Assembly: GCA_015055505.1 (NCBI GenBank)
Contig: SVIB01000003.1
Location: 1 to 64,000 of the forward strand
DNA: 64,000 bases
Reading direction: 5' to 3'
Source: Clostridiales bacterium
GTDB lineage: Bacteria; Bacillota; Clostridia; Christensenellales; Borkfalkiaceae
The notes below the pieces were generated by a model that saw only the letters and a list, made by a program, of their open reading frames with translations, was not told the origin of the DNA and did not search any database. Both the position numbers and the translations under genes were made by a program. Every line of letters begins with the position of its first letter. The first letter of the stretch is position 1. This document shows positions 1-64,000 of the stretch, in pieces.

Positions 1-2
1 AT

Positions 3-410
3 GAAAGATTAGAGTACTATACTATTAAAGTTAATAGCTCTCCAAAGGATTTCGTTGAATTCTTTGACCCTGATTCTAAAGAATATAAAACAGTTGACCA
101 TTATGAACCTTCTAAAACTTACCCGGGCTTTGATGCAAACCATGCGATAATGTCAATTTATGTATCGGATTTGTACGAAAAAGAGTTTACGGGAGAGTAT
201 GACCCGAAAACAAACAAAGAAAAAGCAAAACGAGGTAAGTTGATTCCGGATGGTATCAATGTTTGTGCTCCTGCTATATGGTTCCCAAAAACAAATAATT
301 ATGAGGAATCAGCCACTACATATTATGTAAGTAATGATTATTTGCGTAGAGAGGCTAAACAGGAAGAAGACGATATAATAGAATTCGGTGAGGGAACTAC
401 AAATGAGTAA
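3..410 (+). CDS. Z1-domain-like protein, C-terminal part (5' end outside window)
   Basis: The frame is open from base 3, so the gene begins upstream and the ATG at 150 in the ORF track is internal. About 135 C-terminal residues are visible. A segment reading INVCAPAIWFPKTNN followed by TTYYVSNDY resembles the end of Z1 proteins (PF10593), which I recall as a hydrophobic 'I.FP' strand followed by 'Y.VN'. Most of the support is context: Z1 genes sit directly before DUF4420 and AIPR genes in restriction-like and anti-phage operons, exactly the order found here. Z1 proteins are helicase-like ATPases; their Walker motifs would lie outside the window and cannot be checked. The stop overlaps the next start by 8 nt, so translation is probably coupled. 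Confidence 0.5.
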   Translation, partial: ERLEYYTIKVNSSPKDFVEFFDPDSKEYKTVDHYEPSKTYPGFDANHAIMSIYVSDLYEKEFTGEYDPKTNKEKAKRGKLIPDGINVCAPAIWFPKTNNYEESATTYYVSNDYLRREAKQEEDDIIEFGEGTTNE

Positions 411-1374
411 AACTGTTTTTGAAAAATGGATAGAAGTAGAAGAAAAAAGTGTTGATGATAACTATATTCTAGAGTATTATTTATCTCAAAAAACAAAAAC
501 GAGAATATATTTTAGTTTGATTGATTCTTCAAAGGTTATATATCTTGAATTTTCTAAAGAAGCTTTAAGTTCTTATGATTGTCCAGATTTGAAAGGGCTA
601 GACATTAGTGTTCAAGATGTAAATGTTATCTCACCAGAGAAGAGATACATTGTAATTAAGAATGCTACTAATAACAATGAAATATTTTTAGCTTTTTCCA
701 GCTCTCTTTGTGACGCGTTAATAGATGTTGATAGTTATTTTGAGACCTTTAACGTGCTTAAGGCGGTAATAAAAGAATACAAAGAATATTTTGCTAATCC
801 TAATAAAATATTATCTCAACAAGAAGAGCAGGGCCTTTGTGCTGAATTATTGCAATTAAAATATTTGGTTGAAAAGTTTGGAGAAAATATTGTAATCAAT
901 TGGCAAGGGCCAAGAAGAAATAAAAGGGATTTTGTTTTTGACAAGACTGCGTTAGAAGTGAAATCAACAATGTCTCAAACGAATACAAATGTTTTGATTT
1001 CTAATGAGAATCAGCTTGATTGTAATTATCCTGATACGTTGAAGGCATTGTACTTAAAAGTATTTATTTTTGAATCGATGGACGATGGTTTTACTGTTAT
1101 TGATTGCGCAAATCAGCTTCTTGATTGCGTTCAGGATGTTAACTTAAAAAGCGTAATAGTTGCAAACTTGTTGAAATTAAAGGTTAATATTAATACGTAC
1201 AAGCCAGTTTGTAAATTTTCTTTACAAGGAACTCGTTTTTATGAAATAGTTGATGGATTTCCCAAAATAACAAAAGCTATTTTATCGAGTGAAATATTTG
1301 ATGTTAAATATAGATTAAAATTGGATGCATTAAAACAATTTGAAACAAAAGAGGACGAAGTGGTTTATGAATAA
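403..1374 (+). CDS. DUF4420 / PD-(D/E)XK motif nuclease-like protein
   Basis: 323 residues. The ATG at 403 is preferred over the GTG at 388 because GAGGG lies about 9 nt upstream of it and it gives a tight ATGAGTAA overlap with the previous gene. The core shows QQEEQGLCAELLQL, then a W.GP element, then RDFVFDKTALEVKST. The last is a D...ExK arrangement typical of PD-(D/E)XK nucleases and of the DUF4420 family (PF14390), including its 'W.GP' signature. The family is found in restriction-like operons with Z1 and AIPR proteins, which supports the call. The role is probably DNA cleavage during phage defence; the substrate is unknown. Codons are A/T-ending (GAT, AAT, TAT), unlike the core genes beyond 10 kb. 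Confidence 0.75.
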   Translation: MSKTVFEKWIEVEEKSVDDNYILEYYLSQKTKTRIYFSLIDSSKVIYLEFSKEALSSYDCPDLKGLDISVQDVNVISPEKRYIVIKNATNNNEIFLAFSSSLCDALIDVDSYFETFNVLKAVIKEYKEYFANPNKILSQQEEQGLCAELLQLKYLVEKFGENIVINWQGPRRNKRDFVFDKTALEVKSTMSQTNTNVLISNENQLDCNYPDTLKALYLKVFIFESMDDGFTVIDCANQLLDCVQDVNLKSVIVANLLKLKVNINTYKPVCKFSLQGTRFYEIVDGFPKITKAILSSEIFDVKYRLKLDALKQFETKEDEVVYE

Positions 1375-3358
1375 TTTTAATAAAGAGCTAATAAACAAAA
1401 TCAAATTATTTCAGTCGGAAGAAAATAATATTGATGTTGTAGAAGAAAAGTATTATTTTATCAAATATGTTTTTGCAAATTTGGAGTCTTTAGACGCTGA
1501 GTCATTAGATATTTGTGAAGAAGAGTTTTATGGATTAAAGTGTAATGTTGATGCTTACTTTTTTGACGAAGATAATTCTACGTATAATTTATATTTGGGG
1601 ATTTACAATGACCAAAATGATGATAATGCGACATTGTCAAAAGAGGCTATTACAAAAGAATATGATAAAATAATTAATTTTGTAAAAAAGATTGTTGACG
1701 GAAGATTCTTTGAATTCGGTGAAGATTCCTTTACATATGAGATAGCGGATGCTGTGTATAAGTCGTTAAAAGATAAGGAGTTGGTTGTTAACGTATTCAC
1801 TAACTATAACGTTCCAAGCGAATTACAAAAAGACGATATTGAAGAGATTTCGGGGCAAAGAGTTTCTTTTAGAACTTATGACTTAGAAGATTTAGAGAAT
1901 AAATTTGGTCAACTTAACAACGATACGTTTGAATTGGATTGTCGTGAAAAATTTGGTGAGGAATTATCTGCTGTTAGAATTTCATCCACGCCTGACTTTG
2001 ATGTTTACATGTGTTCGATGAAGGGATTATGGCTCGCGACACTATACAAAGAAGACAGTATAAGATTGCTTGAAGCCAATGTTCGTTCGTATTTAAAAAG
2101 GACAGCGAAGGTTAATGCTGGGATTTTGGATACAGTAAAAAACAATCCGGAGGAATTTGTAAGCTTTAACAATGGTATTTCGGCTGTTGCCACTGAAATT
2201 AAATATGATAAAGATATTGGGCCGGCAAATCTAGCTAAAATTAGAAGTATTGTAAATTTCCAAATTGTAAACGGTGGACAAACAACGGCCACGTTGTATG
2301 AGTGTTTTAAGGACAAGCTTTTTGATGAATTAAAGAGAATAATTGTTCCTGTTAAGTTAACTGTTGTTAAAAATATTAGTAATTCAGAGTCTTTGATAAG
2401 AAATATTAGTGTTTTTTCAAACACTCAAACTGCTATCAAAAAATCTGACCCTCCGTCAAACTTGCCATATTATATTATGATGAAGCAATTGTCAAAGAGT
2501 TGTTTGTCTAATGATATAAATGGTAGTTATTTGTGTTATTTTGAACGCACAAACGGTGAGTATGATACTGAATATAGAAGAAATAACGGAACGAAAAAAT
2601 TTACTAATACTAATCCAAAAGATAAAAAGTTTACGAAGATTGATTTGGCTATTGCTGTAAATTGTTGGGAACAGTTGCCTTTTAAGGTATGTGAAGGACG
2701 CGAAAAGAACTTTACATTATTCAATAATACAGTTAAAAATCAATTAATTGACCCTGATGATACGTATTTTAAAAACGCATATGCGTGTATTGTTATGTTT
2801 AGAAAGCTTGATAAAATTGCAAGGAAATTAAAGCTTTCTTACAAGAGTAACGTTGTTTCATATACTTTGAGTTTAATTTCTCTTATTTACGGGAAAAAGC
2901 TTGACTTGTTAAAGATTTGGGAGCTTAAAGACCTTACTCCTGAATTAAATGATGTTGCTTATAATTTACTTCCGAAAGTCCACCAAGTTATAGAAAACAC
3001 GCCTCCTGAACATCCGGAAGCGCGTATGTGGGCGAGAAAAGAGAAGTGTTGGGATATTGTGAAAACATTAACTTGTGATTTTGCAATAAATACCAATTCT
3101 CAAGTTGTTGAATTTTTCCCGAAAAATGAAGCGCTTGTCTACATTGATACTGACGAAAACTTTTTTAATTCCTTGGTATGGATGAAGCTTTTGCTTTGGG
3201 ATAATAAATATAAAATTTTGAACAAGCAACAACAAAAAATGGCTAAATATTTGCGTTCGATGGCAGATAATCCAAACGTGAAATTAACATTAAAGCAAAA
3301 AGACTTTGGTAAAGATATATTCCTTTTTGCTGTAAAATCAGGATTCCAATATAAATAA
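1367..3358 (+). CDS. AIPR family protein (abortive-infection phage resistance)
   Basis: 663 residues from the ATG at 1367, which overlaps the previous stop by 8 nt. The track start at 1340 is a TTG with no ribosome site. Residues around 255-345 carry the AIPR hallmarks: VSFNNGISAVATEI, then NFQIVNGGQTTATLY, then SVFSNTQTAIKKSD. This is the NNGI / NGGQT / NTQ pattern of PF10592. AIPR proteins are associated with abortive phage infection (AbiR-type loci) and with Z1/DUF4420 operons; their biochemical activity is not settled to my knowledge. The N-terminal 200 residues are acidic and less recognisable. The gene sits third in the visible operon and is followed after 14 nt by a gene with a strong ribosome site. 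Confidence 0.85.
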   Translation: MNNFNKELINKIKLFQSEENNIDVVEEKYYFIKYVFANLESLDAESLDICEEEFYGLKCNVDAYFFDEDNSTYNLYLGIYNDQNDDNATLSKEAITKEYDKIINFVKKIVDGRFFEFGEDSFTYEIADAVYKSLKDKELVVNVFTNYNVPSELQKDDIEEISGQRVSFRTYDLEDLENKFGQLNNDTFELDCREKFGEELSAVRISSTPDFDVYMCSMKGLWLATLYKEDSIRLLEANVRSYLKRTAKVNAGILDTVKNNPEEFVSFNNGISAVATEIKYDKDIGPANLAKIRSIVNFQIVNGGQTTATLYECFKDKLFDELKRIIVPVKLTVVKNISNSESLIRNISVFSNTQTAIKKSDPPSNLPYYIMMKQLSKSCLSNDINGSYLCYFERTNGEYDTEYRRNNGTKKFTNTNPKDKKFTKIDLAIAVNCWEQLPFKVCEGREKNFTLFNNTVKNQLIDPDDTYFKNAYACIVMFRKLDKIARKLKLSYKSNVVSYTLSLISLIYGKKLDLLKIWELKDLTPELNDVAYNLLPKVHQVIENTPPEHPEARMWARKEKCWDIVKTLTCDFAINTNSQVVEFFPKNEALVYIDTDENFFNSLVWMKLLLWDNKYKILNKQQQKMAKYLRSMADNPNVKLTLKQKDFGKDIFLFAVKSGFQYK

Positions 3359-3372
3359 AGGAGATTCTTATA

Positions 3373-3933
3373 ATGTCAATGATAATAGACCATGAACTTA
3401 ATTACTTGAGATTTGACGTTCCAAACTCGGAAGCAAATTTAAATGCACAGCATTATGGCGGGAAACCAAGAACGGTTGGTGCTTATTATATGAGCGAAAA
3501 TAGTGATGCGTGTAGAGAGTTTTTAAGCCAAATGCAAGGTAAATATTATTTTGATGTTAATTTGTGTTTAAAAAATGCGCAAGAAGTTATTTCTTTTCTA
3601 AAAAAGAATAATTATGCTGATGCATATCGAGACAAATTAATTCCACAAGAGAAGCAAATTGAGGCATTGCAATGGTTTATATCATCTGGCGAATACTTTT
3701 ATGAGATTTCAGCTCCAACAATTAATGAAAATGCTAAGTATTTAAAGTTGGACAACAATGATAGCTTTATTACTGGAATTAAAACATTAATTTTAGGTGA
3801 CTTATGCAGCCTTTATTTCAAAAAAATTGGTACTGATGGATATGTGATATATTTGGATAGGTCTCCAAAATTTGATGAGATTATAGAAAATAATACGATA
3901 CTTAAGTGGATACAAAAGAAGGAAGAACTATGA
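3373..3933 (+). CDS. unrecognised protein, defence operon (186 aa)
   Basis: I do not recognise this family. It is a soluble protein of 186 residues without membrane segments or cysteine clusters, beginning after a clear AAAGGAG site. It has an N-terminal stretch with RFDVPNSEANLNAQHYGG and a middle part rich in aromatic residues. It lies between the AIPR gene and another unknown and overlaps the latter by 4 nt (ATGA), so the two products are probably made in fixed ratio. The context suggests a defence-operon component. No catalytic motif is evident; it could be a structural partner of the 240-residue protein that follows. Confidence 0.7.
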   Translation: MSMIIDHELNYLRFDVPNSEANLNAQHYGGKPRTVGAYYMSENSDACREFLSQMQGKYYFDVNLCLKNAQEVISFLKKNNYADAYRDKLIPQEKQIEALQWFISSGEYFYEISAPTINENAKYLKLDNNDSFITGIKTLILGDLCSLYFKKIGTDGYVIYLDRSPKFDEIIENNTILKWIQKKEEL

Positions 3934-4652
3934 TGTCTTTTGATAATATAATTTTTGAAGGAAAAAGAAGATATTACATTGAAGATTTAACTCAACGGGA
4001 TTATTCTTTGGAAAATACAACTCCATATACCTTTGAAATACTAGGGAATGTTATTGAAGAACACGCTTGGGGAGAGCTGCTAAGAGCAACAACAATGACC
4101 TTATTAGAAAGCTTTCCGGAGTTTGAAGAAAAACTTTATTCTTTTAGATGCCCTTGGAGCAAGGCGGTAATGTTTCGACCGGACGGTGGAACGAATTACA
4201 AGTTGGTTTCTTCAAAGATATATATCAACTGTAATCACACAGCTTTACACTCTTGCTGGTTTTTGCAAGATTTGCTTGATTTTTTCAACATTGATAAATC
4301 ACAAGTAAAACTTGTTATACATAGGTCTTCGGCGGCGGAGCCAAAAGAAGTGAAAGAATACATAGAGGAAAGATTTAAAAAAGATTTTGTAAACTTCCTT
4401 GAGTTGGCTTATGGTAAAGATGCTGAATATGCAAAAAAAGTGCTTGACAATATAGATAAATACCTGAATCCCCGTTTGGCGAAGATGTCTAAGAGTTACA
4501 ATAGTTTTTTCTTGTTTGATGATGTGCCAACCTTTAGCAATTATGCAAAAAAAGTTAAAGAAGTTGTGTATAAGGATTTTCAAACTAATGAAAAAGCCCT
4601 TAAGGTGTTAAACAAATACATAAAGTATTTAATTGAATTCTACAAAATATAA
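3930..4652 (+). CDS. unrecognised protein, defence operon (240 aa)
   Basis: The start is placed at the ATG at 3930 (ATGATG), inside the previous stop and 3' of GGAAGAA. The track start at 3906 would bury it in the upstream gene. The product is 240 residues, soluble, with an aromatic-rich N-terminal half (YYIEDLTQRDYSLENTTPY) and a helical, Lys-rich C-terminal third. Histidines and cysteines cluster around residue 95-105 (NCNHTALHSCWF), which could bind a metal, but I see no named motif. I do not recognise the family. Its fixed place between two other unknowns in a defence operon suggests a complex subunit. Confidence 0.7.
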   Translation: MMSFDNIIFEGKRRYYIEDLTQRDYSLENTTPYTFEILGNVIEEHAWGELLRATTMTLLESFPEFEEKLYSFRCPWSKAVMFRPDGGTNYKLVSSKIYINCNHTALHSCWFLQDLLDFFNIDKSQVKLVIHRSSAAEPKEVKEYIEERFKKDFVNFLELAYGKDAEYAKKVLDNIDKYLNPRLAKMSKSYNSFFLFDDVPTFSNYAKKVKEVVYKDFQTNEKALKVLNKYIKYLIEFYKI

Positions 4653-4663
4653 AGGAGTCAAAA

Positions 4664-5092
4664 ATGTTACAAACATATAATTTAGCAGGAACAGTCATTT
4701 ATTATGATTCGGACAAAAAGGTTATAGCAAGATATCCATCAAAATCAAATTTATTATTAAAAGGCGCTGACAACAGCCTTTATTTTGGTATGACTTCAAA
4801 TAGTGATGTTGATAAGATTTTTTGCAAGATTTTTAGTGTTTCAAATATTAAAAAAATTCAAGACTTAAAATATGATTTAAGTTTTTGTGGAGAAATTGTA
4901 GAGGTTTTTATTAATATCAATGCGGAAGGTCAAATTCAGGTTCGTTTTAATAATGATGGAACCATCGGAAGGATTTTAAACAAGTATGAAGATGCCGAAC
5001 ACGAAAAGATTGATTTTACTAAAATGTTGTTAGTTGTAGATTTTTCCCACAATGAAATAAGGGTAAAAAATCCAGCGATATTTAAGTTGTGA
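4664..5092 (+). CDS. unrecognised small protein, defence operon (142 aa)
   Basis: 142 residues, preceded by an AAAGGAG site and starting 11 nt after the previous stop. The sequence alternates short hydrophobic strands and turns (AGTVIYYDSDKKVIARYP, VEVFININAEGQIQVRF), which suggests an all-beta fold. There are no membrane segments or obvious active-site residues. The family is not recognised. It ends 4 nt before the Nudix start, so it is part of the same transcript. It may be an OB- or barrel-like binding subunit, but that is only inference from strand pattern. Confidence 0.65.
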   Translation: MLQTYNLAGTVIYYDSDKKVIARYPSKSNLLLKGADNSLYFGMTSNSDVDKIFCKIFSVSNIKKIQDLKYDLSFCGEIVEVFININAEGQIQVRFNNDGTIGRILNKYEDAEHEKIDFTKMLLVVDFSHNEIRVKNPAIFKL

Positions 5093-5096
5093 TAAA

Positions 5097-5528
5097 ATGA
5101 TAGAAGTTGTTGCGGCGCTTATATGGGATAAGGATAAGTTTTTGATTTGCCAAAGGCCTGCTAATAAAGCAAGAGCTCTTTTATGGGAGTTTGTTGGCGG
5201 AAAGGTTGAAGAAGGCGAAACGAAGGAACAGGCTTTAATCCGAGAGTGTAAAGAAGAATTAAATATTACGCTAAACGTCGGGGATATTTTTATGGAAGTT
5301 GTCCACGAGTATCCCGATATTACCGTGCATTTAACCTTGTTTAATGCAACAATAGCCGAAGGTGTTCCACAAAAACTAGAACATAACGATATCAAATGGA
5401 TAACACCGGCTGAAATTCCAAACTACAATTTCTGCCCAGCCGATGTAGAAATATTAAAAAAAATTATTAGATACAAGACATATAATAGGGAAGGAGACAA
5501 TTATGAGCGAAACAAAATTAACATCTAA
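5097..5528 (+). CDS. Nudix hydrolase (MutT-like)
   Basis: 143 residues with a Nudix box at about 39-61: GKVEEGETKEQALIRECKEELNI fits GX5EX7REUXEEXGU except that the last Gly is Asn. The N-terminal VVAALIWDKDKFLICQRP is typical of MutT / 8-oxo-dGTP diphosphatase-like members. Family members hydrolyse nucleoside diphosphates linked to another moiety; the substrate here is unknown. Its position inside a defence operon, overlapping the following GHKL ATPase gene by 26 nt, suggests a role tied to that system, such as processing a modified nucleotide or signal. The C-terminal tail beyond residue 125 is probably just the overlap region. Confidence 0.88.
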   Translation: MIEVVAALIWDKDKFLICQRPANKARALLWEFVGGKVEEGETKEQALIRECKEELNITLNVGDIFMEVVHEYPDITVHLTLFNATIAEGVPQKLEHNDIKWITPAEIPNYNFCPADVEILKKIIRYKTYNREGDNYERNKINI

Positions 5529-7485
5529 GGGATTGAAAAATTCGCTGAAAAATTATTCAATTTCGGAAGCAATTTCGGAATATATTTGGAATGGATTTGA
5601 CGCAAAAGCGACGATGGTCGAGGTTAAAGAAGATAAAAGTCTACTTGATTCTACGATGTGTATCTATATAAAAGATAATGGAACGGGGATTAATAGAAAT
5701 CAATTGAATGAAAAATTTGAAAAAGCTTATGAATCCGAAAAGCATGTAAAAACAAAATTAAATGGAGCAACAATTAAAGGCAAGAAGGGTGTTGGTAGAT
5801 ATAGCTTTTATAATACTTGCTATTTGGCAAAGTGGGAAACGGTTTATCAAGATGGTGAAACCCGGAAAAAGTATACTATTACTATTGAAGCACAAAATTT
5901 AATAAAATTTGATGTATCTGAAGAAGTTGAGACAACGGAATCGACCGGTACAGTTGTGACTTTGTTTTTAAATCAAGGTGTTGCTGTCGGCGATTTAAGA
6001 GAGGATATAAAATTGTCTTGTGCATGGTTATTAAAATTATATGATGATAAACGTATAATAATAGTTAATAATGAACAAATAGACTGTTCCGATTTAATAT
6101 ATTCTTGTGAAACAAGAGAAAATAATTTCTCCGATTTTCATGTAAAAGCCACAATTTGTGTTTGGAAGAGAAAACTACATGACGAATACTCGAAATACTA
6201 TTATTTAAATTCTAAAGAAGAAGTTTTGTGTAAAGAAAACACTACCTTAAATAATAAAGGGGATAACTTTTATCATAGTATATTTATTTCGTCTAATTTG
6301 TTTGATGAAAATTTTAGTTTTGAGTCCGATATGGAGGATGATAATTTAATAGGATTTAAAACAAAAAAATCAAAGGAATTCAAGAAGTTAAAAGAATTTT
6401 GCGATATGTTTTTGTATGAAACGAGAAAGCCGTTTATAAGAGCTTATTCAGAGGAGTTTATTGGAAAATTAAAAGATAAAAAAGTATATCCAAAGTTTGA
6501 TAAAAATAATGCGATTGATCGTTTCAAGGAAGAACAATTAGATATTCTTATATCTAATATTTATTATTTTGTGCCAAAAGTTTTTACATCGCTGACGGTG
6601 CTTCAACAAAAAACTTTAGTTCGAATGTTTGAATTAATTCAATCTTCTGGAGAAGTAAATAATTTATTTAAAATATTGGATGGTGTAGTGGACTTATCAA
6701 AAGAGGAACGTGCAGAGATGGCGGATCTTCTTGAAAAAACTGAGTTATCAAATGTGATAGAGATGTTAAATTTGGTTGTTTCAAGATTACAAGCAATCAA
6801 AGATTTTGAAACCCTTGTGTTTGATAAGAATAGATATACTAATGAAGTAGACCATGTTCAAAAGTTTATTGAACAACATTATTGGTTTTTTGGGGAGCAA
6901 TATCATTTGGCAACAGCTGAAGAGCCTAATTTTGAAGAAGCATTACGAGCTTATTTAAATTTTGCATCCGATAGTTTTTATAAGAAAGGTGAAATACATA
7001 TTGATAGTAAAGATAAAAATAAACAAATGGATATTTTTGCTATCCAATCGGTTATGGCAGGTGAAGTCAAAAAATGTATTGTTGTTGAATTAAAGAGACC
7101 AAGTGTAACGTTATCAAGCAAAGAACTTGGTCAAATAAAGAAATACTATGGTGTTATAAAGGATGATAGTAGATTTCAAAGTGAAAAAATAGAATGGGAT
7201 TTTATTTTGGTTGGAAATAAGTATAATGACGAAATAGTTGGAGAAATTAAAAATAGTACTCATCATGGTATTTATAATTGTGTTTATAAAGTAGGAAATT
7301 GTACTATTGTAGTAAAAAGTTGGAGTGATATTCTTACTGAACTGAAGATGAATATGCGCTATTTAGAAGAAAAGCTTAAAATTAAATATTCAATGCTTTG
7401 TGACAAAAGTACGTTAAGTTCGGATGATATTATTAAGGAACAAGAGAATTCAATAGCGACTATGCCAAAGGCAATGATAAGTTAA
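5503..7485 (+). CDS. GHKL ATPase fused to a Shedu/DUF4263-like PD-(D/E)XK nuclease domain
   Basis: 660 residues, starting after AAGGAG. The N-terminal ATPase of the GHKL (HSP90/MutL/MORC) fold is clear: E26..N30..D33 in EYIWNGFDA, then DNGTGI at 58-63, then GKKGVGRYSF at 93-102. The middle (about 150-440) is helical. The C-terminal part (about 450-610) has HYWFFGEQY, an Asp in KQMDIFAI (about 510) and VVELKRPS (E529, K531) followed by a helix containing QIKKYYG. This is the D...ExK layout of Shedu-type DUF4263 nucleases. The likely role is an ATP-gated nuclease of the defence operon. It differs from MutL proper, which lacks this nuclease domain. The gene ends the operon. Confidence 0.82.
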   Translation: MSETKLTSKGLKNSLKNYSISEAISEYIWNGFDAKATMVEVKEDKSLLDSTMCIYIKDNGTGINRNQLNEKFEKAYESEKHVKTKLNGATIKGKKGVGRYSFYNTCYLAKWETVYQDGETRKKYTITIEAQNLIKFDVSEEVETTESTGTVVTLFLNQGVAVGDLREDIKLSCAWLLKLYDDKRIIIVNNEQIDCSDLIYSCETRENNFSDFHVKATICVWKRKLHDEYSKYYYLNSKEEVLCKENTTLNNKGDNFYHSIFISSNLFDENFSFESDMEDDNLIGFKTKKSKEFKKLKEFCDMFLYETRKPFIRAYSEEFIGKLKDKKVYPKFDKNNAIDRFKEEQLDILISNIYYFVPKVFTSLTVLQQKTLVRMFELIQSSGEVNNLFKILDGVVDLSKEERAEMADLLEKTELSNVIEMLNLVVSRLQAIKDFETLVFDKNRYTNEVDHVQKFIEQHYWFFGEQYHLATAEEPNFEEALRAYLNFASDSFYKKGEIHIDSKDKNKQMDIFAIQSVMAGEVKKCIVVELKRPSVTLSSKELGQIKKYYGVIKDDSRFQSEKIEWDFILVGNKYNDEIVGEIKNSTHHGIYNCVYKVGNCTIVVKSWSDILTELKMNMRYLEEKLKIKYSMLCDKSTLSSDDIIKEQENSIATMPKAMIS

Positions 7486-7529
7486 TAGTTTTAGATTTTA
7501 TTGATTACTTGCGAGAGTAAAAACAGGTG

Positions 7530-7541
7530 CGTATATATACG
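7530..7541. promoter_or_regulatory. perfect 12-bp palindrome, possible operator
   Basis: CGTATATATACG is self-complementary and lies 10 nt upstream of the -35 box for the small DNA-binding gene at 7616. Ribbon-helix-helix proteins often bind such short palindromes and repress themselves, so this may be its own operator. Inference from position only. Confidence 0.35.
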
Positions 7542-7551
7542 ATAAAATGGA

Positions 7552-7580
7552 TTGATTGTTTTGTGTGGATGTGGTATACT
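7552..7580 (+). promoter_or_regulatory. promoter for the RHH-peroxiredoxin pair
   Basis: TTGATT (7552-7557), 17-nt spacer, TATACT (7575-7580) with an extended TGG in front of the -10. It precedes the ATG at 7616 by about 30 nt of leader. Confidence 0.7.
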
Positions 7581-7615
7581 TGTAGTAATAAAATCTAAAT
7601 AGGATAGGACAAGTT

Positions 7616-7828
7616 ATGGTTACTCGTAAAGAAGATACGTCGAAAAGAGTAGCAAGACGTAAATACGAAGAAAAGAATAAAGAATTACGCAAAGAGAAAA
7701 ACGCAAACTTTCAAACGATGATTCCAAGAGATTTGTTTGAAGAAATCAACGCGTTTTTAACCGAAAAGGGTATGACGAAAGTAGATTTCATTAAAAAAGC
7801 CTACGAAATAATGAAAAAAGAGGGTTAA
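7616..7828 (+). CDS. small ribbon-helix-helix-like DNA-binding protein
   Basis: 70 residues. The first 30 are highly basic (KRVARRKYEEKNKELRKEK). The rest, NFQTMIPRDLFEEINAFLTEKGMTKVDFIKKAYEIM, has the strand-helix-helix layout of Arc/MetJ-type ribbon-helix-helix proteins, with the polar strand 'FQTMIP' and a second helix starting after 'GMTKVDF'. It probably binds DNA as a dimer. A consensus promoter lies just upstream together with a palindrome, which fits self-regulation. It is co-transcribed with the peroxiredoxin gene 4 nt downstream; no functional link between the two is established. An antitoxin of a lost pair is an alternative. Confidence 0.65.
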   Translation: MVTRKEDTSKRVARRKYEEKNKELRKEKNANFQTMIPRDLFEEINAFLTEKGMTKVDFIKKAYEIMKKEG

Positions 7829-7832
7829 AATT

Positions 7833-8291
7833 ATGTTAGAAGTTGGAATGAAAGCGCCGAATTTTACGTTGCCCGATAAAAACGGGAAGTTGGTTTCTTT
7901 GTCTGATTTTCTCGGCAAGAAAGTGGTTTTATATTTTTATCCAAAGGACAATACGCCTGGTTGCACAAGACAGGCGTGTGCGTTTGCGCTTAAAAATAAA
8001 GAAATCGAAAACAAAAACGCGGTGGTTATCGGCATTAGCAAGGATAGTGTGAACTCGCATTTGAATTTTGCAACCAAGTATAATTTGCCGTTTGTTTTGC
8101 TTTCGGATAGCGAACTTTCGGCTATTCAAGCGTATGGCGTTTGGCAAGAGAAAAAGTTGTACGGCAAAGTGAGTATGGGCGTTGTGAGAACGACGTTTTT
8201 AATCGACGAGCAAGGCATTATACAAGCGATTATGCCCAAAGTAAAACCCGACAATAATGCCGACGAAATCTTAGCATTGTTGGAAGATTAA
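7833..8291 (+). CDS. bcp: thioredoxin-dependent peroxiredoxin, BCP/PrxQ type
   Basis: 152 residues, the usual length for BCP. The peroxidatic cysteine lies in DNTPGCTRQACAF (about residue 47), with a second cysteine five residues later as in PrxQ enzymes with an intrahelical resolving Cys. The N-terminal VGMKAPNFTLPDKNGKLVSLSDF and the YFYPKDNTPGCT block are family signatures. The enzyme reduces hydrogen and organic peroxides using thioredoxin in the cytoplasm. It is followed by a hairpin that looks like a terminator. Codon use is intermediate between the island and the core. Confidence 0.92.
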   Translation: MLEVGMKAPNFTLPDKNGKLVSLSDFLGKKVVLYFYPKDNTPGCTRQACAFALKNKEIENKNAVVIGISKDSVNSHLNFATKYNLPFVLLSDSELSAIQAYGVWQEKKLYGKVSMGVVRTTFLIDEQGIIQAIMPKVKPDNNADEILALLED

Positions 8292-8307
8292 TAACTAATT
8301 GAAAATT

Positions 8308-8343
8308 GCCCCAAAAGTTGTTTAACTTTTGGGGCGCATTTAT
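8308..8343 (+). terminator. hairpin after peroxiredoxin gene
   Basis: GCCCCAAAAGTT and AACTTTTGGGGC form a 12-bp stem with a 4-nt loop 16 nt after the stop. The T-tract is weak (GCATTTAT). It may serve both strands, since the SGNH gene converges on it. Confidence 0.6.
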
Positions 8344-8400
8344 AAGACGTAATTTGCATCAAATTCTAAAATCTATACAGTGTTTTCTGTTTTCTAAAAT

Positions 8401-9096
8401 TTATTCGGATAAAAGATCTTTAAGACAATCCTCAAAAGCGGGAACCCACCAGTCGCGATAGCCTGCGCGCTTGGGATGAACAGGGTCTAGCATATATAAA
8501 TCGTACATTTCCTTAGAAATAGCGTTGAAGGCTTTATCGTAGAATAAATCCAAAACCTCTACGTTCCATTTTTTCGCAATTTGTTTTAAGGCGGAAATCA
8601 TAATTTCGTACGTGTCCGACTCAAAATAAGTTCCCGTATAAAATACAATGGGGCAGTTCCATGTTTTTTTGCATAACGCAATTATGTATTCGATTGCGCC
8701 AAAGGTTGTGGTATTGTCAAGCTCGGTAAGATTTTTAACCTCGTCTGCCGTAATAACGCCGAAAGAGTCTTTGCGAGATCTGTCGTTTGTTGAAAGTTGA
8801 CAGATAAAGGCGTCAAGATGCTCAACTCTGTCCTTGCTGTTTACGTACCTTTCAAGCCTCGCCACATAACTGTTTTCGCTAATATTTGCAAGGGTAGTGC
8901 TGGAAACGGCTTCTTTTATACAAACGCAACCGTTTCGTTTTGCGATAAAATCTCCCATACCCTCAGCCATTGCTCCCGCGCCGTACGTTACGGACGAGCC
9001 TAAAAAATAGAACGTTTTGCCTGAAAGTATGCTATCGGGAAGCTTTTGCGTGTTTTCTAAAGCATAAAAAGAATCGTTTCCATCAGTTAATTTCAT
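8401..9096 (-). CDS. SGNH/GDSL-family hydrolase
   Basis: 231 residues. Block I contains the nucleophile: FYFLGSSVTYGAG (Ser in GSSVT). Block III is LSTNDRS, and the C-terminal block DPVHPKRAGYRDW supplies the catalytic Asp-His. There is no signal peptide, so it is probably cytoplasmic. Family members deacylate lipids, sugars or other small esters; the substrate is unknown. A strong AAGGAG site precedes the start. The promoter (TTGACA-17-TATACT) has a perfect palindrome over its -35 box, which suggests repression by a dimeric regulator. The gene stands alone. Confidence 0.82.
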   Translation of the reverse strand: MKLTDGNDSFYALENTQKLPDSILSGKTFYFLGSSVTYGAGAMAEGMGDFIAKRNGCVCIKEAVSSTTLANISENSYVARLERYVNSKDRVEHLDAFICQLSTNDRSRKDSFGVITADEVKNLTELDNTTTFGAIEYIIALCKKTWNCPIVFYTGTYFESDTYEIMISALKQIAKKWNVEVLDLFYDKAFNAISKEMYDLYMLDPVHPKRAGYRDWWVPAFEDCLKDLLSE

Positions 9097-9120
9097 AATA
9101 GTAAATCTCCTTACATATTT

Positions 9121-9154
9121 AGTATAAATTAAAAATTACCTATTGTCAATAGGT
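9121..9154 (-). promoter_or_regulatory. consensus promoter with palindromic operator for the SGNH gene
   Basis: Read on the minus strand: TTGACA (9149-9144), 17-nt spacer, TATACT (9126-9121). A perfect 8+1+8 palindrome, ACCTATTGTCAATAGGT (9138-9154), covers the -35 box. This is a classic position for a repressor site; no regulator gene is adjacent. The rest of 9155-9370 is AT-rich with nothing else recognised. Confidence 0.75.
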
Positions 9155-9374
9155 TGAAAATATTACTAATTTGGTTCGGAGAATAAAAACAGTAGTAATG
9201 CTCATAGAACAAAATTTAAGCAACACAAAAGGTCGAGTAAGCTCAAAAGTTTATTAAGGGTAGTTGGAAAATATATTTATATTAATTTTTCGCGGTTTGA
9301 CAGCGATTATTTTATTTACAGTAACAATTTTTAATTATTTTAATTAAAATATAACAAAAATTTGCTGTTTTTTC

Positions 9375-9403
9375 TTTTCAAAGACGAAAATATGTGTTAT
9401 AAT
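9375..9403 (+). promoter_or_regulatory. promoter for the DUF4177-like gene
   Basis: TTTTCA (weak -35), 17-nt spacer, TATAAT at 9398-9403 with an extended TGT. Transcription would start about 9410, giving a ~35-nt leader to the ATG at 9444. Confidence 0.6.
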
Positions 9404-9443
9404 GGTCTAAAGAGGAATGTTTCTCAAATTTTCGAGGTGTATT

Positions 9444-9689
9444 ATGAAAGAATTTAAAGTTGTACCTTGTCAAGGCAGAGTAGTTGCAAAAACCGGAGTA
9501 GAAGCAAGTAAACAAATTTCGGCTCTTGCATCAATCGTTACTCAAGAATCTATCGGCGGATGGGAACTTATTTCGGCTATGCCTATCGTCGTAGCAAGTT
9601 CTAAAAAGAGATTTAGAGGAACTGAAACTCCGTATAACGCTCTCGTTTTTGCAAGAGAAGTTATTAAGGAAGAAGACGCTAAGAAATAA
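9444..9689 (+). CDS. small DUF4177-like protein
   Basis: 81 residues from the ATG at 9444, which has CGAGGTG in front; the upstream start at 9417 would be close to the transcription start and has no ribosome site. The sequence (FKVVPCQGRV, a helix, then GGWELISAMPIVV) has the pattern of DUF4177 proteins, short beta-alpha-beta domains ending in a 'GWELV' strand. Function is unknown in the family. It is single-gene transcribed, followed by a short hairpin (AAGCCG/CGGCTT) that could end transcription. Confidence 0.55.
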   Translation: MKEFKVVPCQGRVVAKTGVEASKQISALASIVTQESIGGWELISAMPIVVASSKKRFRGTETPYNALVFAREVIKEEDAKK

Positions 9690-10008
9690 TTAAAATAAAG
9701 AGTTAAAGCCGCTAGTCGGCTTATTTCGTTTTGCAAAAAAAACAAGTAAAAGCACACTGCGTTATGCCAATCGGTAAAACGTAATGTGCTAAAATTATGT
9801 ATAGATAAAGGCTATGTCACAATCTATGGTTGACAGTCAAAGACTTATATGTTCCGCAATACAATTATTTTAAGGAGTGCCGTAATTTTTGCGACCAACA
9901 AAGTCGCCCCCATACGGAATACTTATTAAAATCCCGTCTTGCTCGCATCTAAATCTTTTAATTTTATCAACCTTTTATTGTGACGTAATGTAGATAATTA
10001 GAGGTAAA
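9690..10008. other. 319-bp non-coding stretch with several hairpins upstream of ABC-F
   Basis: No plausible ORF. It holds a short hairpin after the upstream gene (9706-9722), a hairpin AGCACA/TGTGCT with inner CGTT/AACG (9751-9790), and a nested hairpin near the ABC-F gene (CCGTA 9880-9884 pairs TACGG 9913-9917; GCGAC 9891-9895 pairs GTCGC 9903-9907). The last lies about 90 nt before an ABC-F start. ABC-F resistance genes are often controlled by leader attenuation, so a regulatory leader is possible, but I see no leader peptide or clear T-run. Confidence 0.4.
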
Positions 10009-11589
10009 ATGTTACAGGTAAACGGCGTAAGTCTGCAGTTTGGCAGTAGAAAATTATTTGAAGACGTAAATTTAAAATTCACTAAGGGCAACTGTTACGG
10101 AATAATCGGCGCAAACGGTGCGGGAAAGTCTACTTTTTTAAAGATTTTATCAGGCGAACTTGAACCTCAAAAGGGCGAGGTTTTGCTCGATAAAAACGAG
10201 CGTATGTCAGTGCTTAGGCAAGACCAAAACGCTTTTGACGACCAAACGGTAATCCGTACGGTAATGCTCGGTCATAAGCGACTTGTCGATATAATGGACG
10301 AAAAAGACGCTCTTTACGCTAAAGAGGATTTTACGGACGAGGACGGAATAAAGGCAGGCGAACTTGAAAACGAGTTTGCTGAACTCGGCGGATGGGACGC
10401 TGAAAGCGAGGCGGAAAAACTTTTACAAGCCCTTGATATTCCCACGGAGCATTATTATCTCACTATGGGAGAGTTAGACGGCAAGGAAAAGGTTAAAATT
10501 CTTCTTGCACAAGCGCTTTTTGGAAATCCCGACGTACTTCTTTTGGACGAGCCTACCAACAACCTCGATATAAAGACGACTGAATGGCTTGAGAACTTTT
10601 TAATGGAATACGAGAATACTATAATCATAGTTTCTCACAACAGATATTTCTTAAATAAAGTTTGTACCTATATTTGCGACGTAGACTTTGGAAAGATTAA
10701 TCTATACTTTGGTAACTACGATTTTTGGTACAGAACGAGCCAACTTCTTGCCCGTCAGTTGAAAGAACAAAATAAAAAGGCGGAGCAAAGAGCAAAAGAA
10801 CTTAAAGAGTTTATAGCCCGTTTCTCGGCTAACGCGTCCAAATCTAAGCAAGCGACGGCAAGAAAGAAAGAACTTGAAAATTTGACTATAAACGACATTA
10901 AAATCTCGTCGAGAAAATATCCTTATATTAACTTCAAATACGACAGAGAAATAGGAAACGATATACTTTTCGTTGAAAATCTTTCAAAAGAGGGATATTT
11001 TGAGAACGTTTCATTTACGGTCGGTAAGGAAGAAAAAATCGGTATAGTTAGCAAAAACAGTAAGGCAATAACCATGCTTTACGATATTTTAGCAGGCAAA
11101 GAAACTGCGGATAGCGGTTATTATAAGTGGGGTAAGACTATTACGGCTACTTATCTTCCTCAAAATAACGACGAGTTTTTCGTGGGTTGCGATTTATCGC
11201 TCGTCGATTGGCTTTCAAGATTTTCGTACGACCATTACGAGGAATTCGTAAGAGGTTGGCTTGGAAGAATGCTATTCTCTGGAGAAGAGGCTCTTAAAAA
11301 GGCGTCGGTTATTTCAGGCGGAGAAAAGGTTAGATGTATGCTTGCAAAAATGATGCTTGAAGCAGGTAACTTTATGGTACTTGACGAGCCTACTAACCAT
11401 TTAGACTTAGAGTCGATTACCGCCCTTAACGACGGCTTGGTAAACTTTAAAGGCTGTATGCTTTTAACGAGTAACGACCGTGAACTTATGAATACGGTAT
11501 GTAACCGTATTATTGAAATTGACGGCGGAAAAGTGTACGACCGTCCCGTTGACTATAACACCTATCTTTTAGAGACGATTGATAGATAA
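10009..11589 (+). CDS. ABC-F family ATPase (YkpA/YbiT-like)
   Basis: 526 residues with two nucleotide-binding domains and no membrane segments, as in ribosome-associated ABC-F proteins. Domain 1 has a good Walker A (GANGAGKST) and Walker B (LLLDEPTNNLD) but a degenerate signature (ELDGKEKVK instead of LSGG). Domain 2 has a degenerate Walker A (GIVSKNSKAIT) but a good signature (ISGGEKVR) and Walker B (LDEPTNHLD). In the head-to-tail dimer one ATP site is therefore intact and the other degenerate on both sides. The linker between domains is Lys-rich (about 255-295). The role is translation-factor-like action at the ribosomal E site; antibiotic protection cannot be judged. AGAGGT precedes the start. 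Confidence 0.88.
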   Translation: MLQVNGVSLQFGSRKLFEDVNLKFTKGNCYGIIGANGAGKSTFLKILSGELEPQKGEVLLDKNERMSVLRQDQNAFDDQTVIRTVMLGHKRLVDIMDEKDALYAKEDFTDEDGIKAGELENEFAELGGWDAESEAEKLLQALDIPTEHYYLTMGELDGKEKVKILLAQALFGNPDVLLLDEPTNNLDIKTTEWLENFLMEYENTIIIVSHNRYFLNKVCTYICDVDFGKINLYFGNYDFWYRTSQLLARQLKEQNKKAEQRAKELKEFIARFSANASKSKQATARKKELENLTINDIKISSRKYPYINFKYDREIGNDILFVENLSKEGYFENVSFTVGKEEKIGIVSKNSKAITMLYDILAGKETADSGYYKWGKTITATYLPQNNDEFFVGCDLSLVDWLSRFSYDHYEEFVRGWLGRMLFSGEEALKKASVISGGEKVRCMLAKMMLEAGNFMVLDEPTNHLDLESITALNDGLVNFKGCMLLTSNDRELMNTVCNRIIEIDGGKVYDRPVDYNTYLLETIDR

Positions 11590-11595
11590 GTCGCC

Positions 11596-11610
11596 CTATA
11601 AGTTGATTAA
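11596..11610 (+). repeat. dispersed stop-codon-proximal repeat, copy 1
   Basis: CTATAAGTTGATTAA, 6 nt after the ABC-F stop; same orientation as the gene. One mismatch from the consensus CTATAAGTCGATTAW. Confidence 0.75.
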
Positions 11611-11645
11611 CAGTAAATTTTAATAATAATTAAGGAGATATATTT

Positions 11646-12662
11646 ATGAAAACTATTCTCGTAACCGGTGGAGCAGGATATATCGGCAGTCACACTTCTA
11701 TTGAACTTATTGAAGCGGGATACGATATAGTAGTCGTTGATAATCTTTCTAACAGTAAAGAAGAGGCAGTTAGAAGAGTTGAGGGAATCGTAGGCAAAAA
11801 GATTAAATTCTATAAAGCCGATATTTGCGATAAAGACGCAATGAGGAAAATTTTTGCCGAAAATAAATTCGACGCAGTTATAAATTTTGCTGGATATAAA
11901 GCAGTTGGAGAATCGGTTGCTAAGCCTTTGGAATATTACGAAAACAACATTTACGGTATGCTCGCCCTTTTGGACGTAATGAGAGAGTTTAACGTGAAAA
12001 ATCTCGTATTTTCCTCTTCGGCAACCGTTTACGGCAATCCTAAAACAGTTCCTATTACTGAGGATTTCCCCCTTTCGACGACTAACCCATACGGCAGTAC
12101 GAAACTCTTTATAGAGTATATTTTAAAGGACTTAGCAAAAGCGGATAAAGAATTTAATATTGCAATACTCCGTTATTTCAATCCGGTAGGCGCGCATCCG
12201 TGCGGACTTATCGGCGAAGACCCTAACGGTATTCCCAACAATCTTTGTCCTTATATTACAAAAGTTGCGGCAGGAAAACTCTCGGCTGTAAACGTTTTCG
12301 GTAACGACTACGACACTCCAGACGGTTCGGGCGTAAGAGATTACATACACGTAGTAGACCTTGCTAAAGGACACGTTTTGGCAGTTAATAAACTTCTTAC
12401 AAAGTCTGGCTTATTTATCGTAAATCTCGGTACGGGCAGAGGTTATAGCGTGCTTGAAATGATATCGGCGTTTTCAAAGGCGTTGGGAAGAGAAATTCCT
12501 TACGTAATTGCGCCTCGCCGTCCGGGGGATATAGCAACCTGCTATGCAGACCCTGCTTTAGCGGAGAGCCTTATCGGCTTTAAGGCTACTAAGACTTTAG
12601 ACGATATGTGCCGTGACGCACTTAATTGGCAAATGAAAAATCCCGACGGATATCCCGACTAA
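11646..12662 (+). CDS. galE: UDP-glucose 4-epimerase
   Basis: 338 residues, standard length. The N-terminal NAD-binding motif is GGAGYIGSH; the catalytic Ser lies in FSSSATVYG and the YxxxK pair in NPYGSTK. It interconverts UDP-glucose and UDP-galactose (Leloir pathway) in the cytoplasm. This fits the window's galactose-releasing enzyme, the GH112 phosphorylase, although that gene is 40 kb away. It starts after AAGGAGATATA and is followed by two hairpin terminators. Confidence 0.96.
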   Translation: MKTILVTGGAGYIGSHTSIELIEAGYDIVVVDNLSNSKEEAVRRVEGIVGKKIKFYKADICDKDAMRKIFAENKFDAVINFAGYKAVGESVAKPLEYYENNIYGMLALLDVMREFNVKNLVFSSSATVYGNPKTVPITEDFPLSTTNPYGSTKLFIEYILKDLAKADKEFNIAILRYFNPVGAHPCGLIGEDPNGIPNNLCPYITKVAAGKLSAVNVFGNDYDTPDGSGVRDYIHVVDLAKGHVLAVNKLLTKSGLFIVNLGTGRGYSVLEMISAFSKALGREIPYVIAPRRPGDIATCYADPALAESLIGFKATKTLDDMCRDALNWQMKNPDGYPD

Positions 12663-12697
12663 AAGTGGGGCTATAAGTCGATAAAAGCCACTTTTTT
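12661..12697 (+). terminator. terminator after galE with the dispersed repeat in its loop
   Basis: AAAAGTGG..GGCT pairs with AGCCACTTTT (about 10 bp with a two-G bulge) followed by a T-run. The loop is formed by repeat copy 2. Confidence 0.6.
12671..12682 (+). repeat. dispersed stop-codon-proximal repeat, copy 2 (short)
   Basis: CTATAAGTCGAT, 8 nt after the galE stop; truncated relative to the 15-bp consensus. Confidence 0.65.
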
Positions 12698-12718
12698 GAT
12701 TTAAACAGAATATAAAAT

Positions 12719-12744
12719 AAGACGAATCGCAATTAAACGGTTCG
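12719..12744 (+). terminator. second hairpin terminator between galE and comF
   Basis: GACGAATCG pairs with CGGTTCGTC (9 bp with one G-T pair), followed by TTTT. Confidence 0.7.
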
Positions 12745-12810
12745 TCTTTTGGTTTATTAAGGGTGAGAAACGTAAAACGGAAAACTAACGGTAAAAGATA
12801 TTAATTGACT

Positions 12811-13587
12811 ATGAAATTTTTAAAAGATTTACAAAAGATATTTTATCCAAGGAATTTAACTTGTTCGGTTTGCTCGCGTGAGAATTTTAACGGAAAGACG
12901 GTGTGCGACGGCTGTGAGGCGGTATTGCCTAAAAACGACGGCAATATTTGCGACCACTGTGGACGAAGAACTCCTTTCCCCGTTGCATACTGTGATTTTT
13001 GCAAGGGTAAAAGTTTGCATATCGACTGTATGCGCAGTGTGTTTGAATACGGCGAGCCGATAAGCGGTATGATTCGCAGGCTTAAGTATTACGGCGAAAA
13101 GCATTTAGCCGAGGAGTTTGCCCAAAGAATGGTAAGGGTGTATCATAGGTCGCTCCCTACGGTAGACGCGGTGGTATGTATCCCGTCGTCAAAGGCAAGA
13201 ATAAAAATGAAAGGCTACAACCAAAGTTTATTACTTGCAAAGGAAGTTGCCGAAAGATTAGAACTTCCGTTGATTAACGCTCTTGAAAAGACTAAGGATA
13301 CGGGTAGTCAAGTAGGTCTTAAACGCGAAGAGAGAAGGGCAAACTTAAAGGGAAGTTTTAAAGTAGTTGAAAGAGCAAAAGTAAAGGGCAAGAGAATTTT
13401 AATAGTAGACGACGTTGTGACTACGGGAACGACTCTTGAAATAGTCGCCGAAAAACTGAAAAACGAGGGAGCAAGCGAGGTTTACGGGATTGCGGTAGCT
13501 TCGGTTACAATGTCAAAAATTAAAACGGAGCAACGAGAACCGCTTGATAAAATTGTCGATAATGACGGTAAAATTGAACGAATATAA
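12811..13587 (+). CDS. comF: ComF family protein (phosphoribosyltransferase-like)
   Basis: 258 residues from the ATG at 12811; the TTG at 12805 in the track lacks a better site. The N-terminal part has zinc-binding cysteine pairs (CSVCSRE, CDGC, CDHCGRR, CDFCKG). The C-terminal half is a type-I phosphoribosyltransferase fold with RILIVDDVVTTGTTL as the PRPP loop. ComF proteins take part in DNA uptake in competent species and are widespread in species not known to be competent. The ribosome site is weak (AAAAG). Confidence 0.88.
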   Translation: MKFLKDLQKIFYPRNLTCSVCSRENFNGKTVCDGCEAVLPKNDGNICDHCGRRTPFPVAYCDFCKGKSLHIDCMRSVFEYGEPISGMIRRLKYYGEKHLAEEFAQRMVRVYHRSLPTVDAVVCIPSSKARIKMKGYNQSLLLAKEVAERLELPLINALEKTKDTGSQVGLKREERRANLKGSFKVVERAKVKGKRILIVDDVVTTGTTLEIVAEKLKNEGASEVYGIAVASVTMSKIKTEQREPLDKIVDNDGKIERI

Positions 13588-13649
13588 ATAAAAAAAGGCG
13601 GTCAAAGTGGCAAAAAATAATAATTTTACCAAAATATCACACAAAAACA

Positions 13650-13678
13650 TTGTAAATTTATAATAAATATAGTAAAAT
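13650..13678 (+). promoter_or_regulatory. promoter for secA
   Basis: TTGTAA (13650-13655), 17-nt spacer, TAAAAT (13673-13678); about 40 nt leader before the secA ATG. Confidence 0.6.
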
Positions 13679-13727
13679 ATATAATAACAACAAAAATGGC
13701 AGTTTATGCCAATATGGAGAAAGTTAT

Positions 13728-16439
13728 ATGGGACTTATCAGGTATATACTCAATACAGATTCAAGAGTCAGTTTAAAGCGTATTAAAGCGCAAGCCGAAA
13801 AAATAATGGCGCTTTCGCCAAAATACGAAAAGATGACTGACGGCGAACTTAAAGAGCAAACCGATATTTTAAAGGCAAGATTGTCTAACGGAGAAACCTT
13901 AGACGATATTATGTACGACGCTTTCGCAGTTGTTAGAGAGGCTGCGTACAGAGTTTTAAATATGCGCCACTATATGGTGCAACTTATGGGCGGTATATGC
14001 GTGCACCAAGGCCGTGTAGCCGAACTTAAAACGGGTGAAGGTAAAACGCTTATGGCGACTCTTCCCGCTTATCTTAACGCCCTTTCGGGGAAAGGCGTTC
14101 ACTTAGTTACGGTAAACGATTATCTTGCAAAACGTGACGCGGAGTGGATGGGAAAAGTCTATAGATTTTTAGGTCTTACGGTAGGAGTAAACGTACACGA
14201 ACTCACCGATGACCAAAAGAGAGCGGCTTATAACTGCGATATAACCTACGGAACTAATAACGAATACGGTTTCGACTATCTCCGTGACAACCTCAAAAAG
14301 AGAAAGATTGATATGGTTCAACGCGGTCTTAACTTTGCAATCGTCGACGAAGTAGACTCTATTTTAATCGACGAGGCGAGAACTCCGCTTATAATTTCGG
14401 GTAGAGGAGAGAAGTCTTCAACCTTATATCTTGACTGTAACAGATTTGTCAAGACTTTAAAGGCAGACGAAGATTACAACCTTGATATAAAGGATAAAAC
14501 CGTACAAATTACCGAACAAGGCGCGGAAAAGGCTGAAAGATTTTTCAATATTGCAAATCTTTCCGACATTGAAAACGCAGACCTTAACCATCACATTCAA
14601 CAGGCATTAAAGGCGCATTTTATCTTTAAGAGGGATACCGATTACCTCGTATCCGACGGCGAAATTATAATCGTTGACGAATTTACCGGCCGTCTTATGA
14701 TTGGTAGAAGATACTCGGAAGGTTTACACCAAGCGATAGAGGCAAAGGAAAACGTTACCGTAAGAAACGAAAATAAGACGCACGCAACGATAACTTTCCA
14801 AAACTATTTCCGTTTATATAACAAACTTTCGGGTATGACGGGTACTGCTAAAACCGAAGAGGAAGAATTTAGAACGATTTACGGACTTGACGTGCTTGAA
14901 ATTCCCACTAATAAACCCGTACAAAGAGAGGATTTACCCGACGTAATTTATTCTACCGAGGCTGGAAAACTTAAAGCAATTATAAAAGAAATTATCGAAA
15001 GACACGAAAAGGGACAACCTATATTGGTAGGTACGGTAACCGTTGAAAAATCGGAAGAAATTTCGAGATGGCTTTTAAAGAATAAAGTAAAACACAACAT
15101 CTTAAACGCTAAAAACCACAGAAGAGAGGCTGAAATAATTGCTCAAGCAGGTAAAAAGGGCGCTGTTACTATTGCAACCAATATGGCAGGCCGTGGTACG
15201 GATATACTTTTAGGCGGTAACCCAGAATACCTTGCAAAGCAAGACCTTCGTAACGAGGGTATAGCCGAAGAACTCATAGATATCGCAACTTCTTACGTTC
15301 AAAACGTTTCGGACGAGGTAAAGGAAGTAAGAGCTAAATACCAAGAATATTATAAAGAGCATTCTTTAATTACCGACAAGGAAAAAGAAGAGGTAATAGC
15401 GCTTGGCGGTCTTCACATTATCGGTACTGAAAGACACGAATCAAGACGTATCGACAACCAACTTCGCGGTCGTAGCGGTCGTCAGGGGGACCCCGGTTCT
15501 TCGCTTTTCTTCATTTCGCTTGAAGACGATTTAGCAAAGCGTTTCGGCGGTGAAAGATTGCAAGGCATTTACAATATGTTCAAAGTTGACGAGGATACTC
15601 CTCTTCAATCCAAAATGCTTTCACGTTCTATTGAAAACGCTCAAAGAACTATCGAAGGTAAAAACTTCGGCATAAGAAAACATATTATTCAATACGACGA
15701 CGTAATGAACACTCAACGTCAAGTTATGTACGAAGAGAGAATGAAAGTCCTCCGCGGAGAAGACGTTCACCAAGACGTACTTAATCTTATTCCCGATTTC
15801 GTTACTGCAATCATTAACGAAAACGTAAACAAAGGTCAAGAACCGTCGTCTTGGGATAAGGACAAATTAAATAGGGCGTTAGAGGCTAAGGCTCTTCCTC
15901 AAGACACTGAATTTATTACCGACGAAATTTTAGAGAAATGGGACTACGAATATATAGTTAATCAAACTATAGACAAGGTTATTGAGTGTTACGAGGCTAA
16001 AATTAAAGCCGTTGAAGACGACAACGAAGGCAGACCCGAAAACGAAAAAATACATTATAGCGACTTTGAAAGATTTATCTTCTTGCAAGTGGTTGACAGT
16101 AAATGGATAGACCATATTGATGCGATGGATAAATTAAAGAGGGGTATTTCGCTCCGTGGATACGCTCACGAAGACCCCGTTATTGCGTATAAAAAGGAAG
16201 GTCTTGAAATGTTTGAAGAGATGACTGCAAGCATACAGGACGAAGTCGTTTTATACCTTTTAAAGTCGGAAATAAAGAGAAAGGAAAAACCCGTAGAAAA
16301 GCCGGTTGAACTCGTAGAGTCGGGCGGTAGCGCGGGCGCTGAATCGAGAGGTCCTATCGTAAAGACGAGTACGGTTGGCAGAAACGACCCATGTCCTTGC
16401 GGTTCGGGTAAAAAGTTTAAAAACTGTTGCGGAAGATAA
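13728..16439 (+). CDS. secA: preprotein translocase ATPase SecA
   Basis: 903 residues, a typical full-length SecA. Walker A is TGEGKTLMA, and the DEAD-like Walker B is VDEVDSILIDEAR. The IRA2/helicase motif region shows TNMAGRGTDI and the arginine region ESRRIDNQLRGRSGRQGDPG. The C-terminal zinc-binding tail CPCGSGKKFKNCC is intact, as needed for SecB/ribosome/lipid contacts. SecA drives protein export through SecYEG at the cytoplasmic membrane. The start has GGAGAAAG in front. It is followed by a hairpin and then prfB, the usual Firmicutes neighbour. Confidence 0.98.
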   Translation: MGLIRYILNTDSRVSLKRIKAQAEKIMALSPKYEKMTDGELKEQTDILKARLSNGETLDDIMYDAFAVVREAAYRVLNMRHYMVQLMGGICVHQGRVAELKTGEGKTLMATLPAYLNALSGKGVHLVTVNDYLAKRDAEWMGKVYRFLGLTVGVNVHELTDDQKRAAYNCDITYGTNNEYGFDYLRDNLKKRKIDMVQRGLNFAIVDEVDSILIDEARTPLIISGRGEKSSTLYLDCNRFVKTLKADEDYNLDIKDKTVQITEQGAEKAERFFNIANLSDIENADLNHHIQQALKAHFIFKRDTDYLVSDGEIIIVDEFTGRLMIGRRYSEGLHQAIEAKENVTVRNENKTHATITFQNYFRLYNKLSGMTGTAKTEEEEFRTIYGLDVLEIPTNKPVQREDLPDVIYSTEAGKLKAIIKEIIERHEKGQPILVGTVTVEKSEEISRWLLKNKVKHNILNAKNHRREAEIIAQAGKKGAVTIATNMAGRGTDILLGGNPEYLAKQDLRNEGIAEELIDIATSYVQNVSDEVKEVRAKYQEYYKEHSLITDKEKEEVIALGGLHIIGTERHESRRIDNQLRGRSGRQGDPGSSLFFISLEDDLAKRFGGERLQGIYNMFKVDEDTPLQSKMLSRSIENAQRTIEGKNFGIRKHIIQYDDVMNTQRQVMYEERMKVLRGEDVHQDVLNLIPDFVTAIINENVNKGQEPSSWDKDKLNRALEAKALPQDTEFITDEILEKWDYEYIVNQTIDKVIECYEAKIKAVEDDNEGRPENEKIHYSDFERFIFLQVVDSKWIDHIDAMDKLKRGISLRGYAHEDPVIAYKKEGLEMFEEMTASIQDEVVLYLLKSEIKRKEKPVEKPVELVESGGSAGAESRGPIVKTSTVGRNDPCPCGSGKKFKNCCGR

Positions 16440-16454
16440 TTCCGCGGAAAATAA

Positions 16455-16493
16455 AAGCGTAGTCACTGTTAGCGACTACGCTTACACAATTTT
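16455..16493 (+). terminator. hairpin between secA and prfB
   Basis: AAGCGTAGTC pairs with GACTACGCTT (10 bp, 9-nt loop) followed by a delayed T-run (ACACAATTTT). Confidence 0.6.
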
Positions 16494-16588
16494 AAGGTTC
16501 GTTTATAACACAGCCTAAAAAATTAAAGGAAAATTGCCAAAATAAAAGAAAAGCGAACCTGTATCTATAAATTTAAGGAGGTTTAATC

Positions 16589-17687
16589 ATGATAAGATAC
16601 GACATTTATGAAGAAAAAGTAAGAGGGCTTTACAGGACTTTAGAAGAGGCAGGATACTCTCTTTGACGTCGATAATCTCCGTCTTAAATTAAAAGAATTA
16701 GAGGCTGAACTTGAAAAACCCGAAGTTTGGTCAAATATAGAAAAATCCGCGCAAATAAGCAGAGAGGCTCAGTCCGTAAGAAATAAACTCGACGTTTACG
16801 ACAAGGCTATGACGGCAGTTCAAGACGCCGAAGTTATGATTCAACTTGCTCAAGAGGAAAACGACGAGAGCATTATTGAAGAGGTGGACAGAGATTTAAC
16901 TCTTGCTGAAAAAGAAATTGAAGAGATTAGACTCCGCACTCTTTTAAGAGGTAAATACGACAACTGCGACGCCATTTTAACTTTGCACGCAGGGGCGGGC
17001 GGAACGGAAGCCTGCGATTGGACGGAAATGCTTTACCGTATGTATATTTGCTACGCCGAAAAGCACGGCTATAAACTCACCGAGTACGATAGATTAGACG
17101 GCGACGGCGCAGGGCTTAAATCGGTATGCTTTAAGTTAGAGGGCGAAAACGCTTACGGATATATGAAAGCCGAAAAAGGTATTCATAGACTCGTACGTAT
17201 ATCTCCTTTTGACGCTAACGCAAGAAGACAAACTTCCTTTTCGTCGGTTGACGTAATGCCTGATATTCAAGACGACGGCGATATTGAAATTCGCGCGGAA
17301 GACCTTAAAGTGGACACTTACCGTTCGTCGGGCGCAGGCGGTCAGCACGTAAATAAAACTGAGTCGGCAATTAGAATTACCCATATTCCTACGGGAATTA
17401 TCGTTGCTTGTCAAAACGAGCGTAGCCAAGTTCAAAACCGTGAACAGGCTATGAGAATGCTTAAGTCTAAACTCTTAGAAAAGAGAGAAGAAGAAAGACT
17501 TGCAGAGGCAAGCGAGATAAAGGGTGAAATTAAGAAAATAGAGTGGGGCAGTCAAATAAGAAGTTACGTATTTTGCCCATATACAATGGTAAAAGACCAC
17601 AGAACGGGTAGTGAAACGGGTAACGTTGACGCCGTAATGGACGGTGAAATCGACCAATTTATCATTGATTATCTTAAAAAGAGTTAA
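16589..17687 (+). CDS. prfB: peptide chain release factor 2, with programmed +1 frameshift
   Basis: The ORF track lists only 16809-17687, but the gene starts at the ATG at 16589 after AAGGAGG. It reads 25 codons to CTT TGA C and shifts +1 at 16661-16667 to continue as DVDNLRLKLKELE. The full product is about 365 residues. The in-frame TGA at 16664-16666 is the classical autoregulatory site: low RF2 allows the shift, high RF2 terminates. The internal Shine-Dalgarno-like stretch (GAGGCAGGA) is further from the slip codon than in E. coli. The GGQ motif (SGAGGQHVNKTES) and the RF2-type SPF element (RISPFDANARRQ) are present. It releases peptides at UGA and UAA. Confidence 0.97.
16661..16667 (+). 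promoter_or_regulatory. programmed +1 frameshift site CTTTGAC
   Basis: The P-site CTT followed by TGA C is the conserved RF2 recoding signal. The upstream frame (from 16589) and downstream frame (open through 17687) encode contiguous RF2 sequence. A sequencing error is therefore unlikely. Confidence 0.96.
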
Positions 17688-17690
17688 TTT

Positions 17691-18737
17691 ATGTACGCCG
17701 ATAAAATAAAAGAATTCAAAATAAAAAAAGACGCCGTTATTTTAGCGATAGAATCGTCTTGCGACGAAACTGCGGCGGCGGTTATAAAGAGTGGAAGAGA
17801 GATTTTATCAAACGAGATAATGAGTTCTTGCACCGAGCATATAAAGTTTGGCGGTGTAGTCCCAGAAATTGCGTCAAGGGCGCATACGACTGCCATTTCA
17901 CTCGTAGTAGATAAAGCCGTAAAATCGGCAGGAATTACTTTAAAGGATATAGACGCGGTTGCCGTAACCTACGGGGCGGGGCTTTTAGGCGCGCTTTTAG
18001 TAGGGGTTAGTTACGCTAAAACGCTTGCATATTCGCTTGGTATTCCGCTTATTCCCGTAAGTCATATAAGAGGACATCTTTCGGCTGCGTATTTGGCTGA
18101 TAAGGAGTTAAAACCGCCCTTTATAAGTTTGCTTGCAAGCGGTGGGCATACTGCCGTTATAGTCGTTAAAGACTACGGAGATTATCAAATTTTGGGCTCG
18201 ACTTTAGACGACGCAGTTGGTGAGGCTTTCGATAAGGTTGCAAGGGTTTTGGGTTTAACCTATCCCGGCGGACCTAATATTGAAAGGCTTGCAAAAGAGG
18301 GCGAAAACAATATAAAACTCCCCAAAATGTTAAAGGGCGAAGGCGGTTATAATTTTTCGTATAGCGGTCTTAAAACTGCGGTTATTAATTATACTCACGG
18401 CAAAGAGCAAAAGGGCGAAGAGTATAATAGAGCGGATGTTGCCTCGTCTTTTCAGTCGTCGGCAGTTGATATCTTAATTGAAAAAGCTGTAGAGGCAAGT
18501 AAGGAATATAATATTCCCGTAATTACCGCGGGGGGTGGAGTCGTTGCAAACGGCTATCTTCGTGACGGGCTAACTAAGGCGTGCGAGAAAAATTCTATTA
18601 AACTCGTATTACCGCCAAAAGGACTTTGTACCGATAACGCCGCAATGATAGGCGCTGAGGGATATATTCAGTACCAAAAAGGCAACTTTGCAAGTTTAGA
18701 CCTTAACGCCTCGGCAAGGGTTGATTTACAACTGTAA
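17691..18737 (+). CDS. tsaD: tRNA N6-adenosine threonylcarbamoyltransferase
   Basis: 348 residues, standard for TsaD/Kae1. N-terminal ILAIESSCDETAAAV, the metal-binding HIRGHLSAAY (HxxxH) and the ASGGHTAV block are all intact. With TsaB and TsaE it transfers the threonylcarbamoyl group to A37 of ANN-decoding tRNAs. It begins 3 nt after the prfB stop, with only AAAGAG as ribosome site, so it is probably co-translated with prfB. Confidence 0.97.
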   Translation: MYADKIKEFKIKKDAVILAIESSCDETAAAVIKSGREILSNEIMSSCTEHIKFGGVVPEIASRAHTTAISLVVDKAVKSAGITLKDIDAVAVTYGAGLLGALLVGVSYAKTLAYSLGIPLIPVSHIRGHLSAAYLADKELKPPFISLLASGGHTAVIVVKDYGDYQILGSTLDDAVGEAFDKVARVLGLTYPGGPNIERLAKEGENNIKLPKMLKGEGGYNFSYSGLKTAVINYTHGKEQKGEEYNRADVASSFQSSAVDILIEKAVEASKEYNIPVITAGGGVVANGYLRDGLTKACEKNSIKLVLPPKGLCTDNAAMIGAEGYIQYQKGNFASLDLNASARVDLQL

Positions 18738-18744
18738 AAGTGGG

Positions 18745-18760
18745 CGTATAAGTCGATTAT
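18745..18760 (+). repeat. dispersed stop-codon-proximal repeat, copy 3
   Basis: CGTATAAGTCGATTAT, 7 nt after the tsaD stop. It extends into a perfect short palindrome, GTCGATTATCGAC. Confidence 0.75.
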
Positions 18761-18768
18761 CGACAGTT

Positions 18769-19110
18769 TTAGATGGGTAAAGACAAAACTGCTTTATAAA
18801 AAGTACCGTTAAAAACCCAAAAATCGTGTACGTAGCCTATAATTAAAAAGTAAAGATTGCAAACGACGATTACGGGCATAAACACCATAAGGAAAAGACT
18901 TCTCGTGCGGAATTTAAGAACGAACATAGCAACGTAAATTCCTAACGCACCGCCGAGTAATGCGGTGATAAAAAGACTTCCGTCGCGTACCTTATTGCAA
19001 TCTCCCTCTTCTTCCGCCTTCTTTTGAGAGCGGAGAAGTAAAAAGGAATAGACGTTAATTGAAATATAATAGACTATTACTAAAATTTGAATAAGTATAA
19101 GCATTTGCAT
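18769..19110 (-). CDS. DUF1294 membrane protein
   Basis: 113 residues with about three to four hydrophobic segments. The central LFITALLGGALGIYVAMFVLKFRTRS matches the DUF1294 signature (a GG.LG motif followed by a basic loop). The function of the family is unknown. No ribosome site is visible before ATG 19110 or the second ATG at 19104, and a -10-like CATAAT lies only a few nt upstream, so translation may be leaderless from the internal ATG. It converges on tsaD and diverges from the ygiQ-like gene. Confidence 0.75.
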   Translation of the reverse strand: MQMLILIQILVIVYYISINVYSFLLLRSQKKAEEEGDCNKVRDGSLFITALLGGALGIYVAMFVLKFRTRSLFLMVFMPVIVVCNLYFLIIGYVHDFWVFNGTFYKAVLSLPI

Positions 19111-19115
19111 ATATT
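19087..19115 (+). promoter_or_regulatory. probable promoter for the ygiQ-like gene
   Basis: TTGAAT (19087-19092), 17-nt spacer, TATATT (19110-19115). It overlaps the start of the divergent DUF1294 gene. Confidence 0.45.
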
Positions 19116-19142
19116 ATGTGCAAAACTAAAGAGGATTAAACA

Positions 19143-20966
19143 ATGTTTTTACCCGTGAGTTGGGAAGAAACCGAAGGTTATCTTGATTTCGTGCTTATAG
19201 CGAGCGACGCATACGTGGACCATCCTACTTACGGGCACGCAGTTATTGCAAGAGTCGTAGAGAGCAGAGGTTTTAAAATAGGAATAATACCGCAACCTAT
19301 AGTAGACGGCGACTATAAGGTACTGCCTACTCCTAATATCGCTTATCTCGTAAGCGGAGGAGTGGTAGATTCTATGGTCAACAACTACACGGTTGCGAAA
19401 AATAAGAGAAAAGGCGACGTGTACAGTCCTTTGTCTAAGCAGGGAAAACGCCCCGATAGGCAAGTGACCGTGTATACGAAAACGCTAAAAAGACTTTTCC
19501 CTGAAATTCCCGTAATAATCGGCGGAGTTGAGGCAAGTTTAAGGCGTTTTGCCCATTACGATTATTGGTCGGACAGTGTAATGCAGTCGGTTTTAACCGA
19601 TTCCGGCGCGGATATGCTAATCTACGGCATGGGCGAAAAACCCGTTTGGGATATTTTAGATAGGCTTTCAAGACATATTCCCCTTTATAAAATACGCGAC
19701 GTAAGAGGTACGTGCGTAAAAATAAGCGGAGAAGAAGTTGAAAATTATAGACAAAAAGGCGCGGTTATAATTCCTTCATACGACGAGGTCGTAAGCGATA
19801 AATTAAAATACGCTAAGGCGTTCCGCCAGCAGGAGAGAAATACCGACGCGCTAAACGCGGACGTACTTATACAAAAGCAAAAAAACGGCGAATACGTACT
19901 CCAAAATTTGCCCGCATACCCCTTGACTGAGCAAGAAATGGACGAGATTTATTCCCTTCCTTACGAAAGGACTTGGCACCCTATGTACGATAAAGAGGGC
20001 GGTATAAAGTCTATTGAAGAGGTTAAGTTTTCGGTAACCAGCCATAGAGGTTGTTACGGCAGTTGTTCGTTTTGTTCAATCAATTATCATCAAGGTAGAA
20101 GAATACAAAAGCGTAGCGATAAGTCGATTATCGACGAAATTGAGATGCTAACGCACGATAAAGACTTCAAAGGATATATTAACGATTTATCAGGTCCGTC
20201 GGCAAATTTTAGAGAGCCTGCGTGCGAAAAACAAAAAACTCACGGGGTGTGTAAAGATAAATATTGCATAGGTTACACGCCTTGTAAGAATTTGAAAGTA
20301 GACCATACGGGCTTTTTGGAACTTTTAAAAAAGGCGCGTAGCGTAAAAGGGGTAAAGAAGGTCTTTATCCGTAGCGGAATAAGATACGACTATATCGTAT
20401 ACGATAAAGAGAGTAAGGTGTTAGAAACTCTTTGCGCTCATCATATAAGCGGACAACTAAAAGTTGCGCCCGAGCACATGAGCGATAGAGTTTTAAAGGC
20501 TATGAACAAACCTTCGTTTTCAGTTTACAAGACTTTTGACGAAAAATACAAAGCGATAAACGCCTCGATAGGAAAAAAACAGTTTATAGTTCCTTATCTA
20601 ATTTCTTCCCATCCCGAAAGCAGGGTGGAAGACGCGGTTAAACTCACTGAATATTTAAAGAGTATTCATTATATGCCTGAACAGGTTCAGGATTTCTATC
20701 CAACGCCGTCAACGAGGGCGACTTGTATGTATTATACGGGGATAGACCCCGACACTTTAAAAGAAGTTTACGTACCTAAAACGCCAAAAGAAAAGGCAAT
20801 GCAAAGGGCTTTACTTCAATATAGAATGCCAAAAAACGCCGAACTTATTAAAGAAGCCTATAAAATTTCGGGTGTTTCGCAAAAAAATACTAATAAAAAC
20901 ACTCAAAATAAAGGAAATCGCGTAAATAAGTTTGCAAAAAATAAAAAATATGGTAAAATGAAATAA
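19143..20966 (+). CDS. ygiQ: YgiQ family (UPF0313) radical SAM protein
   Basis: 607 residues. The radical-SAM cluster motif is [18 protein letters not shown] (CxxxCxxC), preceded by an N-terminal B12-binding-like domain ([12 protein letters not shown]..., [21 protein letters not shown]) as in YgiQ. A further cysteine set ([21 protein letters not shown]) lies in the middle. The reaction is not known. The C-terminal tail is Asn/Lys-rich and contains the likely nrdR promoter. GAGGATTAA precedes the start. Confidence 0.93.
20932..20959 (+). promoter_or_regulatory. promoter for nrdR inside the ygiQ 3' end
   Basis: TTGCAA, 16-nt spacer, TAAAAT with an extended TGG (20952-20959), ending just before the ygiQ stop and about 45 nt before nrdR. 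Confidence 0.55.
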
Positions 20967-21001
20967 AGTTTGTAATAAAGATATTTAAGCGGAGGCAAGT
21001 T

Positions 21002-21466
21002 ATGAAGTGCATGTATTGCGGACATATCGACAGCAAAGTAATAGACTCCCGCCAGTCCGACGACGGAACGGCAATTCGCCGTCGTAGAGAGTGTAATAAC
21101 TGCGGAAAAAGATTTACGACGTACGAAACGGTTGAAACTACGCCCATACTCGTCGTAAAATCAAACGGCAATAGGCAAACTTTCGACCCGAATAAACTAA
21201 AAAACGGTATAATTAAATCTTGTGAAAAACGTCCCGTACCTATGTGGAAGATTGACAAAATGGTCGAGGATATTCAAAAGAAAATTTACAGTACCTTAGA
21301 ACAGGAAGTATCGTCAAAACAACTTGGCGAAATGGTAATGGAAGGTCTTAAAGAAATAGACGAGGTCGCATACGTGCGTTTTGCGTCCGTTTACCGTCAG
21401 TTTAAAGACATCTCTACCTTTATGAAAGAACTTGAAAAATTACAAAAAACCAATGGGGGTAAATAA
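21002..21466 (+). CDS. nrdR: transcriptional repressor NrdR
   Basis: 154 residues, typical. The zinc ribbon [17 protein letters not shown]...[12 protein letters not shown] is followed by an ATP-cone ([16 protein letters not shown] onward). NrdR senses dATP/ATP and represses ribonucleotide reductase genes. A GGAGG site precedes it. It is followed 2 nt later by a lipoprotein gene, so the two share a transcript. Confidence 0.97.
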
Positions 21467-21468
21467 AA

Positions 21469-22119
21469 ATGAAAAAATTATTAACTTTTATATTGATATG
21501 TGTAACCGCGTTTTCTTGCACGTTATTTACGGGCTGTAAGAAAATAGACGTTGAAAACGAATGGAAAATAGTCGCATACGACGACGGAAACGGACAAGTT
21601 TTAAATCAAAGAGTTTGCTTTGACGTTACGAGAAATTCTAAGAAAATCGACGAGATTTGGATTAAAGTAACCGCAATGCAAAATAATGTTGAGTCTGTAA
21701 ACTTTACTTTCCAAAGATATACGACTAATACGACTAACGGCGGAACGACGGGAATTACCGCTGCGGGAACTGCGCTTACTACTGCCGTTAGCAAACAACA
21801 AGTAAAAGATGCAACAAAGAATACCAACGGTTGGATAAAAGTTACCGCTACGGCATGGCAACACAATTCAAGTTACGTACTTATGATTTGTCAAGGCAAT
21901 ATCACTATCGACGAAATAGTATTCATAAGCGAAGAAGGTAAGCGTTTAGAGTATGAAGTTGAACATGCTGACATAGTATATGAAAACACTGAAGGCGATT
22001 TAAAACAGAAAGTATATAGCAAAGCAGAACTTGAGGCTATAACCGACGCAAAATACGGTCTTCCTTTAAATCTTAACAACAACCAAGAATCTTTCGACAG
22101 TAAAGATAAAAAAGACTAA
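21469..22119 (+). CDS. predicted lipoprotein of unknown function
   Basis: 216 residues. The signal peptide MKKLLTFILICVTAFSCTLFTGC ends in a lipobox (LFTGC), so the mature protein should be anchored on the outer face of the membrane. The mature part is beta-rich and contains a Thr/Gly-rich stretch around residue 85-105. I do not recognise a domain; the pattern (strand-rich, 'DEIWIKV', 'GWIKV') suggests a carbohydrate-binding-like sandwich, which is a guess. It sits directly behind nrdR and ends before a strong terminator. Confidence 0.7.
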   Translation: MKKLLTFILICVTAFSCTLFTGCKKIDVENEWKIVAYDDGNGQVLNQRVCFDVTRNSKKIDEIWIKVTAMQNNVESVNFTFQRYTTNTTNGGTTGITAAGTALTTAVSKQQVKDATKNTNGWIKVTATAWQHNSSYVLMICQGNITIDEIVFISEEGKRLEYEVEHADIVYENTEGDLKQKVYSKAELEAITDAKYGLPLNLNNNQESFDSKDKKD

Positions 22120-22141
22120 TTTAGCCTTATGAGATACAAAT

Positions 22142-22171
22142 AAAAGGAGATGCGACTGCATCTCCTTTTTT
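22142..22171 (+). terminator. strong terminator after the lipoprotein gene
   Basis: AAAAGGAGATGC pairs with GCATCTCCTTTT (12 bp, 4-nt loop) followed by TTT. The A-run on the other side makes it usable by the convergent rqcH gene too. Confidence 0.85.
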
Positions 22172-22185
22172 GTGTGTAAAATAGT

Positions 22186-22200
22186 CTATATGTCGATTAA
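22186..22200 (+). repeat. dispersed stop-codon-proximal repeat, copy 4
   Basis: CTATATGTCGATTAA ends exactly where the rqcH stop codon begins (minus strand); inverted relative to that gene. Confidence 0.7.
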
Positions 22201-23883
22201 TTAACAATTTATCGCTAATTCCTCGTGTGAATTTGGGTTTACGTAACAGGTTTTATAATCGGTGTAAATAACGCTTCCCGGTTTTGCTTGAGGCGGTTTT
22301 TTTACGAATTTTTTATTACAGTAGTCAACGGGGACTTTCGCACCCTGTTTTGCGTCGCTGTAAAAAGCGCAAATTTCGGCGGCAATTTCTATTACTTCGT
22401 TTGGTATTGGTTCGCCTTTCGTTTCGACGATAACGTGCGCGGAGTGGTAATTTTTAGTGTGTAACCATAAATCGTCTTTAAAAGCGCGTTGGGTAAGCCT
22501 ATCGTTTTGCACGTTGTTTTTTCCGCATTTAATAAGATAACCGTGCGCGTTAAAAATTCTATACGAACTCTCTTCCAAAGCCTTTGGCTTAAATTTCGGT
22601 TTTGGGAGAAGCCCGACTGAAATAAGTTCGTCCTCTAAATCTTTAAAATCGGTAATTTTAGTCGCTTGATTTATAAAAAGTTGAACTGTGTAAAGGTAGG
22701 AAAGTTCTTTTTCGGTTTGCTCTTTTTGAGGAATTAAAATTTCAAGCGTGCGTTTTTCCTTTGCGTATTTTTTAAAGTATCTTTGAGCGTTTTTGCTTGG
22801 GGATAATTGCTTGTCAAGGGCGATAGTGACTAATTTATAGTCGTCGTACCAGTTTTCAAGTTGGCAACTTTCCATTCCCTCTTTAAGTCTATAAATGTTT
22901 GCGGTGATGAGTTCACCCTTTATTTTAAGGGTTTCTAAATCTTTGCACGCAAGTATTTTTTCACTTTCTCCCTGCAGTTTTTTGCCAAGTTTTTTTATAA
23001 GCCCGTTTACTTTATCAAGGAGCAATTTTTTCTTTAAGTTAAAAGCCTTTTCTCTTTCCTTGTTGGTGTAAAAATCGTCGTATGCGTAAAGCGGACTGTC
23101 GTAAAATTTCTTTTCACCGCCAATCGTTATATAGTCGGTAACGTAAACGTCTTTTAGTTTTCCCTCTCCTGCAATATTAGGTTTTAACGGCGCGTTGTAG
23201 ATGAAATCGTACAGTTTAGCATAAAGGTCTTCTACGGAGTTATAACCTTTACATCTTTCCGCAGTTTCTACTGCGGTAGGGTATGCGATACCCTTTACGT
23301 TATTAAATAAAAACTGCGCTAAATCTTCGCCGTGAAAAGCCGATAATCGACCTATTGCCTCACTTTTTTCGGTTAATTCGATTTTATCCTGCGGTTTTGG
23401 GAGTTTATATTCAGCGCCCGATAAAGTAACTCTCGTCGTGGCAACGTCTAAAGGCGCGTTTTTTTGGCAACCTAAAATTATTCCGTTTTCGGTCAAAATG
23501 AGGTTAGAGTATTTGCCCATTATTTCGGCGTATAAAACCTTTTTGACGCTTTCTTTAAAATCGTTTCTTCCCGTAAAGGTTATTTTGACAATTCTTTCAA
23601 AGCCGATAAGTTCAATACTTTCAATGACCGCTCCCAAAAGGTGTTTTCTAAGTAGCATACAAAAACCGAGCGCCGACTTAGGGTTTGGTTTTTCCTCTTG
23701 AGTAAAGGAAATACGGCAGTTTTCGGCGTTGGTTGAAAGAACGAGCGTGCGGTTGCCCGAAAAAGAGTGGGTTAAAAGATACACGTCGTCCTTATCGGGT
23801 TGGCTTACTCTGTTTATTTTTGCGCCTTTGAGGGTAGTATTCAATTCTTTTACTAAGTGATAAAGGGAAAATGCGTCTATCAT
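22201..23883 (-). CDS. rqcH: NFACT-family ribosome quality control factor RqcH
   Basis: 560 residues. The NFACT-N domain begins MIDAFSLYHLVKELNTTLKGAKINRV. A coiled-coil region lies around 285-420, and the C-terminal NFACT-R domain contains DDLWLHTKNYHSAHVIVE and ends with KPPQAKPGSVIYTDYKT. In Firmicutes RqcH binds stalled 50S-peptidyl-tRNA complexes and adds C-terminal Ala tails for degradation, often by ClpXP, whose genes lie 2 kb further on. Older annotation calls it fibronectin-binding protein. TTGGAGCGG precedes the start. The C-terminus stops directly at repeat copy 4. Confidence 0.94.
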   Translation of the reverse strand: MIDAFSLYHLVKELNTTLKGAKINRVSQPDKDDVYLLTHSFSGNRTLVLSTNAENCRISFTQEEKPNPKSALGFCMLLRKHLLGAVIESIELIGFERIVKITFTGRNDFKESVKKVLYAEIMGKYSNLILTENGIILGCQKNAPLDVATTRVTLSGAEYKLPKPQDKIELTEKSEAIGRLSAFHGEDLAQFLFNNVKGIAYPTAVETAERCKGYNSVEDLYAKLYDFIYNAPLKPNIAGEGKLKDVYVTDYITIGGEKKFYDSPLYAYDDFYTNKEREKAFNLKKKLLLDKVNGLIKKLGKKLQGESEKILACKDLETLKIKGELITANIYRLKEGMESCQLENWYDDYKLVTIALDKQLSPSKNAQRYFKKYAKEKRTLEILIPQKEQTEKELSYLYTVQLFINQATKITDFKDLEDELISVGLLPKPKFKPKALEESSYRIFNAHGYLIKCGKNNVQNDRLTQRAFKDDLWLHTKNYHSAHVIVETKGEPIPNEVIEIAAEICAFYSDAKQGAKVPVDYCNKKFVKKPPQAKPGSVIYTDYKTCYVNPNSHEELAINC

Positions 23884-23959
23884 AACCGCTCCAAAAAGGA
23901 TATTATGATATAATTATATACAAAAAAATAATAAAAGTAAAATTTATACCCATAAAAAT

Positions 23960-23988
23960 TTGCAAAAGTATTTAAAATATGTTAAAAT
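23960..23988 (+). promoter_or_regulatory. promoter for tig
   Basis: TTGCAA, 17-nt spacer, TAAAAT with extended TGT; about 40 nt leader to the ATG at 24034. Confidence 0.65.
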
Positions 23989-24033
23989 GTAATGCGAATG
24001 AAAAATATAATAACACTTTTTAGGAGTTAAGTT

Positions 24034-25320
24034 ATGAAATACGTAGTTGAACAAGGCGAAAAGAGCACGTTAAAGATTGCAATATCTATTACTGCAAAAG
24101 AATGGGACGAAGTACAAACCGCATCTTACGAAAAGACCAAGGGTAAGTATCAAGTTCAAGGTTTTAGAAAGGGACACGTTCCTATGTCGGTTGCTAAAAA
24201 GCAATACGAAGCAGTATTTATGGATGACGCTATTAACGAGGCAATCAATAAGTATTACGTAGAAGTTTTAGATAAAGACACTACTATCGAACCTATCGAT
24301 AGACCTGAAGTTATGCTCAACAAGTTGGACGATAAGGGATTAAAGTTTACCGTAACCGTTCCCGTAAAGCCCGAAGTAAAACTTGGCGCGTACAAAGGTA
24401 TAAAGATTGACAAAGTTGAGTATAATGTAAACGACGACGATATTACTACCGAAGTAAACAGATTCTTAGAACAAAACGCAAGTTTCGTAACCGTAGACGG
24501 CAGAGCATGTCAAAACGGCGATACCGTTGTAATTGATTTTAGCGGTAGCGTTGACGGAGTTAAATTTGAAGGCGGTACGGCTGAAAAGTACGAACTCGTA
24601 TTAGGTAGCAACAGTTTTATCCCCGGATTTGAAGACCAAGTCGTAGGAATGAACGTTGGCGAAAATAAAGACATAAACGTTAAGTTCCCCGACGATTATC
24701 ATGCTGAAAATCTTAAAGGTAAAGACTCTGTATTTGCAGTAACCCTTCATGAAATTAAAGAGAAGAAACTTCCCTCTCTTACCGACGAACTCGTAAAAGA
24801 AAAGGCGGGAAGTGAAAACGTAGAGGCTTATAAGGCAAGCGTTAAAGAAAGACTTGAAAAGGCTAACGCTCAAAGAGCCGAAAGAGAAATTGAAGATAAT
24901 ATCATCAAAGCGATTTCTAATGCAAGTGAAGTTGAAATCCCCGATTCGCTCGTGGAAAGAGAAATCGACAATATGGTACAACAAGTATCTTACAGATTTA
25001 TGTATCAAGGCATAAAGTTTGAAGATTATCTCAAACTCGTTATGAAACAAACTATGGAAGAGTATAGAGCAGGATGCAGAGAATCTGCTTGCGACCGTGT
25101 TAAAACTCAACTCGTTATCGACAAGATTTTAACCGAAGAAAAGATTGAAGCAACCGAGGCTGATATCGACGCTAAACTCGCTGAACAAGCAACTTCCGTA
25201 GGAAAGAGCCTTGAAGAATACAAGAAATCGGTAAACGACAAGCAAATTTCTTATATTGAAAACGGCGTTATTATCGACAAACTTTTCAAATTCTTAAAAG
25301 AGAACAACGAAATAGCATAA
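24034..25320 (+). CDS. tig: trigger factor
   Basis: 428 residues, full length. The N-terminal ribosome-binding signature is VQGFRKGHVPMSVAKK (GFRKGxxP); the central FKBP-type domain spans about 150-240 with GDTVVIDFSGSVDG; the C-terminal arms follow. It acts as a ribosome-associated chaperone and prolyl isomerase. The order tig-clpP-clpX is conserved in Firmicutes and seen here. It is followed by a GGGGG/CCCCC terminator before clpP. Confidence 0.97.
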   Translation: MKYVVEQGEKSTLKIAISITAKEWDEVQTASYEKTKGKYQVQGFRKGHVPMSVAKKQYEAVFMDDAINEAINKYYVEVLDKDTTIEPIDRPEVMLNKLDDKGLKFTVTVPVKPEVKLGAYKGIKIDKVEYNVNDDDITTEVNRFLEQNASFVTVDGRACQNGDTVVIDFSGSVDGVKFEGGTAEKYELVLGSNSFIPGFEDQVVGMNVGENKDINVKFPDDYHAENLKGKDSVFAVTLHEIKEKKLPSLTDELVKEKAGSENVEAYKASVKERLEKANAQRAEREIEDNIIKAISNASEVEIPDSLVEREIDNMVQQVSYRFMYQGIKFEDYLKLVMKQTMEEYRAGCRESACDRVKTQLVIDKILTEEKIEATEADIDAKLAEQATSVGKSLEEYKKSVNDKQISYIENGVIIDKLFKFLKENNEIA

Positions 25321-25327
25321 TTTAACT

Positions 25328-25355
25328 AAGGGGGAAAAAGAAAATCCCCCTTTTT
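25328..25355 (+). terminator. terminator between tig and clpP
   Basis: AAGGGGGA pairs with TCCCCCTT (8 bp) followed by TTT; probably partial, allowing some read-through to clpPX. Confidence 0.75.
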
Positions 25356-25404
25356 ATCTACCCCGTCGGGTGGATACGTCTAAAAAATATTGAGAGGTAA
25401 TAAA

Positions 25405-25995
25405 ATGGCGCTTATACCAATGGTTATAGACCAAACGGACAGAGGAGAACGTTCATACGATATTTATTCTAAACTTTTAGAAGAGAGAATTATTTTCATT
25501 ACGGGCGAGATAAACGACGCTTTAGCAAATACCGTCGTTGCTCAACTCTTATATTTAGAGGCAAAAGCCCCGCAAAAGGATATTACAATATATATAAACA
25601 GCCCCGGCGGTAGCGTTTCGGCTGGGCTTGCAATTTACGATACTATGAATTACGTGTCTTGTGACGTAATTACTATGTGTATCGGTATGGCTGCAAGTAT
25701 GGGTGCGTTTTTACTTTCAAGCGGAACGAAAGGAAAGAGATATTCTCTTCCGTCAAGCGAAATAATGATTCATCAGCCTTTAGGCGGTGCGCAAGGTCAG
25801 GCAAGCGATATTAAAATTGCCGCCGAGCATATTTTAAAGACTAAAAAGAAATTAAATACTATTCTTTCTCAAAATACGGGAAGAAGTTTTGAAGAAATTG
25901 AAAGGGATACCGATAGAGATAATTATTTAAGCGCAGAGGAGGCTCTTTGCTACGGAATTATCGATAAAATTCATTATAATAGAAAAGGAGAGTAA
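25405..25995 (+). CDS. clpP: ATP-dependent Clp protease proteolytic subunit
   Basis: 196 residues from the ATG at 25405, which has GAGAGGT in front; the upstream in-frame start at 25390 is not needed. The catalytic Ser is in [14 protein letters not shown], the His in [11 protein letters not shown], and the Asp in the [11 protein letters not shown] helix. ClpP forms a 14-mer that degrades substrates unfolded by ClpX. The stop (TAA) abuts the clpX ATG, so translation is coupled. Confidence 0.97.
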
Positions 25996-27231
25996 ATGGG
26001 AAATAACGAAAAAGATTTAACCTGCTGTTGTTCGTTTTGCGGTAAGACTAAGGACTTGGCTAAAAAGTTGGTTGCAGGTCCCGACGGAGTTTTTATTTGC
26101 GACGAATGTATTGAAATATGCAGGGACGTTATTAAAGCCGAAGAAGAAAGAGCCGAATACGAAGGCGTAAAACTTTTAAAACCTCAGGAAATTAAGGCTG
26201 AACTCGATAAATATATCGTAGGTCAAGATAAGGCGAAAAAGGTTTTATCGGTTGCCGTTTATAACCATTATAAAAGAGTTACCTTTAGGGGTAATCAAAA
26301 TGACGATACCGAAATCGAAAAGAGTAATATTTTACTTTTAGGGCCGACCGGCTCCGGTAAAACTTTGCTTGCAAGAACTTTGGCTAAAATTTTAAACGTT
26401 CCGTTTGCAGTTGCGGATGCAACAACCTTAACCGAGGCTGGTTACGTTGGCGAAGACGTTGAAAATATACTTTTAAAACTTATTCAAAACGCCGATTATA
26501 ACGTTGAAAAGGCTCAAAGAGGAATAATTTATATCGACGAAATAGATAAAATTGCAAGAAAGAGCGAAAACGTTTCTATAACCCGTGACGTTTCGGGCGA
26601 GGGTGTACAGCAAGCCCTTTTAAAGATTATAGAATCTACCGTCGCGTCCGTACCACCGCAAGGCGGAAGAAAACACCCCCAACAAGATTTTATAAGAATT
26701 GATACGACCAATATTTTATTTATATGCGGTGGGGCTTTCGTTGGGCTTGATAAAATAGTAGGAAAAAGAAAGGACAGTTCTTCGTTTGGCTTTGGCGGAG
26801 TTTTAAATGACCAAAGTATACAAGCCGACGCCTACGTTGACGACGTTCAACCGCAAGATTTGACGAAGTTTGGGCTTATTCCCGAATTTGTAGGAAGAAT
26901 GCCAATCGTAGTAGGACTTCACGCCTTAGACGAAACGGCGCTCGTTAAGATTATGACCGAGCCCAAAAATGCGATAGTAAAGCAGTACAAAAAGTTGGTT
27001 GGTTTTGACGACGTTGAACTTGTCGTAACTGACGACGCTGTTTTAGAGGTTGCCAAAAAGGCAATATCTTTAAAGACGGGAGCAAGAGGGCTTAGAACTA
27101 TTTTTGAAAATCTTATGCTTGACAGTATGTATTACATTCCAAGCGAAGAAGATATTGAAAAGGTAGTAATAGATAAAGAAGTCGTTTTGGGGAATAAACT
27201 ACCCGAAATTATTAGAAAACAAACGGCGTAA
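25996..27231 (+). CDS. clpX: ATP-dependent Clp protease ATP-binding subunit ClpX
   Basis: 411 residues. The N-terminal zinc-binding domain is [10 protein letters not shown]...FICDECI; Walker A is GPTGSGKT; Walker [11 protein letters not shown]; sensor and arginine motifs are in place (GARGLRTI). ClpX unfolds tagged proteins and feeds ClpP. AAAAGGAG sits just upstream within clpP. It is followed by a strong terminator. Confidence 0.98.
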
Positions 27232-27237
27232 AATAGT

Positions 27238-27270
27238 GGCAGACGGAAAAACTTTCCGTCTGCCATTTTT
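27238..27270 (+). terminator. clpX terminator
   Basis: GGCAGACGGAAA pairs with TTTCCGTCTGCC (12 bp) followed by ATTTTTG, 7 nt after the stop. Confidence 0.9.
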
Positions 27271-27284
27271 GTATAGATTATTGA

Positions 27285-27299
27285 ATAATCGACTTATAG
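27285..27299 (-). repeat. dispersed repeat, copy 5
   Basis: ATAATCGACTTATAG on the plus strand (CTATAAGTCGATTAT on minus), between the clpX terminator and the hairpin at 27318. Confidence 0.8.
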
Positions 27300-27317
27300 A
27301 GTGGTTTTTTAAAAAAT

Positions 27318-27346
27318 AAGCCCGATTGCCAACGGCAATCGGGCTT
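27318..27346 (-). terminator. perfect 13-bp hairpin, probably the original typA terminator
   Basis: AAGCCCGATTGCC and GGCAATCGGGCTT form a perfect stem with a 3-nt loop. Read on the minus strand it is followed by ATTTTTT. The only minus-strand gene that could use it is typA, 750 bp away across the IS element, so the insertion probably separated gene and terminator. Confidence 0.65.
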
Positions 27347-27428
27347 AAATATTTGGCGCTTTAGCTAGAATAAACCCCCAGTTCTACTGGGGGAGGTAAA
27401 AGGCTTTAGCGAAATAAAAACCTCATGG

Positions 27429-27434
27429 TATAAT
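27429..27434 (+). promoter_or_regulatory. -10 box for tnpA
   Basis: TATAAT with extended TGG; AGGAGG follows at about 27471. No convincing -35. Confidence 0.45.
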
Positions 27435-27486
27435 AGAGATGGTTTGGCAACCGCATCACTAAAAAATACTAGGAGGTTTTTAACAA

Positions 27487-27954
27487 ATGAAAAATGAAAT
27501 AAAGCACACGTCACATTCGACATATCGCCTTGAAGCGCATGTAGTATTTGCACCAAAATATAGGCGAAAAGAAATATATGGGCAAATAAGAAAAGATATA
27601 GGTGAAATATTGAGAAAACTTTGTAATGAAAAGAAGGTGGAAATAATAGAAGCGGAATTGTGTAAAGACCACGTTCACATGCTAATAAGTTATCCACCGT
27701 ATTTAAGTATATCACAATTTTTAGGATTTCTCAAGGGGAAAAGTTCACTTATGATATTTGATAGACATGCAAATTTAAAATATAAATATGGAAGCAGAAA
27801 TTTTTGGTGTAGAGGATACTATGTAGACTCGGTAGGAAAAAATGAAAGAATAATCGCAGAATACATACAAACCCAGTTGGACGAAGATCGTCAAATAGAC
27901 CAAATGACAATTAGCGAGTATATAGACCCGTTTACGGGTGTAAAGAATAAGTAG
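27487..27954 (+). CDS. tnpA: IS200/IS605 family transposase TnpA
   Basis: 155 residues, standard for Y1 HUH transposases. The HUH motif is DHVHMLISYPP (His62-Val-His64) and the catalytic tyrosine lies in ERIIAEYIQTQ (about 127). TnpA excises and inserts single-stranded circular DNA next to short target sequences, guided by the end hairpins. Starts after AGGAGG. No sign of damage, so it may be active. Confidence 0.95.
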   Translation: MKNEIKHTSHSTYRLEAHVVFAPKYRRKEIYGQIRKDIGEILRKLCNEKKVEIIEAELCKDHVHMLISYPPYLSISQFLGFLKGKSSLMIFDRHANLKYKYGSRNFWCRGYYVDSVGKNERIIAEYIQTQLDEDRQIDQMTISEYIDPFTGVKNK

Positions 27955-28090
27955 GCAAAAAAAGACAGCCGCGACATAGCGGCTGCCAGTAATAGAGATG
28001 CGTTGCTAAACTTCGGTGCCCGTTTATGGGCGAGCCGGTAAAATCCCCTTCTAGGGGTAGTGCAAACCACTAGTTTACTAGTGGTTCTGA
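27955..28090 (+). ncRNA. structured 3' region of the IS element
   Basis: No ORF. Successive hairpins: CAGCCGC/GCGGCTG (27966-27985), GCCCG/CGGGC-like around 28018-28031, CCCC/GGGG (28044-28056) and the right-end hairpin. TnpB-carrying relatives encode a guide (omega) RNA in this place. Without tnpB this may be a remnant, a small RNA or simply end structure. Call is tentative. Confidence 0.3.
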
Positions 28091-28091
28091 A

Positions 28092-29918
28092 TTAGTCTTG
28101 TTTTCTGTTTTTAGCCCATTCTTTCATACGAAGGTCACGGGATAAAATTTTCTTTCTAAGTCTTATTGATGTGGGTGTTACCTCAACGAGTTCGTCGTCG
28201 GCAATAAATTCAAGACACTGTTCTAAAGAAAGGACGGTGGGAGTTATAAGTTTTAACGCCTCGTCACTGCCTGACGCACGGCTGTTTGTGAGGTGCTTAA
28301 GTTTACAAACGTTTACCGTTAAATCTTCGTCACGGCTGTTTTCGCCGACTACTTGTCCTTCGTAAACTTTTTCGCCTGCGCCGAGGAAAAGCGTGCAACG
28401 CTCTTGGGCGTTGAAAAGTCCGTATTGGGTAGTTACACCCGTTTCAAATACTACTAAACTTCCTCTCGTTCTCGTGGGAATATCGCCTTTGTATTCTTCA
28501 TAACCTGCGAAAACGTGGCTCATAATACCAAAGCCTTTGGTGTCCGTAAGCATTTCACTGCGATAACCGAAAAGACATCTCGCAGGAATTTTAAACTGCA
28601 GTTTAGTCGTTCCTCTATCGTCAGCGGTCATTTCAATAAGTTCGCCTTTTCTTGCTCCTATCTTGTTCATAATTGCGCCAACGTAGTCGTTAGGAACTTC
28701 AATTACGAGGTCTTCCATAGGCTCGTGAGTTTTTCCGTTAATCTCTTTAAAGATTACTTTAGGACGGGAAACTTGGAACTCATATCCCTCACGGCGCATA
28801 TTTTCAATAAGTATGGAAAGGTGAAGTTCGCCTCTGCCAAAAACCTTGAAAGTATCGGCGTTTTCGGTTTCTTCAACCCTCATAGAAACGTTGGTTTCAA
28901 TTTCTTTAAAAAGTCTTGCTCTTAAGTGGCGTGAAGTTACGAATTTACCTTCTTTACCTGCAAAGGGGCTGTTGTTTACTATAAAATACATTGAAACGGT
29001 AGGCTCGTCTATTGCGACGAAGGGAAGTTGTTCAATGCAGTCGGGAGAACAAATAGTTTCGCCTATATTAATTTTATCAATACCCGAAATAGCGATAATA
29101 TCGCCCATTTCAGCGCTTTCGACCTCAACTCTTTTAAGTCCTTGGAATTGATAAAGTTTGCCGACTCTTGCATTCGTGGTCGTGCCGTCGGTATGAACGA
29201 CGGTTATTGGTTGTCCGTCGGTAATTTTACCTCTTGCAATTCTGCCTATACCGATTCTGCCTACGTATTCGTCGTAGTCTACGTTACAAATAATGGCTTG
29301 TAAGGGGGCGTCAACGTCGCCAACGGGTGCGGGAATTTCACTTAAAATGGTATCGAGAAGAGGTGACATATCGTCGCCGTGATTATCGGGTTCGATAGAC
29401 GCCCAACCTTGTTTTGCGCTTGCGTAAATTACCTTAAAATCAAGTTGGTCGTCGTTCGCGCCAAGTTCAATAAATAGGTCTATAATACCGTCAATCGTCT
29501 TATTAAGGTCTCCGCCCTTATCGATTTTGTTTATACAAACGACAGGTTTTTTGTTGAGAGAAAGAGCCTTTTTAAGTACGTATCTCGTTTGTGGCATACA
29601 GCCTTCAACCGCGTCGACGAGTAAAACTACGCCGTCAACCATAGAAAGAATACGCTCTACCTCTCCGCCAAAATCCGCGTGTCCGGGGGTGTCGATAATG
29701 TTTATTTTTGTGTCTTTATAGATAACCGCCGTATTTTTTGCAAGGATAGTAATTCCTCTTTCCTTTTCGATATCTCCGCTGTCCATAACTCGGTCGGCTA
29801 CTACTTCGTTTTGACGGAATACGTTGGTTTGTTTTAAAAGTCCGTCAACGAGGGTCGTTTTACCGTGGTCAACGTGGGCGATTATTGCAATATTTCTTAT
29901 AGCTTGTCTTGAATTCAT
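28092..29918 (-). CDS. typA: translational GTPase TypA/BipA
   Basis: 608 residues from the ATG at 29918, which follows GGAGATGAAT; the track start at 29942 adds residues without support. G1 is AHVDHGKTT, G3 DTPGHADFGGEVER, G4 NKID; the C-terminal BipA domain includes TRGSLVVFE and the ERCTLFLGAGEKVYEGQVVGE block. It is a ribosome-binding GTPase involved in 50S assembly and stress and cold adaptation. The IS200-type element abuts the stop codon and leaves the protein intact. Confidence 0.97.
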   Translation of the reverse strand: MNSRQAIRNIAIIAHVDHGKTTLVDGLLKQTNVFRQNEVVADRVMDSGDIEKERGITILAKNTAVIYKDTKINIIDTPGHADFGGEVERILSMVDGVVLLVDAVEGCMPQTRYVLKKALSLNKKPVVCINKIDKGGDLNKTIDGIIDLFIELGANDDQLDFKVIYASAKQGWASIEPDNHGDDMSPLLDTILSEIPAPVGDVDAPLQAIICNVDYDEYVGRIGIGRIARGKITDGQPITVVHTDGTTTNARVGKLYQFQGLKRVEVESAEMGDIIAISGIDKINIGETICSPDCIEQLPFVAIDEPTVSMYFIVNNSPFAGKEGKFVTSRHLRARLFKEIETNVSMRVEETENADTFKVFGRGELHLSILIENMRREGYEFQVSRPKVIFKEINGKTHEPMEDLVIEVPNDYVGAIMNKIGARKGELIEMTADDRGTTKLQFKIPARCLFGYRSEMLTDTKGFGIMSHVFAGYEEYKGDIPTRTRGSLVVFETGVTTQYGLFNAQERCTLFLGAGEKVYEGQVVGENSRDEDLTVNVCKLKHLTNSRASGSDEALKLITPTVLSLEQCLEFIADDELVEVTPTSIRLRKKILSRDLRMKEWAKNRKQD

Positions 29919-29945
29919 AAATTCATCTCCTAAAATCCACAAAAT

Positions 29946-29974
29946 AGTATAGCCTTAACGGATAAATTTGTCAA
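29946..29974 (-). promoter_or_regulatory. consensus promoter for typA
   Basis: On the minus strand TTGACA (29974-29969), 17-nt spacer, TATACT (29951-29946). Confidence 0.8.
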
Positions 29975-30002
29975 ATAAATAAAAACCTGTCTATTTAAAA
30001 AA

Positions 30003-30031
30003 TAGACATTTTTTGAAATATGTGGTAAAAT
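30003..30031 (+). promoter_or_regulatory. promoter placed for a leaderless asparaginase mRNA
   Basis: TAGACA, 17-nt spacer, TAAAAT with extended TGG (30024-30031). The -10 ends 6 nt before the ATG at 30038, so the transcript would begin at or near the start codon; no Shine-Dalgarno sequence is present. Confidence 0.55.
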
Positions 30032-30037
30032 TTAATT

Positions 30038-31039
30038 ATGAAAAAGATACTTATGATTGCAACGGGCGGTACAATCGCCTCAAAAAGAAGTGAAAGCGGG
30101 CTTTCGCCCCAAATGAAAAGTGACGAAATTTTAGCGTACGTACCAAAGGTACGGGAAGTTTGCGAGGTTTCGGCGCTTCAACTTATGAATATAGATTCCA
30201 CTAACGTTACCCCCGACGATTGGGTAAAGATGGCGGAAACTATTAGGGATAATTACGACGGCTACGACGGATTCGTACTTTGCCACGGTACGGACACTAT
30301 GGCGTATACCGCCGCCGTGCTTTCTTACCTTATTCCCAAAAGTCCAAAGCCGATAGTTATAACGGGTGCGCAAAAACCTATTGATATGGAGATTACCGAC
30401 GCAAGAACTAACCTTTTCGACAGTTTCTTATACTGTTCGTCTAATTTTGCGTGCGGTGTTTCTATCGTTTTTGACGGCAAAGTTATAAACGGCGCAAGGG
30501 CTAAGAAAATGTACTCTAAAAGTTTCAACGCCTTTTCAAGTATAAATTATCCGCATATTGCGGTAATTTCGGGCGGAAAAATAATTCGCTATATCGACAA
30601 AAAGTATTCGGGTAAGCCCGTGTTTTATAATAAACTCAACGGTAAAGTCGGTTTATTTAAGTTAATCCCCGGCGCAAACCCCGAACTTTTAGACTACTAT
30701 TTTAAAAAACACGACGCAGTAGTGGTTGAAAGTTTCGGCACAGGCGGTATTCCCGACGCGTACGGCGAGGAGTTTTATAAAGTCATTGAAAAATGGCAAA
30801 AGAAAGGCAAGGTGCTCGTTATGTGCACCCAAGTCGTAAACGAAGGCAGTGATATGACCGTATATAAAGTTGGTAAAAGCCTTAAGGAAAAGTACGGATT
30901 TTTGGAGTCTTACGATATGACTTTAGAGGCGGTAGTCGCTAAACTTATGTGGATTTTAGCCAATACTAAAAATACTGCGAAGATTAAAAAACTGTTCTAT
31001 AAAAACATAGTTGACGATATTTTATACGTGGAAGAATAA
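30038..31039 (+). CDS. ansA: type I L-asparaginase
   Basis: 333 residues. The first catalytic Thr lies in MIATGGTIAS and the second in VLCHGTDTMAYTA; the ligand-binding GTGGIPD block is at about 233. It hydrolyses asparagine to aspartate and ammonia; without a signal peptide it should be cytoplasmic (type I). Some family members act on other amides, such as glutamine. Followed 2 nt later by an ABC exporter gene, so the two are co-transcribed. Confidence 0.93.
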   Translation: MKKILMIATGGTIASKRSESGLSPQMKSDEILAYVPKVREVCEVSALQLMNIDSTNVTPDDWVKMAETIRDNYDGYDGFVLCHGTDTMAYTAAVLSYLIPKSPKPIVITGAQKPIDMEITDARTNLFDSFLYCSSNFACGVSIVFDGKVINGARAKKMYSKSFNAFSSINYPHIAVISGGKIIRYIDKKYSGKPVFYNKLNGKVGLFKLIPGANPELLDYYFKKHDAVVVESFGTGGIPDAYGEEFYKVIEKWQKKGKVLVMCTQVVNEGSDMTVYKVGKSLKEKYGFLESYDMTLEAVVAKLMWILANTKNTAKIKKLFYKNIVDDILYVEE

Positions 31040-31041
31040 AG

Positions 31042-32760
31042 ATGTTAAGAAAATTTGCAAGATACTATAAACCGCATTTAAAACTGTTTATTTTGGATAT
31101 GGTTTGCGCTCTTTTAGTTTCGGTTTGCAATCTCGTTTATCCCAAAATCGCGGGACAGATTACAGTCGTTGAGGAGTTGAATTTTATACTCGTTTGGGGT
31201 GGTGCGCTACTTGCCATATTTGTTGTTAAAGCGGTACTTAATTATATAATTGCATATTGGGGACACGTCGTAGGCGTAAAAATACAAGCCGATATGCGAC
31301 GGGATTTATTTAATCATTTACAGACCTTGCCATTTTCGTACTACGACGAAACGAAAACGGGCTCTATAATGAGTAGGCTTGTAAACGACTTGTTTGAAGT
31401 TTCCGAACTTGCCCATCACGGTCCTGAGGATATTTTTCTATCGGTCGTAACTATGATAGGCGCGCTTATTATGATTTGTCTTATCGAGCCGTGGCTTGCT
31501 TTAATCGTGCTTATAGTGTTGCCGTTTATAATTTTTATTGCGACCAAGTTAAGACTTGGACTTATAAGTTCGTTTAAAACGGCAAGAGAAAAGACTTCGG
31601 AAATAAATTCGACGATAGAAAGTTCTATTTCGGGGATTAGAGTTGCAAAAGCGTACACGGCTGAGCAACATGAAAAATTGAAATTTAAAGGGGCAAACGA
31701 TAATCTCAAAAAAGCGAGAAGTATGCAGTATAAAGCAATGAGTAATTTCCATACGGCAATGACTTTCGCTATGGATTTTTTGTATCTCGTCGCTTTTGTT
31801 GCAGGCGGAATATTCTATTGGATGGGAAAAATTACGACTCCCGAAGTTACGTCTTACGTTTTATATATTGCAAGTTTGATAACTCCAATACGAACTTTCG
31901 TTACGATTTTTGAACAAATACAAAACGGTATGACCGGTTTTGAAAGGTTTCAGGAAGTCCTTGCAATTAAGCCTGAAAATGAGGCAAAAGCCCCCGTATA
32001 TGTCGATAAACTCGACGGTAATATAATTTTTGATAACGTAAATTTCAGTTATAAAAAGGACTCTTGCGACGATAAAAACTTAATTTTAAAGAATTTCAAT
32101 TTAAATATAAAAGCGGGTGAAACGGTTGCGCTTGTCGGCCCGTCGGGAGGCGGAAAGACGACGCTTTGCAATTTAATTCCAAGATTTTACGAGATTGACA
32201 GCGGAAAGATTACGATTGACGGAATAGATACAAAAGAAATGAGTTTTTACGATTTGCGTAAGAATATAGGTATAGTTGCGCAAGACGTGTTCATTTTTAG
32301 CGGAACGGTAAAAGAGAATATTGCATACGGAAATTTCGAGGCTACCGACGAACAAATTAAAGAAGCCGCGCGCCTTGCAAATATAGACGGATTTATTTCT
32401 TCCTTAGACGAGGGGTACGACACCTACGTCGGCGAGAGAGGAGTTAAACTTTCAGGCGGTCAAAAACAAAGAATTTCAATAGCGCGCGCATTTTTGAAAA
32501 ATCCGCCCATTTTGATTTTGGACGAGGCGACTTCCGCGCTTGATAACGTTACCGAAGTGCAAATACAAGAGTCATTAGAAAAACTTTGCGAAGGAAGAAC
32601 GACGATTGTCGTTGCGCATAGACTTACTACGATACAAAACGCCGACGAAATAATCGTTATAGACGCTGACGGAGTAAAAGAGAGAGGCACTCACCAACAA
32701 CTTATGCAAAACGGCGGGGTGTACAACGCTCTTTATAATAGGACGGCTTATGTTAACTGA
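31042..32760 (+). CDS. ABC transporter, fused permease and ATPase (exporter type)
   Basis: 572 residues. Six membrane segments (about 15-300) and a C-terminal ATPase with Walker A GPSGGGKTT, signature LSGGQKQR and Walker B ILILDEATSALD. This is the single-polypeptide half-transporter form (MsbA/BmrA-like) that works as a dimer. The substrate, whether lipid, peptide or drug, is not evident. The start directly follows the asparaginase stop, and the end overlaps the GNAT gene by 11 nt, so the three genes form an operon. Confidence 0.92.
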   Translation: MLRKFARYYKPHLKLFILDMVCALLVSVCNLVYPKIAGQITVVEELNFILVWGGALLAIFVVKAVLNYIIAYWGHVVGVKIQADMRRDLFNHLQTLPFSYYDETKTGSIMSRLVNDLFEVSELAHHGPEDIFLSVVTMIGALIMICLIEPWLALIVLIVLPFIIFIATKLRLGLISSFKTAREKTSEINSTIESSISGIRVAKAYTAEQHEKLKFKGANDNLKKARSMQYKAMSNFHTAMTFAMDFLYLVAFVAGGIFYWMGKITTPEVTSYVLYIASLITPIRTFVTIFEQIQNGMTGFERFQEVLAIKPENEAKAPVYVDKLDGNIIFDNVNFSYKKDSCDDKNLILKNFNLNIKAGETVALVGPSGGGKTTLCNLIPRFYEIDSGKITIDGIDTKEMSFYDLRKNIGIVAQDVFIFSGTVKENIAYGNFEATDEQIKEAARLANIDGFISSLDEGYDTYVGERGVKLSGGQKQRISIARAFLKNPPILILDEATSALDNVTEVQIQESLEKLCEGRTTIVVAHRLTTIQNADEIIVIDADGVKERGTHQQLMQNGGVYNALYNRTAYVN

Positions 32761-33448
32761 TAGAGAAATAATTGAAAATTTTGGTGGCGACGAAGATTTT
32801 TTCGTGTGCGCAAAATACGCTCTTTTGCACGGCGCAAAGAAAATTTACGCAGAAAAAGACGGGTTACTTCTTTTTTACGGCGGGGTTTATAACCTCTTTG
32901 GAACGAGCGGAAAGGGGATAGAAAATGCGCTTGCTTGCGTTGATAAGGCTAACTGTTTCGTGTGTTCAACCGAGGAAGAGTGTTCGGCGGTGATGAATAA
33001 GTTTGGATTTAAAAAATCAAAGCCGTGCTATCAAATTTGGTATAAAAAACCATTCGGAGTTAAAATTCCTGAAAATACCGAGGTTAAAAGGTTAGAGCCA
33101 ACCGACCAAAATATTGACTTCGTAACGGATACTTATACGCTTGGCTTTTCACGTGAATCAATAAAAGCGCTTATGACCGACTTTGAATTTTACGCAACGT
33201 ATACGGACGGTGAAATTTCGGGGTATATAGGCAGGCACGACGAGGGGTCAATCGGGATTTTAGAGATTATGCCTAAATTTAGAAGAAGGGGGCTTGGCGC
33301 GTTTTTAGTTGATTATTCGGTACAAAAGGTTATAGAAAACGGCGACCTTGCCTATTGCCATATAGTTAAAGATAATACGGGTAGTTTAAATATGCACTTA
33401 AAGATGAATTTTACCCCTTCAAACAAACTCGTATGGTGGTGCAGCTAA
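32750..33448 (+). CDS. GNAT family N-acetyltransferase
   Basis: 232 residues. The C-terminal acetyl-CoA-binding part reads GILEIMPKFRRRGLGAFLVDYSVQKVI (RxxGxG/A), followed by YCHIVKDNTGSLNMHLKMNF, typical of GNAT. The N-terminal half is less conserved, as in two-domain relatives. The substrate is unknown. The ATG overlaps the exporter gene's end (ATGTTAACTGA). Confidence 0.85.
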   Translation: MLTDREIIENFGGDEDFFVCAKYALLHGAKKIYAEKDGLLLFYGGVYNLFGTSGKGIENALACVDKANCFVCSTEEECSAVMNKFGFKKSKPCYQIWYKKPFGVKIPENTEVKRLEPTDQNIDFVTDTYTLGFSRESIKALMTDFEFYATYTDGEISGYIGRHDEGSIGILEIMPKFRRRGLGAFLVDYSVQKVIENGDLAYCHIVKDNTGSLNMHLKMNFTPSNKLVWWCS

Positions 33449-33462
33449 CGGTAAATTTTTAA

Positions 33463-33477
33463 ATAATCGACCTATAG
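33463..33477 (-). repeat. dispersed stop-codon-proximal repeat, copy 6
   Basis: ATAATCGACCTATAG, 14 nt after the GNAT stop; one change from consensus. Confidence 0.75.
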
Positions 33478-33506
33478 GCGTACTTTTTTTGAATTACGGA
33501 GTGAAA

Positions 33507-34667
33507 ATGAGAGTTTTTTTAATCGTTTTAGACAGCGTTGGAATAGGTGGCGCTCCCGACGGCGAAAAGTTTAACGACGGGGGAAGTAATACCCTAAAAG
33601 CGTGTTTTCAAAGCGGAAAACTTAATATTCCAAACTTAAAAAGATTGGGGCTTTATAATATTGACGGCGTAGATTTCGGTCAAAAGACAGACATGCCTTT
33701 GGGCGCTTATGCAAGACTTATAGAGAAGTCAAACGGAAAGGATACGACCGTCGGGCATTGGGAGTTGGCAGGGCTGGTTTCAAACGAGCCTTTTCCTACC
33801 TATCCTAACGGTTTTCCCAAAGAGATAATAGAGGAATTTGAATTAAAGACGGGCAGAAAAGTTCTTTGCAATAGACCGTATTCGGGTACTGAGGTAATTA
33901 AAGATTACGGGAGAGAACATATAGAAACGGGAAATTTAATAGTTTATACTTCCCAAGACAGCGTTTTTCAAATTGCCGCGCACGAGCAAGTAGTAAGCGT
34001 CAATCAACTTTATGAGTACTGCCAAATCGCAAGAAAAATTTTAGTTGGAAAACATTCGGTGGGAAGGGTTATTGCCCGTCCTTTCGTGGGAGATGAAAAA
34101 GAGGGCTTTAAACGGACTGCAAATAGAAAAGATTTTTCGGTGCAACCGCCTAAAAAGACTATGCTTGACTGCTTAAAAGAGAACGGCAAACAAGTTATAG
34201 GAATAGGAAAAATAGGGGATATTTTTGGCGGTCAAGGACTTACCGAGAGTATAAAAACAAAATCCGATAGCGACGGAATTGAAAAAACTCTCGAAGTTAT
34301 AGATAGGGATTTCGACGGACTATGCTTTGTAAATTTGGTGGATTTCGACGCCGTGTACGGACATAGAAACGACGTGGACGGATATGCGGAAAATCTTAAC
34401 CGTTTTGATATAGGCTTAGGAAAAATTTTAAAAGAGTTAAAAGAAAGCGATATATTGATGATAACCGCAGACCACGGTTGCGATCCGTCAACGCCGTCAA
34501 CCGACCATTCGAGAGAGTGCGTGCCCTTACTTATATACGGCAACAACGTTAATCCGATTAATGTCGGTAAGGAGAGTTTTTCTACGGTTGGAAAAACTGT
34601 TTGCGATTTATTTAGGGTTAAAAACGACCTTTACGGAAAATCAATTTATGATAAAATAATGAGATAA
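33507..34667 (+). CDS. deoB: phosphopentomutase
   Basis: 386 residues from the ATG at 33507 (GGAG at 33498-33501); the track begins at an upstream TTG. Metal-binding and phosphate motifs: FLIVLDSVGIGGAPD near the start, DTTVGHWELAG (catalytic Thr), and ITADHGCDPSTPSTDHSRE at the C-terminus. Interconverts (deoxy)ribose 1- and 5-phosphate in nucleoside salvage. Its TAA stop is part of repeat copy 7. Confidence 0.96.
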   Translation: MRVFLIVLDSVGIGGAPDGEKFNDGGSNTLKACFQSGKLNIPNLKRLGLYNIDGVDFGQKTDMPLGAYARLIEKSNGKDTTVGHWELAGLVSNEPFPTYPNGFPKEIIEEFELKTGRKVLCNRPYSGTEVIKDYGREHIETGNLIVYTSQDSVFQIAAHEQVVSVNQLYEYCQIARKILVGKHSVGRVIARPFVGDEKEGFKRTANRKDFSVQPPKKTMLDCLKENGKQVIGIGKIGDIFGGQGLTESIKTKSDSDGIEKTLEVIDRDFDGLCFVNLVDFDAVYGHRNDVDGYAENLNRFDIGLGKILKELKESDILMITADHGCDPSTPSTDHSRECVPLLIYGNNVNPINVGKESFSTVGKTVCDLFRVKNDLYGKSIYDKIMR

Positions 34668-34677
34668 TCGACTTATA
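34664..34677 (-). repeat. dispersed stop-codon-proximal repeat, copy 7
   Basis: ATAATCGACTTATA; the deoB stop codon lies inside it. Confidence 0.8.
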
Positions 34678-34699
34678 CAAAGGTTTTTAGGAGTATAAT

Positions 34700-35560
34700 A
34701 TGAAAAGAAAGTATCTTAGTTTAATTACTGCGGTTTTATCGTTGCTTGCAATAGCGGTATACGCCGTTTTAGGCGTTTTGTTTATAATGAGGGTTGCAAA
34801 CGGGAACGAATTTATACCGAAGGTTGAAAAGAGTTTTTGGCTTTACGAGGTTATTCAAAGGGTAGGAAAGGCAGGGTTTAACGTGTTCTTTTCTATTATA
34901 GGAATAATTTTGTCGGTTATTTTGATGACGTATAGAGGAACGCTCGCGTATTTTTACTTCAAAGTGTTTAAAGGGGACGGCGCATTTTATAAAGAAAGAA
35001 AAGGGGAGATTGTTTTCTTCTCGGTTTTGGCAGGAATAGTTTGTGTTTTGGCAGGGTGGTTTTTTGTAAACGCAAATATTATTCCGCCCGAATTTAAGTT
35101 CGTTACCTTGCCGTTATTTATAACATATATATTGTTATGCGTGTTACCGATAGCCGAAATGATATTAAATAAGGTAATAAAAATTGCATCTTCACCCAAA
35201 GCGACGGCAAAGGAAGTGCCAACTAAAGAAAATATCGTCAAAGAACTTGATAAATTAGCGGACGAAACTGCTAAAAACGCTTTAAAAGAAAAAGAAGAAA
35301 ATAAGGACAGGCAAAAGGCGGAAAGTCAAGAAACCGCGCAAAAAGAAGAAAACAAAGAGGCTGGTGCGGTTACGGAAGAAAAGACTGAAGAACAAATAAA
35401 CGGGCAACAGGAAGAGTCGAAGCCTGAAGAAGACAAGGATAAAGCGACGGAAGAAAAAACCGAAGAAAAGGGCGAGGACAACCATAAGACCGCCGAGGAA
35501 GACAAAAATGAGTCGGTTTTAGAGAATAAGCCCGAAGAAAAAACCGAAAAAAGTGAGTAA
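34700..35560 (+). CDS. membrane protein with long acidic Glu/Lys-rich tail
   Basis: 286 residues. Four hydrophobic segments (about 5-32, 58-76, 101-122, 131-155) are followed by a 120-residue low-complexity tail dominated by Glu, Lys, Asp and Gln, probably unstructured and cytoplasmic. No known domain recognised. It starts after TAGGAG and stands between deoB and the tRNA cluster. The tail composition makes homology searches unreliable unless it is masked. Confidence 0.7.
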   Translation: MKRKYLSLITAVLSLLAIAVYAVLGVLFIMRVANGNEFIPKVEKSFWLYEVIQRVGKAGFNVFFSIIGIILSVILMTYRGTLAYFYFKVFKGDGAFYKERKGEIVFFSVLAGIVCVLAGWFFVNANIIPPEFKFVTLPLFITYILLCVLPIAEMILNKVIKIASSPKATAKEVPTKENIVKELDKLADETAKNALKEKEENKDRQKAESQETAQKEENKEAGAVTEEKTEEQINGQQEESKPEEDKDKATEEKTEEKGEDNHKTAEEDKNESVLENKPEEKTEKSE

Positions 35561-35667
35561 AAAGAGAAAAAACAAATTAACGTAAGCCATAAAAACAACG
35601 ATAAAATAAGCGTTTTTATAAAAAATAAAAAAAGAAAAAAATTCTTTTTAAAAATTAAAAAAAATGC

Positions 35668-35696
35668 TTGACAAAAAATTATGCTTATGATATTAT
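35668..35696 (+). promoter_or_regulatory. consensus promoter of the tRNA cluster
   Basis: TTGACA (35668-35673), 17-nt spacer, TATTAT (35691-35696), 25 nt before the first tRNA. Confidence 0.85.
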
Positions 35697-35720
35697 ATAC
35701 AAGCGTTGAACAAGAGTTGA

Positions 35721-35796
35721 CGGGGTGTAGCGCAGTTGGTAGCGCACGTGGTTTGGGACCATGGGGTCGGGAGTTCGAGTCTCTTCACCCCGACCA
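35721..35796 (+). tRNA. tRNA-Pro (TGG)
   Basis: Acceptor CGGGGTG/CACCCCG, anticodon loop TTTGGGA, CCA encoded (35794-35796). Confidence 0.96.
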
Positions 35797-35811
35797 CTTC
35801 GACTATGGCAC

Positions 35812-35888
35812 GGGCCTTTAGCTCAGTTGGTTAGAGCAGCCGGCTCATAACCGGCCGGTCCTAGGTTCGAGTCCTAGAAGGCCCACCA
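35812..35888 (+). tRNA. tRNA-Ile2 (CAT, lysidine-type)
   Basis: Acceptor GGGCCTT/AAGGCCC, anticodon loop CTCATAA, CCA encoded. The body (TTTAGCTCAGTTGGTTAGAGCAG, with CGGCTCATAACCG in the anticodon arm) matches Bacillus tRNA-Ile(CAT) rather than elongator Met, so the C34 is probably modified to lysidine by TilS to read AUA. Confidence 0.88.
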
Positions 35889-35908
35889 TTAAACGCAAAA
35901 TTAAATAT

Positions 35909-35985
35909 GGCCTGGTAGTTCAGTTGGTTAGAACGCTAGCCTGTCACGCTAGAGGTCGAGGGTTCGAGTCCCTTCCAGGTCGCCA
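35909..35985 (+). tRNA. tRNA-Asp (GTC)
   Basis: Acceptor GGCCTGG/CCAGGTC with one G-T pair, anticodon loop CTGTCAC, discriminator G73, CCA encoded. Confidence 0.96.
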
Positions 35986-36022
35986 AAATATTATAGCCCT
36001 TGAGAATCAAGGGCTTGTATAT

Positions 36023-36098
36023 GCCCTGGTAGCTCAGTCGGTAGAGCAAGGGACTGAAAATCCCTCTGTCGGTGGTTCGATTCCGCCCTAGGGCACCA
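36023..36098 (+). tRNA. tRNA-Phe (GAA)
   Basis: Acceptor GCCCTGG/CTAGGGC, anticodon loop CTGAAAA, CCA encoded. Confidence 0.96.
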
Positions 36099-36117
36099 TT
36101 TTTTTAATTGGTAAATT

Positions 36118-36193
36118 GCTGGTGTAGCTCAATTGGCAGAGCAGCTGACTTGTAATCAGCAGGTTGTGGGTTCGATTCCAATCGCCAGCTCCA
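36118..36193 (+). tRNA. tRNA-Thr (TGT)
   Basis: Acceptor GCTGGTG/CGCCAGC, anticodon loop TTGTAAT, CCA encoded. Confidence 0.95.
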
Positions 36194-36227
36194 GTGCAAA
36201 CAACGTAAAACGTAAAAATAAATATAT

Positions 36228-36312
<85 letters not shown>

Positions 36313-36314
36313 CC

Positions 36315-36348
36315 AAAAAGAGCAATGCAAAACTGCATTGCTCTTTTT
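36315..36348 (+). terminator. tRNA cluster terminator
   Basis: AAAAAGAGCAATGCA pairs with TGCATTGCTCTTTTT (15 bp), 2 nt after tRNA-Tyr. Confidence 0.92.
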
Positions 36349-36363
36349 GGTATGTGTACAGTA

Positions 36364-36450
36364 GGTGGATTTTAGGACAAAATTTGCAAGCAAATTTTGA
36401 ACGATTCCCCGCCGAGGGGCTCCCGCTTGTGGGAAACGACGGTATCCACC
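36364..36450. other. possible structured RNA element (closed four-way junction)
   Basis: The ends GGTGGAT (36364-36370) and ATCCACC (36444-36450) pair. Between them lie three hairpins: CAAAATTTG/CAAATTTTG with loop CAAG (36378-36399), CCCC/GGGG (36407-36419) and TCCC/GGGA (36421-36434). It follows the tRNA terminator and is read by no gene. The element is GC-richer than its flanks. Identity unknown; it could equally be a remnant of a mobile element. The rest of 36451-36754 holds repeat copy 8 and AT-rich sequence; the 78-residue ORF there looks spurious. Confidence 0.4.
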
Positions 36451-36503
36451 CTGCCCCAGATCAGGTTAAATCGGTACGTTTTTAATTTTGCGAATTACCC
36501 TGC

Positions 36504-36518
36504 CTATAAGTTGATTAT
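36504..36518 (+). repeat. dispersed repeat, copy 8
   Basis: CTATAAGTTGATTAT, one mismatch; the only copy with no gene end next to it. Confidence 0.7.
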
Positions 36519-36754
36519 TAAGGCTCTTTTTCAAATCTTCGGGTGGGTTTTTGGGTGGTGCTTTTTGGGTGGGTTTTTGCTACCTTTTTTCTCTAGATTC
36601 CTTGCTCAAAAAATGAATAATATTCACAAATAGGAAACCACTTGTTATTGATTTTAAACGTTTTAGTTTATGGATTATAAAAAGACTCTATTTATTGCAC
36701 ATATAGTTGCTTTATTTTTACCTCTTGCTGTTTTCTCCTTTGTAAATTAAAAAA

Positions 36755-37372
36755 TTAATTATTTGTTTCTAATAAATCTTCAATATTGCAGCCTAAAACC
36801 CTTGAAATTTGAAATAGTTTTATCGCCGGTGCTACATCGATGTCCAATCTTCGTTGTTCGTATAGTTGAATAGCTCTTATAGATACGTTGCTATAATTCG
36901 CCAATTCTTTTTGAGACAAATTAGCAGTTTTTCTATATCTTGCTAAATTTGTTTCTTTTTGAAAAACTATACTGTTTGCTACTTCAACGAACTTTTCCAT
37001 ACTTGCTTCGTGTAATGGGTTATACATTGAAATTATTCTTGAAGGGGGTAGTCTTCTTCCTATTTGTTCAAAGCCTAAACCTGTATACCATTGATAATAA
37101 GCAAGAACAAATCCACACCAGTATTCTGGTGATCTACTGTAAGAATATGGTTGAACCATAGCCATTTTTCCATCTGTAATTTCATTAAAAAGCGCTTGCG
37201 CAGGCATATTAACGTAACGGGGATTGCCTCTTCCAAATTGATGAGCAATACCACTCATTACAAAATGTTGAAATAGAACGTCCGCTCGCTTTTCGTCTGG
37301 GACGTAACTAAACGTTTCTGCAAGCGTTTGCATTGCATCATTTAAGTATATTTCGTTGTATGCGCGCATCAT
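36755..37372 (-). CDS. XRE-type HTH protein, probable antitoxin
   Basis: 205 residues. The C-terminal 60 residues form an HTH of the XRE/Cro type: ARYRKTANLSQKELANYSNVSIRAIQLYEQR. The N-terminal 130 residues form a separate domain without recognised family (MRAYNEIYLNDAMQTLAETF onward), probably the toxin-binding part. The ATG at 37372 has AAGAGGT in front and overlaps the DUF3990 gene by 35 nt, so the proteins are translationally coupled. The XRE domain probably represses the promoter at 38065. Toxin-first order is seen in several TA families. Confidence 0.75.
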   Translation of the reverse strand: MMRAYNEIYLNDAMQTLAETFSYVPDEKRADVLFQHFVMSGIAHQFGRGNPRYVNMPAQALFNEITDGKMAMVQPYSYSRSPEYWCGFVLAYYQWYTGLGFEQIGRRLPPSRIISMYNPLHEASMEKFVEVANSIVFQKETNLARYRKTANLSQKELANYSNVSIRAIQLYEQRRLDIDVAPAIKLFQISRVLGCNIEDLLETNN

Positions 37373-38039
37373 CGTTTTTTACCTCTTGTCTTATAATATC
37401 CATAATGAATAAATCGTCTTTGTCTACTTTTATATTACGGGTTGTTTTTTGATAGTCTTCTCGTGCTTGCAAATCTCTTGCAACACGTTTTGTGTAGTAT
37501 GTTTCGTTTTCAGCAATACTGCTTTTTACGTAAGTTAATTGATTAAAAGCCTTTTCAGAATGTAAGACAACTTGTATGCCTAGCGCACCTAAATCCATTG
37601 CTTTAGATAACTGTTTAACAGTAATATTATTTTTTACAAAATCTCTTGCAAAAGAAAAGTAAGAGTCGTCCGCTCTGTATCCTATTATAACGTCAACGTC
37701 AGTCAAGTTCAAAGTAAAATTTTTCACAACATATTCTCTGGCTTGTTCATCGTTTGGGTTTAAGCCTTTGGGGATTCTGTATTGTAATAAAAGGGCAATC
37801 CAGTTCAATATGTTGTATTTTTTATTGGATAAGTCTAAAACTTTAAGCCCGTTTAAATCTAGTAAATATTCATTAGCGTAGCCGTCATTATTATCTGGGC
37901 AAGCCCATTCTTTGGCAAGTTCAATTTCTTTAGTGCAATAAAAACCGTATCCATAGTCGTTTGTTTCTTTACCGCCACGAAGCGTAGGTTTTTCGATAAT
38001 AAATTTAGAGCCGTGATAAATTGTTATTTTGTTATCCAT
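37338..38039 (-). CDS. DUF3990 ADP-ribosyltransferase-like protein, probable toxin
   Basis: 233 residues from the ATG at 38039, preceded by AAGGAG; the track's longer start lies inside the promoter. The N-terminal IYHGSKFIIEKPTLRGG, then NDYGYGFYCTKEIELAKEWAC fits DUF3990 (PF13151), a family related to ADP-ribosyltransferases: 'YHGS' supplies the NAD-contact His and 'GFY.T' follows. The likely role is NAD-dependent modification of a host target, neutralised by the XRE partner. The activity and target are inference. The C-terminal 70 residues are helical. Confidence 0.78.
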   Translation of the reverse strand: MDNKITIYHGSKFIIEKPTLRGGKETNDYGYGFYCTKEIELAKEWACPDNNDGYANEYLLDLNGLKVLDLSNKKYNILNWIALLLQYRIPKGLNPNDEQAREYVVKNFTLNLTDVDVIIGYRADDSYFSFARDFVKNNITVKQLSKAMDLGALGIQVVLHSEKAFNQLTYVKSSIAENETYYTKRVARDLQAREDYQKTTRNIKVDKDDLFIMDIIRQEVKNDDARIQRNILK

Positions 38040-38064
38040 ATATAGTATCTCCTTAATAATTCTA

Positions 38065-38093
38065 ATTATATCACCATACTGACAGTTTGTCAA
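38065..38093 (-). promoter_or_regulatory. consensus promoter with operator for the toxin-antitoxin pair
   Basis: On minus: TTGACA (38093-38088), 17-nt spacer, TATAAT (38070-38065). The palindrome TGACA-GTT-TGTCA (38080-38092) overlaps the -35 box, where an XRE antitoxin would repress. Confidence 0.85.
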
Positions 38094-38099
38094 TATCTC

Positions 38100-38653
38100 A
38101 ACTACAAACTTTTAAAGTTTTTATCAGTGAAGTGATAGTATTTATTGCATTTTATGTCGATTGTTTCAATTTGGATAATATGCATTGTGAAATTTACGTT
38201 ATTATGCAAGAAGAGGTCAAGTAAGTAAGAAACAATAAAATAACTTTCAAAAAAACAGGCGAAGATAATTCATATCTCCGCCTATCAATTTATTTAGAGT
38301 ATTTATCAAAATAAGTTTCACTTACCATAAACTACTTTTTTCATTTTCTTTTTGCTCCTTGTAATTTTTATTTTGCCTTTTTCGGCGGGCGACGAAGTGC
38401 ATAGGGCAAAACGTAATTAGGCTATGCCCAAACTTGTAACTAACATCTCTCATAAATCAGTTATACGTTGGGGCATAGCCATTTTGAAAAATATAATAGC
38501 CCCAAAGTAAAGGATACACGAAAAAATTGTTGGTTAAAAAAGTAATATTACAATGCTAACCAAGAATTTTTTCGCATTGACTAAGGGGTTTGATCTATGC
38601 GACTCTAGCCAACCGAACAAAGGAAAATTCGTATCGTTATTCTAAAAAGAAAA
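38100..38653. other. non-coding stretch with inverted repeats
   Basis: No supported gene. It contains a hairpin AGGCG..CGCCT (about 38258-38284) and a long imperfect inverted repeat (38519-38574: CGAAAAAATT and AATTTTTTCG plus TTGGTTA/TAACCAA). There are also two copies of a 'GGCTATGCC'-like word (about 38432 and 38471). This may be debris of a mobile element. Nothing else seen. Confidence 0.4.
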
Positions 38654-38687
38654 ACGGCTACCGAACTTTCGGTAGCCGTACCTTTTT
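38654..38687 (+). terminator. strong orphan terminator hairpin
   Basis: ACGGCTACCGAA pairs with TTCGGTAGCCGT (12 bp, 2-nt loop) followed by CCTTTTTT; no intact gene precedes it, suggesting a lost or degraded gene upstream. Confidence 0.8.
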
Positions 38688-38703
38688 TCTTATAAAAATG
38701 CGT

Positions 38704-38718
38704 CTATAGGTCGATTAT
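38704..38718 (+). repeat. dispersed repeat, copy 9
   Basis: CTATAGGTCGATTAT, 17 nt after the orphan terminator. Confidence 0.75.
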
Positions 38719-38812
38719 TAGCATTGCGTGAGAGAAAAGTCTTTAAAATTTAGCCTTTTTACACTAAAATAAAAAATGAAAAATTTTTCTTTATTTTTTG
38801 TTATATATTTGG

Positions 38813-38818
38813 TATAAT
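38813..38818 (+). promoter_or_regulatory. -10 box for the GH28 gene
   Basis: TATAAT with extended TGG and a weak -35 (TTTATT, 17 nt upstream); implies a ~150-nt leader. Confidence 0.55.
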
Positions 38819-38912
38819 ATAGGAAAGAAACTAGAGTAAATCGTTTTTTAAGTGTAAACACGAAAAATTATATAATTTTTAAAAATATATACTTATTTTG
38901 TCTATTTGGCCT

Positions 38913-38926
38913 TGAAAACGCTAAAA
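38913..38926 (+). promoter_or_regulatory. cre-like / LacI-family operator in the GH28 leader
   Basis: TGAAAACGCTAAAA matches the CcpA cre consensus TGWAANCGNTNWCA at 13 of 14 positions. Its place downstream of the -10 would act as a roadblock. A LacI-family regulator remnant lies in the same locus, so a local regulator is an alternative. An AT palindrome (TATAATTAT/ATAATTATA) lies at about 38936-38960, just before the start. Confidence 0.5.
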
Positions 38927-38973
38927 CCGATACTTTATAATTATAATACCATAATTATAGGTAGGCGTAGCGA

Positions 38974-41208
38974 ATGAAAGCGTTTTGTTATGAAAATGAA
39001 ATCGTTGTTTTCTGGTATCCAGTAAAATTATCGGGAGAATATTCTATATCTTTAAATGGAAAGACAATTTGCCTTATAGACAAAACTTTTTGTAGAATTA
39101 GCGGTTTAACCCCTAACACCGAATATGAAATATCTATAAGTCTAATAAATGAAAAAAACACCGTATTAATAGGCAAGGAAATTTTCAAGACGGAAAAGGT
39201 AAAGCGAACTGTTGACGTGTCGAAAAGTCCGTATAACGCTATTGGCGACGGAGTAACGTTAAACACCTTGGCAATTCAAAAAGCACTAGACGATTGTACT
39301 GATGAAGAAAGGGTTGTTATACCTAAAGGTGTGTTCCTTTGCGGTGGGTTAAAAATAAAGTCGAATACTGAACTGTATTTGGAAGAAGGTGCTATTTTAC
39401 GGGGTAGCGAAAATCCCGAAGATTATCTCCCAAAGATTTGGAGTAGGTTTGAGGGAATTGAAAGATTTGCTTACCAGTCGCTTATAAACGTTGGAGAACT
39501 TAAAAATACGGGCGAAATAACGGTCGAAAACGTAAAAATTCATGGCAAAGGCTCTATAATTGGCGGAGGTTTTAATCTTTTGTGCAACACTTGTGGTATA
39601 GTTGGCACAACTGAAGGCGAAAAAAGAAAAGCGCTTACCACTTATCAAGCCGATTTAGATTCAAAAACTTCTCATAGAGAAAGGGGTAGGCTTATAAACG
39701 TAAGTAATGGGCAAAACGTAGTTATAGACGGATTAAATCTTGGCAATTCGCCGTCTTGGAACTTGCATTTCATTTACTCAAAAGATATAATTACCTGTGG
39801 TTGTAATATTTTTTCAACGGGAATTTGGAACGGGGACGGATGGGACCCAGACTCATCTGAAAACTGTGTAATTTTCGATAGCGTTTTTAATACCGGTGAT
39901 GATTGTATTGCTATAAAATCGGGAAAAAATCCTGAAGGAAATATTTTAAATGTCCCTTGCAAAAACATAGACGTATTTTCGTGTAGGGCAAAAATAGGTT
40001 ATAGCCACGGTATAGCAATCGGCAGTGAAATTTCAGGTGGAGTAGAAAAAGTTAGATTTTGGGACTGCGATTTTACCGGAACTTATTTGGGTTTGCATAT
40101 CAAAACGACCGAAAAGCGCGGTGGTTATATAAAAGACGTAGAAGTTTTAAATAGCAAAATTTCAAGGGTAACTATTAGACAAGTTGGATATAATGATGAT
40201 GGTGAAGGGGCAAATTCTTTGACCGAAATTAGTGATATAAGGCTTGAAAACGTAATTATTGAATATACTAGTGACGACCCCGGGTTTGGCTACGTTGACG
40301 TGGATTCGTATATTTACGTAAACGGATTTGAAAAAGAAAAAGAAAAATTTAAAAACGTTACGCTAAAAAACGTTCGTGTTGTTAATACTGAAAATATTAA
40401 GGATTACGACGTGGCAAACTGTGAGAACGTGGTTTTAAACGGCAAGCGTTTGACAAAAAGAGAAGATATGAAAAAAGTTTTAACAGCAGAAGACGGTGTA
40501 AAAAGGTTGCTTGAGATCTTTGATGAAAAGGTTGGGGTAACTTGGGAAATTCTGCAAAAAAATGAAGAAGATTACACCCCAAAATTGAGAATAGGTACGG
40601 ACGTTTATCCTATTTTTTACTGGCGAGAAGATCCGCAAATACAAGCCGTAGTTAGAAACGGGAAGTATAATATCGGGAATTCTTGTAGTGCAAAAATAAG
40701 TGGGCAAGTGGGAAAAGCGTATGGAATAGAGAGTTTTTTATATAAAGAACTTGATTGTGCCGAATGGATTTTAGATTCTGAACTTAAGAAATTAACTGCC
40801 TATTATAATAAAAATGCTGTTAACGTTGTTTTGCGAATGAAGAATGATAAAGTTGCAACGTTAGAACTTGGTGCAACACTTCCTTTTAACGCCGAAGAGC
40901 AGGTTAGGCATACCGTATGGGGAAGTTTGGGTATGGAATCATCCCGTGTAATTTCTACACAAGAAAGACCGCAATCGGTATATTTATATACAGACAGAAA
41001 AGAGGCGTATACCTTTAACGATACTTACAACGTCTTATACGGACTGACTTTAAATGATTCAAATTTGGCTGTAGCCGTTTATAAAATGATTACGGGTAAA
41101 ATTGATTTAAACTGGTTAAAATTGCGAAATAATCAACTTATAGACTATCTAAATGCCGTAAAAGAATCAAGTTGTAAAGAAAAGAGTTTTGTTTTTAAGG
41201 AGGTGTAA
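38974..41208 (+). CDS. glycoside hydrolase family 28 (polygalacturonase-like)
   Basis: 744 residues. A short N-terminal fibronectin-III-like part (1-70) precedes a right-handed beta-helix of the GH28 type. It opens with SPYNAIGDGVTLNTLAIQKAL and carries the catalytic set NTGDDCIAIKSG (the two Asp), YSHGIAIGSE (the His) and GLHIKT in place of the usual RIK. The C-terminal 250 residues are a separate unknown domain. There is no signal peptide, so it would act in the cytoplasm on imported oligosaccharides, as intracellular exo-GH28 enzymes do on galacturonides. The start has a weak AGGCG. A copy of the dispersed repeat lies within the last 80 nt of the gene. Followed by an oxidoreductase gene at 1 nt. 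Confidence 0.85.
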   Translation: MKAFCYENEIVVFWYPVKLSGEYSISLNGKTICLIDKTFCRISGLTPNTEYEISISLINEKNTVLIGKEIFKTEKVKRTVDVSKSPYNAIGDGVTLNTLAIQKALDDCTDEERVVIPKGVFLCGGLKIKSNTELYLEEGAILRGSENPEDYLPKIWSRFEGIERFAYQSLINVGELKNTGEITVENVKIHGKGSIIGGGFNLLCNTCGIVGTTEGEKRKALTTYQADLDSKTSHRERGRLINVSNGQNVVIDGLNLGNSPSWNLHFIYSKDIITCGCNIFSTGIWNGDGWDPDSSENCVIFDSVFNTGDDCIAIKSGKNPEGNILNVPCKNIDVFSCRAKIGYSHGIAIGSEISGGVEKVRFWDCDFTGTYLGLHIKTTEKRGGYIKDVEVLNSKISRVTIRQVGYNDDGEGANSLTEISDIRLENVIIEYTSDDPGFGYVDVDSYIYVNGFEKEKEKFKNVTLKNVRVVNTENIKDYDVANCENVVLNGKRLTKREDMKKVLTAEDGVKRLLEIFDEKVGVTWEILQKNEEDYTPKLRIGTDVYPIFYWREDPQIQAVVRNGKYNIGNSCSAKISGQVGKAYGIESFLYKELDCAEWILDSELKKLTAYYNKNAVNVVLRMKNDKVATLELGATLPFNAEEQVRHTVWGSLGMESSRVISTQERPQSVYLYTDRKEAYTFNDTYNVLYGLTLNDSNLAVAVYKMITGKIDLNWLKLRNNQLIDYLNAVKESSCKEKSFVFKEV
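41129..41143 (-). repeat. dispersed repeat, copy 10, inside the 3' end of the GH28 gene
   Basis: ATAATCAACTTATAG equals the CTATAAGTTGATTAT variant and encodes part of NNQLIDYL, 65 nt before the stop. The coding sequence may have been extended through an old 3' flank; chance is not excluded. Confidence 0.5.
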
Positions 41209-41209
41209 T

Positions 41210-42337
41210 ATGGAAACTTTTAAGCGAGTAAAAGTGGCGGTGGCGGGCTTTAAAAGTTCGCACGTTTTAGAAATGTTTAACATAATTAAAACCAGTCCAT
41301 ATTACGACCTTGTTGCTATTTCGTTTGACAAAGAAACAAAGGAGAGAATAGAAAAAAGTTATCATGACGAGAAATATTTTGACGAATATCCGTATTATTA
41401 CAGTGACGAAGAAATGTTTGAAAATCATCCCGAGATTGAACTTTGTATATGTGGTGCAGAAAATAGCGAGCATTTTAGGCAATATAAATTGTGCGCCAAG
41501 CGTGGAATAAACGTAATAATGATGAAAGTGCCTACGCTTGATATGGAAGAGTATGATGAAATGTTGCGTTTAGAAAAAGAAACGGGCATTAAAATTTATA
41601 TTGAACTGGAAATGAGATGGTTTGCAACCGTTGAAAGAATCAAAGAAATAATTGATAGCGGGGAACTTGGCGAAATAACGTCTATTACCGCATACAATTA
41701 TTCACATTTTCCTATGTGGTGGCAACCTTGGATGAACGTGCCCGAAAAAAGTTACGGCAAGAGATTTCAGTTATATCCTAATGCAAATAAATTTAGAGGT
41801 GGGGCGTTAACCGATCACCCCCACGTGTTTGACGTTATAAGACATATTACTAATTCGGATTTTGATACCGTTTATGCGGAAACTGCTCCAAATTTAAGAG
41901 AAGAATCTTTAGTTGAAGATTTAGTTTACGTAATTGGTAGACTTAAAGACGGAACAATAGTTTCTCTTGATCCGTCGTACGCAAACAGAGAAATTAAGCA
42001 GTTAAATCTTGACAATAATAAGGATAGATTAAGCCATTATCCCAAAGCCGTACAAGTAGGACTTTCCGTTTGTGGAACTAAAGGCTCGCTAATAAGCGAC
42101 TTGTACAACCCAAACACGACTGAACAACTTCGCTTTGAAGATTTTGAATATAGGGTAAATTCTAGATTTTATGATTTTTTAAGCCCAAGAGTTTCTTTTA
42201 TGGAAAGTGTTGCAAAAAACTTGCGAGACAATAAACAAGACGATTTAGGGATATCTCTTGAAAAGCATAAAAAGACGATACAGGTTATAAATGCTTGCTA
42301 TGAAAGTATTTATACGGGAAAACACGTTAAACTATAA
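41210..42337 (+). CDS. Gfo/Idh/MocA family oxidoreductase
   Basis: 375 residues from the ATG at 41210, preceded by an excellent AAGGAGGTG; the track start lies in the GH28 gene. The N-terminal Rossmann part (VKVAVAGFKSSHVLEMFN) is less canonical than GxGxxG. It is followed by an ENSEHFRQYKLCAKRGINVIMMKVP segment equivalent to the family's 'EKP' motif, with MKVP in place of EKP. The catalytic region TDHPHVFDVIRHI includes the conserved Asp-His. It is NAD(P)-dependent, acting on a sugar or sugar acid; the substrate is unknown. Paired with GH28 it may oxidise or epimerise a released uronic acid. A repeat copy and terminator follow. Confidence 0.85.
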   Translation: METFKRVKVAVAGFKSSHVLEMFNIIKTSPYYDLVAISFDKETKERIEKSYHDEKYFDEYPYYYSDEEMFENHPEIELCICGAENSEHFRQYKLCAKRGINVIMMKVPTLDMEEYDEMLRLEKETGIKIYIELEMRWFATVERIKEIIDSGELGEITSITAYNYSHFPMWWQPWMNVPEKSYGKRFQLYPNANKFRGGALTDHPHVFDVIRHITNSDFDTVYAETAPNLREESLVEDLVYVIGRLKDGTIVSLDPSYANREIKQLNLDNNKDRLSHYPKAVQVGLSVCGTKGSLISDLYNPNTTEQLRFEDFEYRVNSRFYDFLSPRVSFMESVAKNLRDNKQDDLGISLEKHKKTIQVINACYESIYTGKHVKL

Positions 42338-42345
42338 AAACTATC

Positions 42346-42360
42346 CTATAAGCCGATTAA
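42346..42360 (+). repeat. dispersed stop-codon-proximal repeat, copy 11
   Basis: CTATAAGCCGATTAA, 8 nt after the oxidoreductase stop; one mismatch. Confidence 0.75.
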
Positions 42361-42372
42361 ATCATAAAAATA

Positions 42373-42409
42373 AAACAGATTACCTACTTAATTGGGTAAT
42401 CTGTTTTTG
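42373..42409. terminator. bidirectional terminator
   Basis: AAACAGATTACC pairs with GGTAATCTGTTT, with T-runs on both strands, between two converging genes. Confidence 0.85.
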
Positions 42410-42410
42410 T

Positions 42411-43019
42411 TTAATTTTGATTTTTAGAGTCGAGTGAACTACTTGCTAATTTTGTCGTTGAACGGATATATAAAACAGTTTTTTCTTTAATGGTCGTTTT
42501 AGTGTATTTTAAAGTTTTTGTAAGATTGATTAAAAGATTTATAGCAGAAGTTGCAATGTTGGTAAATGAATAATAAAAGGTTGTAAGGTTTGACGAGATA
42601 GGAATAACTGTGTCTAATTGGTCGTAGCCGATAATACCTACTTGTTCGGGGATTTTTAAACCATTATGTTTAAGCAGGCTAAAAAGGTGTTCAGCAATCA
42701 AGTCGTGGTAGCAAAAAACGCCTACTCGCTTTGGTAAAGAATTTTTAATTTCTGCGTAAACACGTCCGTTAGCAAAAGTATCTATCGCATTGAATAGTAA
42801 GAATTGCTCATCTTTAAAATCAATTCCATTTGCTTTGAGATAATCAATAAATCCTGAAAATCTAAGCGACGGAGTTTTTGCCGTTCCGCATAAATACAGT
42901 TTTTCGTAGCCACATTCAAGTAAATGCTTTGCCGCTTGTTTTCCGGCAGAGTAGTTGTCGGAGTGGATTAAACTTGCATCTTGGAATGGCGCAGAAGAAG
43001 ATATGAAAACGGTAGGAAT
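42411..43019 (-). pseudogene. LacI-family regulator, N-terminus missing
   Basis: The track shows only the last 96 residues, but the minus frame is open upstream to about 43019 and encodes a LacI-type sensor domain. VIPTVFISSSAPF at the break is followed by IHSDNYSAGKQAAKHLLECGY, VFCYHDLIAEHLFSLL and VGIIGYDQLD. About 200 residues are present. The DNA-binding HTH and the first part of the sensor domain are absent; instead the sequence changes at about 43005-43020 into the end of a solute-binding protein gene on the opposite strand. It cannot work as a repressor as assembled. Deletion or a misassembly are both possible. Confidence 0.8.
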
Positions 43020-43238
43020 AACCTTGGTGACAATCCTTATATTTTCAAGAATTACGCATATTTTGACGAAATGGGTTGGGAGTGGAGTTGTACGACTTCC
43101 GATGGAAAAACCTTAAACAATCCTTTAAACCATTTTAAAGATAAAGAAATGTCGTCTTTGACGGTTAAAGATTATTTAACCGCTTTACTTAATACGGGAA
43201 AGGAAGATTGGAAGAAGATTTATTCGGGTAATAACTAA
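43005..43238 (+). pseudogene. ABC sugar-binding protein, C-terminal fragment
   Basis: About 76 residues (YENGRNNLGDNPYIFKNYAY onward) with the look of the C-terminal end of a CUT1-type extracellular solute-binding protein, directly followed by two CUT1 permease genes (TAATG overlap). The 42981 TTG start of the track belongs to the LacI remnant. The signal peptide and most of the binding domain are missing. The 15-nt word TATGAAAACGGTAGG at the junction makes sense both as binding protein (YENGR) and, reversed, as LacI (PTVFI). This suggests a recombination at short homology. Confidence 0.75.
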
Positions 43239-44161
43239 TGAAATCAGTATTAAATAATATCAAGGCAAAGCATGCGGGCAAAAAAAATACTTATATTTTT
43301 ATGTTTGCAATGCTTTGCATCCCTATATTGTTCTTTTTGGTATTTAACCTTGGAGTTAAGGTAAACTCCGTGTTATTATCTTTAAAACAATATGATAGAG
43401 GTGATTATAAATTGTGGGGTTTTGGAAACTTTAAACAAGTTTTTTATGATTTGTCAAATAACTACGAAGTAAAAGCGGCTACTAAAAATTCAATTATTTT
43501 TTATGGCGTAAATATGCTTGTCATTTTACCGCTTTCAGTATTCACATCATACTTTGTTTATAAGAAAATCCCAGGTGCAGAGTTTTTTAAAATAATGTGC
43601 TATTTGCCACAAATGGTGTCGGCGATAGTTATGACGTTAATGTTTAAATATCTCGTAGATAAATTACTTCCAAAGGTATATATTGCACTAGGGCAACAAG
43701 CGCCAAACGTTTTTATTGACGGAACTAAATTAGGCGTAATGATTGCGTATAATATTTGGGTGGGTATAGGCACAAATATTATTTTATCGCTCGGAGCAAT
43801 GTCAAGAATTCCCGATCAACTAATTGAAGTTGGAGAACTTGAAGGAATTTCTCTTTGGAAAGAATTTTGGATGATAACTTTTCCCCTTATTTTCCCAACG
43901 ATAACCGTATTTATCGTAACCGGCGTTGCAGGGTTATTTACAAACCAAGCGTACGTTTACAATTTTTACGGTGATTTTGCACCCGAAGATATAGGCACTT
44001 TAGGCTACTTTATGTTTATTAAGGTTATAGGTAAGAATTCTTCACCGTCTTCTTATCCGTATGCAAGCGCATTTGGCGTGTTATTTACACTCATCGCTGC
44101 GCCTATAACGTTAGTCGTAAAGTATTTGCTTGAAAAATTTGGTCCTGAAGCGGAGTTTTAA
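43238..44161 (+). CDS. sugar ABC transporter permease (CUT1, UgpA/LplB-like)
   Basis: 307 residues with six membrane segments. The cytoplasmic EAA loop is GELEGISLWKEFWMITFPLIFPT (E..G....F..I..P). N-terminal KKNTYIFMFAMLCIPILFFLVFNL is typical of the MalF/UgpA group. It forms the membrane channel with the next permease; the ATPase (MsmX-like) is usually encoded elsewhere. The ATG overlaps the stop of the truncated binding protein. Without a complete binding protein the importer is unlikely to work unless another one substitutes. Confidence 0.9.
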   Translation: MKSVLNNIKAKHAGKKNTYIFMFAMLCIPILFFLVFNLGVKVNSVLLSLKQYDRGDYKLWGFGNFKQVFYDLSNNYEVKAATKNSIIFYGVNMLVILPLSVFTSYFVYKKIPGAEFFKIMCYLPQMVSAIVMTLMFKYLVDKLLPKVYIALGQQAPNVFIDGTKLGVMIAYNIWVGIGTNIILSLGAMSRIPDQLIEVGELEGISLWKEFWMITFPLIFPTITVFIVTGVAGLFTNQAYVYNFYGDFAPEDIGTLGYFMFIKVIGKNSSPSSYPYASAFGVLFTLIAAPITLVVKYLLEKFGPEAEF

Positions 44162-44172
44162 GGAGGAGATTT

Positions 44173-45042
44173 ATGAAAAAGAAAACGTTAAATTCATTTT
44201 TCTCTATATTCTTTTTTGTTTTATTGATTTTATATTGTATATCATTAATTTGTCCTTTTATCTGGACGTTTATAACGTCTTTAAAACAAAGATTAGAATA
44301 TATATCAAATCCCTTCGGTTTGCCAAAGAAATGGCTATTTTCTAACTACGTAGACGTTTTTGACGCTTTATCTGTTTCAATAAACGGTGTAAAAGAAATT
44401 AAGTTACCGCAATTGTTTTTGAACAGTTTAAGTTATTCAATAATTAGTGCGATCATTATCGTTTTTACAAACTGTGTAGTTGCTTACGTAGTCTCGAAAT
44501 ATCCTGGAAAAATTGCAAATATTATTTATGCGTTTGTCGTAGTAAATTTGATTTTACCCGTTGTAGGAACTTTGGCCGCAGAACTTCAAATAATGAACTT
44601 TTTGCGTTTTTATGACAATATGCTTGGAATCTTTTTAATGAAGATAAGTTTTGGCGGAACAAACTTCCTTATCTTCTACGCAATGTTTAAAAGTGTTAGT
44701 TGGACTTACGCAGAAGCAGCGTTTGTTGACGGAGCATCACACTTTAAAGTGTTTTTTGCAATTATGTTACCTATGGCAGTTCCAACTTTCTTTGCTTTAT
44801 CACTTATGCAATTTATTACTTATTGGAACGATTGGCAAGCGTCACTTATGTATTTCCCAAGTACGCCTACGGTTGCGTATGCTTTACACTCATTCCAATT
44901 CCCTGGAGCAGGAGCAAAAGTTACAGGCGTGCCGTATATTATGGCGGGATGTATTTTGGTTTCAATGCCAATAATTATCGTCTTTTTAATTTTTAGAAAC
45001 AAGATAATGGGATCTGTTTCTGTTGGTGGATTAAAAGGATAA
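44173..45042 (+). CDS. sugar ABC transporter permease (CUT1, UgpE/LplC-like)
   Basis: 289 residues with six membrane segments and an EAA loop, YAEAAFVDGASHFKVFFAIMLPMAVP (EAA---G---------I-LP). It is the partner of the preceding permease; the start follows AAGGAGGAG. The C-terminus ends GSVSVGGLKG, as in many MalG-type proteins. The import direction is inferred from the family. The sugar is not identifiable, but GH43/GH28/esterase neighbours point to plant cell-wall oligosaccharides. Confidence 0.9.
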   Translation: MKKKTLNSFFSIFFFVLLILYCISLICPFIWTFITSLKQRLEYISNPFGLPKKWLFSNYVDVFDALSVSINGVKEIKLPQLFLNSLSYSIISAIIIVFTNCVVAYVVSKYPGKIANIIYAFVVVNLILPVVGTLAAELQIMNFLRFYDNMLGIFLMKISFGGTNFLIFYAMFKSVSWTYAEAAFVDGASHFKVFFAIMLPMAVPTFFALSLMQFITYWNDWQASLMYFPSTPTVAYALHSFQFPGAGAKVTGVPYIMAGCILVSMPIIIVFLIFRNKIMGSVSVGGLKG

Positions 45043-45061
45043 TTGTTTTTAAGAGGACTTT

Positions 45062-46630
45062 ATGAAAAGAAAAATTAGAGTTATTTTTACTTTAATAATG
45101 GCGTTGTCGCTTGCTTTATGCGTGTTAACTGTTAATGCAGATGAAGGTGTAGAGCAAGAGGCTATTGTTACAATTGAAGACATTGTCACATCTAATGGGG
45201 GTGAAGTTTCTTTTAAGAAAATAGACCCTTATTACGACAATTATAATATAAATAGAGGGTCTAACACAATTGATACAAAAGGCTCTATAGATGAAGTTTT
45301 GGTTTTCTCAACAGAGTCGCCAAGTACCGTGTTTACTTTTAAAACTCATTTAAACCGTGACCATTTAACAAAATATTTCAATATTTTAGAGTGGTTTATC
45401 GTTCCAACAAATTTGCAAACTTTTGAAGAGTTTGGAATTAACGGGGCGGCGGACAGCGATTTTGAGTCTTTCGAAATAACGATAAAAGACGTTAATAATC
45501 CAAATAAATACGTTGTTTTTAGGACTTCTAATAGACCGGACTCGACCACTTATAGAAGTTCTGTTGCCGGACGTGCCGGGGCTAACGGACAGTCAGTTAA
45601 CGGATATACAGCCACCTTTATGGAAGTAGACCGAAATTGGGGTACGGCGCTTAAAGCAAGCCACGTAGGCTGTTTTGATGGAACGGACGGTGTCCCTGAA
45701 GGGTTTGACCCAATGCTACCACTCGGAGGATTTGTATCTCTTGACTATGAGGAAAAAACAGTTTATTCGGTAACGGGTAAAAATAAGGGTGAAAGAACTC
45801 TCGTAAGGGATTTAGATGAAGGTACGCATATGCTCGGTACTGATATTCCATGGACGGGGTTTGAATCTAAAGAACTTGAAGTTAGCATTAGATTTATAAA
45901 TATTACTTCAGGTAGAAAAGCATCCGTTGCGATATTAGGCTTTAACGGTGTCGATTTTACAAAGGGTGAAATAATTGACACCGTTGCGCCAACCGTTATA
46001 CAAAAATCTGAACTAAACGGCACTTTATTTGGTGAAGTTGGTAGACCTATGCCTATTATGGATTTCTATGCTTACGATTTATTAGACGGTTATATAAACG
46101 AAACTAGTAGTAGGGTTTATTATAATTATAATAAATCGGGACAAATAGAGTACGAAATAATTGGCGGTAAGTTTACTCCTGATAAGGCAGGAATTTACAG
46201 TATCGTAACGACTGCAAAAGATAGGTTTGGAAACGTAGGGAATACCGTTAGTCAGATAGAAATTAAACATATTATGCCCGAAATTGAAATAAGCCTTCAA
46301 GATGAACTAAACTCCAGTTATACCGTTGGCGAAAGTGTTGTTTTGCCAAAACTTAACGTTTACGGTGGAACTGTAAACAAAAATTATAGAGTGGAAGTTT
46401 ATTACGGTGATAAATTGCTTGATATGCGCGAAAATACCGTTAGTTTAGAAAAACAAGGGGTTTATACCGTGCGTTACGTCGTTTGGGATTATTACGGCCA
46501 AGAGTTTTACTTTGATTATTATCTAAATTCAACGCTTGGCGATAAACCAACGGTTGAATTCCCTCAAATGCCTGAAAACGTAGTTTTGGGAACAAAAGTC
46601 GAAATACCGCAATTTAAAGCAATAGATTAG
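45062..46630 (+). pseudogene. secreted Ig-like surface protein, C-terminally truncated
   Basis: 522 residues as read. The signal peptide MKRKIRVIFTLIMALSLALCVLTVNA is followed by a large N-terminal beta-rich domain (about 30-305). Two or more bacterial Ig/cadherin-like modules follow (DTVAPTVIQKSELNG..., PEIEISLQDELNSSY...). The frame stops in mid-module at EIPQFKAID*, within a 13-bp tandem duplication where the esterase remnant begins. No cell-wall anchor is reached, so the native protein was probably longer. The role was perhaps binding or sensing of glycans at the surface; this is inference from the neighbours. Confidence 0.7.
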
Positions 46631-46639
46631 AGCAATAGA
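46618..46639 (+). repeat. 9-bp direct repeat at a gene-fusion break point
   Basis: AGCAATAGA at 46618-46626 and again at 46631-46639 (period 13). The left copy ends the Ig-like protein frame (KAID), the right copy opens the esterase frame (RAID). Removing one period would join the two frames in phase. Confidence 0.7.
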
Positions 46640-47072
46640 CCTTTTACCTAATTTCCCACAATGCGACGTAAACGATATTATGATAACGGGAAGTTCTGGT
46701 GGAGGTACGGCTTCGTATTTTTGTGCGTGCTATGATGAAAGAATTAAACTTTCCGCTCCAAGTTGTGCTTTTTGCCCGTATCCGGAATCAATTATGGATA
46801 TTTATCATTGCGCTTGCAATTATATAAACGGAGCATATAGATATTTTGATATGCAAGATTTGGCAGTTTTAATTGCGCCGAGAAAACTATTGCTTGTAAA
46901 CGGTGAAAAGGATGAGATTTTCCCGATAGAAGGCGCTAAACGCGGTTATGAAACTGTTAAAAAGATATATAAAAAGGCAAAAAGTGAAAATAATTGTAAG
47001 TTGGTAATAACTCCTAAACACCATTATTGGTGTCCTGATATTGTTTGGGAAGAAATTAAAAAGTTTAGATAA
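46631..47072 (+). pseudogene. alpha/beta hydrolase (acetylxylan esterase-like), C-terminal half
   Basis: The frame is open from the stop at 46623-46625 and encodes RAIDLLPNFPQC then IMITGSSGGGTASYFCACYDERI. The latter is the nucleophile elbow (GSSGGG) of the dienelactone-hydrolase/acetylxylan-esterase group, later with LLLVNGEKDEIFPI (Asp) and TPKHHYWCPD (His). About 145 residues remain of an expected 330 or more. The lid and oxyanion-forming N-terminal half are missing, so activity is unlikely. The ATG at 46680 in the track is internal. It abuts the GH43 gene with no gap. Confidence 0.8.
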
Positions 47073-47912
47073 ATGTTAAAAAGAGAAGATATAAGAATTC
47101 GTGATCCGTTCGTGTTGGCGGATAAAGAAAGTAATACGTATTACGTTTACGGGACTACTGAACTTAAAGACGGCTTAAATGCAGGTAACAAGTTTTCCGT
47201 TTACGTATCTAAAGACCTTGAAAATTTTGAGGGCCCGTTTACCGTTTTTGACGGAAACGAAAACGGTTTTTGGGGAACTAAAGATTTTTGGGCGGCGGAA
47301 GTTCATAAATATAACGGGAAGTACTATTTATTCGGCAGTTTTAAAGCGGAAAATCACGTTAGAGCAAGTCAAATACTCGTAAGCGATTCTCCTCTTGGTA
47401 AATTTATACCTATATCGAAAAATCCGCAAACGGTAGACGGATGGGAGTGCTTGGACGGTACGCTTTACGTAGAAGACGGCGAGCCGTATTTAGTTTTTTG
47501 TCACGAGTGGACTCAATGTGGTATTGGTGAAATTTGGGCGGTTAAATTAACCAAAGATTTAAAGGAAAAAGACGGAGAGCCGTTTATGTTGTTTAAAGCA
47601 AGCGACAATAAAGAGGTTACGTCTTTTGACGCACAAAAAACTAAAATGGTTACAGACGGTCCGTTTTTGTTTAACGAGGATGGAAAGGTCAAAATGATTT
47701 GGTCAAGTTCTGCGCACGGAAGATACCTTGTATTGGAAGCCGTTGCAGACTCTTTAAAGGGAGAGTGGAAACATTTAAGTAGCCGTTTTGATTTTGACGG
47801 TGGACACGCTATGATTTTTACTGCGTTTGACGGTAAAAAATATTTTTCTTTGCACGCGCCAAACGTTCCGCCAAAAGAGAGAATGAAATTCGTTGAATAT
47901 AAAGAGAGATAA
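47073..47912 (+). CDS. glycoside hydrolase family 43-like enzyme
   Basis: 279 residues, consistent with a single five-bladed propeller domain. The general base Asp lies in IRDPFVL near the start, a second acidic blade is at WAAEVHKYNGKYYLFGSF, the transition-state Asp is in CLDGTLYVEDGEPYLVF, and TDGPFLFN follows. GH43 enzymes remove arabinose or xylose from hemicellulose and pectin. No signal peptide is present, so it probably acts on imported oligosaccharides. It begins directly at the stop of the esterase remnant; no separate promoter is seen. Confidence 0.87.
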   Translation: MLKREDIRIRDPFVLADKESNTYYVYGTTELKDGLNAGNKFSVYVSKDLENFEGPFTVFDGNENGFWGTKDFWAAEVHKYNGKYYLFGSFKAENHVRASQILVSDSPLGKFIPISKNPQTVDGWECLDGTLYVEDGEPYLVFCHEWTQCGIGEIWAVKLTKDLKEKDGEPFMLFKASDNKEVTSFDAQKTKMVTDGPFLFNEDGKVKMIWSSSAHGRYLVLEAVADSLKGEWKHLSSRFDFDGGHAMIFTAFDGKKYFSLHAPNVPPKERMKFVEYKER

Positions 47913-47913
47913 G

Positions 47914-49209
47914 ATGATTTTAAATGAGAACGTCAAAAATGCAATTAAAGAAAAGGATATAAAAAAATATTCTTACTTACTTATAGCGTTGTGTTGGATA
48001 GTTTACGCGTGTTCGTACATAGGTAAATTGGGTTATAATGCTAACATAATTCAGATAGAAAACGCTTTCAACATTTCGCATGCAGAATCGGGGACGGTAA
48101 GTTCGTTCTTCTTTTTTGCATACGGCGCAGGTCAAATTATAAACGGGCTTTTTTGTAAGAGATACAATCTTAAATACGTTGTTTTTGGCGGTCTTATATT
48201 ATCGGGTATTTCCAATATTTTAATAGGCGTTGTAACTAATTTTGAAATCGTTAAATATCTTTGGGTTATTAACGGTGGAGCGTTATCCGTGCTTTGGGTA
48301 AGTTTAATTAGATTTTTATCCGAGACGTTAGATAAAAAGTATATGTCAAAAGCCGTAGTCGTTATGGGAACTACCGTTGCTACGGGTACGTTTTTAGTTT
48401 ACGGGTTAAGTGCTCTGTTTGTTGCGTTAAAAGTATTTAAACTGATTTTCTTTATTGCAGGAATACTGTTACCGATTATTGCAATTACGTGGTTTATTTC
48501 ATCACCTATACTTGCGAAAAAAATAATAAGTGGACAAACGGCAAAAGGGATAGATTCGAAAGATTTAAACAAAGAAGAAACCGCTACAGAAACTAAACGC
48601 AAAGAAGGGATGAAAGACCTTTTAGGCGTATTTGTTATATTTGCAATTTTTGCAATAATGACGAATTTAATAAAAGACGGTTTGACAACTTGGGTTCCCA
48701 TAGTTTTAAAAGACGTTTACGGTTTACCGGATTACATAAGTATTTTATTGACGTTATTATTGCCACTTTGCGCAATATTTGGAGTTTCCGTTGTCGTTAT
48801 TTTAAATAAAAAAATTAAAAATTTTGTTTCAATTTGTACAATATTATTTACAGTTTCTTGTATTTTGATAGGCATTGTTATAACTATGTTGCATTTCAAT
48901 ATCTTTATTGTTGCCGTTATAAGTTTTGCTATAATTGCGTGTTCAATGCAAGGAACTAACAACCTAATAACAAGCGTAATGCCTCTTTACTGGAAAGATA
49001 AAACAAATTCAGGTATGGTAGCAGGTATTTTTAACGGTTGTTGTTATATTGGAAGTATGATAAGTTCTTATGGTTTAGGGCTTATAGCCGACTTGTACGG
49101 TTGGAATTTCGTTTTTTGGCTTTTATTTTTTGTTTGTTTCGTCGCAGTTGTGATAGGCATATCAGAATTTATTATAAGAGTAATAAAAGGTAAACAAAGA
49201 GGCAAATAA
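47914..49209 (+). CDS. MFS transporter (organophosphate/hexuronate-type)
   Basis: 431 residues from the ATG at 47914 (AAAGAGAGATAAG in front); the track start overlaps GH43. About 12 membrane segments with a central cytoplasmic loop (KEETATETKRKEG). The N-terminal CWIVYACSYIGKLGYNANI matches the GlpT/UhpT/ExuT-like side of the superfamily. It would import a monosaccharide, uronate or sugar phosphate. The gene is coupled to the next by a TAATGA overlap. Confidence 0.82.
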   Translation: MILNENVKNAIKEKDIKKYSYLLIALCWIVYACSYIGKLGYNANIIQIENAFNISHAESGTVSSFFFFAYGAGQIINGLFCKRYNLKYVVFGGLILSGISNILIGVVTNFEIVKYLWVINGGALSVLWVSLIRFLSETLDKKYMSKAVVVMGTTVATGTFLVYGLSALFVALKVFKLIFFIAGILLPIIAITWFISSPILAKKIISGQTAKGIDSKDLNKEETATETKRKEGMKDLLGVFVIFAIFAIMTNLIKDGLTTWVPIVLKDVYGLPDYISILLTLLLPLCAIFGVSVVVILNKKIKNFVSICTILFTVSCILIGIVITMLHFNIFIVAVISFAIIACSMQGTNNLITSVMPLYWKDKTNSGMVAGIFNGCCYIGSMISSYGLGLIADLYGWNFVFWLLFFVCFVAVVIGISEFIIRVIKGKQRGK

Positions 49210-49856
49210 TGAACTTAATGATTTTTGGGGATAGTTATTCAACGTATGAGGGCTATATACCTGAAGGGTATGGCACGTACTATTGTAAAAACGGCAGAGA
49301 AGACGGTGCGCCTGCCAGCAAAATTGATTTTGAAAATACATGGTGGGCGAAACTTATAGCCGATAAAGGTTATAATTTAGTCGTAAACGACAGTTGGACG
49401 GGGGCGACAATTTGCTACACGGGATATGACGGAGCAGATTGCTCTCAAACGAAGTCGTTTATACGCCGTTATCACAATATGTTAAGTAGCGGTTTTTTTG
49501 AAAAAAATCAAATAGATATGTTATTGCTTTTTGGCGCAACAAACGACAGTTGGGCAAACTCTCCGTTAGGCGAAGTAAAAACGGAGAATATCCTACGTGA
49601 CGATTTATATTTCGTGTTTCCTGCAATAACTTATTTATTACAAGAATTAAAAAGAGTTTTGCCACAAACAAAAATATATTTTATTATTAACGACGAATTG
49701 AAAGATGAGATAGTTAGCCATATCAAAAGCGAAACGAAAAGATTTGGGCTTGAAACTATTGAGTTGTCTGGAGTTGAAAAAGAAGGAGGGCATCCAACGG
49801 TTGAAGGTATGGACACCATATATAGGCAAGTAAAAAACTTTTTAGAAAAGGAGTAA
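49209..49856 (+). CDS. SGNH/GDSL-family hydrolase (esterase-like)
   Basis: 215 residues. Block I is MIFGDSYSTYEGY (nucleophile in GDSYS), a Gly-rich oxyanion block SWTGATICYTGYDG follows, block III is FGATNDSW, and the catalytic pair is near GGHPTVEGMD. No signal peptide. In a carbohydrate locus a deacetylase acting on acetylated sugars is plausible. Start overlaps the MFS stop. Three SGNH-type genes occur in this window (also 8.4 and 61.8 kb). Confidence 0.8.
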   Translation: MNLMIFGDSYSTYEGYIPEGYGTYYCKNGREDGAPASKIDFENTWWAKLIADKGYNLVVNDSWTGATICYTGYDGADCSQTKSFIRRYHNMLSSGFFEKNQIDMLLLFGATNDSWANSPLGEVKTENILRDDLYFVFPAITYLLQELKRVLPQTKIYFIINDELKDEIVSHIKSETKRFGLETIELSGVEKEGGHPTVEGMDTIYRQVKNFLEKE

Positions 49857-49859
49857 ATT

Positions 49860-50573
49860 ATGTGGGAAGGAAAAAATAAGGCTATAACCTTTAGTTTTGA
49901 CGATGGTGTAAGACAAGACAAAGTTTTAGTGGAAATTTTAAATAAATATGGATTAAAATCAACGTTTAATCTAAATTCGGCACTGCTTGGTTTAGAGCCA
50001 AAACTTGAGTGTAACGGCAGAATAGTTGACCATAGCAAAGTTCAGTTTTCCGAAGTTAAAGACTTATATAAGGGGCACGAAGTAGCCGTGCATACGTTAA
50101 CTCACGAGTTTTTACCAAGAATGTGCGAAGAAGCGATAGTTTATCAAGTTGAAAGGGATAGGCTTATTTTAAGTGATTTAGTAGGTTATGAAGTCGTTGG
50201 TATGGCATATCCTAACGGTGGGCAAAACAACGACGATAGAGTCGCTGAAATTATTAAAAGAAGAACAGGAGTAAAGTATTCACGAACTATAACTGCCACG
50301 GGTGAATTTTTACCACAAGAAAATTTATACCGTTTCAATCCTACCGTACATTTTGTAAATTTAAGCAAAATGAAGGAACTTTGGGAAAAGTTTATAAGTG
50401 AAGAAACCAAAGAAGATAGAGTTTTCTATATTTGGGGACACTCGTACGAAATAGATGCAGGACATTTGTCTTGGGAAGAATTCGACGATTTTTGCAAAAT
50501 GGTAAGCGGAAGAAAAGACGTGTTTTACGGCACGAATTCGGAAGTTTTGCTTAATCAAAAATTATATAAGTAG
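49860..50573 (+). CDS. polysaccharide deacetylase-like protein (CE4)
   Basis: 237 residues. The NodB-type motif 1 is ITFSFDDGVRQD (general base and metal Asp) and motif 2 is VAVHTLTHEF (metal His residues). It lacks a signal peptide, so it is a cytoplasmic member, which is less usual for CE4 peptidoglycan deacetylases. It begins 3 nt after the SGNH stop and is probably part of the same carbohydrate operon, removing acetyl groups from imported sugars. Confidence 0.85.
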   Translation: MWEGKNKAITFSFDDGVRQDKVLVEILNKYGLKSTFNLNSALLGLEPKLECNGRIVDHSKVQFSEVKDLYKGHEVAVHTLTHEFLPRMCEEAIVYQVERDRLILSDLVGYEVVGMAYPNGGQNNDDRVAEIIKRRTGVKYSRTITATGEFLPQENLYRFNPTVHFVNLSKMKELWEKFISEETKEDRVFYIWGHSYEIDAGHLSWEEFDDFCKMVSGRKDVFYGTNSEVLLNQKLYK

Positions 50574-50600
50574 ATTTTTAATCGTTAAAAGGAGATAAAA

Positions 50601-51398
50601 ATGAGATACGTAGTTGATCACGATTTGCATATTCATACCAACCTTTCAGTTTGTTCTGCAGACGAAGGGCAAATTCCTGACAGTATAATTAAAGAAGCCA
50701 AAGAGGCGGGTTATAAGCAAGTGGTTTTAACCGATCATTACTGGGATAAAGCCGTTATATCTAAAACGAGAGATGAGTTTTACGATATTCAAGATTACGA
50801 GCATCTTTGCAAGGCTTTGCCTTTACCAAAAGCAGAAGGCGTTGAGTTTTTATTTGGTTGCGAAACTGATATGGATAAAGAAAACGTTATCGGTATTCCA
50901 AAGGAAAGATACGACGATTTTGCCCTTATTTTAGTTCCTACAACGCACTTACATATGCACGCTGCTGACGTTACTAATTTTGATCCTGAATACCGTGCAA
51001 AATTATGGGTAGAAAGGCTTGAATGCGTGTTAAATGCAGATTTGCCATTCTATAAGGTGGGAATTCCCCATTTGACTTGTGGGCTTACAAATAGAAGTAC
51101 GGAAGAAAACTGGCGCAAGACCTTTGATTTTATACTTAAAAAAGATTTACACAGATTGTTTACCAAGGCTGCAAGTTTGGGGGTTGGTATTGAACTTAAC
51201 CGCGATGATATCAAACGTATATTAAACACGGACGTTAAATATTTTGACGTATATAAAATAGCCAAAGAGTGTGGCTGTAAGTTTTATATGGGAAGTGACG
51301 CGCATTCTCGTGGCGTTTCAAAAAATGCTAGAGAATATTTTGAAAAAGCAGTTGACTATATAGGACTTGAAGAAAGCGATAAGTTTTTAATAAGGTAA
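50601..51398 (+). CDS. PHP-domain metal-dependent phosphoesterase-like protein
   Basis: 265 residues. N-terminal DHDLHIHTNLSVCSAD carries the first metal ligands (HxH), then VVLTDHYWD and GCETDMD; a late HSRG region (GSDAHSRG) completes the site. The family hydrolyses phosphomonoesters such as histidinol phosphate or sugar phosphates. A GGAGATAAAA site precedes the start. The role in this locus is perhaps a sugar phosphate phosphatase. Confidence 0.82.
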   Translation: MRYVVDHDLHIHTNLSVCSADEGQIPDSIIKEAKEAGYKQVVLTDHYWDKAVISKTRDEFYDIQDYEHLCKALPLPKAEGVEFLFGCETDMDKENVIGIPKERYDDFALILVPTTHLHMHAADVTNFDPEYRAKLWVERLECVLNADLPFYKVGIPHLTCGLTNRSTEENWRKTFDFILKKDLHRLFTKAASLGVGIELNRDDIKRILNTDVKYFDVYKIAKECGCKFYMGSDAHSRGVSKNAREYFEKAVDYIGLEESDKFLIR

Positions 51399-51418
51399 GT
51401 TTATCTAAATAGAAAGAA

Positions 51419-52345
51419 ATGAAAAAAGATAGTAGTTTTAACATAAAAAAAGAAATAAAAGATATTTTTTTGACGTTTATTGCGGCTTTGATTTCTGTTG
51501 TTGCATTGCACACGTTTGTAGTACCGGCAAAATTTTCACCAAGCGGAATAGACGGTCTTGGTACTATTTTACAAGAAATAACAGGCTTAAATTTGGGTTG
51601 GTTTAAAATAATGATAAACATCCCCCTTATGATATTAGCTTGGATATTTTTAAATAAAAAGTACGTCCTATACGTTACGGTATTTACTGCTTTGGATTCT
51701 GTTGGTGTAATTATATTAGAAAATTTGCAGTTTTTTGTGTTTATTCCGACAGAATTGGCTTCAGCCGAGGCGGTAGGATATAGATTAATATCTGCTATTT
51801 TTTCGGGAGTTTTACTAGGTATTTGCGTAGGAATTATGTTAAAAATTGGTTATTCGTCGGGAGGGGTAGATATTATTGCTTGTCTAGTTCACAAATGGAA
51901 ACCATATTTTAACGTTGAAAGAATTATAAGTATTTGCGCTTATACGATAGTTGCAATTTCTTATTTCGTTTACTGGGATTTAACTAGTATTTTGTTATCC
52001 GTCATTCAAATTTTTATATCTGAATGGACGATAGCGGGGCTCTTACGGCGCGATAGATATGCGGTAGAAGTAAAAGTTGTCACTAAAGAACCGGAAAAGA
52101 TTAAAGAAGAAATTTTATATAAGCATAAGCATAGCGCAACTATTATAAAAGGTAGTGGCATGTATTCCGGTGAGGAGTATTATATCGTTTTATCAGTAAT
52201 GACTAGTCGTGATATTCCAGAATTTATGAACACAATGAAAAAGCATCCGGAAACGTTCGTTTATTTTTCAGATGGGGTTAGAGTTCAGGGGGAATTCCAT
52301 TTTTCGGAAGAAAAAGAAGGTGGCAGGGTTGATGCTTACCAGTAA
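51419..52345 (+). CDS. YitT family membrane protein
   Basis: 308 residues with about five to six N-terminal membrane segments (AALISVVALHTFVVPAKFSPSGIDGLGTIL, then IGYSSGGVDIIA) and a C-terminal cytoplasmic DUF2179 domain (KEEILYKHKHSATIIKGSGMYSGEEYYIVLSV). Matches the YitT/DUF161 family of unknown function. It starts 20 nt after the PHP gene with AGAAAGAA as a weak ribosome site. Confidence 0.88.
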   Translation: MKKDSSFNIKKEIKDIFLTFIAALISVVALHTFVVPAKFSPSGIDGLGTILQEITGLNLGWFKIMINIPLMILAWIFLNKKYVLYVTVFTALDSVGVIILENLQFFVFIPTELASAEAVGYRLISAIFSGVLLGICVGIMLKIGYSSGGVDIIACLVHKWKPYFNVERIISICAYTIVAISYFVYWDLTSILLSVIQIFISEWTIAGLLRRDRYAVEVKVVTKEPEKIKEEILYKHKHSATIIKGSGMYSGEEYYIVLSVMTSRDIPEFMNTMKKHPETFVYFSDGVRVQGEFHFSEEKEGGRVDAYQ

Positions 52346-52422
52346 TAAAGAGATTTGTTATGGGTAAAAATTAAATGATTTTATTAAGATTAAAACCGTA
52401 AATTGTTTATAGGAGAAGTAAG

Positions 52423-54588
52423 ATGAGAAAAGGAAGAATAACTATTCCAACTGATGAAAATTACGTTGAAGGAACTAAAAAAATAGCTGAACTTTGGGGC
52501 GCGGACGCAGTAAGAGATTGCGACGGAGTAAAACTTCCCAAAAATCCAAAAGAGATAGCGGATAAAGTTTACAACGTTTATTTCGTAGACCGCGGTAATC
52601 ACGAGTGGGCAAAAAACAACCCCGACGAGTGGCAACACATGTTTATTATGACTCCGTTTATAACGGCAACGGAAGAAGTTTTAACTGTTCATTTAATGGA
52701 TACTTTCTATGCTGAACAAGTAAAGCCGGACTTTTCTACTGAAGCCGTAAAGCATATTGAGGTTGTGGATAGAACTACGGGGAAAATACACGATAATTGG
52801 CTTATAGACCAAGATAATGGCAATATTATTATAAAAAACACCACGCCTTTCCATCAATATACGATTGCGTTTTTGGGTATTTCGTTGTGGCATCCCGTTC
52901 ACATGTATAACTACATAACCAACAACTGGGACGAGCCACACCATATAATGTACGACCCGTATTATCCAAAGACGAAGAAGTTTATTCGTGACAACTTACA
53001 GCGTTGGTGCGACGAAAACCCAGAGAGCAACGTAGTTCGTTTTACGACCTTTCTTTATATGTTCTCGCTCGTTTTCAATCAACATGGTAAAGAGAGAAAC
53101 GTAGATTGGTTTGGCTACAATATGGCGGTAAGCCCACGTATGCTCGACGACTTTGAAAAGCAGTACGGCTATAAAATGAGAGCAGAATATTTAGTTGATG
53201 CTGGGTATTATAACCAAACTCACCGTATTCCCACTAAAGAATACAAAGACTGGATGGCTTTCGTTGAAAACTTCGTTATTGAAACGGTTAAAGATTTAGT
53301 AAAAATCACTCACGAAAACGACAAAGAAGCGATGATGTTTTTGGGCGACTGTTGGATAGGCGCGGAAATCTTTGGCGAAAGATATAAAGAGTTGGGCTTG
53401 GATGCGTTAGTTGGTAGTGTTGGCGGTGGCGTAACCGTTAGAATGCTTTCCGACGTTGAAGGGGTTAGATATAAAGAAGGTAGATTTTTACCTTATTTCT
53501 TCCCCGATACCTTCTTTGAAGGAAATGAAGACAACGCCGTAAAAGAACTCAATAACAACTGGATAACTGCAAGAAGGGCAATGATGAGAAATCCGCTTGA
53601 TAGAATTGGTTTCGGCGGATATTTGGAACTCGCTGCAAAATTCCCCAAATTTATTCAAAGAGCGGCTGAAATTTGCGACGAATTTAGATATATTTACGAT
53701 ACCGTAAAAACTCAAACGCCTAAGAATTTTGCAAAAGTTGCAGTATTAAACGCGTGGGGCAAAAAGCGCAGTTGGATGTGCAATATGACGGCTCACGAAC
53801 TTTGGTATCAACAAAGTTACTCATATCAAGGCATTTACGAAGCGTTATCGGGAATGCCCGTGGACGTTTCATTTATCAATTTTGAAGACGTAAAAGCAGG
53901 TAGACTTGACGAGTTTGACGTAGTTATAAACGCAGGAGATGCCGGAACTGCTTGGAGTGGCGGTGAAAACTGGCTTGACGAAAAGGTTGTAACTGCAGTT
54001 AGAAAATTCGTGTATAACGGCGGTGGATTTATTGGCGTAGGCGAGCCTACCGCTATTCAAAATAACGGTAAATTCTTCCAACTTTCGGACGTTTTAGGAG
54101 TTGATAAAGAGTGTGGAATTTCCCTTGGCGAAGATAAATATAATATCGAAAAACACGACGAGCATTTCATTTTAGACGGAATTAATACCCCCGTTGACTA
54201 CGGCGAAGATAAGAAGAATATTTTCGCATTAGACGGAACAAACGTAGTTGATATAGTTTTCTCGGATAGATTTACGAGAAAGGTAAACGTAGGCGAAGTA
54301 AAAATGGCTACCAATAATTACGGCAAGGGCAGAAGTTTTTATATAACGGGTATTCCTTATTCGGCTGAAAACGCAAAACTTTTATATAGAGCGATACTTT
54401 GGACGGCAGGTAAGGAAGATATGGACAAGAAGTCCTATTGTACAAATCCTTTGACGGAAGCCCATTTCTACGGCGATAGATACGCTATAACAAATAACAC
54501 GAGCGAAAAGCAAACGACTGTTTTCTACGATATTACGGGTAAGGCAAGCGAAATTACGTTAAAACCGTATGAAATTAAATGGTTATAA
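52423..54588 (+). CDS. GH112 phosphorylase (galacto-N-biose / lacto-N-biose or galactosyl-rhamnose type)
   Basis: 721 residues, the usual GH112 length. It is closely similar to the recalled Bifidobacterium enzyme along its length: RITIPTDENYVEGTKKIAELWGAD, EVVDRTTGKI, GYNMAVSPRMLDDFEKQYGY, DKEAMMFLGDCWIG, EGRFLPYFFPDTFFEGN and FGGYLELAAKFPKF. GH112 enzymes cleave beta-galactosyl disaccharides with phosphate to give galactose 1-phosphate and N-acetylhexosamine or L-rhamnose. Mucin (lacto-N-biose) or pectin (galactosyl-rhamnose) use cannot be separated from sequence by eye. The GH28 context favours the latter, the GH29 gene nearby the former. Ribosome site AGGAGAAG. Confidence 0.92.
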   Translation: MRKGRITIPTDENYVEGTKKIAELWGADAVRDCDGVKLPKNPKEIADKVYNVYFVDRGNHEWAKNNPDEWQHMFIMTPFITATEEVLTVHLMDTFYAEQVKPDFSTEAVKHIEVVDRTTGKIHDNWLIDQDNGNIIIKNTTPFHQYTIAFLGISLWHPVHMYNYITNNWDEPHHIMYDPYYPKTKKFIRDNLQRWCDENPESNVVRFTTFLYMFSLVFNQHGKERNVDWFGYNMAVSPRMLDDFEKQYGYKMRAEYLVDAGYYNQTHRIPTKEYKDWMAFVENFVIETVKDLVKITHENDKEAMMFLGDCWIGAEIFGERYKELGLDALVGSVGGGVTVRMLSDVEGVRYKEGRFLPYFFPDTFFEGNEDNAVKELNNNWITARRAMMRNPLDRIGFGGYLELAAKFPKFIQRAAEICDEFRYIYDTVKTQTPKNFAKVAVLNAWGKKRSWMCNMTAHELWYQQSYSYQGIYEALSGMPVDVSFINFEDVKAGRLDEFDVVINAGDAGTAWSGGENWLDEKVVTAVRKFVYNGGGFIGVGEPTAIQNNGKFFQLSDVLGVDKECGISLGEDKYNIEKHDEHFILDGINTPVDYGEDKKNIFALDGTNVVDIVFSDRFTRKVNVGEVKMATNNYGKGRSFYITGIPYSAENAKLLYRAILWTAGKEDMDKKSYCTNPLTEAHFYGDRYAITNNTSEKQTTVFYDITGKASEITLKPYEIKWL

Positions 54589-54620
54589 ACTAAAAATTTA
54601 GAATTGATTTGTGAGGCTAT

Positions 54621-56051
54621 ATGTATATAAGTACGAGAAGTAATGAAAGATTAACGGTAAGTAAGGCTATTTTAAAAGGTCTCGCAAGTGACGGGGGATT
54701 GTTTATTCCTGAAGTTTTTCCTACCATAGAGTTCGATACTACGTGGACTAAAAAAACCTATCAAGAAATAGCAATTGATATATTTAAACTTTTTTTAGAC
54801 GATTATACGGATGAAGAAATTGCATATTGCGTAAATAGCGCGTATGATCAAGTTAATTTTGAAGAGGGTATGGTCGGGTTTAAAACTTTTGATAAATTAA
54901 GTTTTTTGGAATTGTATAAAGGCCCTACGCTTGCTTTTAAAGATATGGCGCTTACTATACTTCCCTTTTTAATTGAAGTTGCCAAAAAGAAGAATAACGT
55001 GACGGATAAGTCGCTTATTTTAGTTGCAACGTCTGGGGATACTGGTGGTGCAGCATTATCTAGTTTTATGAAAAGCGGAACGTTTGATACCGTCGTATTA
55101 TATCCGTATAAAGGGGTGTCTGAAATACAAGAAAAGCAGATACTATATTATACCGACGAAAGAACGAAAGCGTTTGCGATAGAAGGAAATTTTGACGATT
55201 GTCAAAACTTCGTAAAAGGCATATTTAAGGTTTACCCTAAAGATAGCGGGGTGCTAATTTCTTCTGCAAACTCAATCAATATAGGTAGGTTAGTACCGCA
55301 AATTATATACTACGTATACGCTTATTTTAGGGGTGTTGAATCGGGTTGGATTAAGTTTGGGGAAAGTTTTGATATTTGCGTTCCTACGGGTAATTTTGGG
55401 GATATTTTTGCAGGTTATATTGCTAAGCAAATAGGTATTCCTATAAATAAACTTATTTGCGCGTCTAACGTAAATAACGTTTTGACTGACTTTTTCACAA
55501 CGGGTGTTTACGATAAAAATAGGCAGTTTAAAAAGTCTAATTCACCGGCAATGGATATATTAGTTTCATCAAATCTTGAAAGACTCGTGTATTTGGCGAC
55601 TGGAAGAAACGGACATAGAGTAAAATCTCTTATGCAAGATTTAAACGAAAAAGGCGTTTATTCTTTAAACGAAGAAGAAAGATCCTTTATGGAAGAGTTT
55701 ATAGGATTTTATGCGGATGAAAACCAAACGTTAAAATCTATAAAAACGGCGTTTGATGAGAATAATTATTTGATTGACCCGCATACAGCAGTTGCGTTTT
55801 ACTGTTATAAAAATCTGAAAATGGATAGTAAAACACTTATTGTTTCAACGGCAAGTCCGTATAAATTTCCAAGTACTATTGCTATAGCATTAGGTTTAGA
55901 TGATAACAAGTCGGAATTTGAGATTATAAAAGATATTGCATTGCATACGGGAACGAGTATTCCTAAAGGAATAGCAAAATTACAAGAGTCGGAAAAAACG
56001 ACGAGTTTAAAGACAACGAAGGAAATTGAGGACATTGTTTATTACAAATAG
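54621..56051 (+). CDS. thrC: threonine synthase
   Basis: 476 residues, the long bacterial/fungal-type enzyme. N-terminal MYISTRSNERLTVSKAILKGLASDGGLFIPE, PLP-lysine region YKGPTLAFKDMAL and phosphate loop ATSGDTGGAALS are present. It converts O-phosphohomoserine to threonine in the cytoplasm. It begins 32 nt after the GH112 gene (GTGAGG in front); the functional connection is unclear. Confidence 0.95.
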   Translation: MYISTRSNERLTVSKAILKGLASDGGLFIPEVFPTIEFDTTWTKKTYQEIAIDIFKLFLDDYTDEEIAYCVNSAYDQVNFEEGMVGFKTFDKLSFLELYKGPTLAFKDMALTILPFLIEVAKKKNNVTDKSLILVATSGDTGGAALSSFMKSGTFDTVVLYPYKGVSEIQEKQILYYTDERTKAFAIEGNFDDCQNFVKGIFKVYPKDSGVLISSANSINIGRLVPQIIYYVYAYFRGVESGWIKFGESFDICVPTGNFGDIFAGYIAKQIGIPINKLICASNVNNVLTDFFTTGVYDKNRQFKKSNSPAMDILVSSNLERLVYLATGRNGHRVKSLMQDLNEKGVYSLNEEERSFMEEFIGFYADENQTLKSIKTAFDENNYLIDPHTAVAFYCYKNLKMDSKTLIVSTASPYKFPSTIAIALGLDDNKSEFEIIKDIALHTGTSIPKGIAKLQESEKTTSLKTTKEIEDIVYYK

Positions 56052-56338
56052 AATGAAACAACTATAACGAAAGATAAATCATTATATAAACAAAAGACGC
56101 AAAACTTTAGATTTATACGATTTATCTTTTGAAACACAACAGTAACACTTAATAAAAAACAAAAACGTAGGGATAAGATAGGCTTTAAAAAGTAAATACT
56201 TTAAGGAAAGATTGTGTAATCGGAAAAGGTTATGCGGTCTTTTTTTATTTACAAAAAAATTTTTCAATTATTTTTTCAAACTGGTCAGTAGGTTAGCAGT
56301 TTGAGTTGTAAACTACGGGTACAACGTTGAGGTGAGTA

Positions 56339-56593
56339 ATGATAGATACGGCAAAACGTAGAATCGAAATAATTAAATATCTATGTAAATGCCGTACTTC
56401 AACGGTTGAACAGTTGGCGTTTGAGTTTAAGGTTTCCACAAGGACCACGCGTAGAGATTTGCTACTGCTTAGTTTAAAACATCCCGTTGAAATAAAACAG
56501 GGTAATGGCGGTGGGGTTTGCGTAATGGAAGGCTATCGGCTTGGAATGGTATATTTAAAAGAAACACAAGTGGATGTTTTAAAAAAAAATTAA
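56339..56593 (+). CDS. small HTH protein (YafY/DeoR-like winged helix)
   Basis: 84 residues. RRIEIIKYLCKCRTSTVEQLAFEFKVSTRTTRRDLLLL is an HTH_11/DeoR-type motif with a recognition helix at STRTTRRDL, followed by a short beta wing (VEIKQGNGGGVCVM). Short stand-alone versions occur in Clostridia, but relatives with a C-terminal WYL domain also exist. The frame ends in a run of Lys/Asn right where the AT-rich flank of the repeat region begins, so truncation is possible. GAGGTGAG precedes the start. Confidence 0.7.
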   Translation: MIDTAKRRIEIIKYLCKCRTSTVEQLAFEFKVSTRTTRRDLLLLSLKHPVEIKQGNGGGVCVMEGYRLGMVYLKETQVDVLKKN

Positions 56594-56670
56594 AAAATTT
56601 TAAAATTTTATAGAAAAAACAAAAATTTATAAATATTTTTTTGTTCTTAATGATACATTTTGCACAAAAA

Positions 56671-56879
56671 GTGGTTGGGAAAAGTATTCGAGTGTTTACG
56701 GAATACAAAACAAAAGCCCCAACCTTTTGGTTGAGGCTTTTGTTTGGTGCACCCGCCGAGATTTTGCCGAGTATCTTAAGCGAATATAAAAGGGTTACTA
56801 AAGACGGCAATAATGCCATTCGCTAACGCTCATTCATTGCGAACTCTTTTCCCATAAGCAATTCAATAAACAATTAGTG
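56671..56879. repeat. tandem 210-bp repeat, unit A (tRNA-Arg 3'-end copy)
   Basis: 209 bp, nearly identical to unit B. Contains the tRNA-Arg terminator hairpin and GGTGCACCCGCCGAGA, the inverse of the last 13 nt of tRNA-Arg plus CCA, then unrelated sequence. Differences from B include a deleted A in GTATCTTAAG. Confidence 0.85.
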
Positions 56880-57089
56880 GTGGCGGGGAAAAGTGTTCGA
56901 GTGTTTACGGGATGCAAAACAAAAGCCCCAACCTTTTGGTTGAGGCTTTTGTTTGGTGCACCCGCCGAGATTTTGCCGAGTATACTTAAGCGGATATAAA
57001 AGGGTTACTAAAAACGGCAATAATGCCATTCGCTAACGCTCATTCATTGCGAACTCTTTTCCCATAAGCAATTCAATAAACAATTAGTA
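56880..57089. repeat. tandem 210-bp repeat, unit B (tRNA-Arg 3'-end copy)
   Basis: 210 bp; as unit A. Both units diverge from the real tRNA gene right after CCGCCGAGA, the point expected for a recombination cross-over within the tRNA T-arm. Confidence 0.85.
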
Positions 57090-57180
57090 GTGGCAGGGAA
57101 AAGTGTTCGAGTGTTTACGGGATACAAAACAAAAGCCCCAACCTTTTGGTTGAGGCTTTTGTTTGGTGCACCCGCCGAGA
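57090..57180. repeat. tandem repeat, partial unit C running into the intact tRNA-Arg
   Basis: 91 bp matching units A and B up to the tRNA 3' part; then the complete tRNA gene continues. It is therefore the parental end of the array. Confidence 0.85.
57131..57160 (-). terminator. tRNA-Arg terminator
   Basis: AAAAGCC(T)CAACC/GGTTGGGGCTTTT hairpin with T-run on the minus strand, just after the tRNA; copied in units A and B. Confidence 0.85.
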
Positions 57181-57239
57181 CTCGAACTCGGAACAGCGCC
57201 GTCGGAGGGCGCCGTTTTATCCAATTAGACTACGGGTGC
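57164..57239 (-). tRNA. tRNA-Arg (CCG)
   Basis: On minus: acceptor GCACCCG/CGGGTGC, anticodon stem GCGCC/GGCGC with loop CTCCGAC (anticodon CCG), discriminator A, CCA encoded (57166-57164). The 3' end is repeated in units A and B. Confidence 0.94.
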
Positions 57240-57240
57240 T

Positions 57241-57256
57241 TAAGTCGATTTTATAG
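57241..57256 (+). repeat. dispersed repeat, partial copy
   Basis: TAAGTCGATTTTATAG contains the TAAGTCGATT core, just upstream of the tRNA-Arg gene; degenerate. Confidence 0.45.
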
Positions 57257-57268
57257 CCAAAAGTAGGG

Positions 57269-57284
57269 CTATAAGTCGATTAAT
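57269..57284 (+). repeat. dispersed stop-codon-proximal repeat, copy 12
   Basis: CTATAAGTCGATTAAT; contains the stop codon of the DUF1292 gene (minus strand). Confidence 0.85.
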
Positions 57285-57573
57285 CTTCAGTTTCTTCTAA
57301 AAGTTGATTATATATCGCAAAAACGCCCTCAATAACGTCTTCGTCTAAAACGATATTAAATTGGTCGTTTTCGTCGTCTACTGCAACAACTTCAAATACG
57401 AGAGCCTCGTCGTCTTGCATTCCTTCTACGGGAGTTACAGGCGCTAAAATTTTATAGAATTTATCTTCGTAATTTATGCTTGCTACGTCTTCAAATTCAA
57501 TTTCTTCGCCATCCGCAGATTTAAGAATTATTACTTCGTCAACCTCTTCTTCAAAAACTTCTTTATTGGACAT
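57280..57573 (-). CDS. DUF1292 protein (YrzB-like)
   Basis: 97 residues, strongly acidic. VIILKSADGEEIEFEDVASINYEDKFYKIL followed by EALVFEVVAVDDEND is the DUF1292 pattern, a small beta-rich cytoplasmic protein of unknown function in Firmicutes. A GGAGAGA site and a consensus promoter precede it. Its TAA stop lies inside repeat copy 12. Confidence 0.9.
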   Translation of the reverse strand: MSNKEVFEEEVDEVIILKSADGEEIEFEDVASINYEDKFYKILAPVTPVEGMQDDEALVFEVVAVDDENDQFNIVLDEDVIEGVFAIYNQLLEETED

Positions 57574-57615
57574 TATTAATCTCTCCTTGATAAAAATTTA
57601 AATTGATTTAATATA

Positions 57616-58799
<1,184 letters not shown>

Positions 58800-58810
58800 T
58801 AAATATTGGG

Positions 58811-58825
58811 CTATAAGTCGATTAT
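58811..58825 (+). repeat. dispersed stop-codon-proximal repeat, copy 13
   Basis: CTATAAGTCGATTAT, exact consensus, 11 nt after the mnmA stop. Confidence 0.85.
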
Positions 58826-58833
58826 TAACAAAA

Positions 58834-58870
58834 ACGGCTATGCGAAAATTTCGCATAGCCGTATGTGTTT
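58834..58870. terminator. hairpin terminator between mnmA and the converging membrane protein gene
   Basis: CGGCTATGCGA pairs with TCGCATAGCCG, with ATGTGTTTTT on the plus side. Confidence 0.8.
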
Positions 58871-58880
58871 TTAAAACAGT

Positions 58881-59663
58881 TTAATATTTCTTTTTCTTGT
58901 TTGCGATTTTGTAAAACAAATAGGAAATTCCAATTGCTATTTCGGTGTACACCAAGATATACATAAATACGAAGAATGGATAAGGGAAGGCATCTTTCAC
59001 GTGAGATAAAAGCGGTACGTCTAAGTCCATTGAATTGCCTATAAAGTACATATTTACCGATTGTCCCGTAAGGTCGGGAATTACTAAGTTGAAAACTTCG
59101 GCGATTATTAAAAGGACGAGAAATACCCCCATTCCGCCCAAAAACTGAGGGATTGAAAAGTTTTTTGCATAAGTTTTTAATGCGCATGCGCCGACTACAA
59201 TCATAAGCGAGTGATGTAGCATTGACTGAATGCAAACTCCCATATAATGCGAATACACAGAAGAAGGGAAAGCCATAACCGTAATACCTGCAAAAAGGCA
59301 GTAAGTTGAGTGGTAAGCGCCGAGCCAATCGTAAAGTTTACCCTTCTTTAAAATTAACGCGATAAGATAAGTGTATATTGGCGTGGAGCAAAACTGTAAC
59401 GGGAAATAATACCATTGATAAGCGAATTCTCCCGTCAAAAAGGAGTAAACGAACTGTTTGTATATTTCTCCAATCCACATAACAATAGTCGAAACTAAGT
59501 AAAGCGGTCTTAAAAGTTTTTCGTCATAAAATTTTAATACGAAAAAGACACCTAAAAGGGTTATAAAAATCCATGATAAATGGATATAGTCAAACGGCTT
59601 TGGGGCGTAATTTGAATAAAATGATAATTTATAAACGAAATCTTTCATTTGTTCGACTGTCAT
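58881..59663 (-). CDS. YwaF/TMEM164-like integral membrane protein
   Basis: 260 residues from the internal ATG at 59663, preceded by AGCAGGTGA; the longer track start is less likely. Six to seven hydrophobic segments. WYYFPLQFCSTPIYTYLIA (a QFC motif within a membrane segment) and the MLHHSLMIVVGA segment fit the TIGR02206/YwaF family, related to TMEM164. The function in bacteria is unknown. It stands alone and converges on mnmA. Confidence 0.78.
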   Translation of the reverse strand: MTVEQMKDFVYKLSFYSNYAPKPFDYIHLSWIFITLLGVFFVLKFYDEKLLRPLYLVSTIVMWIGEIYKQFVYSFLTGEFAYQWYYFPLQFCSTPIYTYLIALILKKGKLYDWLGAYHSTYCLFAGITVMAFPSSVYSHYMGVCIQSMLHHSLMIVVGACALKTYAKNFSIPQFLGGMGVFLVLLIIAEVFNLVIPDLTGQSVNMYFIGNSMDLDVPLLSHVKDAFPYPFFVFMYILVYTEIAIGISYLFYKIANKKKKY

Positions 59664-59794
59664 CTCGTCACCTGCTTTTGTCGTTAGCAAAGAATACTAC
59701 ACGTATATATTATTATAAAAAGTTAAAAAAGTCAACGCAATATCTCCTAATTGTTATTTTAAGTAGATTATAATCCCTAAATTTATAAATTTAA

Positions 59795-59823
59795 TTGTAA
59801 AATTTTCAAATTAATGGTAAAAT
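59795..59823 (+). promoter_or_regulatory. promoter for the PHP-fucosidase operon
   Basis: TTGTAA (59795-59800), 17-nt spacer, TAAAAT with extended TGG (59816-59823). Confidence 0.7.
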
Positions 59824-59885
59824 ATACAAAAAGAACGCATTTTAAAAGGTTTTAATTAACTAAACTGTGTTATAGCGGAGTTAAT

Positions 59886-60566
59886 ATGGTTTTTGATTTG
59901 CATGCGCATACCGAATTTTCACGTTGCGGAAGAGATAAGCCTGAAAGTCTTGTCAAAAAAATGATAGAAGAAGGCGTCGACGTGTTTGGGATTAGCGACC
60001 ATAATTACGGCATTGCCGGAAGATGGGGAGAATACTTCGACGAAGTCACCAAGTTAAAGCAAAAGTACGCCGATAAAATTAAAATTTTGCGAGGAGTCGA
60101 GATTTGTACTCTTCCTCAATACGCCTTAAATGAAGATGAAGACGTAAGTTGTTTTGATTACTGTATCGTTGAAAATTTAGACAGCCCAGAAAGTGTAATA
60201 GGCGGAGATATCGTAAAATTCTCGAAAAGGTTAAATACCGTAACGGGGATTGCTCACACCGATTTGTTTTCGTTTGCAAAAACGAGGAAAGAGGGAGTTT
60301 ACGAATATCTTAAAAGTCTTGCTGACGTCGGTATTTTTTGGGAACTTAACGTAAATTACGATAGTATTCACGGGTATAGAGAACACGCTTACGTAAAGAG
60401 GTTTTTCGGTAGCGAAGAGGAGCAAGAAACCGTCAAAAAGACAGGGCTTAAACTTAGCGTTGGCTTTGACGGACACCGTATGGAAGACTACGACGTAAGC
60501 AGGGTTGTTAAAGCGTGTGAATTTTTAAGGCAAAAGAAAATAAGAACTGTTTTGGAGGATATATAA
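59886..60566 (+). CDS. PHP-domain protein, histidinol-phosphatase-like
   Basis: 226 residues. FDLHAHTEFSRCGRD holds the HxH metal ligands, followed by FGISDHNYG and RGVEICT; the late GFDGHRMED takes the place of the usual DAH motif (DGH). It probably hydrolyses a small phosphate ester. It is stop-start adjacent to the fucosidase gene (TAA-ATG), so its substrate may be a sugar phosphate from fucose use; this is inference. GCGGAG precedes the start. Confidence 0.8.
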   Translation: MVFDLHAHTEFSRCGRDKPESLVKKMIEEGVDVFGISDHNYGIAGRWGEYFDEVTKLKQKYADKIKILRGVEICTLPQYALNEDEDVSCFDYCIVENLDSPESVIGGDIVKFSKRLNTVTGIAHTDLFSFAKTRKEGVYEYLKSLADVGIFWELNVNYDSIHGYREHAYVKRFFGSEEEQETVKKTGLKLSVGFDGHRMEDYDVSRVVKACEFLRQKKIRTVLEDI

Positions 60567-61760
60567 ATGAATTACATAACTGAATTTGAGAAAAAAGGCT
60601 TTGGACTTTTCGTGCATTTTGGCTTATACAGCATTTTAGGAAAAGGCGAGTGGGCTAAAAACGTTTATGGTATTCCCGACGAGGAATACGAGCCTTTAAC
60701 CCAAAAATTTAAGGTGAAGAAAAATTGGGCTAAAGACCTTGTTAAAACGGCAAAAAAAGCGGGATGTAAGTATATAACTTTAACAACTCGCCATCACGAC
60801 GGCTTTTCGCTTTACGATACGTGCGGACTAAACAGCTATGACGCGCCCCACGTACTTGGCGGACGCGATTTAATAAGGGAGTTCGTTGACGCTTGTAACG
60901 ACGGCGGTATTTTACCTATGTTTTACCATACTCTATTAGACTGGCGTTGCCCCGAATACAAAAACGATTTTAAAGCGTATATTGATTACCTTATAAAGAG
61001 CATTGAAATTTTATGTACCGAATACGGCAAAATCGGCGGTTTTTGGTTTGACGGAGCGTGGGATAAGCCCGACGGCGACTGGCAAGAGGATAGGCTTTAC
61101 GGTACAATAAGAAAATATCAGCCCGAGGCAATGATTATAAACAATACGGGACTTTCTGCGCTTGGAAAGGTTGGACACCCCGAAATAGACAGCGTAACCT
61201 TTGAAAGGGGTAAGCCGTCGTTCGTTGACAATTCGGATAGGCATAGAGCAGGCGAAATGTGTCAAGTTTTGAACGACCATTGGGGTTACGCAAAAGACGA
61301 TTACAACTATAAACCCGTAAGAGAAATTATTGAAAATCTCGTTGAGTGTAGGTATTACGACTGTAATTTTCTTTTAAACGTTGGACCTACCGCCGACGGC
61401 AGTATAAGAAATATTGATAAGTGCTATTTAGAGTTTATCGGTCAGTGGATAAAACAAAATAAAAACTTTATCTATACCGCTCACTCTTCAAAAATAACCT
61501 CAAACGACGCGTACGTTTTAGAGGGAGAAAACGGTAAGTATTACGCTGTTATAAAAGACGTAAATATGACGGCGGATATAAACGTTCAAAGAGATGGAAA
61601 CGCAAGAACGGTTACGCTTAATACGGATAGAAAGATTAAAAGCGTAAAGTGGCTTGATAATGGACAAAAGGGCGTTTTCAAGGGAAATACTTTCGAAGTT
61701 GCTTGCTTTAATTATGGAACGAGTCACGCGCTCCGCGTTGCTGAAATTGTTCTTAAGTAG
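60567..61760 (+). CDS. alpha-L-fucosidase (GH29)
   Basis: 397 residues. FGLFVHFGLYSILGKGEW at the start, ITLTTRHHDGFSLYDT in the middle and GGFWFDGAWD with the nucleophile Asp are GH29 hallmarks. INNTGL and FLLNVGPTADGSI follow, then a short C-terminal beta domain. No signal peptide, so it works on imported fucosylated oligosaccharides. The GH29 fold is clear; linkage preference is not. GGAGG lies within the end of the PHP gene. Confidence 0.93.
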   Translation: MNYITEFEKKGFGLFVHFGLYSILGKGEWAKNVYGIPDEEYEPLTQKFKVKKNWAKDLVKTAKKAGCKYITLTTRHHDGFSLYDTCGLNSYDAPHVLGGRDLIREFVDACNDGGILPMFYHTLLDWRCPEYKNDFKAYIDYLIKSIEILCTEYGKIGGFWFDGAWDKPDGDWQEDRLYGTIRKYQPEAMIINNTGLSALGKVGHPEIDSVTFERGKPSFVDNSDRHRAGEMCQVLNDHWGYAKDDYNYKPVREIIENLVECRYYDCNFLLNVGPTADGSIRNIDKCYLEFIGQWIKQNKNFIYTAHSSKITSNDAYVLEGENGKYYAVIKDVNMTADINVQRDGNARTVTLNTDRKIKSVKWLDNGQKGVFKGNTFEVACFNYGTSHALRVAEIVLK

Positions 61761-61762
61761 GG

Positions 61763-61778
61763 CTATAAGTCGATTAAT
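61763..61778 (+). repeat. dispersed stop-codon-proximal repeat, copy 14
   Basis: CTATAAGTCGATTAAT, 2 nt after the fucosidase stop and immediately before the next gene's leader. Confidence 0.85.
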
Positions 61779-61787
61779 GGGAAAATT

Positions 61788-62543
61788 ATGAGAATTTTAA
61801 CGATAGGCAACAGTTTTTCGGACGACGCCACGGAGTATTTGTACGAAATAGTAAAATCGGCAAACGGTTGCGAGTGTTTATATATTGGAAATCTTGTTTA
61901 CGGCGGATGCTCGTTAAATCAGCATTTGCAGTTTTTTAAAGAGGGTAGCGCCGTATACGAGTATAGGACTAATAGCGGTGACGGATGGCATACAAAACCT
62001 AACGCGACTGCGTTAGATTGTTTGCTTGACGGCGAGTGGGATATTATTTCCTTTCAGCAAGCAAGCGGTTATAGCGGTAAAGCCGAAAGTTACGACTGTT
62101 TACACGAATTTACCGACTTAGTTAGAGAAAAAGTTGGCAATAAGCCTAAATTTGTATGGCACATGACGTGGGCTTATTCTACTTCTGCCGACCATCCGCA
62201 CTTTGAGTGGTACGGTAAAGACCAAGAAAAAATGTACGGCGACATTGTTCAGTCGGTAAAGGAAAAGATTTTGCCCTTTACCGAAATAAAAGCAATCGCC
62301 CCAAGCGGAGTCAGTGTACAACTTGCAAGAAATACAGGGCTTAACGGCGTTGGTTATGAACTTACGCGCGACGGATTCCATCTCGATTACGGTGTGGGAA
62401 GATATTTGGCGGGGCTTACGCTTGCAAAATTCTTTATAGGTGTGGACTTGGATAAGGTAACCTTTAAACCCGACGGCGTAACCGAAGAAATGGCAGAAGA
62501 GGCAAAGGCTTGCGTAAACACGGCAGGTCAAAAAATACAGTAG
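61788..62543 (+). CDS. DUF4886 / SGNH-like protein
   Basis: 251 residues. MRILTIGNSFSDDATEYL is the SGNH-type block I (GNSFS nucleophile), then GGCSLNQHL, WDIISFQQASGY and DGFHLDYGVGRYLAG (catalytic Asp and His). This matches DUF4886, found in glycan-utilisation clusters and thought to be esterase-like. It follows the fucosidase by 28 nt without a strong ribosome site (GGGAAAATT). An esterase acting on host glycans, for example sialic-acid or sugar acetyl groups, is possible but unproven. Confidence 0.8.
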   Translation: MRILTIGNSFSDDATEYLYEIVKSANGCECLYIGNLVYGGCSLNQHLQFFKEGSAVYEYRTNSGDGWHTKPNATALDCLLDGEWDIISFQQASGYSGKAESYDCLHEFTDLVREKVGNKPKFVWHMTWAYSTSADHPHFEWYGKDQEKMYGDIVQSVKEKILPFTEIKAIAPSGVSVQLARNTGLNGVGYELTRDGFHLDYGVGRYLAGLTLAKFFIGVDLDKVTFKPDGVTEEMAEEAKACVNTAGQKIQ

Positions 62544-62561
62544 AAAAAGAGGGTGGAGCAA

Positions 62562-63071
62562 ATGAGTAAAAAAATACAACGAAAAAAAGAAATGATTAAA
62601 TTTATAATGAAAGTAGGAATAGGGTTGTTTTTTGGCGGAATACTGTTGACGTTAATCGGGCTTATTGCGCAAAAAACGGCTCTCACGGTTGTTGGAGTGT
62701 TGGTGCTGATAATAGGCGCTTTTTTATACGTATACGAAATGCCGGTCGTTCATGAAATAAAGGAACTTGAAAAAGTTTGCGACTGCGTAAAAAGTAAGGG
62801 CGTTTCTACTGAGAAGGATATTGCCAGCCAATTATCCGTAACCGAAAAAAAGGCAAGGGATTTAATTGATAAAGCGTTTAGGGCGGAAATGCTTTTAGGA
62901 TACGTACGTAAAGGGCAGTCCGTATATCTTTACGAAGAATACGTTTCTCAAAAGGAGCAAAGCGGAAAAATAGCAATAGCAATAAACTGTCAAAGTTGCG
63001 GAGCGTCGTTTAAAGGTTTTAAGGGAGAAGTAAATCAGTGTCCGTACTGCGCAAGTTGTTATAATGCGTAA
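62562..63071 (+). CDS. small membrane protein with winged-helix-like part and zinc ribbon
   Basis: 169 residues from the ATG at 62562 (GGGTGGAG in front); the GTG of the track is upstream. Two membrane segments (about 15-60), a helical region resembling a winged helix (VSTEKDIASQLSVTEKKARDLIDKAFRAEML) and a C-terminal zinc ribbon (CQSCGASF...CPYCASC). It could be a membrane-anchored regulator or a sensor. Family not identified. Confidence 0.65.
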   Translation: MSKKIQRKKEMIKFIMKVGIGLFFGGILLTLIGLIAQKTALTVVGVLVLIIGAFLYVYEMPVVHEIKELEKVCDCVKSKGVSTEKDIASQLSVTEKKARDLIDKAFRAEMLLGYVRKGQSVYLYEEYVSQKEQSGKIAIAINCQSCGASFKGFKGEVNQCPYCASCYNA

Positions 63072-63104
63072 AATTAAATTGTGCGAAGTTTTTTTTGATT
63101 TCGC

Positions 63105-63134
63105 TTGACGGACGGCAAGGTGAAATGTGATAAT
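63105..63134 (+). promoter_or_regulatory. promoter for the gene at 63224
   Basis: TTGACG, 18-nt spacer, GATAAT with TGT; leader of about 85 nt. Confidence 0.55.
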
Positions 63135-63223
63135 ATAAGAGTAAAATGCAAAAAGTTATACTAAATTGTAAATAACCCGTTTAGTATAGCAAGGCGTTTT
63201 AAATAAACAAAGGAGAAAAATTT

Positions 63224-63754
63224 ATGCAACTTAAGTATGGGGTAAATGAAGTAGTTCTTAAATCTTGGGACTACGCAAAAGCAGGAAATGCTATGGAGAG
63301 GGACAAGAAAAACTGTAGTTTAGTAGTTACTAACAAGAGGATTATTTCTTCAATCGAGGACAAAAAGTCTTTACACCGTGAAGAAATTCCGCTTAGCGAA
63401 GTACACGGTATTGAGGGTAACTTTAAGCACAACAAGTCTATTTGGACGGTTATTAAACTTATAATCGGTATTATTTGGAGTATTACTATTATCGGTTTGA
63501 TTTTAGGCGGTATTAAAATGATTAAAAGTGCGATTGCTCAAATGAGAGCGTGTGTATTTAATCTTGTAATTACGACTAACGGCGGAAACGGCGATCCGTT
63601 GTCTATAGGCGCAAAAGGTGCGGCTGCTCAAACCAGACGTTTTCATTTCTTTTCAAGAAGCGTAAACAAATTTAAAGTATACGTAGACAAAGACGTAGCA
63701 AGAGAAATTCTTGACGAAATAGGTTCAGTAGTGTTGGACGTAAAAGAAAGATAA
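63224..63754 (+). CDS. membrane protein with PH-like fold, unknown function
   Basis: 176 residues. The N-terminal LVVTNKRIISSIEDKKSLHREEIPLSEVHGIEG has the strand pattern of bacterial PH-like (bPH) domains ('V.TNKRI'), interrupted by a strongly hydrophobic hairpin (about 72-100). After that a second strand-rich part ends in DVAREILDEIGSVVLDVK. The role is unknown. AAAGGAG precedes the start, and a perfect terminator follows. Confidence 0.65.
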   Translation: MQLKYGVNEVVLKSWDYAKAGNAMERDKKNCSLVVTNKRIISSIEDKKSLHREEIPLSEVHGIEGNFKHNKSIWTVIKLIIGIIWSITIIGLILGGIKMIKSAIAQMRACVFNLVITTNGGNGDPLSIGAKGAAAQTRRFHFFSRSVNKFKVYVDKDVAREILDEIGSVVLDVKER

Positions 63755-63760
63755 AAATTT

Positions 63761-63797
63761 AAGCCCGTTTTGGCGACGCCAAAACGGGCTTTTTTTC
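63761..63797 (+). terminator. strong terminator
   Basis: AGCCCGTTTTGGC pairs with GCCAAAACGGGCT (13 bp, 3-nt loop) followed by TTTTTT. Confidence 0.92.
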
Positions 63798-63810
63798 ACG
63801 CAATAAGTCA

Positions 63811-63825
63811 ATAATCGACTTATAG
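63811..63825 (-). repeat. dispersed stop-codon-proximal repeat, copy 15
   Basis: ATAATCGACTTATAG on plus, 5 nt after the stop of the AraC gene on the minus strand. Confidence 0.85.
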
Positions 63826-63829
63826 ACGG

Positions 63830-64000
63830 CTATTTGCTTAGAGATTTTTTGTATTCCATAGGCGTTGCGCCTACTTCTTTCGTAAAAGTTTTTGAAAAAT
63901 GCTGTAAGGACGAAAAACCTAAATCGTTTGCGATTTTAGAAAAAGAAGAGCCCCTTTTGATTAATTTTTTAGCACGGTCAATCTTCATAGAGGTAAAAGC
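63830..64000 (-). CDS. AraC-family transcriptional regulator, C-terminal part
   Basis: The last 56 residues are visible; the rest lies beyond the window. The reverse strand encodes MKIDRAKKLIKRGSSFSKIA and DLGFSSLQHFSKTFTKEVGATPMEYKKS, the second helix-turn-helix of AraC/XylS regulators. It is not in the ORF track. The target genes are not in view; it converges on the PH-like gene. Confidence 0.9.
   Translation of the reverse strand, partial: AFTSMKIDRAKKLIKRGSSFSKIANDLGFSSLQHFSKTFTKEVGATPMEYKKSLSK

Follow-up and report, generated by a model that had tools for sequence, protein, structure and literature searches.

In restriction systems of the MZA-like family, a methylase marks self DNA and unmarked DNA is attacked. 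Among the operons described by Iyer et al. (2008), the third type comprises an SFII helicase bearing a special domain at its C-terminus, an RE-fold nuclease, a DNA methylase and Vsr, and AIPR is named in the same figure (PMC2292703); we read this helicase as the Z1 protein. The same authors gave the name paraMORC3 to the architecture of GHKL plus nuclease (PMC2292703), and VcSduA from Vibrio cholerae, organised in the same manner as the last gene (g8) of the locus analysed here, protects alone and loses its activity upon mutation of either domain (PMC12137116). Furthermore, in a survey of Streptococcus suis, the PADLOC candidate PDC-S07, matched by the Nudix gene (g7) of our locus, lay together with RM type IV every time it occurred (23 of 23; PMC12813430), and a limited literature search found no paper testing the function of the PDC-S07 Nudix.

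The locus lies at one end of a 64,000-nt stretch of DNA (the window). The original prediction regarded it as a Z1-DUF4420-AIPR core joined to a module of five further genes, and as the best candidate for an undescribed system in the window. Our analysis indicated that it is most likely a mosaic of known kinds and three orphans, not one new system. Namely, with a probability of roughly 0.8, the eight genes form a patchwork, in which defence cassettes acquired independently of one another lie head to tail at a hotspot with a 70-aa gene and Bcp as its right border. The basis for this reading was the domains, the catalytic residues, the non-recurrence of the combination, a near-empty site in a relative and the promiscuity of the Nudix gene.

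Gene content of the stretch

As summarized in Table 1, positions 3-7485 comprise eight open reading frames, all on the + strand as predicted, in which neighbours overlap or lie no more than 14 nt apart, and AGGAG-like ribosome sites were found upstream of g4, g6 and g8. This spacing, including the 26-nt g7/g8 overlap, is as expected of a co-evolved operon, a counterpoint to a patchwork origin. The GC content was 30.9% for positions 1-7485 against 37.8% for positions 8292-64000, and all other 7.5-kb stretches of the window were above the former value (33.9-41.2%). The claim that the stretch had been acquired was upheld. The lack of a common 15-bp repeat, also put forward as an island argument, carried no weight, the commonest 15-mers occurring only 3-4 times in 64 kb. 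The window starts at the start of its contig (C52), within a 1.6-Mb assembly of 58 contigs that is 92% complete; this left edge cuts g1, and the GHKL, Dcm and Vsr partners would lie beyond the sequenced DNA.

Table 1. Features of the eight-gene stretch and its right border (window positions)
Feature	Positions	Strand	Description	Profile match or basis
g1	3..410	+	Putative C-terminal 135 aa of Z1-type SFII helicase; open at contig edge	
g2	388..1374	+	DUF4420, PD-(D/E)XK nuclease-like, MzaD-related	PF14390 8.4e-41
g3	1340..3358	+	MzaE-related AIPR protein; ATG 1367 probably the true start	PF10592 1.7e-69, AIPR_N 2.6e-12
g4	3373..3933	+	Orphan, 186 aa	No family
g5	3906..4652	+	Orphan, 248 aa (GTG start) or 240 aa (ATG 3930; 4-nt overlap with g4)	
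g6	4664..5092	+	Orphan, 142 aa	No family
g7	5097..5528	+	MutT/NudG-like Nudix hydrolase, mobile CDS-sized cassette	NUDIX_4 5e-24, PDC-S07 3.1e-47
g8	5503..7485	+	GHKL-S5 ATPase fused to PD-(D/E)xK nuclease (paraMORC3 / VcSduA architecture)	HATPase_c_3 1.5e-17
g8-bearing segment missing from related near-empty site	5465..7612			Comparison with L272
70-aa Arc-like protein	7616..7828	+	Right border of hotspot; beside Bcp in L222 and L272	Weak Arc-like PHROG matches
Bcp-type peroxiredoxin	7833..8291	+	Right border of hotspot; 97-98% identical in G733, G739	AhpC-TSA 3e-42

The left part had been assigned to the MZA loci and to MutL/MORC restriction-like systems, and this assignment, which corresponds to the MORC-paraMORC module of Iyer et al. 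(2008), was upheld by the DUF4420 and AIPR profiles and, weakly, by the Z1 C-terminus. g1 (135 aa) gave no Pfam match, as the sequenced part lacks the Z1 domain. Its C-terminal 'FPk..Y.v.N' motif aligned with the C-termini of 92 Z1 proteins at only 14 bits, and the gene lies directly upstream of the DUF4420 gene with a 23-nt overlap; on this position and weak match, g1 was taken to be a Z1 remnant. g2 scored 78 bits against the MzaD equivalog (cut-off 420) and g3 scored 266 bits against the MzaE equivalog (cut-off 1050), and thus the core is, as judged by these profiles, a divergent relative of the MZA-like/MORC-paraMORC restriction operons and not an MZA equivalog. In line with such divergence, the AIPR protein was at most 33% identical to any full-length AIPR found. 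In the best 80 of 592 genome candidates, the AIPR loci contained Z1 (69/80), DUF4420 (69/80), GHKL (66/80), Dcm (72/80) and Vsr (47/80), with Dcm on the upstream side in 35 and on the downstream side in 37, so that an upstream Dcm past the contig edge is plausible here; the full partner set was seen in related loci of GTDB genomes (best 80 of 592), of plasmids and of genomes from the same phylum. A search for Z1 and Dcm elsewhere in the assembly of the window genome, aimed at recovering the left end, found both absent.

The last gene had been predicted to encode a GHKL ATPase joined to a PD-(D/E)xK nuclease, and its profile match and conserved catalytic residues confirmed this. The conserved residues were E26, N30, D33, D58, G60 and G62 in the ATPase and E465, D510, E529, K531 and Q544 in the C-terminal E-D-ExK nuclease. 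g8 also matched phrog_6203 (7e-65), and its N-terminal half was predicted to adopt an Hsp90/MutL fold (pLDDT 78); a fold search was dominated by Hsp90/MutL and returned nothing on the nuclease part. The combination of GHKL, S5 and an RE-fold domain with the E-D-ExK motif corresponds to paraMORC3 as delimited by Iyer et al. (2008). Since the match to Pfam SduA_C (DUF4263) lay below the 27-bit cut-off (E=0.0016, 19.1 bits) and is suggestive only, we word the relationship as "works like VcSduA" rather than as Shedu membership. A sequence search for a Shedu structure matching g8 found none. g8 is of an already described kind, with the paraMORC3/VcSduA architecture. Its plasmid relatives were without AIPR and lay beside Dcm and LlaMI, an ISP R-M enzyme or a helicase, or alone.

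Profile searches in Pfam and PADLOC, which found DUF4420, AIPR, Nudix and HATPase_c_3, gave no family for g4, g5 and g6, nor did NCBIfam and PHROGs. No relative was found for g4 in plasmids (tblastn), viral contigs or any fetched locus, for g5 in about 695 same-order or same-phylum genomes, plasmids (tblastn) or viral contigs, or for g6 in plasmids (tblastn), viral scans or fetched loci; a g5 pattern scan of 85,462 species and maximum-sensitivity single-sequence HMMs of g4-g6 across all fetched loci also gave nothing. An AlphaFold model of g5 from one sequence was not usable (pLDDT 41). g4-g6, orphans without detectable relatives, are the only undescribed part of the stretch. The claim that the right part falls outside the known set thus stood for these three genes and failed for g8, a kind of defence protein already described as acting alone (PMC2292703; PMC12137116).

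Recurrence of the combination and the insertion hotspot

The co-occurrence of the right-hand genes with AIPR had been set beforehand as a refutation test for the five-gene module, and we tabulated it in 116 other AIPR loci, consisting of 80 genome loci (best 80 of 592 GTDB candidates), 26 viral loci and 10 plasmid/phylum loci, with 8-10 kb checked per locus and some loci cut by contig ends. Within 8-10 kb of AIPR, g4, g5, g6 or a g8-type protein was found in 0/116 loci and some Nudix in 2/116, both counts including the best 80 of 592 genome candidates. The right-hand genes are thus rarely, if ever, neighbours of AIPR in these loci, and the claim of a module joined to the core was not sustained. 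Matches of a g8 HMM in 26 of the 80 genome loci (best 80 of 592) were cross-reactions with a GHKL protein of about 490 aa through the ATPase domain that both share; BLASTP of g8 in the same best 80 of 592 yielded one partial ATPase match only.

The right end of the stretch was resolved by comparison with a related genome (G972, locus L272), in which the matches to window positions 5092-5464 and 7613-8289 lie just 14 nt apart. Where L272 has these 14 nt, the window has 2,148 bp, carrying g8 and about 130 bp ahead of the 70-aa gene. L272 is a near-empty site, and g8 was inserted separately between the Nudix gene and the 70-aa gene; insertion of a paraMORC3/Shedu-type gene ahead of the 70-aa/Bcp border is thereby demonstrated. 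The same slot holds other cargo in G733 (L222), namely PDC-M46AB and PDC-M45, with a Type I R-M upstream of Nudix, and G739 carries AbiEi-AbiEii, one 191-aa gene and then a 97%-identical Bcp. Between the window genome and these relatives, SecA was about 56-75% identical, Nudix 80-93% and Bcp as much as 98%; since the latter two far exceed SecA, these units move laterally. The relatives are draft MAGs, in which mis-binning could inflate the apparent transfer of short contigs, and the 140-kb (G733) and 245-kb (G739) contigs are safer in this respect. That the contig of the window belongs to its genome follows from the genus mates G708 and G721, with 90% identity in SecA and 95% in Bcp.

The Nudix gene and its defence neighbours

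The match of g7 to PDC-S07 (157.6 bits) covered residues 1-126, the full Nudix domain. g7 also scored against NudG (110 bits) and PRK08999 (119 bits), and its Nudix box, GKVEEGETKEQALIRECKEEL, was read straight from the sequence. Relatives were searched in 398 genomes of the same family, and the regions around the best matches were then retrieved. The closest copies were 80-93% identical to g7 and occurred mostly in other genera. In G733, the order was Type I R-M HsdR, 2 nt, Nudix, 6 nt, PDC-M46AB, PDC-M45, the 70-aa gene and Bcp; GmrSD (G737) and JetABCD of Wadjet (G728) overlap Nudix; HamA-HamB of Hachiman directly follows it (G710); AbiO/Nhi (G834 and G797), PDC-M45A (G802) and SRA-HNH (G804) lie 7, 24 and 29 nt from it; and in G972 a PDC-S41 helicase, Nudix, the 70-aa gene and Bcp are contiguous. 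Given this diversity of partners, the idea of a specific pairing of Nudix with Dcm was abandoned. A helicase partner of Nudix sought elsewhere in the assembly of the window genome gave a sub-threshold match only. A defence gene lay within 30 nt of Nudix in 9 of 20 loci at 74% identity or above and in 1 of 31 less similar loci (Fisher p = 4e-4, the identity cut having been picked post hoc). The main PADLOC match in the less similar loci was to E1-like enzymes (6/31), which we take to be housekeeping ThiF-type proteins. The DNA common to the closest copies sets in no more than 5 nt from the ATG, in the copies reaching that far, and ends at window positions 5453-5472, and these bounds showed that the shared unit is essentially the CDS. 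The most interesting lead of the locus is this Nudix, a unit the size of a CDS that is found again in unrelated defence operons, and not the claimed module.

Interpretation and comparison with known systems

It is highly improbable that all eight genes form one new extended MZA-type system with g4-g8 as functional subunits. The single strand, the gaps of at most 14 nt and the common low GC would agree with such a system, whereas the combination occurred in 0/116 AIPR loci (including the best 80 of 592 genome candidates), Nudix and g8 are found again at other sites that lack the core, and the related locus L272 has the site without g8. The same non-recurrence in the 116 loci (including the best 80 of 592), even with maximum-sensitivity single-sequence HMMs, speaks against the narrower proposal that g4-g6 are accessory subunits of the divergent core, with just Nudix and g8 standing apart; however, g4 starts 14 nt after AIPR, g4-g6 overlap or abut one another, the core itself is divergent, and other AIPR loci bear assorted unknown genes downstream of AIPR, so that we grant this proposal a chance somewhat short of even.

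As for the Nudix gene, it may be a passive housekeeping gene that marks an insertion hotspot and has no defence role, a view with nearly even odds. More distant orthologues indeed stand alone or lie in housekeeping contexts, and a 73%-identical plasmid copy adjoins peptide deformylase. Against this view, the gene passes from genus to genus as a unit of CDS size and directly adjoins at least seven kinds of defence gene, and the PDC-S07 family was invariably found with RM type IV in the S. suis survey. A small, highly similar nucleotide hydrolase common to unrelated immune systems suggests a general helper function. It is conceivable, although rather unlikely, that the Nudix is a transferable helper of DNA-targeting immunity, which would hydrolyse modified or scarce (d)NTPs and thereby raise the efficiency of the joined nuclease system, by blocking phage synthesis of protected DNA or by starving phage replication. 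Such a role, if true, would explain the presence of a near-identical gene at R-M, GmrSD, SRA-HNH, Hachiman, Wadjet, AbiO/Nhi and MZA-like loci.

Under the patchwork reading, we infer the biochemistry of four units from their families and by analogy. Unit 1 would represent the right-hand end of a restriction system of the MZA-like type, with a GHKL ATPase and Dcm, often accompanied by Vsr, expected in unassembled DNA to the left; its methylase would mark self DNA, and the set of GHKL, helicase (Z1), DUF4420 nuclease and AIPR would attack unmarked DNA. Unit 2 would be the three orphans g4-g6, which may serve unit 1 as an accessory or form a small system of their own. Unit 3, the MutT/NudG-like Nudix found beside many different defence operons, should hydrolyse (d)NTPs by pyrophosphohydrolysis, given its family and Nudix box. 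In unit 4, ATP-driven GHKL dimerisation of g8 may gate a nuclease clamp, by analogy with VcSduA. As counterpoints, g4-g6 fit no unit firmly, and unit 1 is seen in part, being cut by the contig edge. The tight spacing would then reflect a shared transcript, not one machine; hotspot cassettes can mimic a co-evolved operon, and tight spacing should not be equated with one system. The type of g8 is already described, Nudix and g8 are separate cassettes, and only g4-g6 are undescribed.

Compared with the MZA system (MzaABCDE) and the type-3 MORC-paraMORC operons (PMC2292703), the locus shares the Z1-like C-terminus, DUF4420 and AIPR in canonical order and spacing; it differs in that three orphan genes follow, the GHKL, Dcm and Vsr positions would fall beyond the contig edge, and g8 is a GHKL protein of a different type. 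With VcSduA/Shedu type I-D (PMC12137116), equivalent to paraMORC3 (PMC2292703), g8 shares an N-terminal GHKL ATPase and a C-terminal PD-(D/E)xK nuclease in one protein, with the catalytic residues conserved, and the likeness rests on the published architecture; in contrast to that protein, g8 has a sub-cut-off SduA_C match and sits inside a multi-gene transcript. Lastly, g7 matches the full domain of PADLOC PDC-S07 and sits in a defence island; whereas PADLOC gives PDC-S07 as a candidate with a single gene, the gene directly adjoins many different systems in this bacterial family.

Defence genes adjoining the Nudix gene

Copies of the MutT/NudG-like Nudix gene of the window, approximately 76-93% identical, were found at L222, L224, L226, L231, L272, L274, L276, L277, and L282 (loci from other genomes), and across genera within one family this gene was shown to be directly adjoined by many different defence operons. 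The PDC-S41 helicase, a PADLOC phage-defence candidate, was 98% identical between two genera (L272 and L224); in one of them it was directly followed by the Nudix gene, and in the other a GmrSD gene lay in between.

Coordinates of the features
Feature	Position
Nudix	window 5097-5528
PDC-S41 helicase	L272:2886-5036
PDC-S41 helicase	L224:1-1458
GHKL ATPase, start 117 nt downstream of 79%-identical Nudix	L279:3556-4863
SIR2-Argonaute protein (1019 aa), 103 nt upstream of more distant Nudix relative	L308:1815-4871
AbiEi-AbiEii, then 191-aa gene	L228:10301-13160
Stretch with HhH-GPD glycosylase-like protein	L020:1567-5264
Second HATPase_c_3 protein, 630-aa frame	G000:C52:66754-67023

The GHKL ATPase of L279 matched MzaB weakly.

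Bcp as a defence neighbour

In another genus, AbiEi-AbiEii and the 191-aa gene precede a 97%-identical Bcp peroxiredoxin gene: Bcp, too, recurs next to defence cargo.

A possible MutL and a possible stand-in for Vsr

The second HATPase_c_3 protein, encoded just past the window end on the same contig, is possibly MutL. In one Z1-DUF4420-AIPR locus (L020), the protein between Dcm and the GHKL gene looks, from its sequence, like an HhH-GPD glycosylase; this putative enzyme might substitute for the T:G repair performed elsewhere by Vsr.
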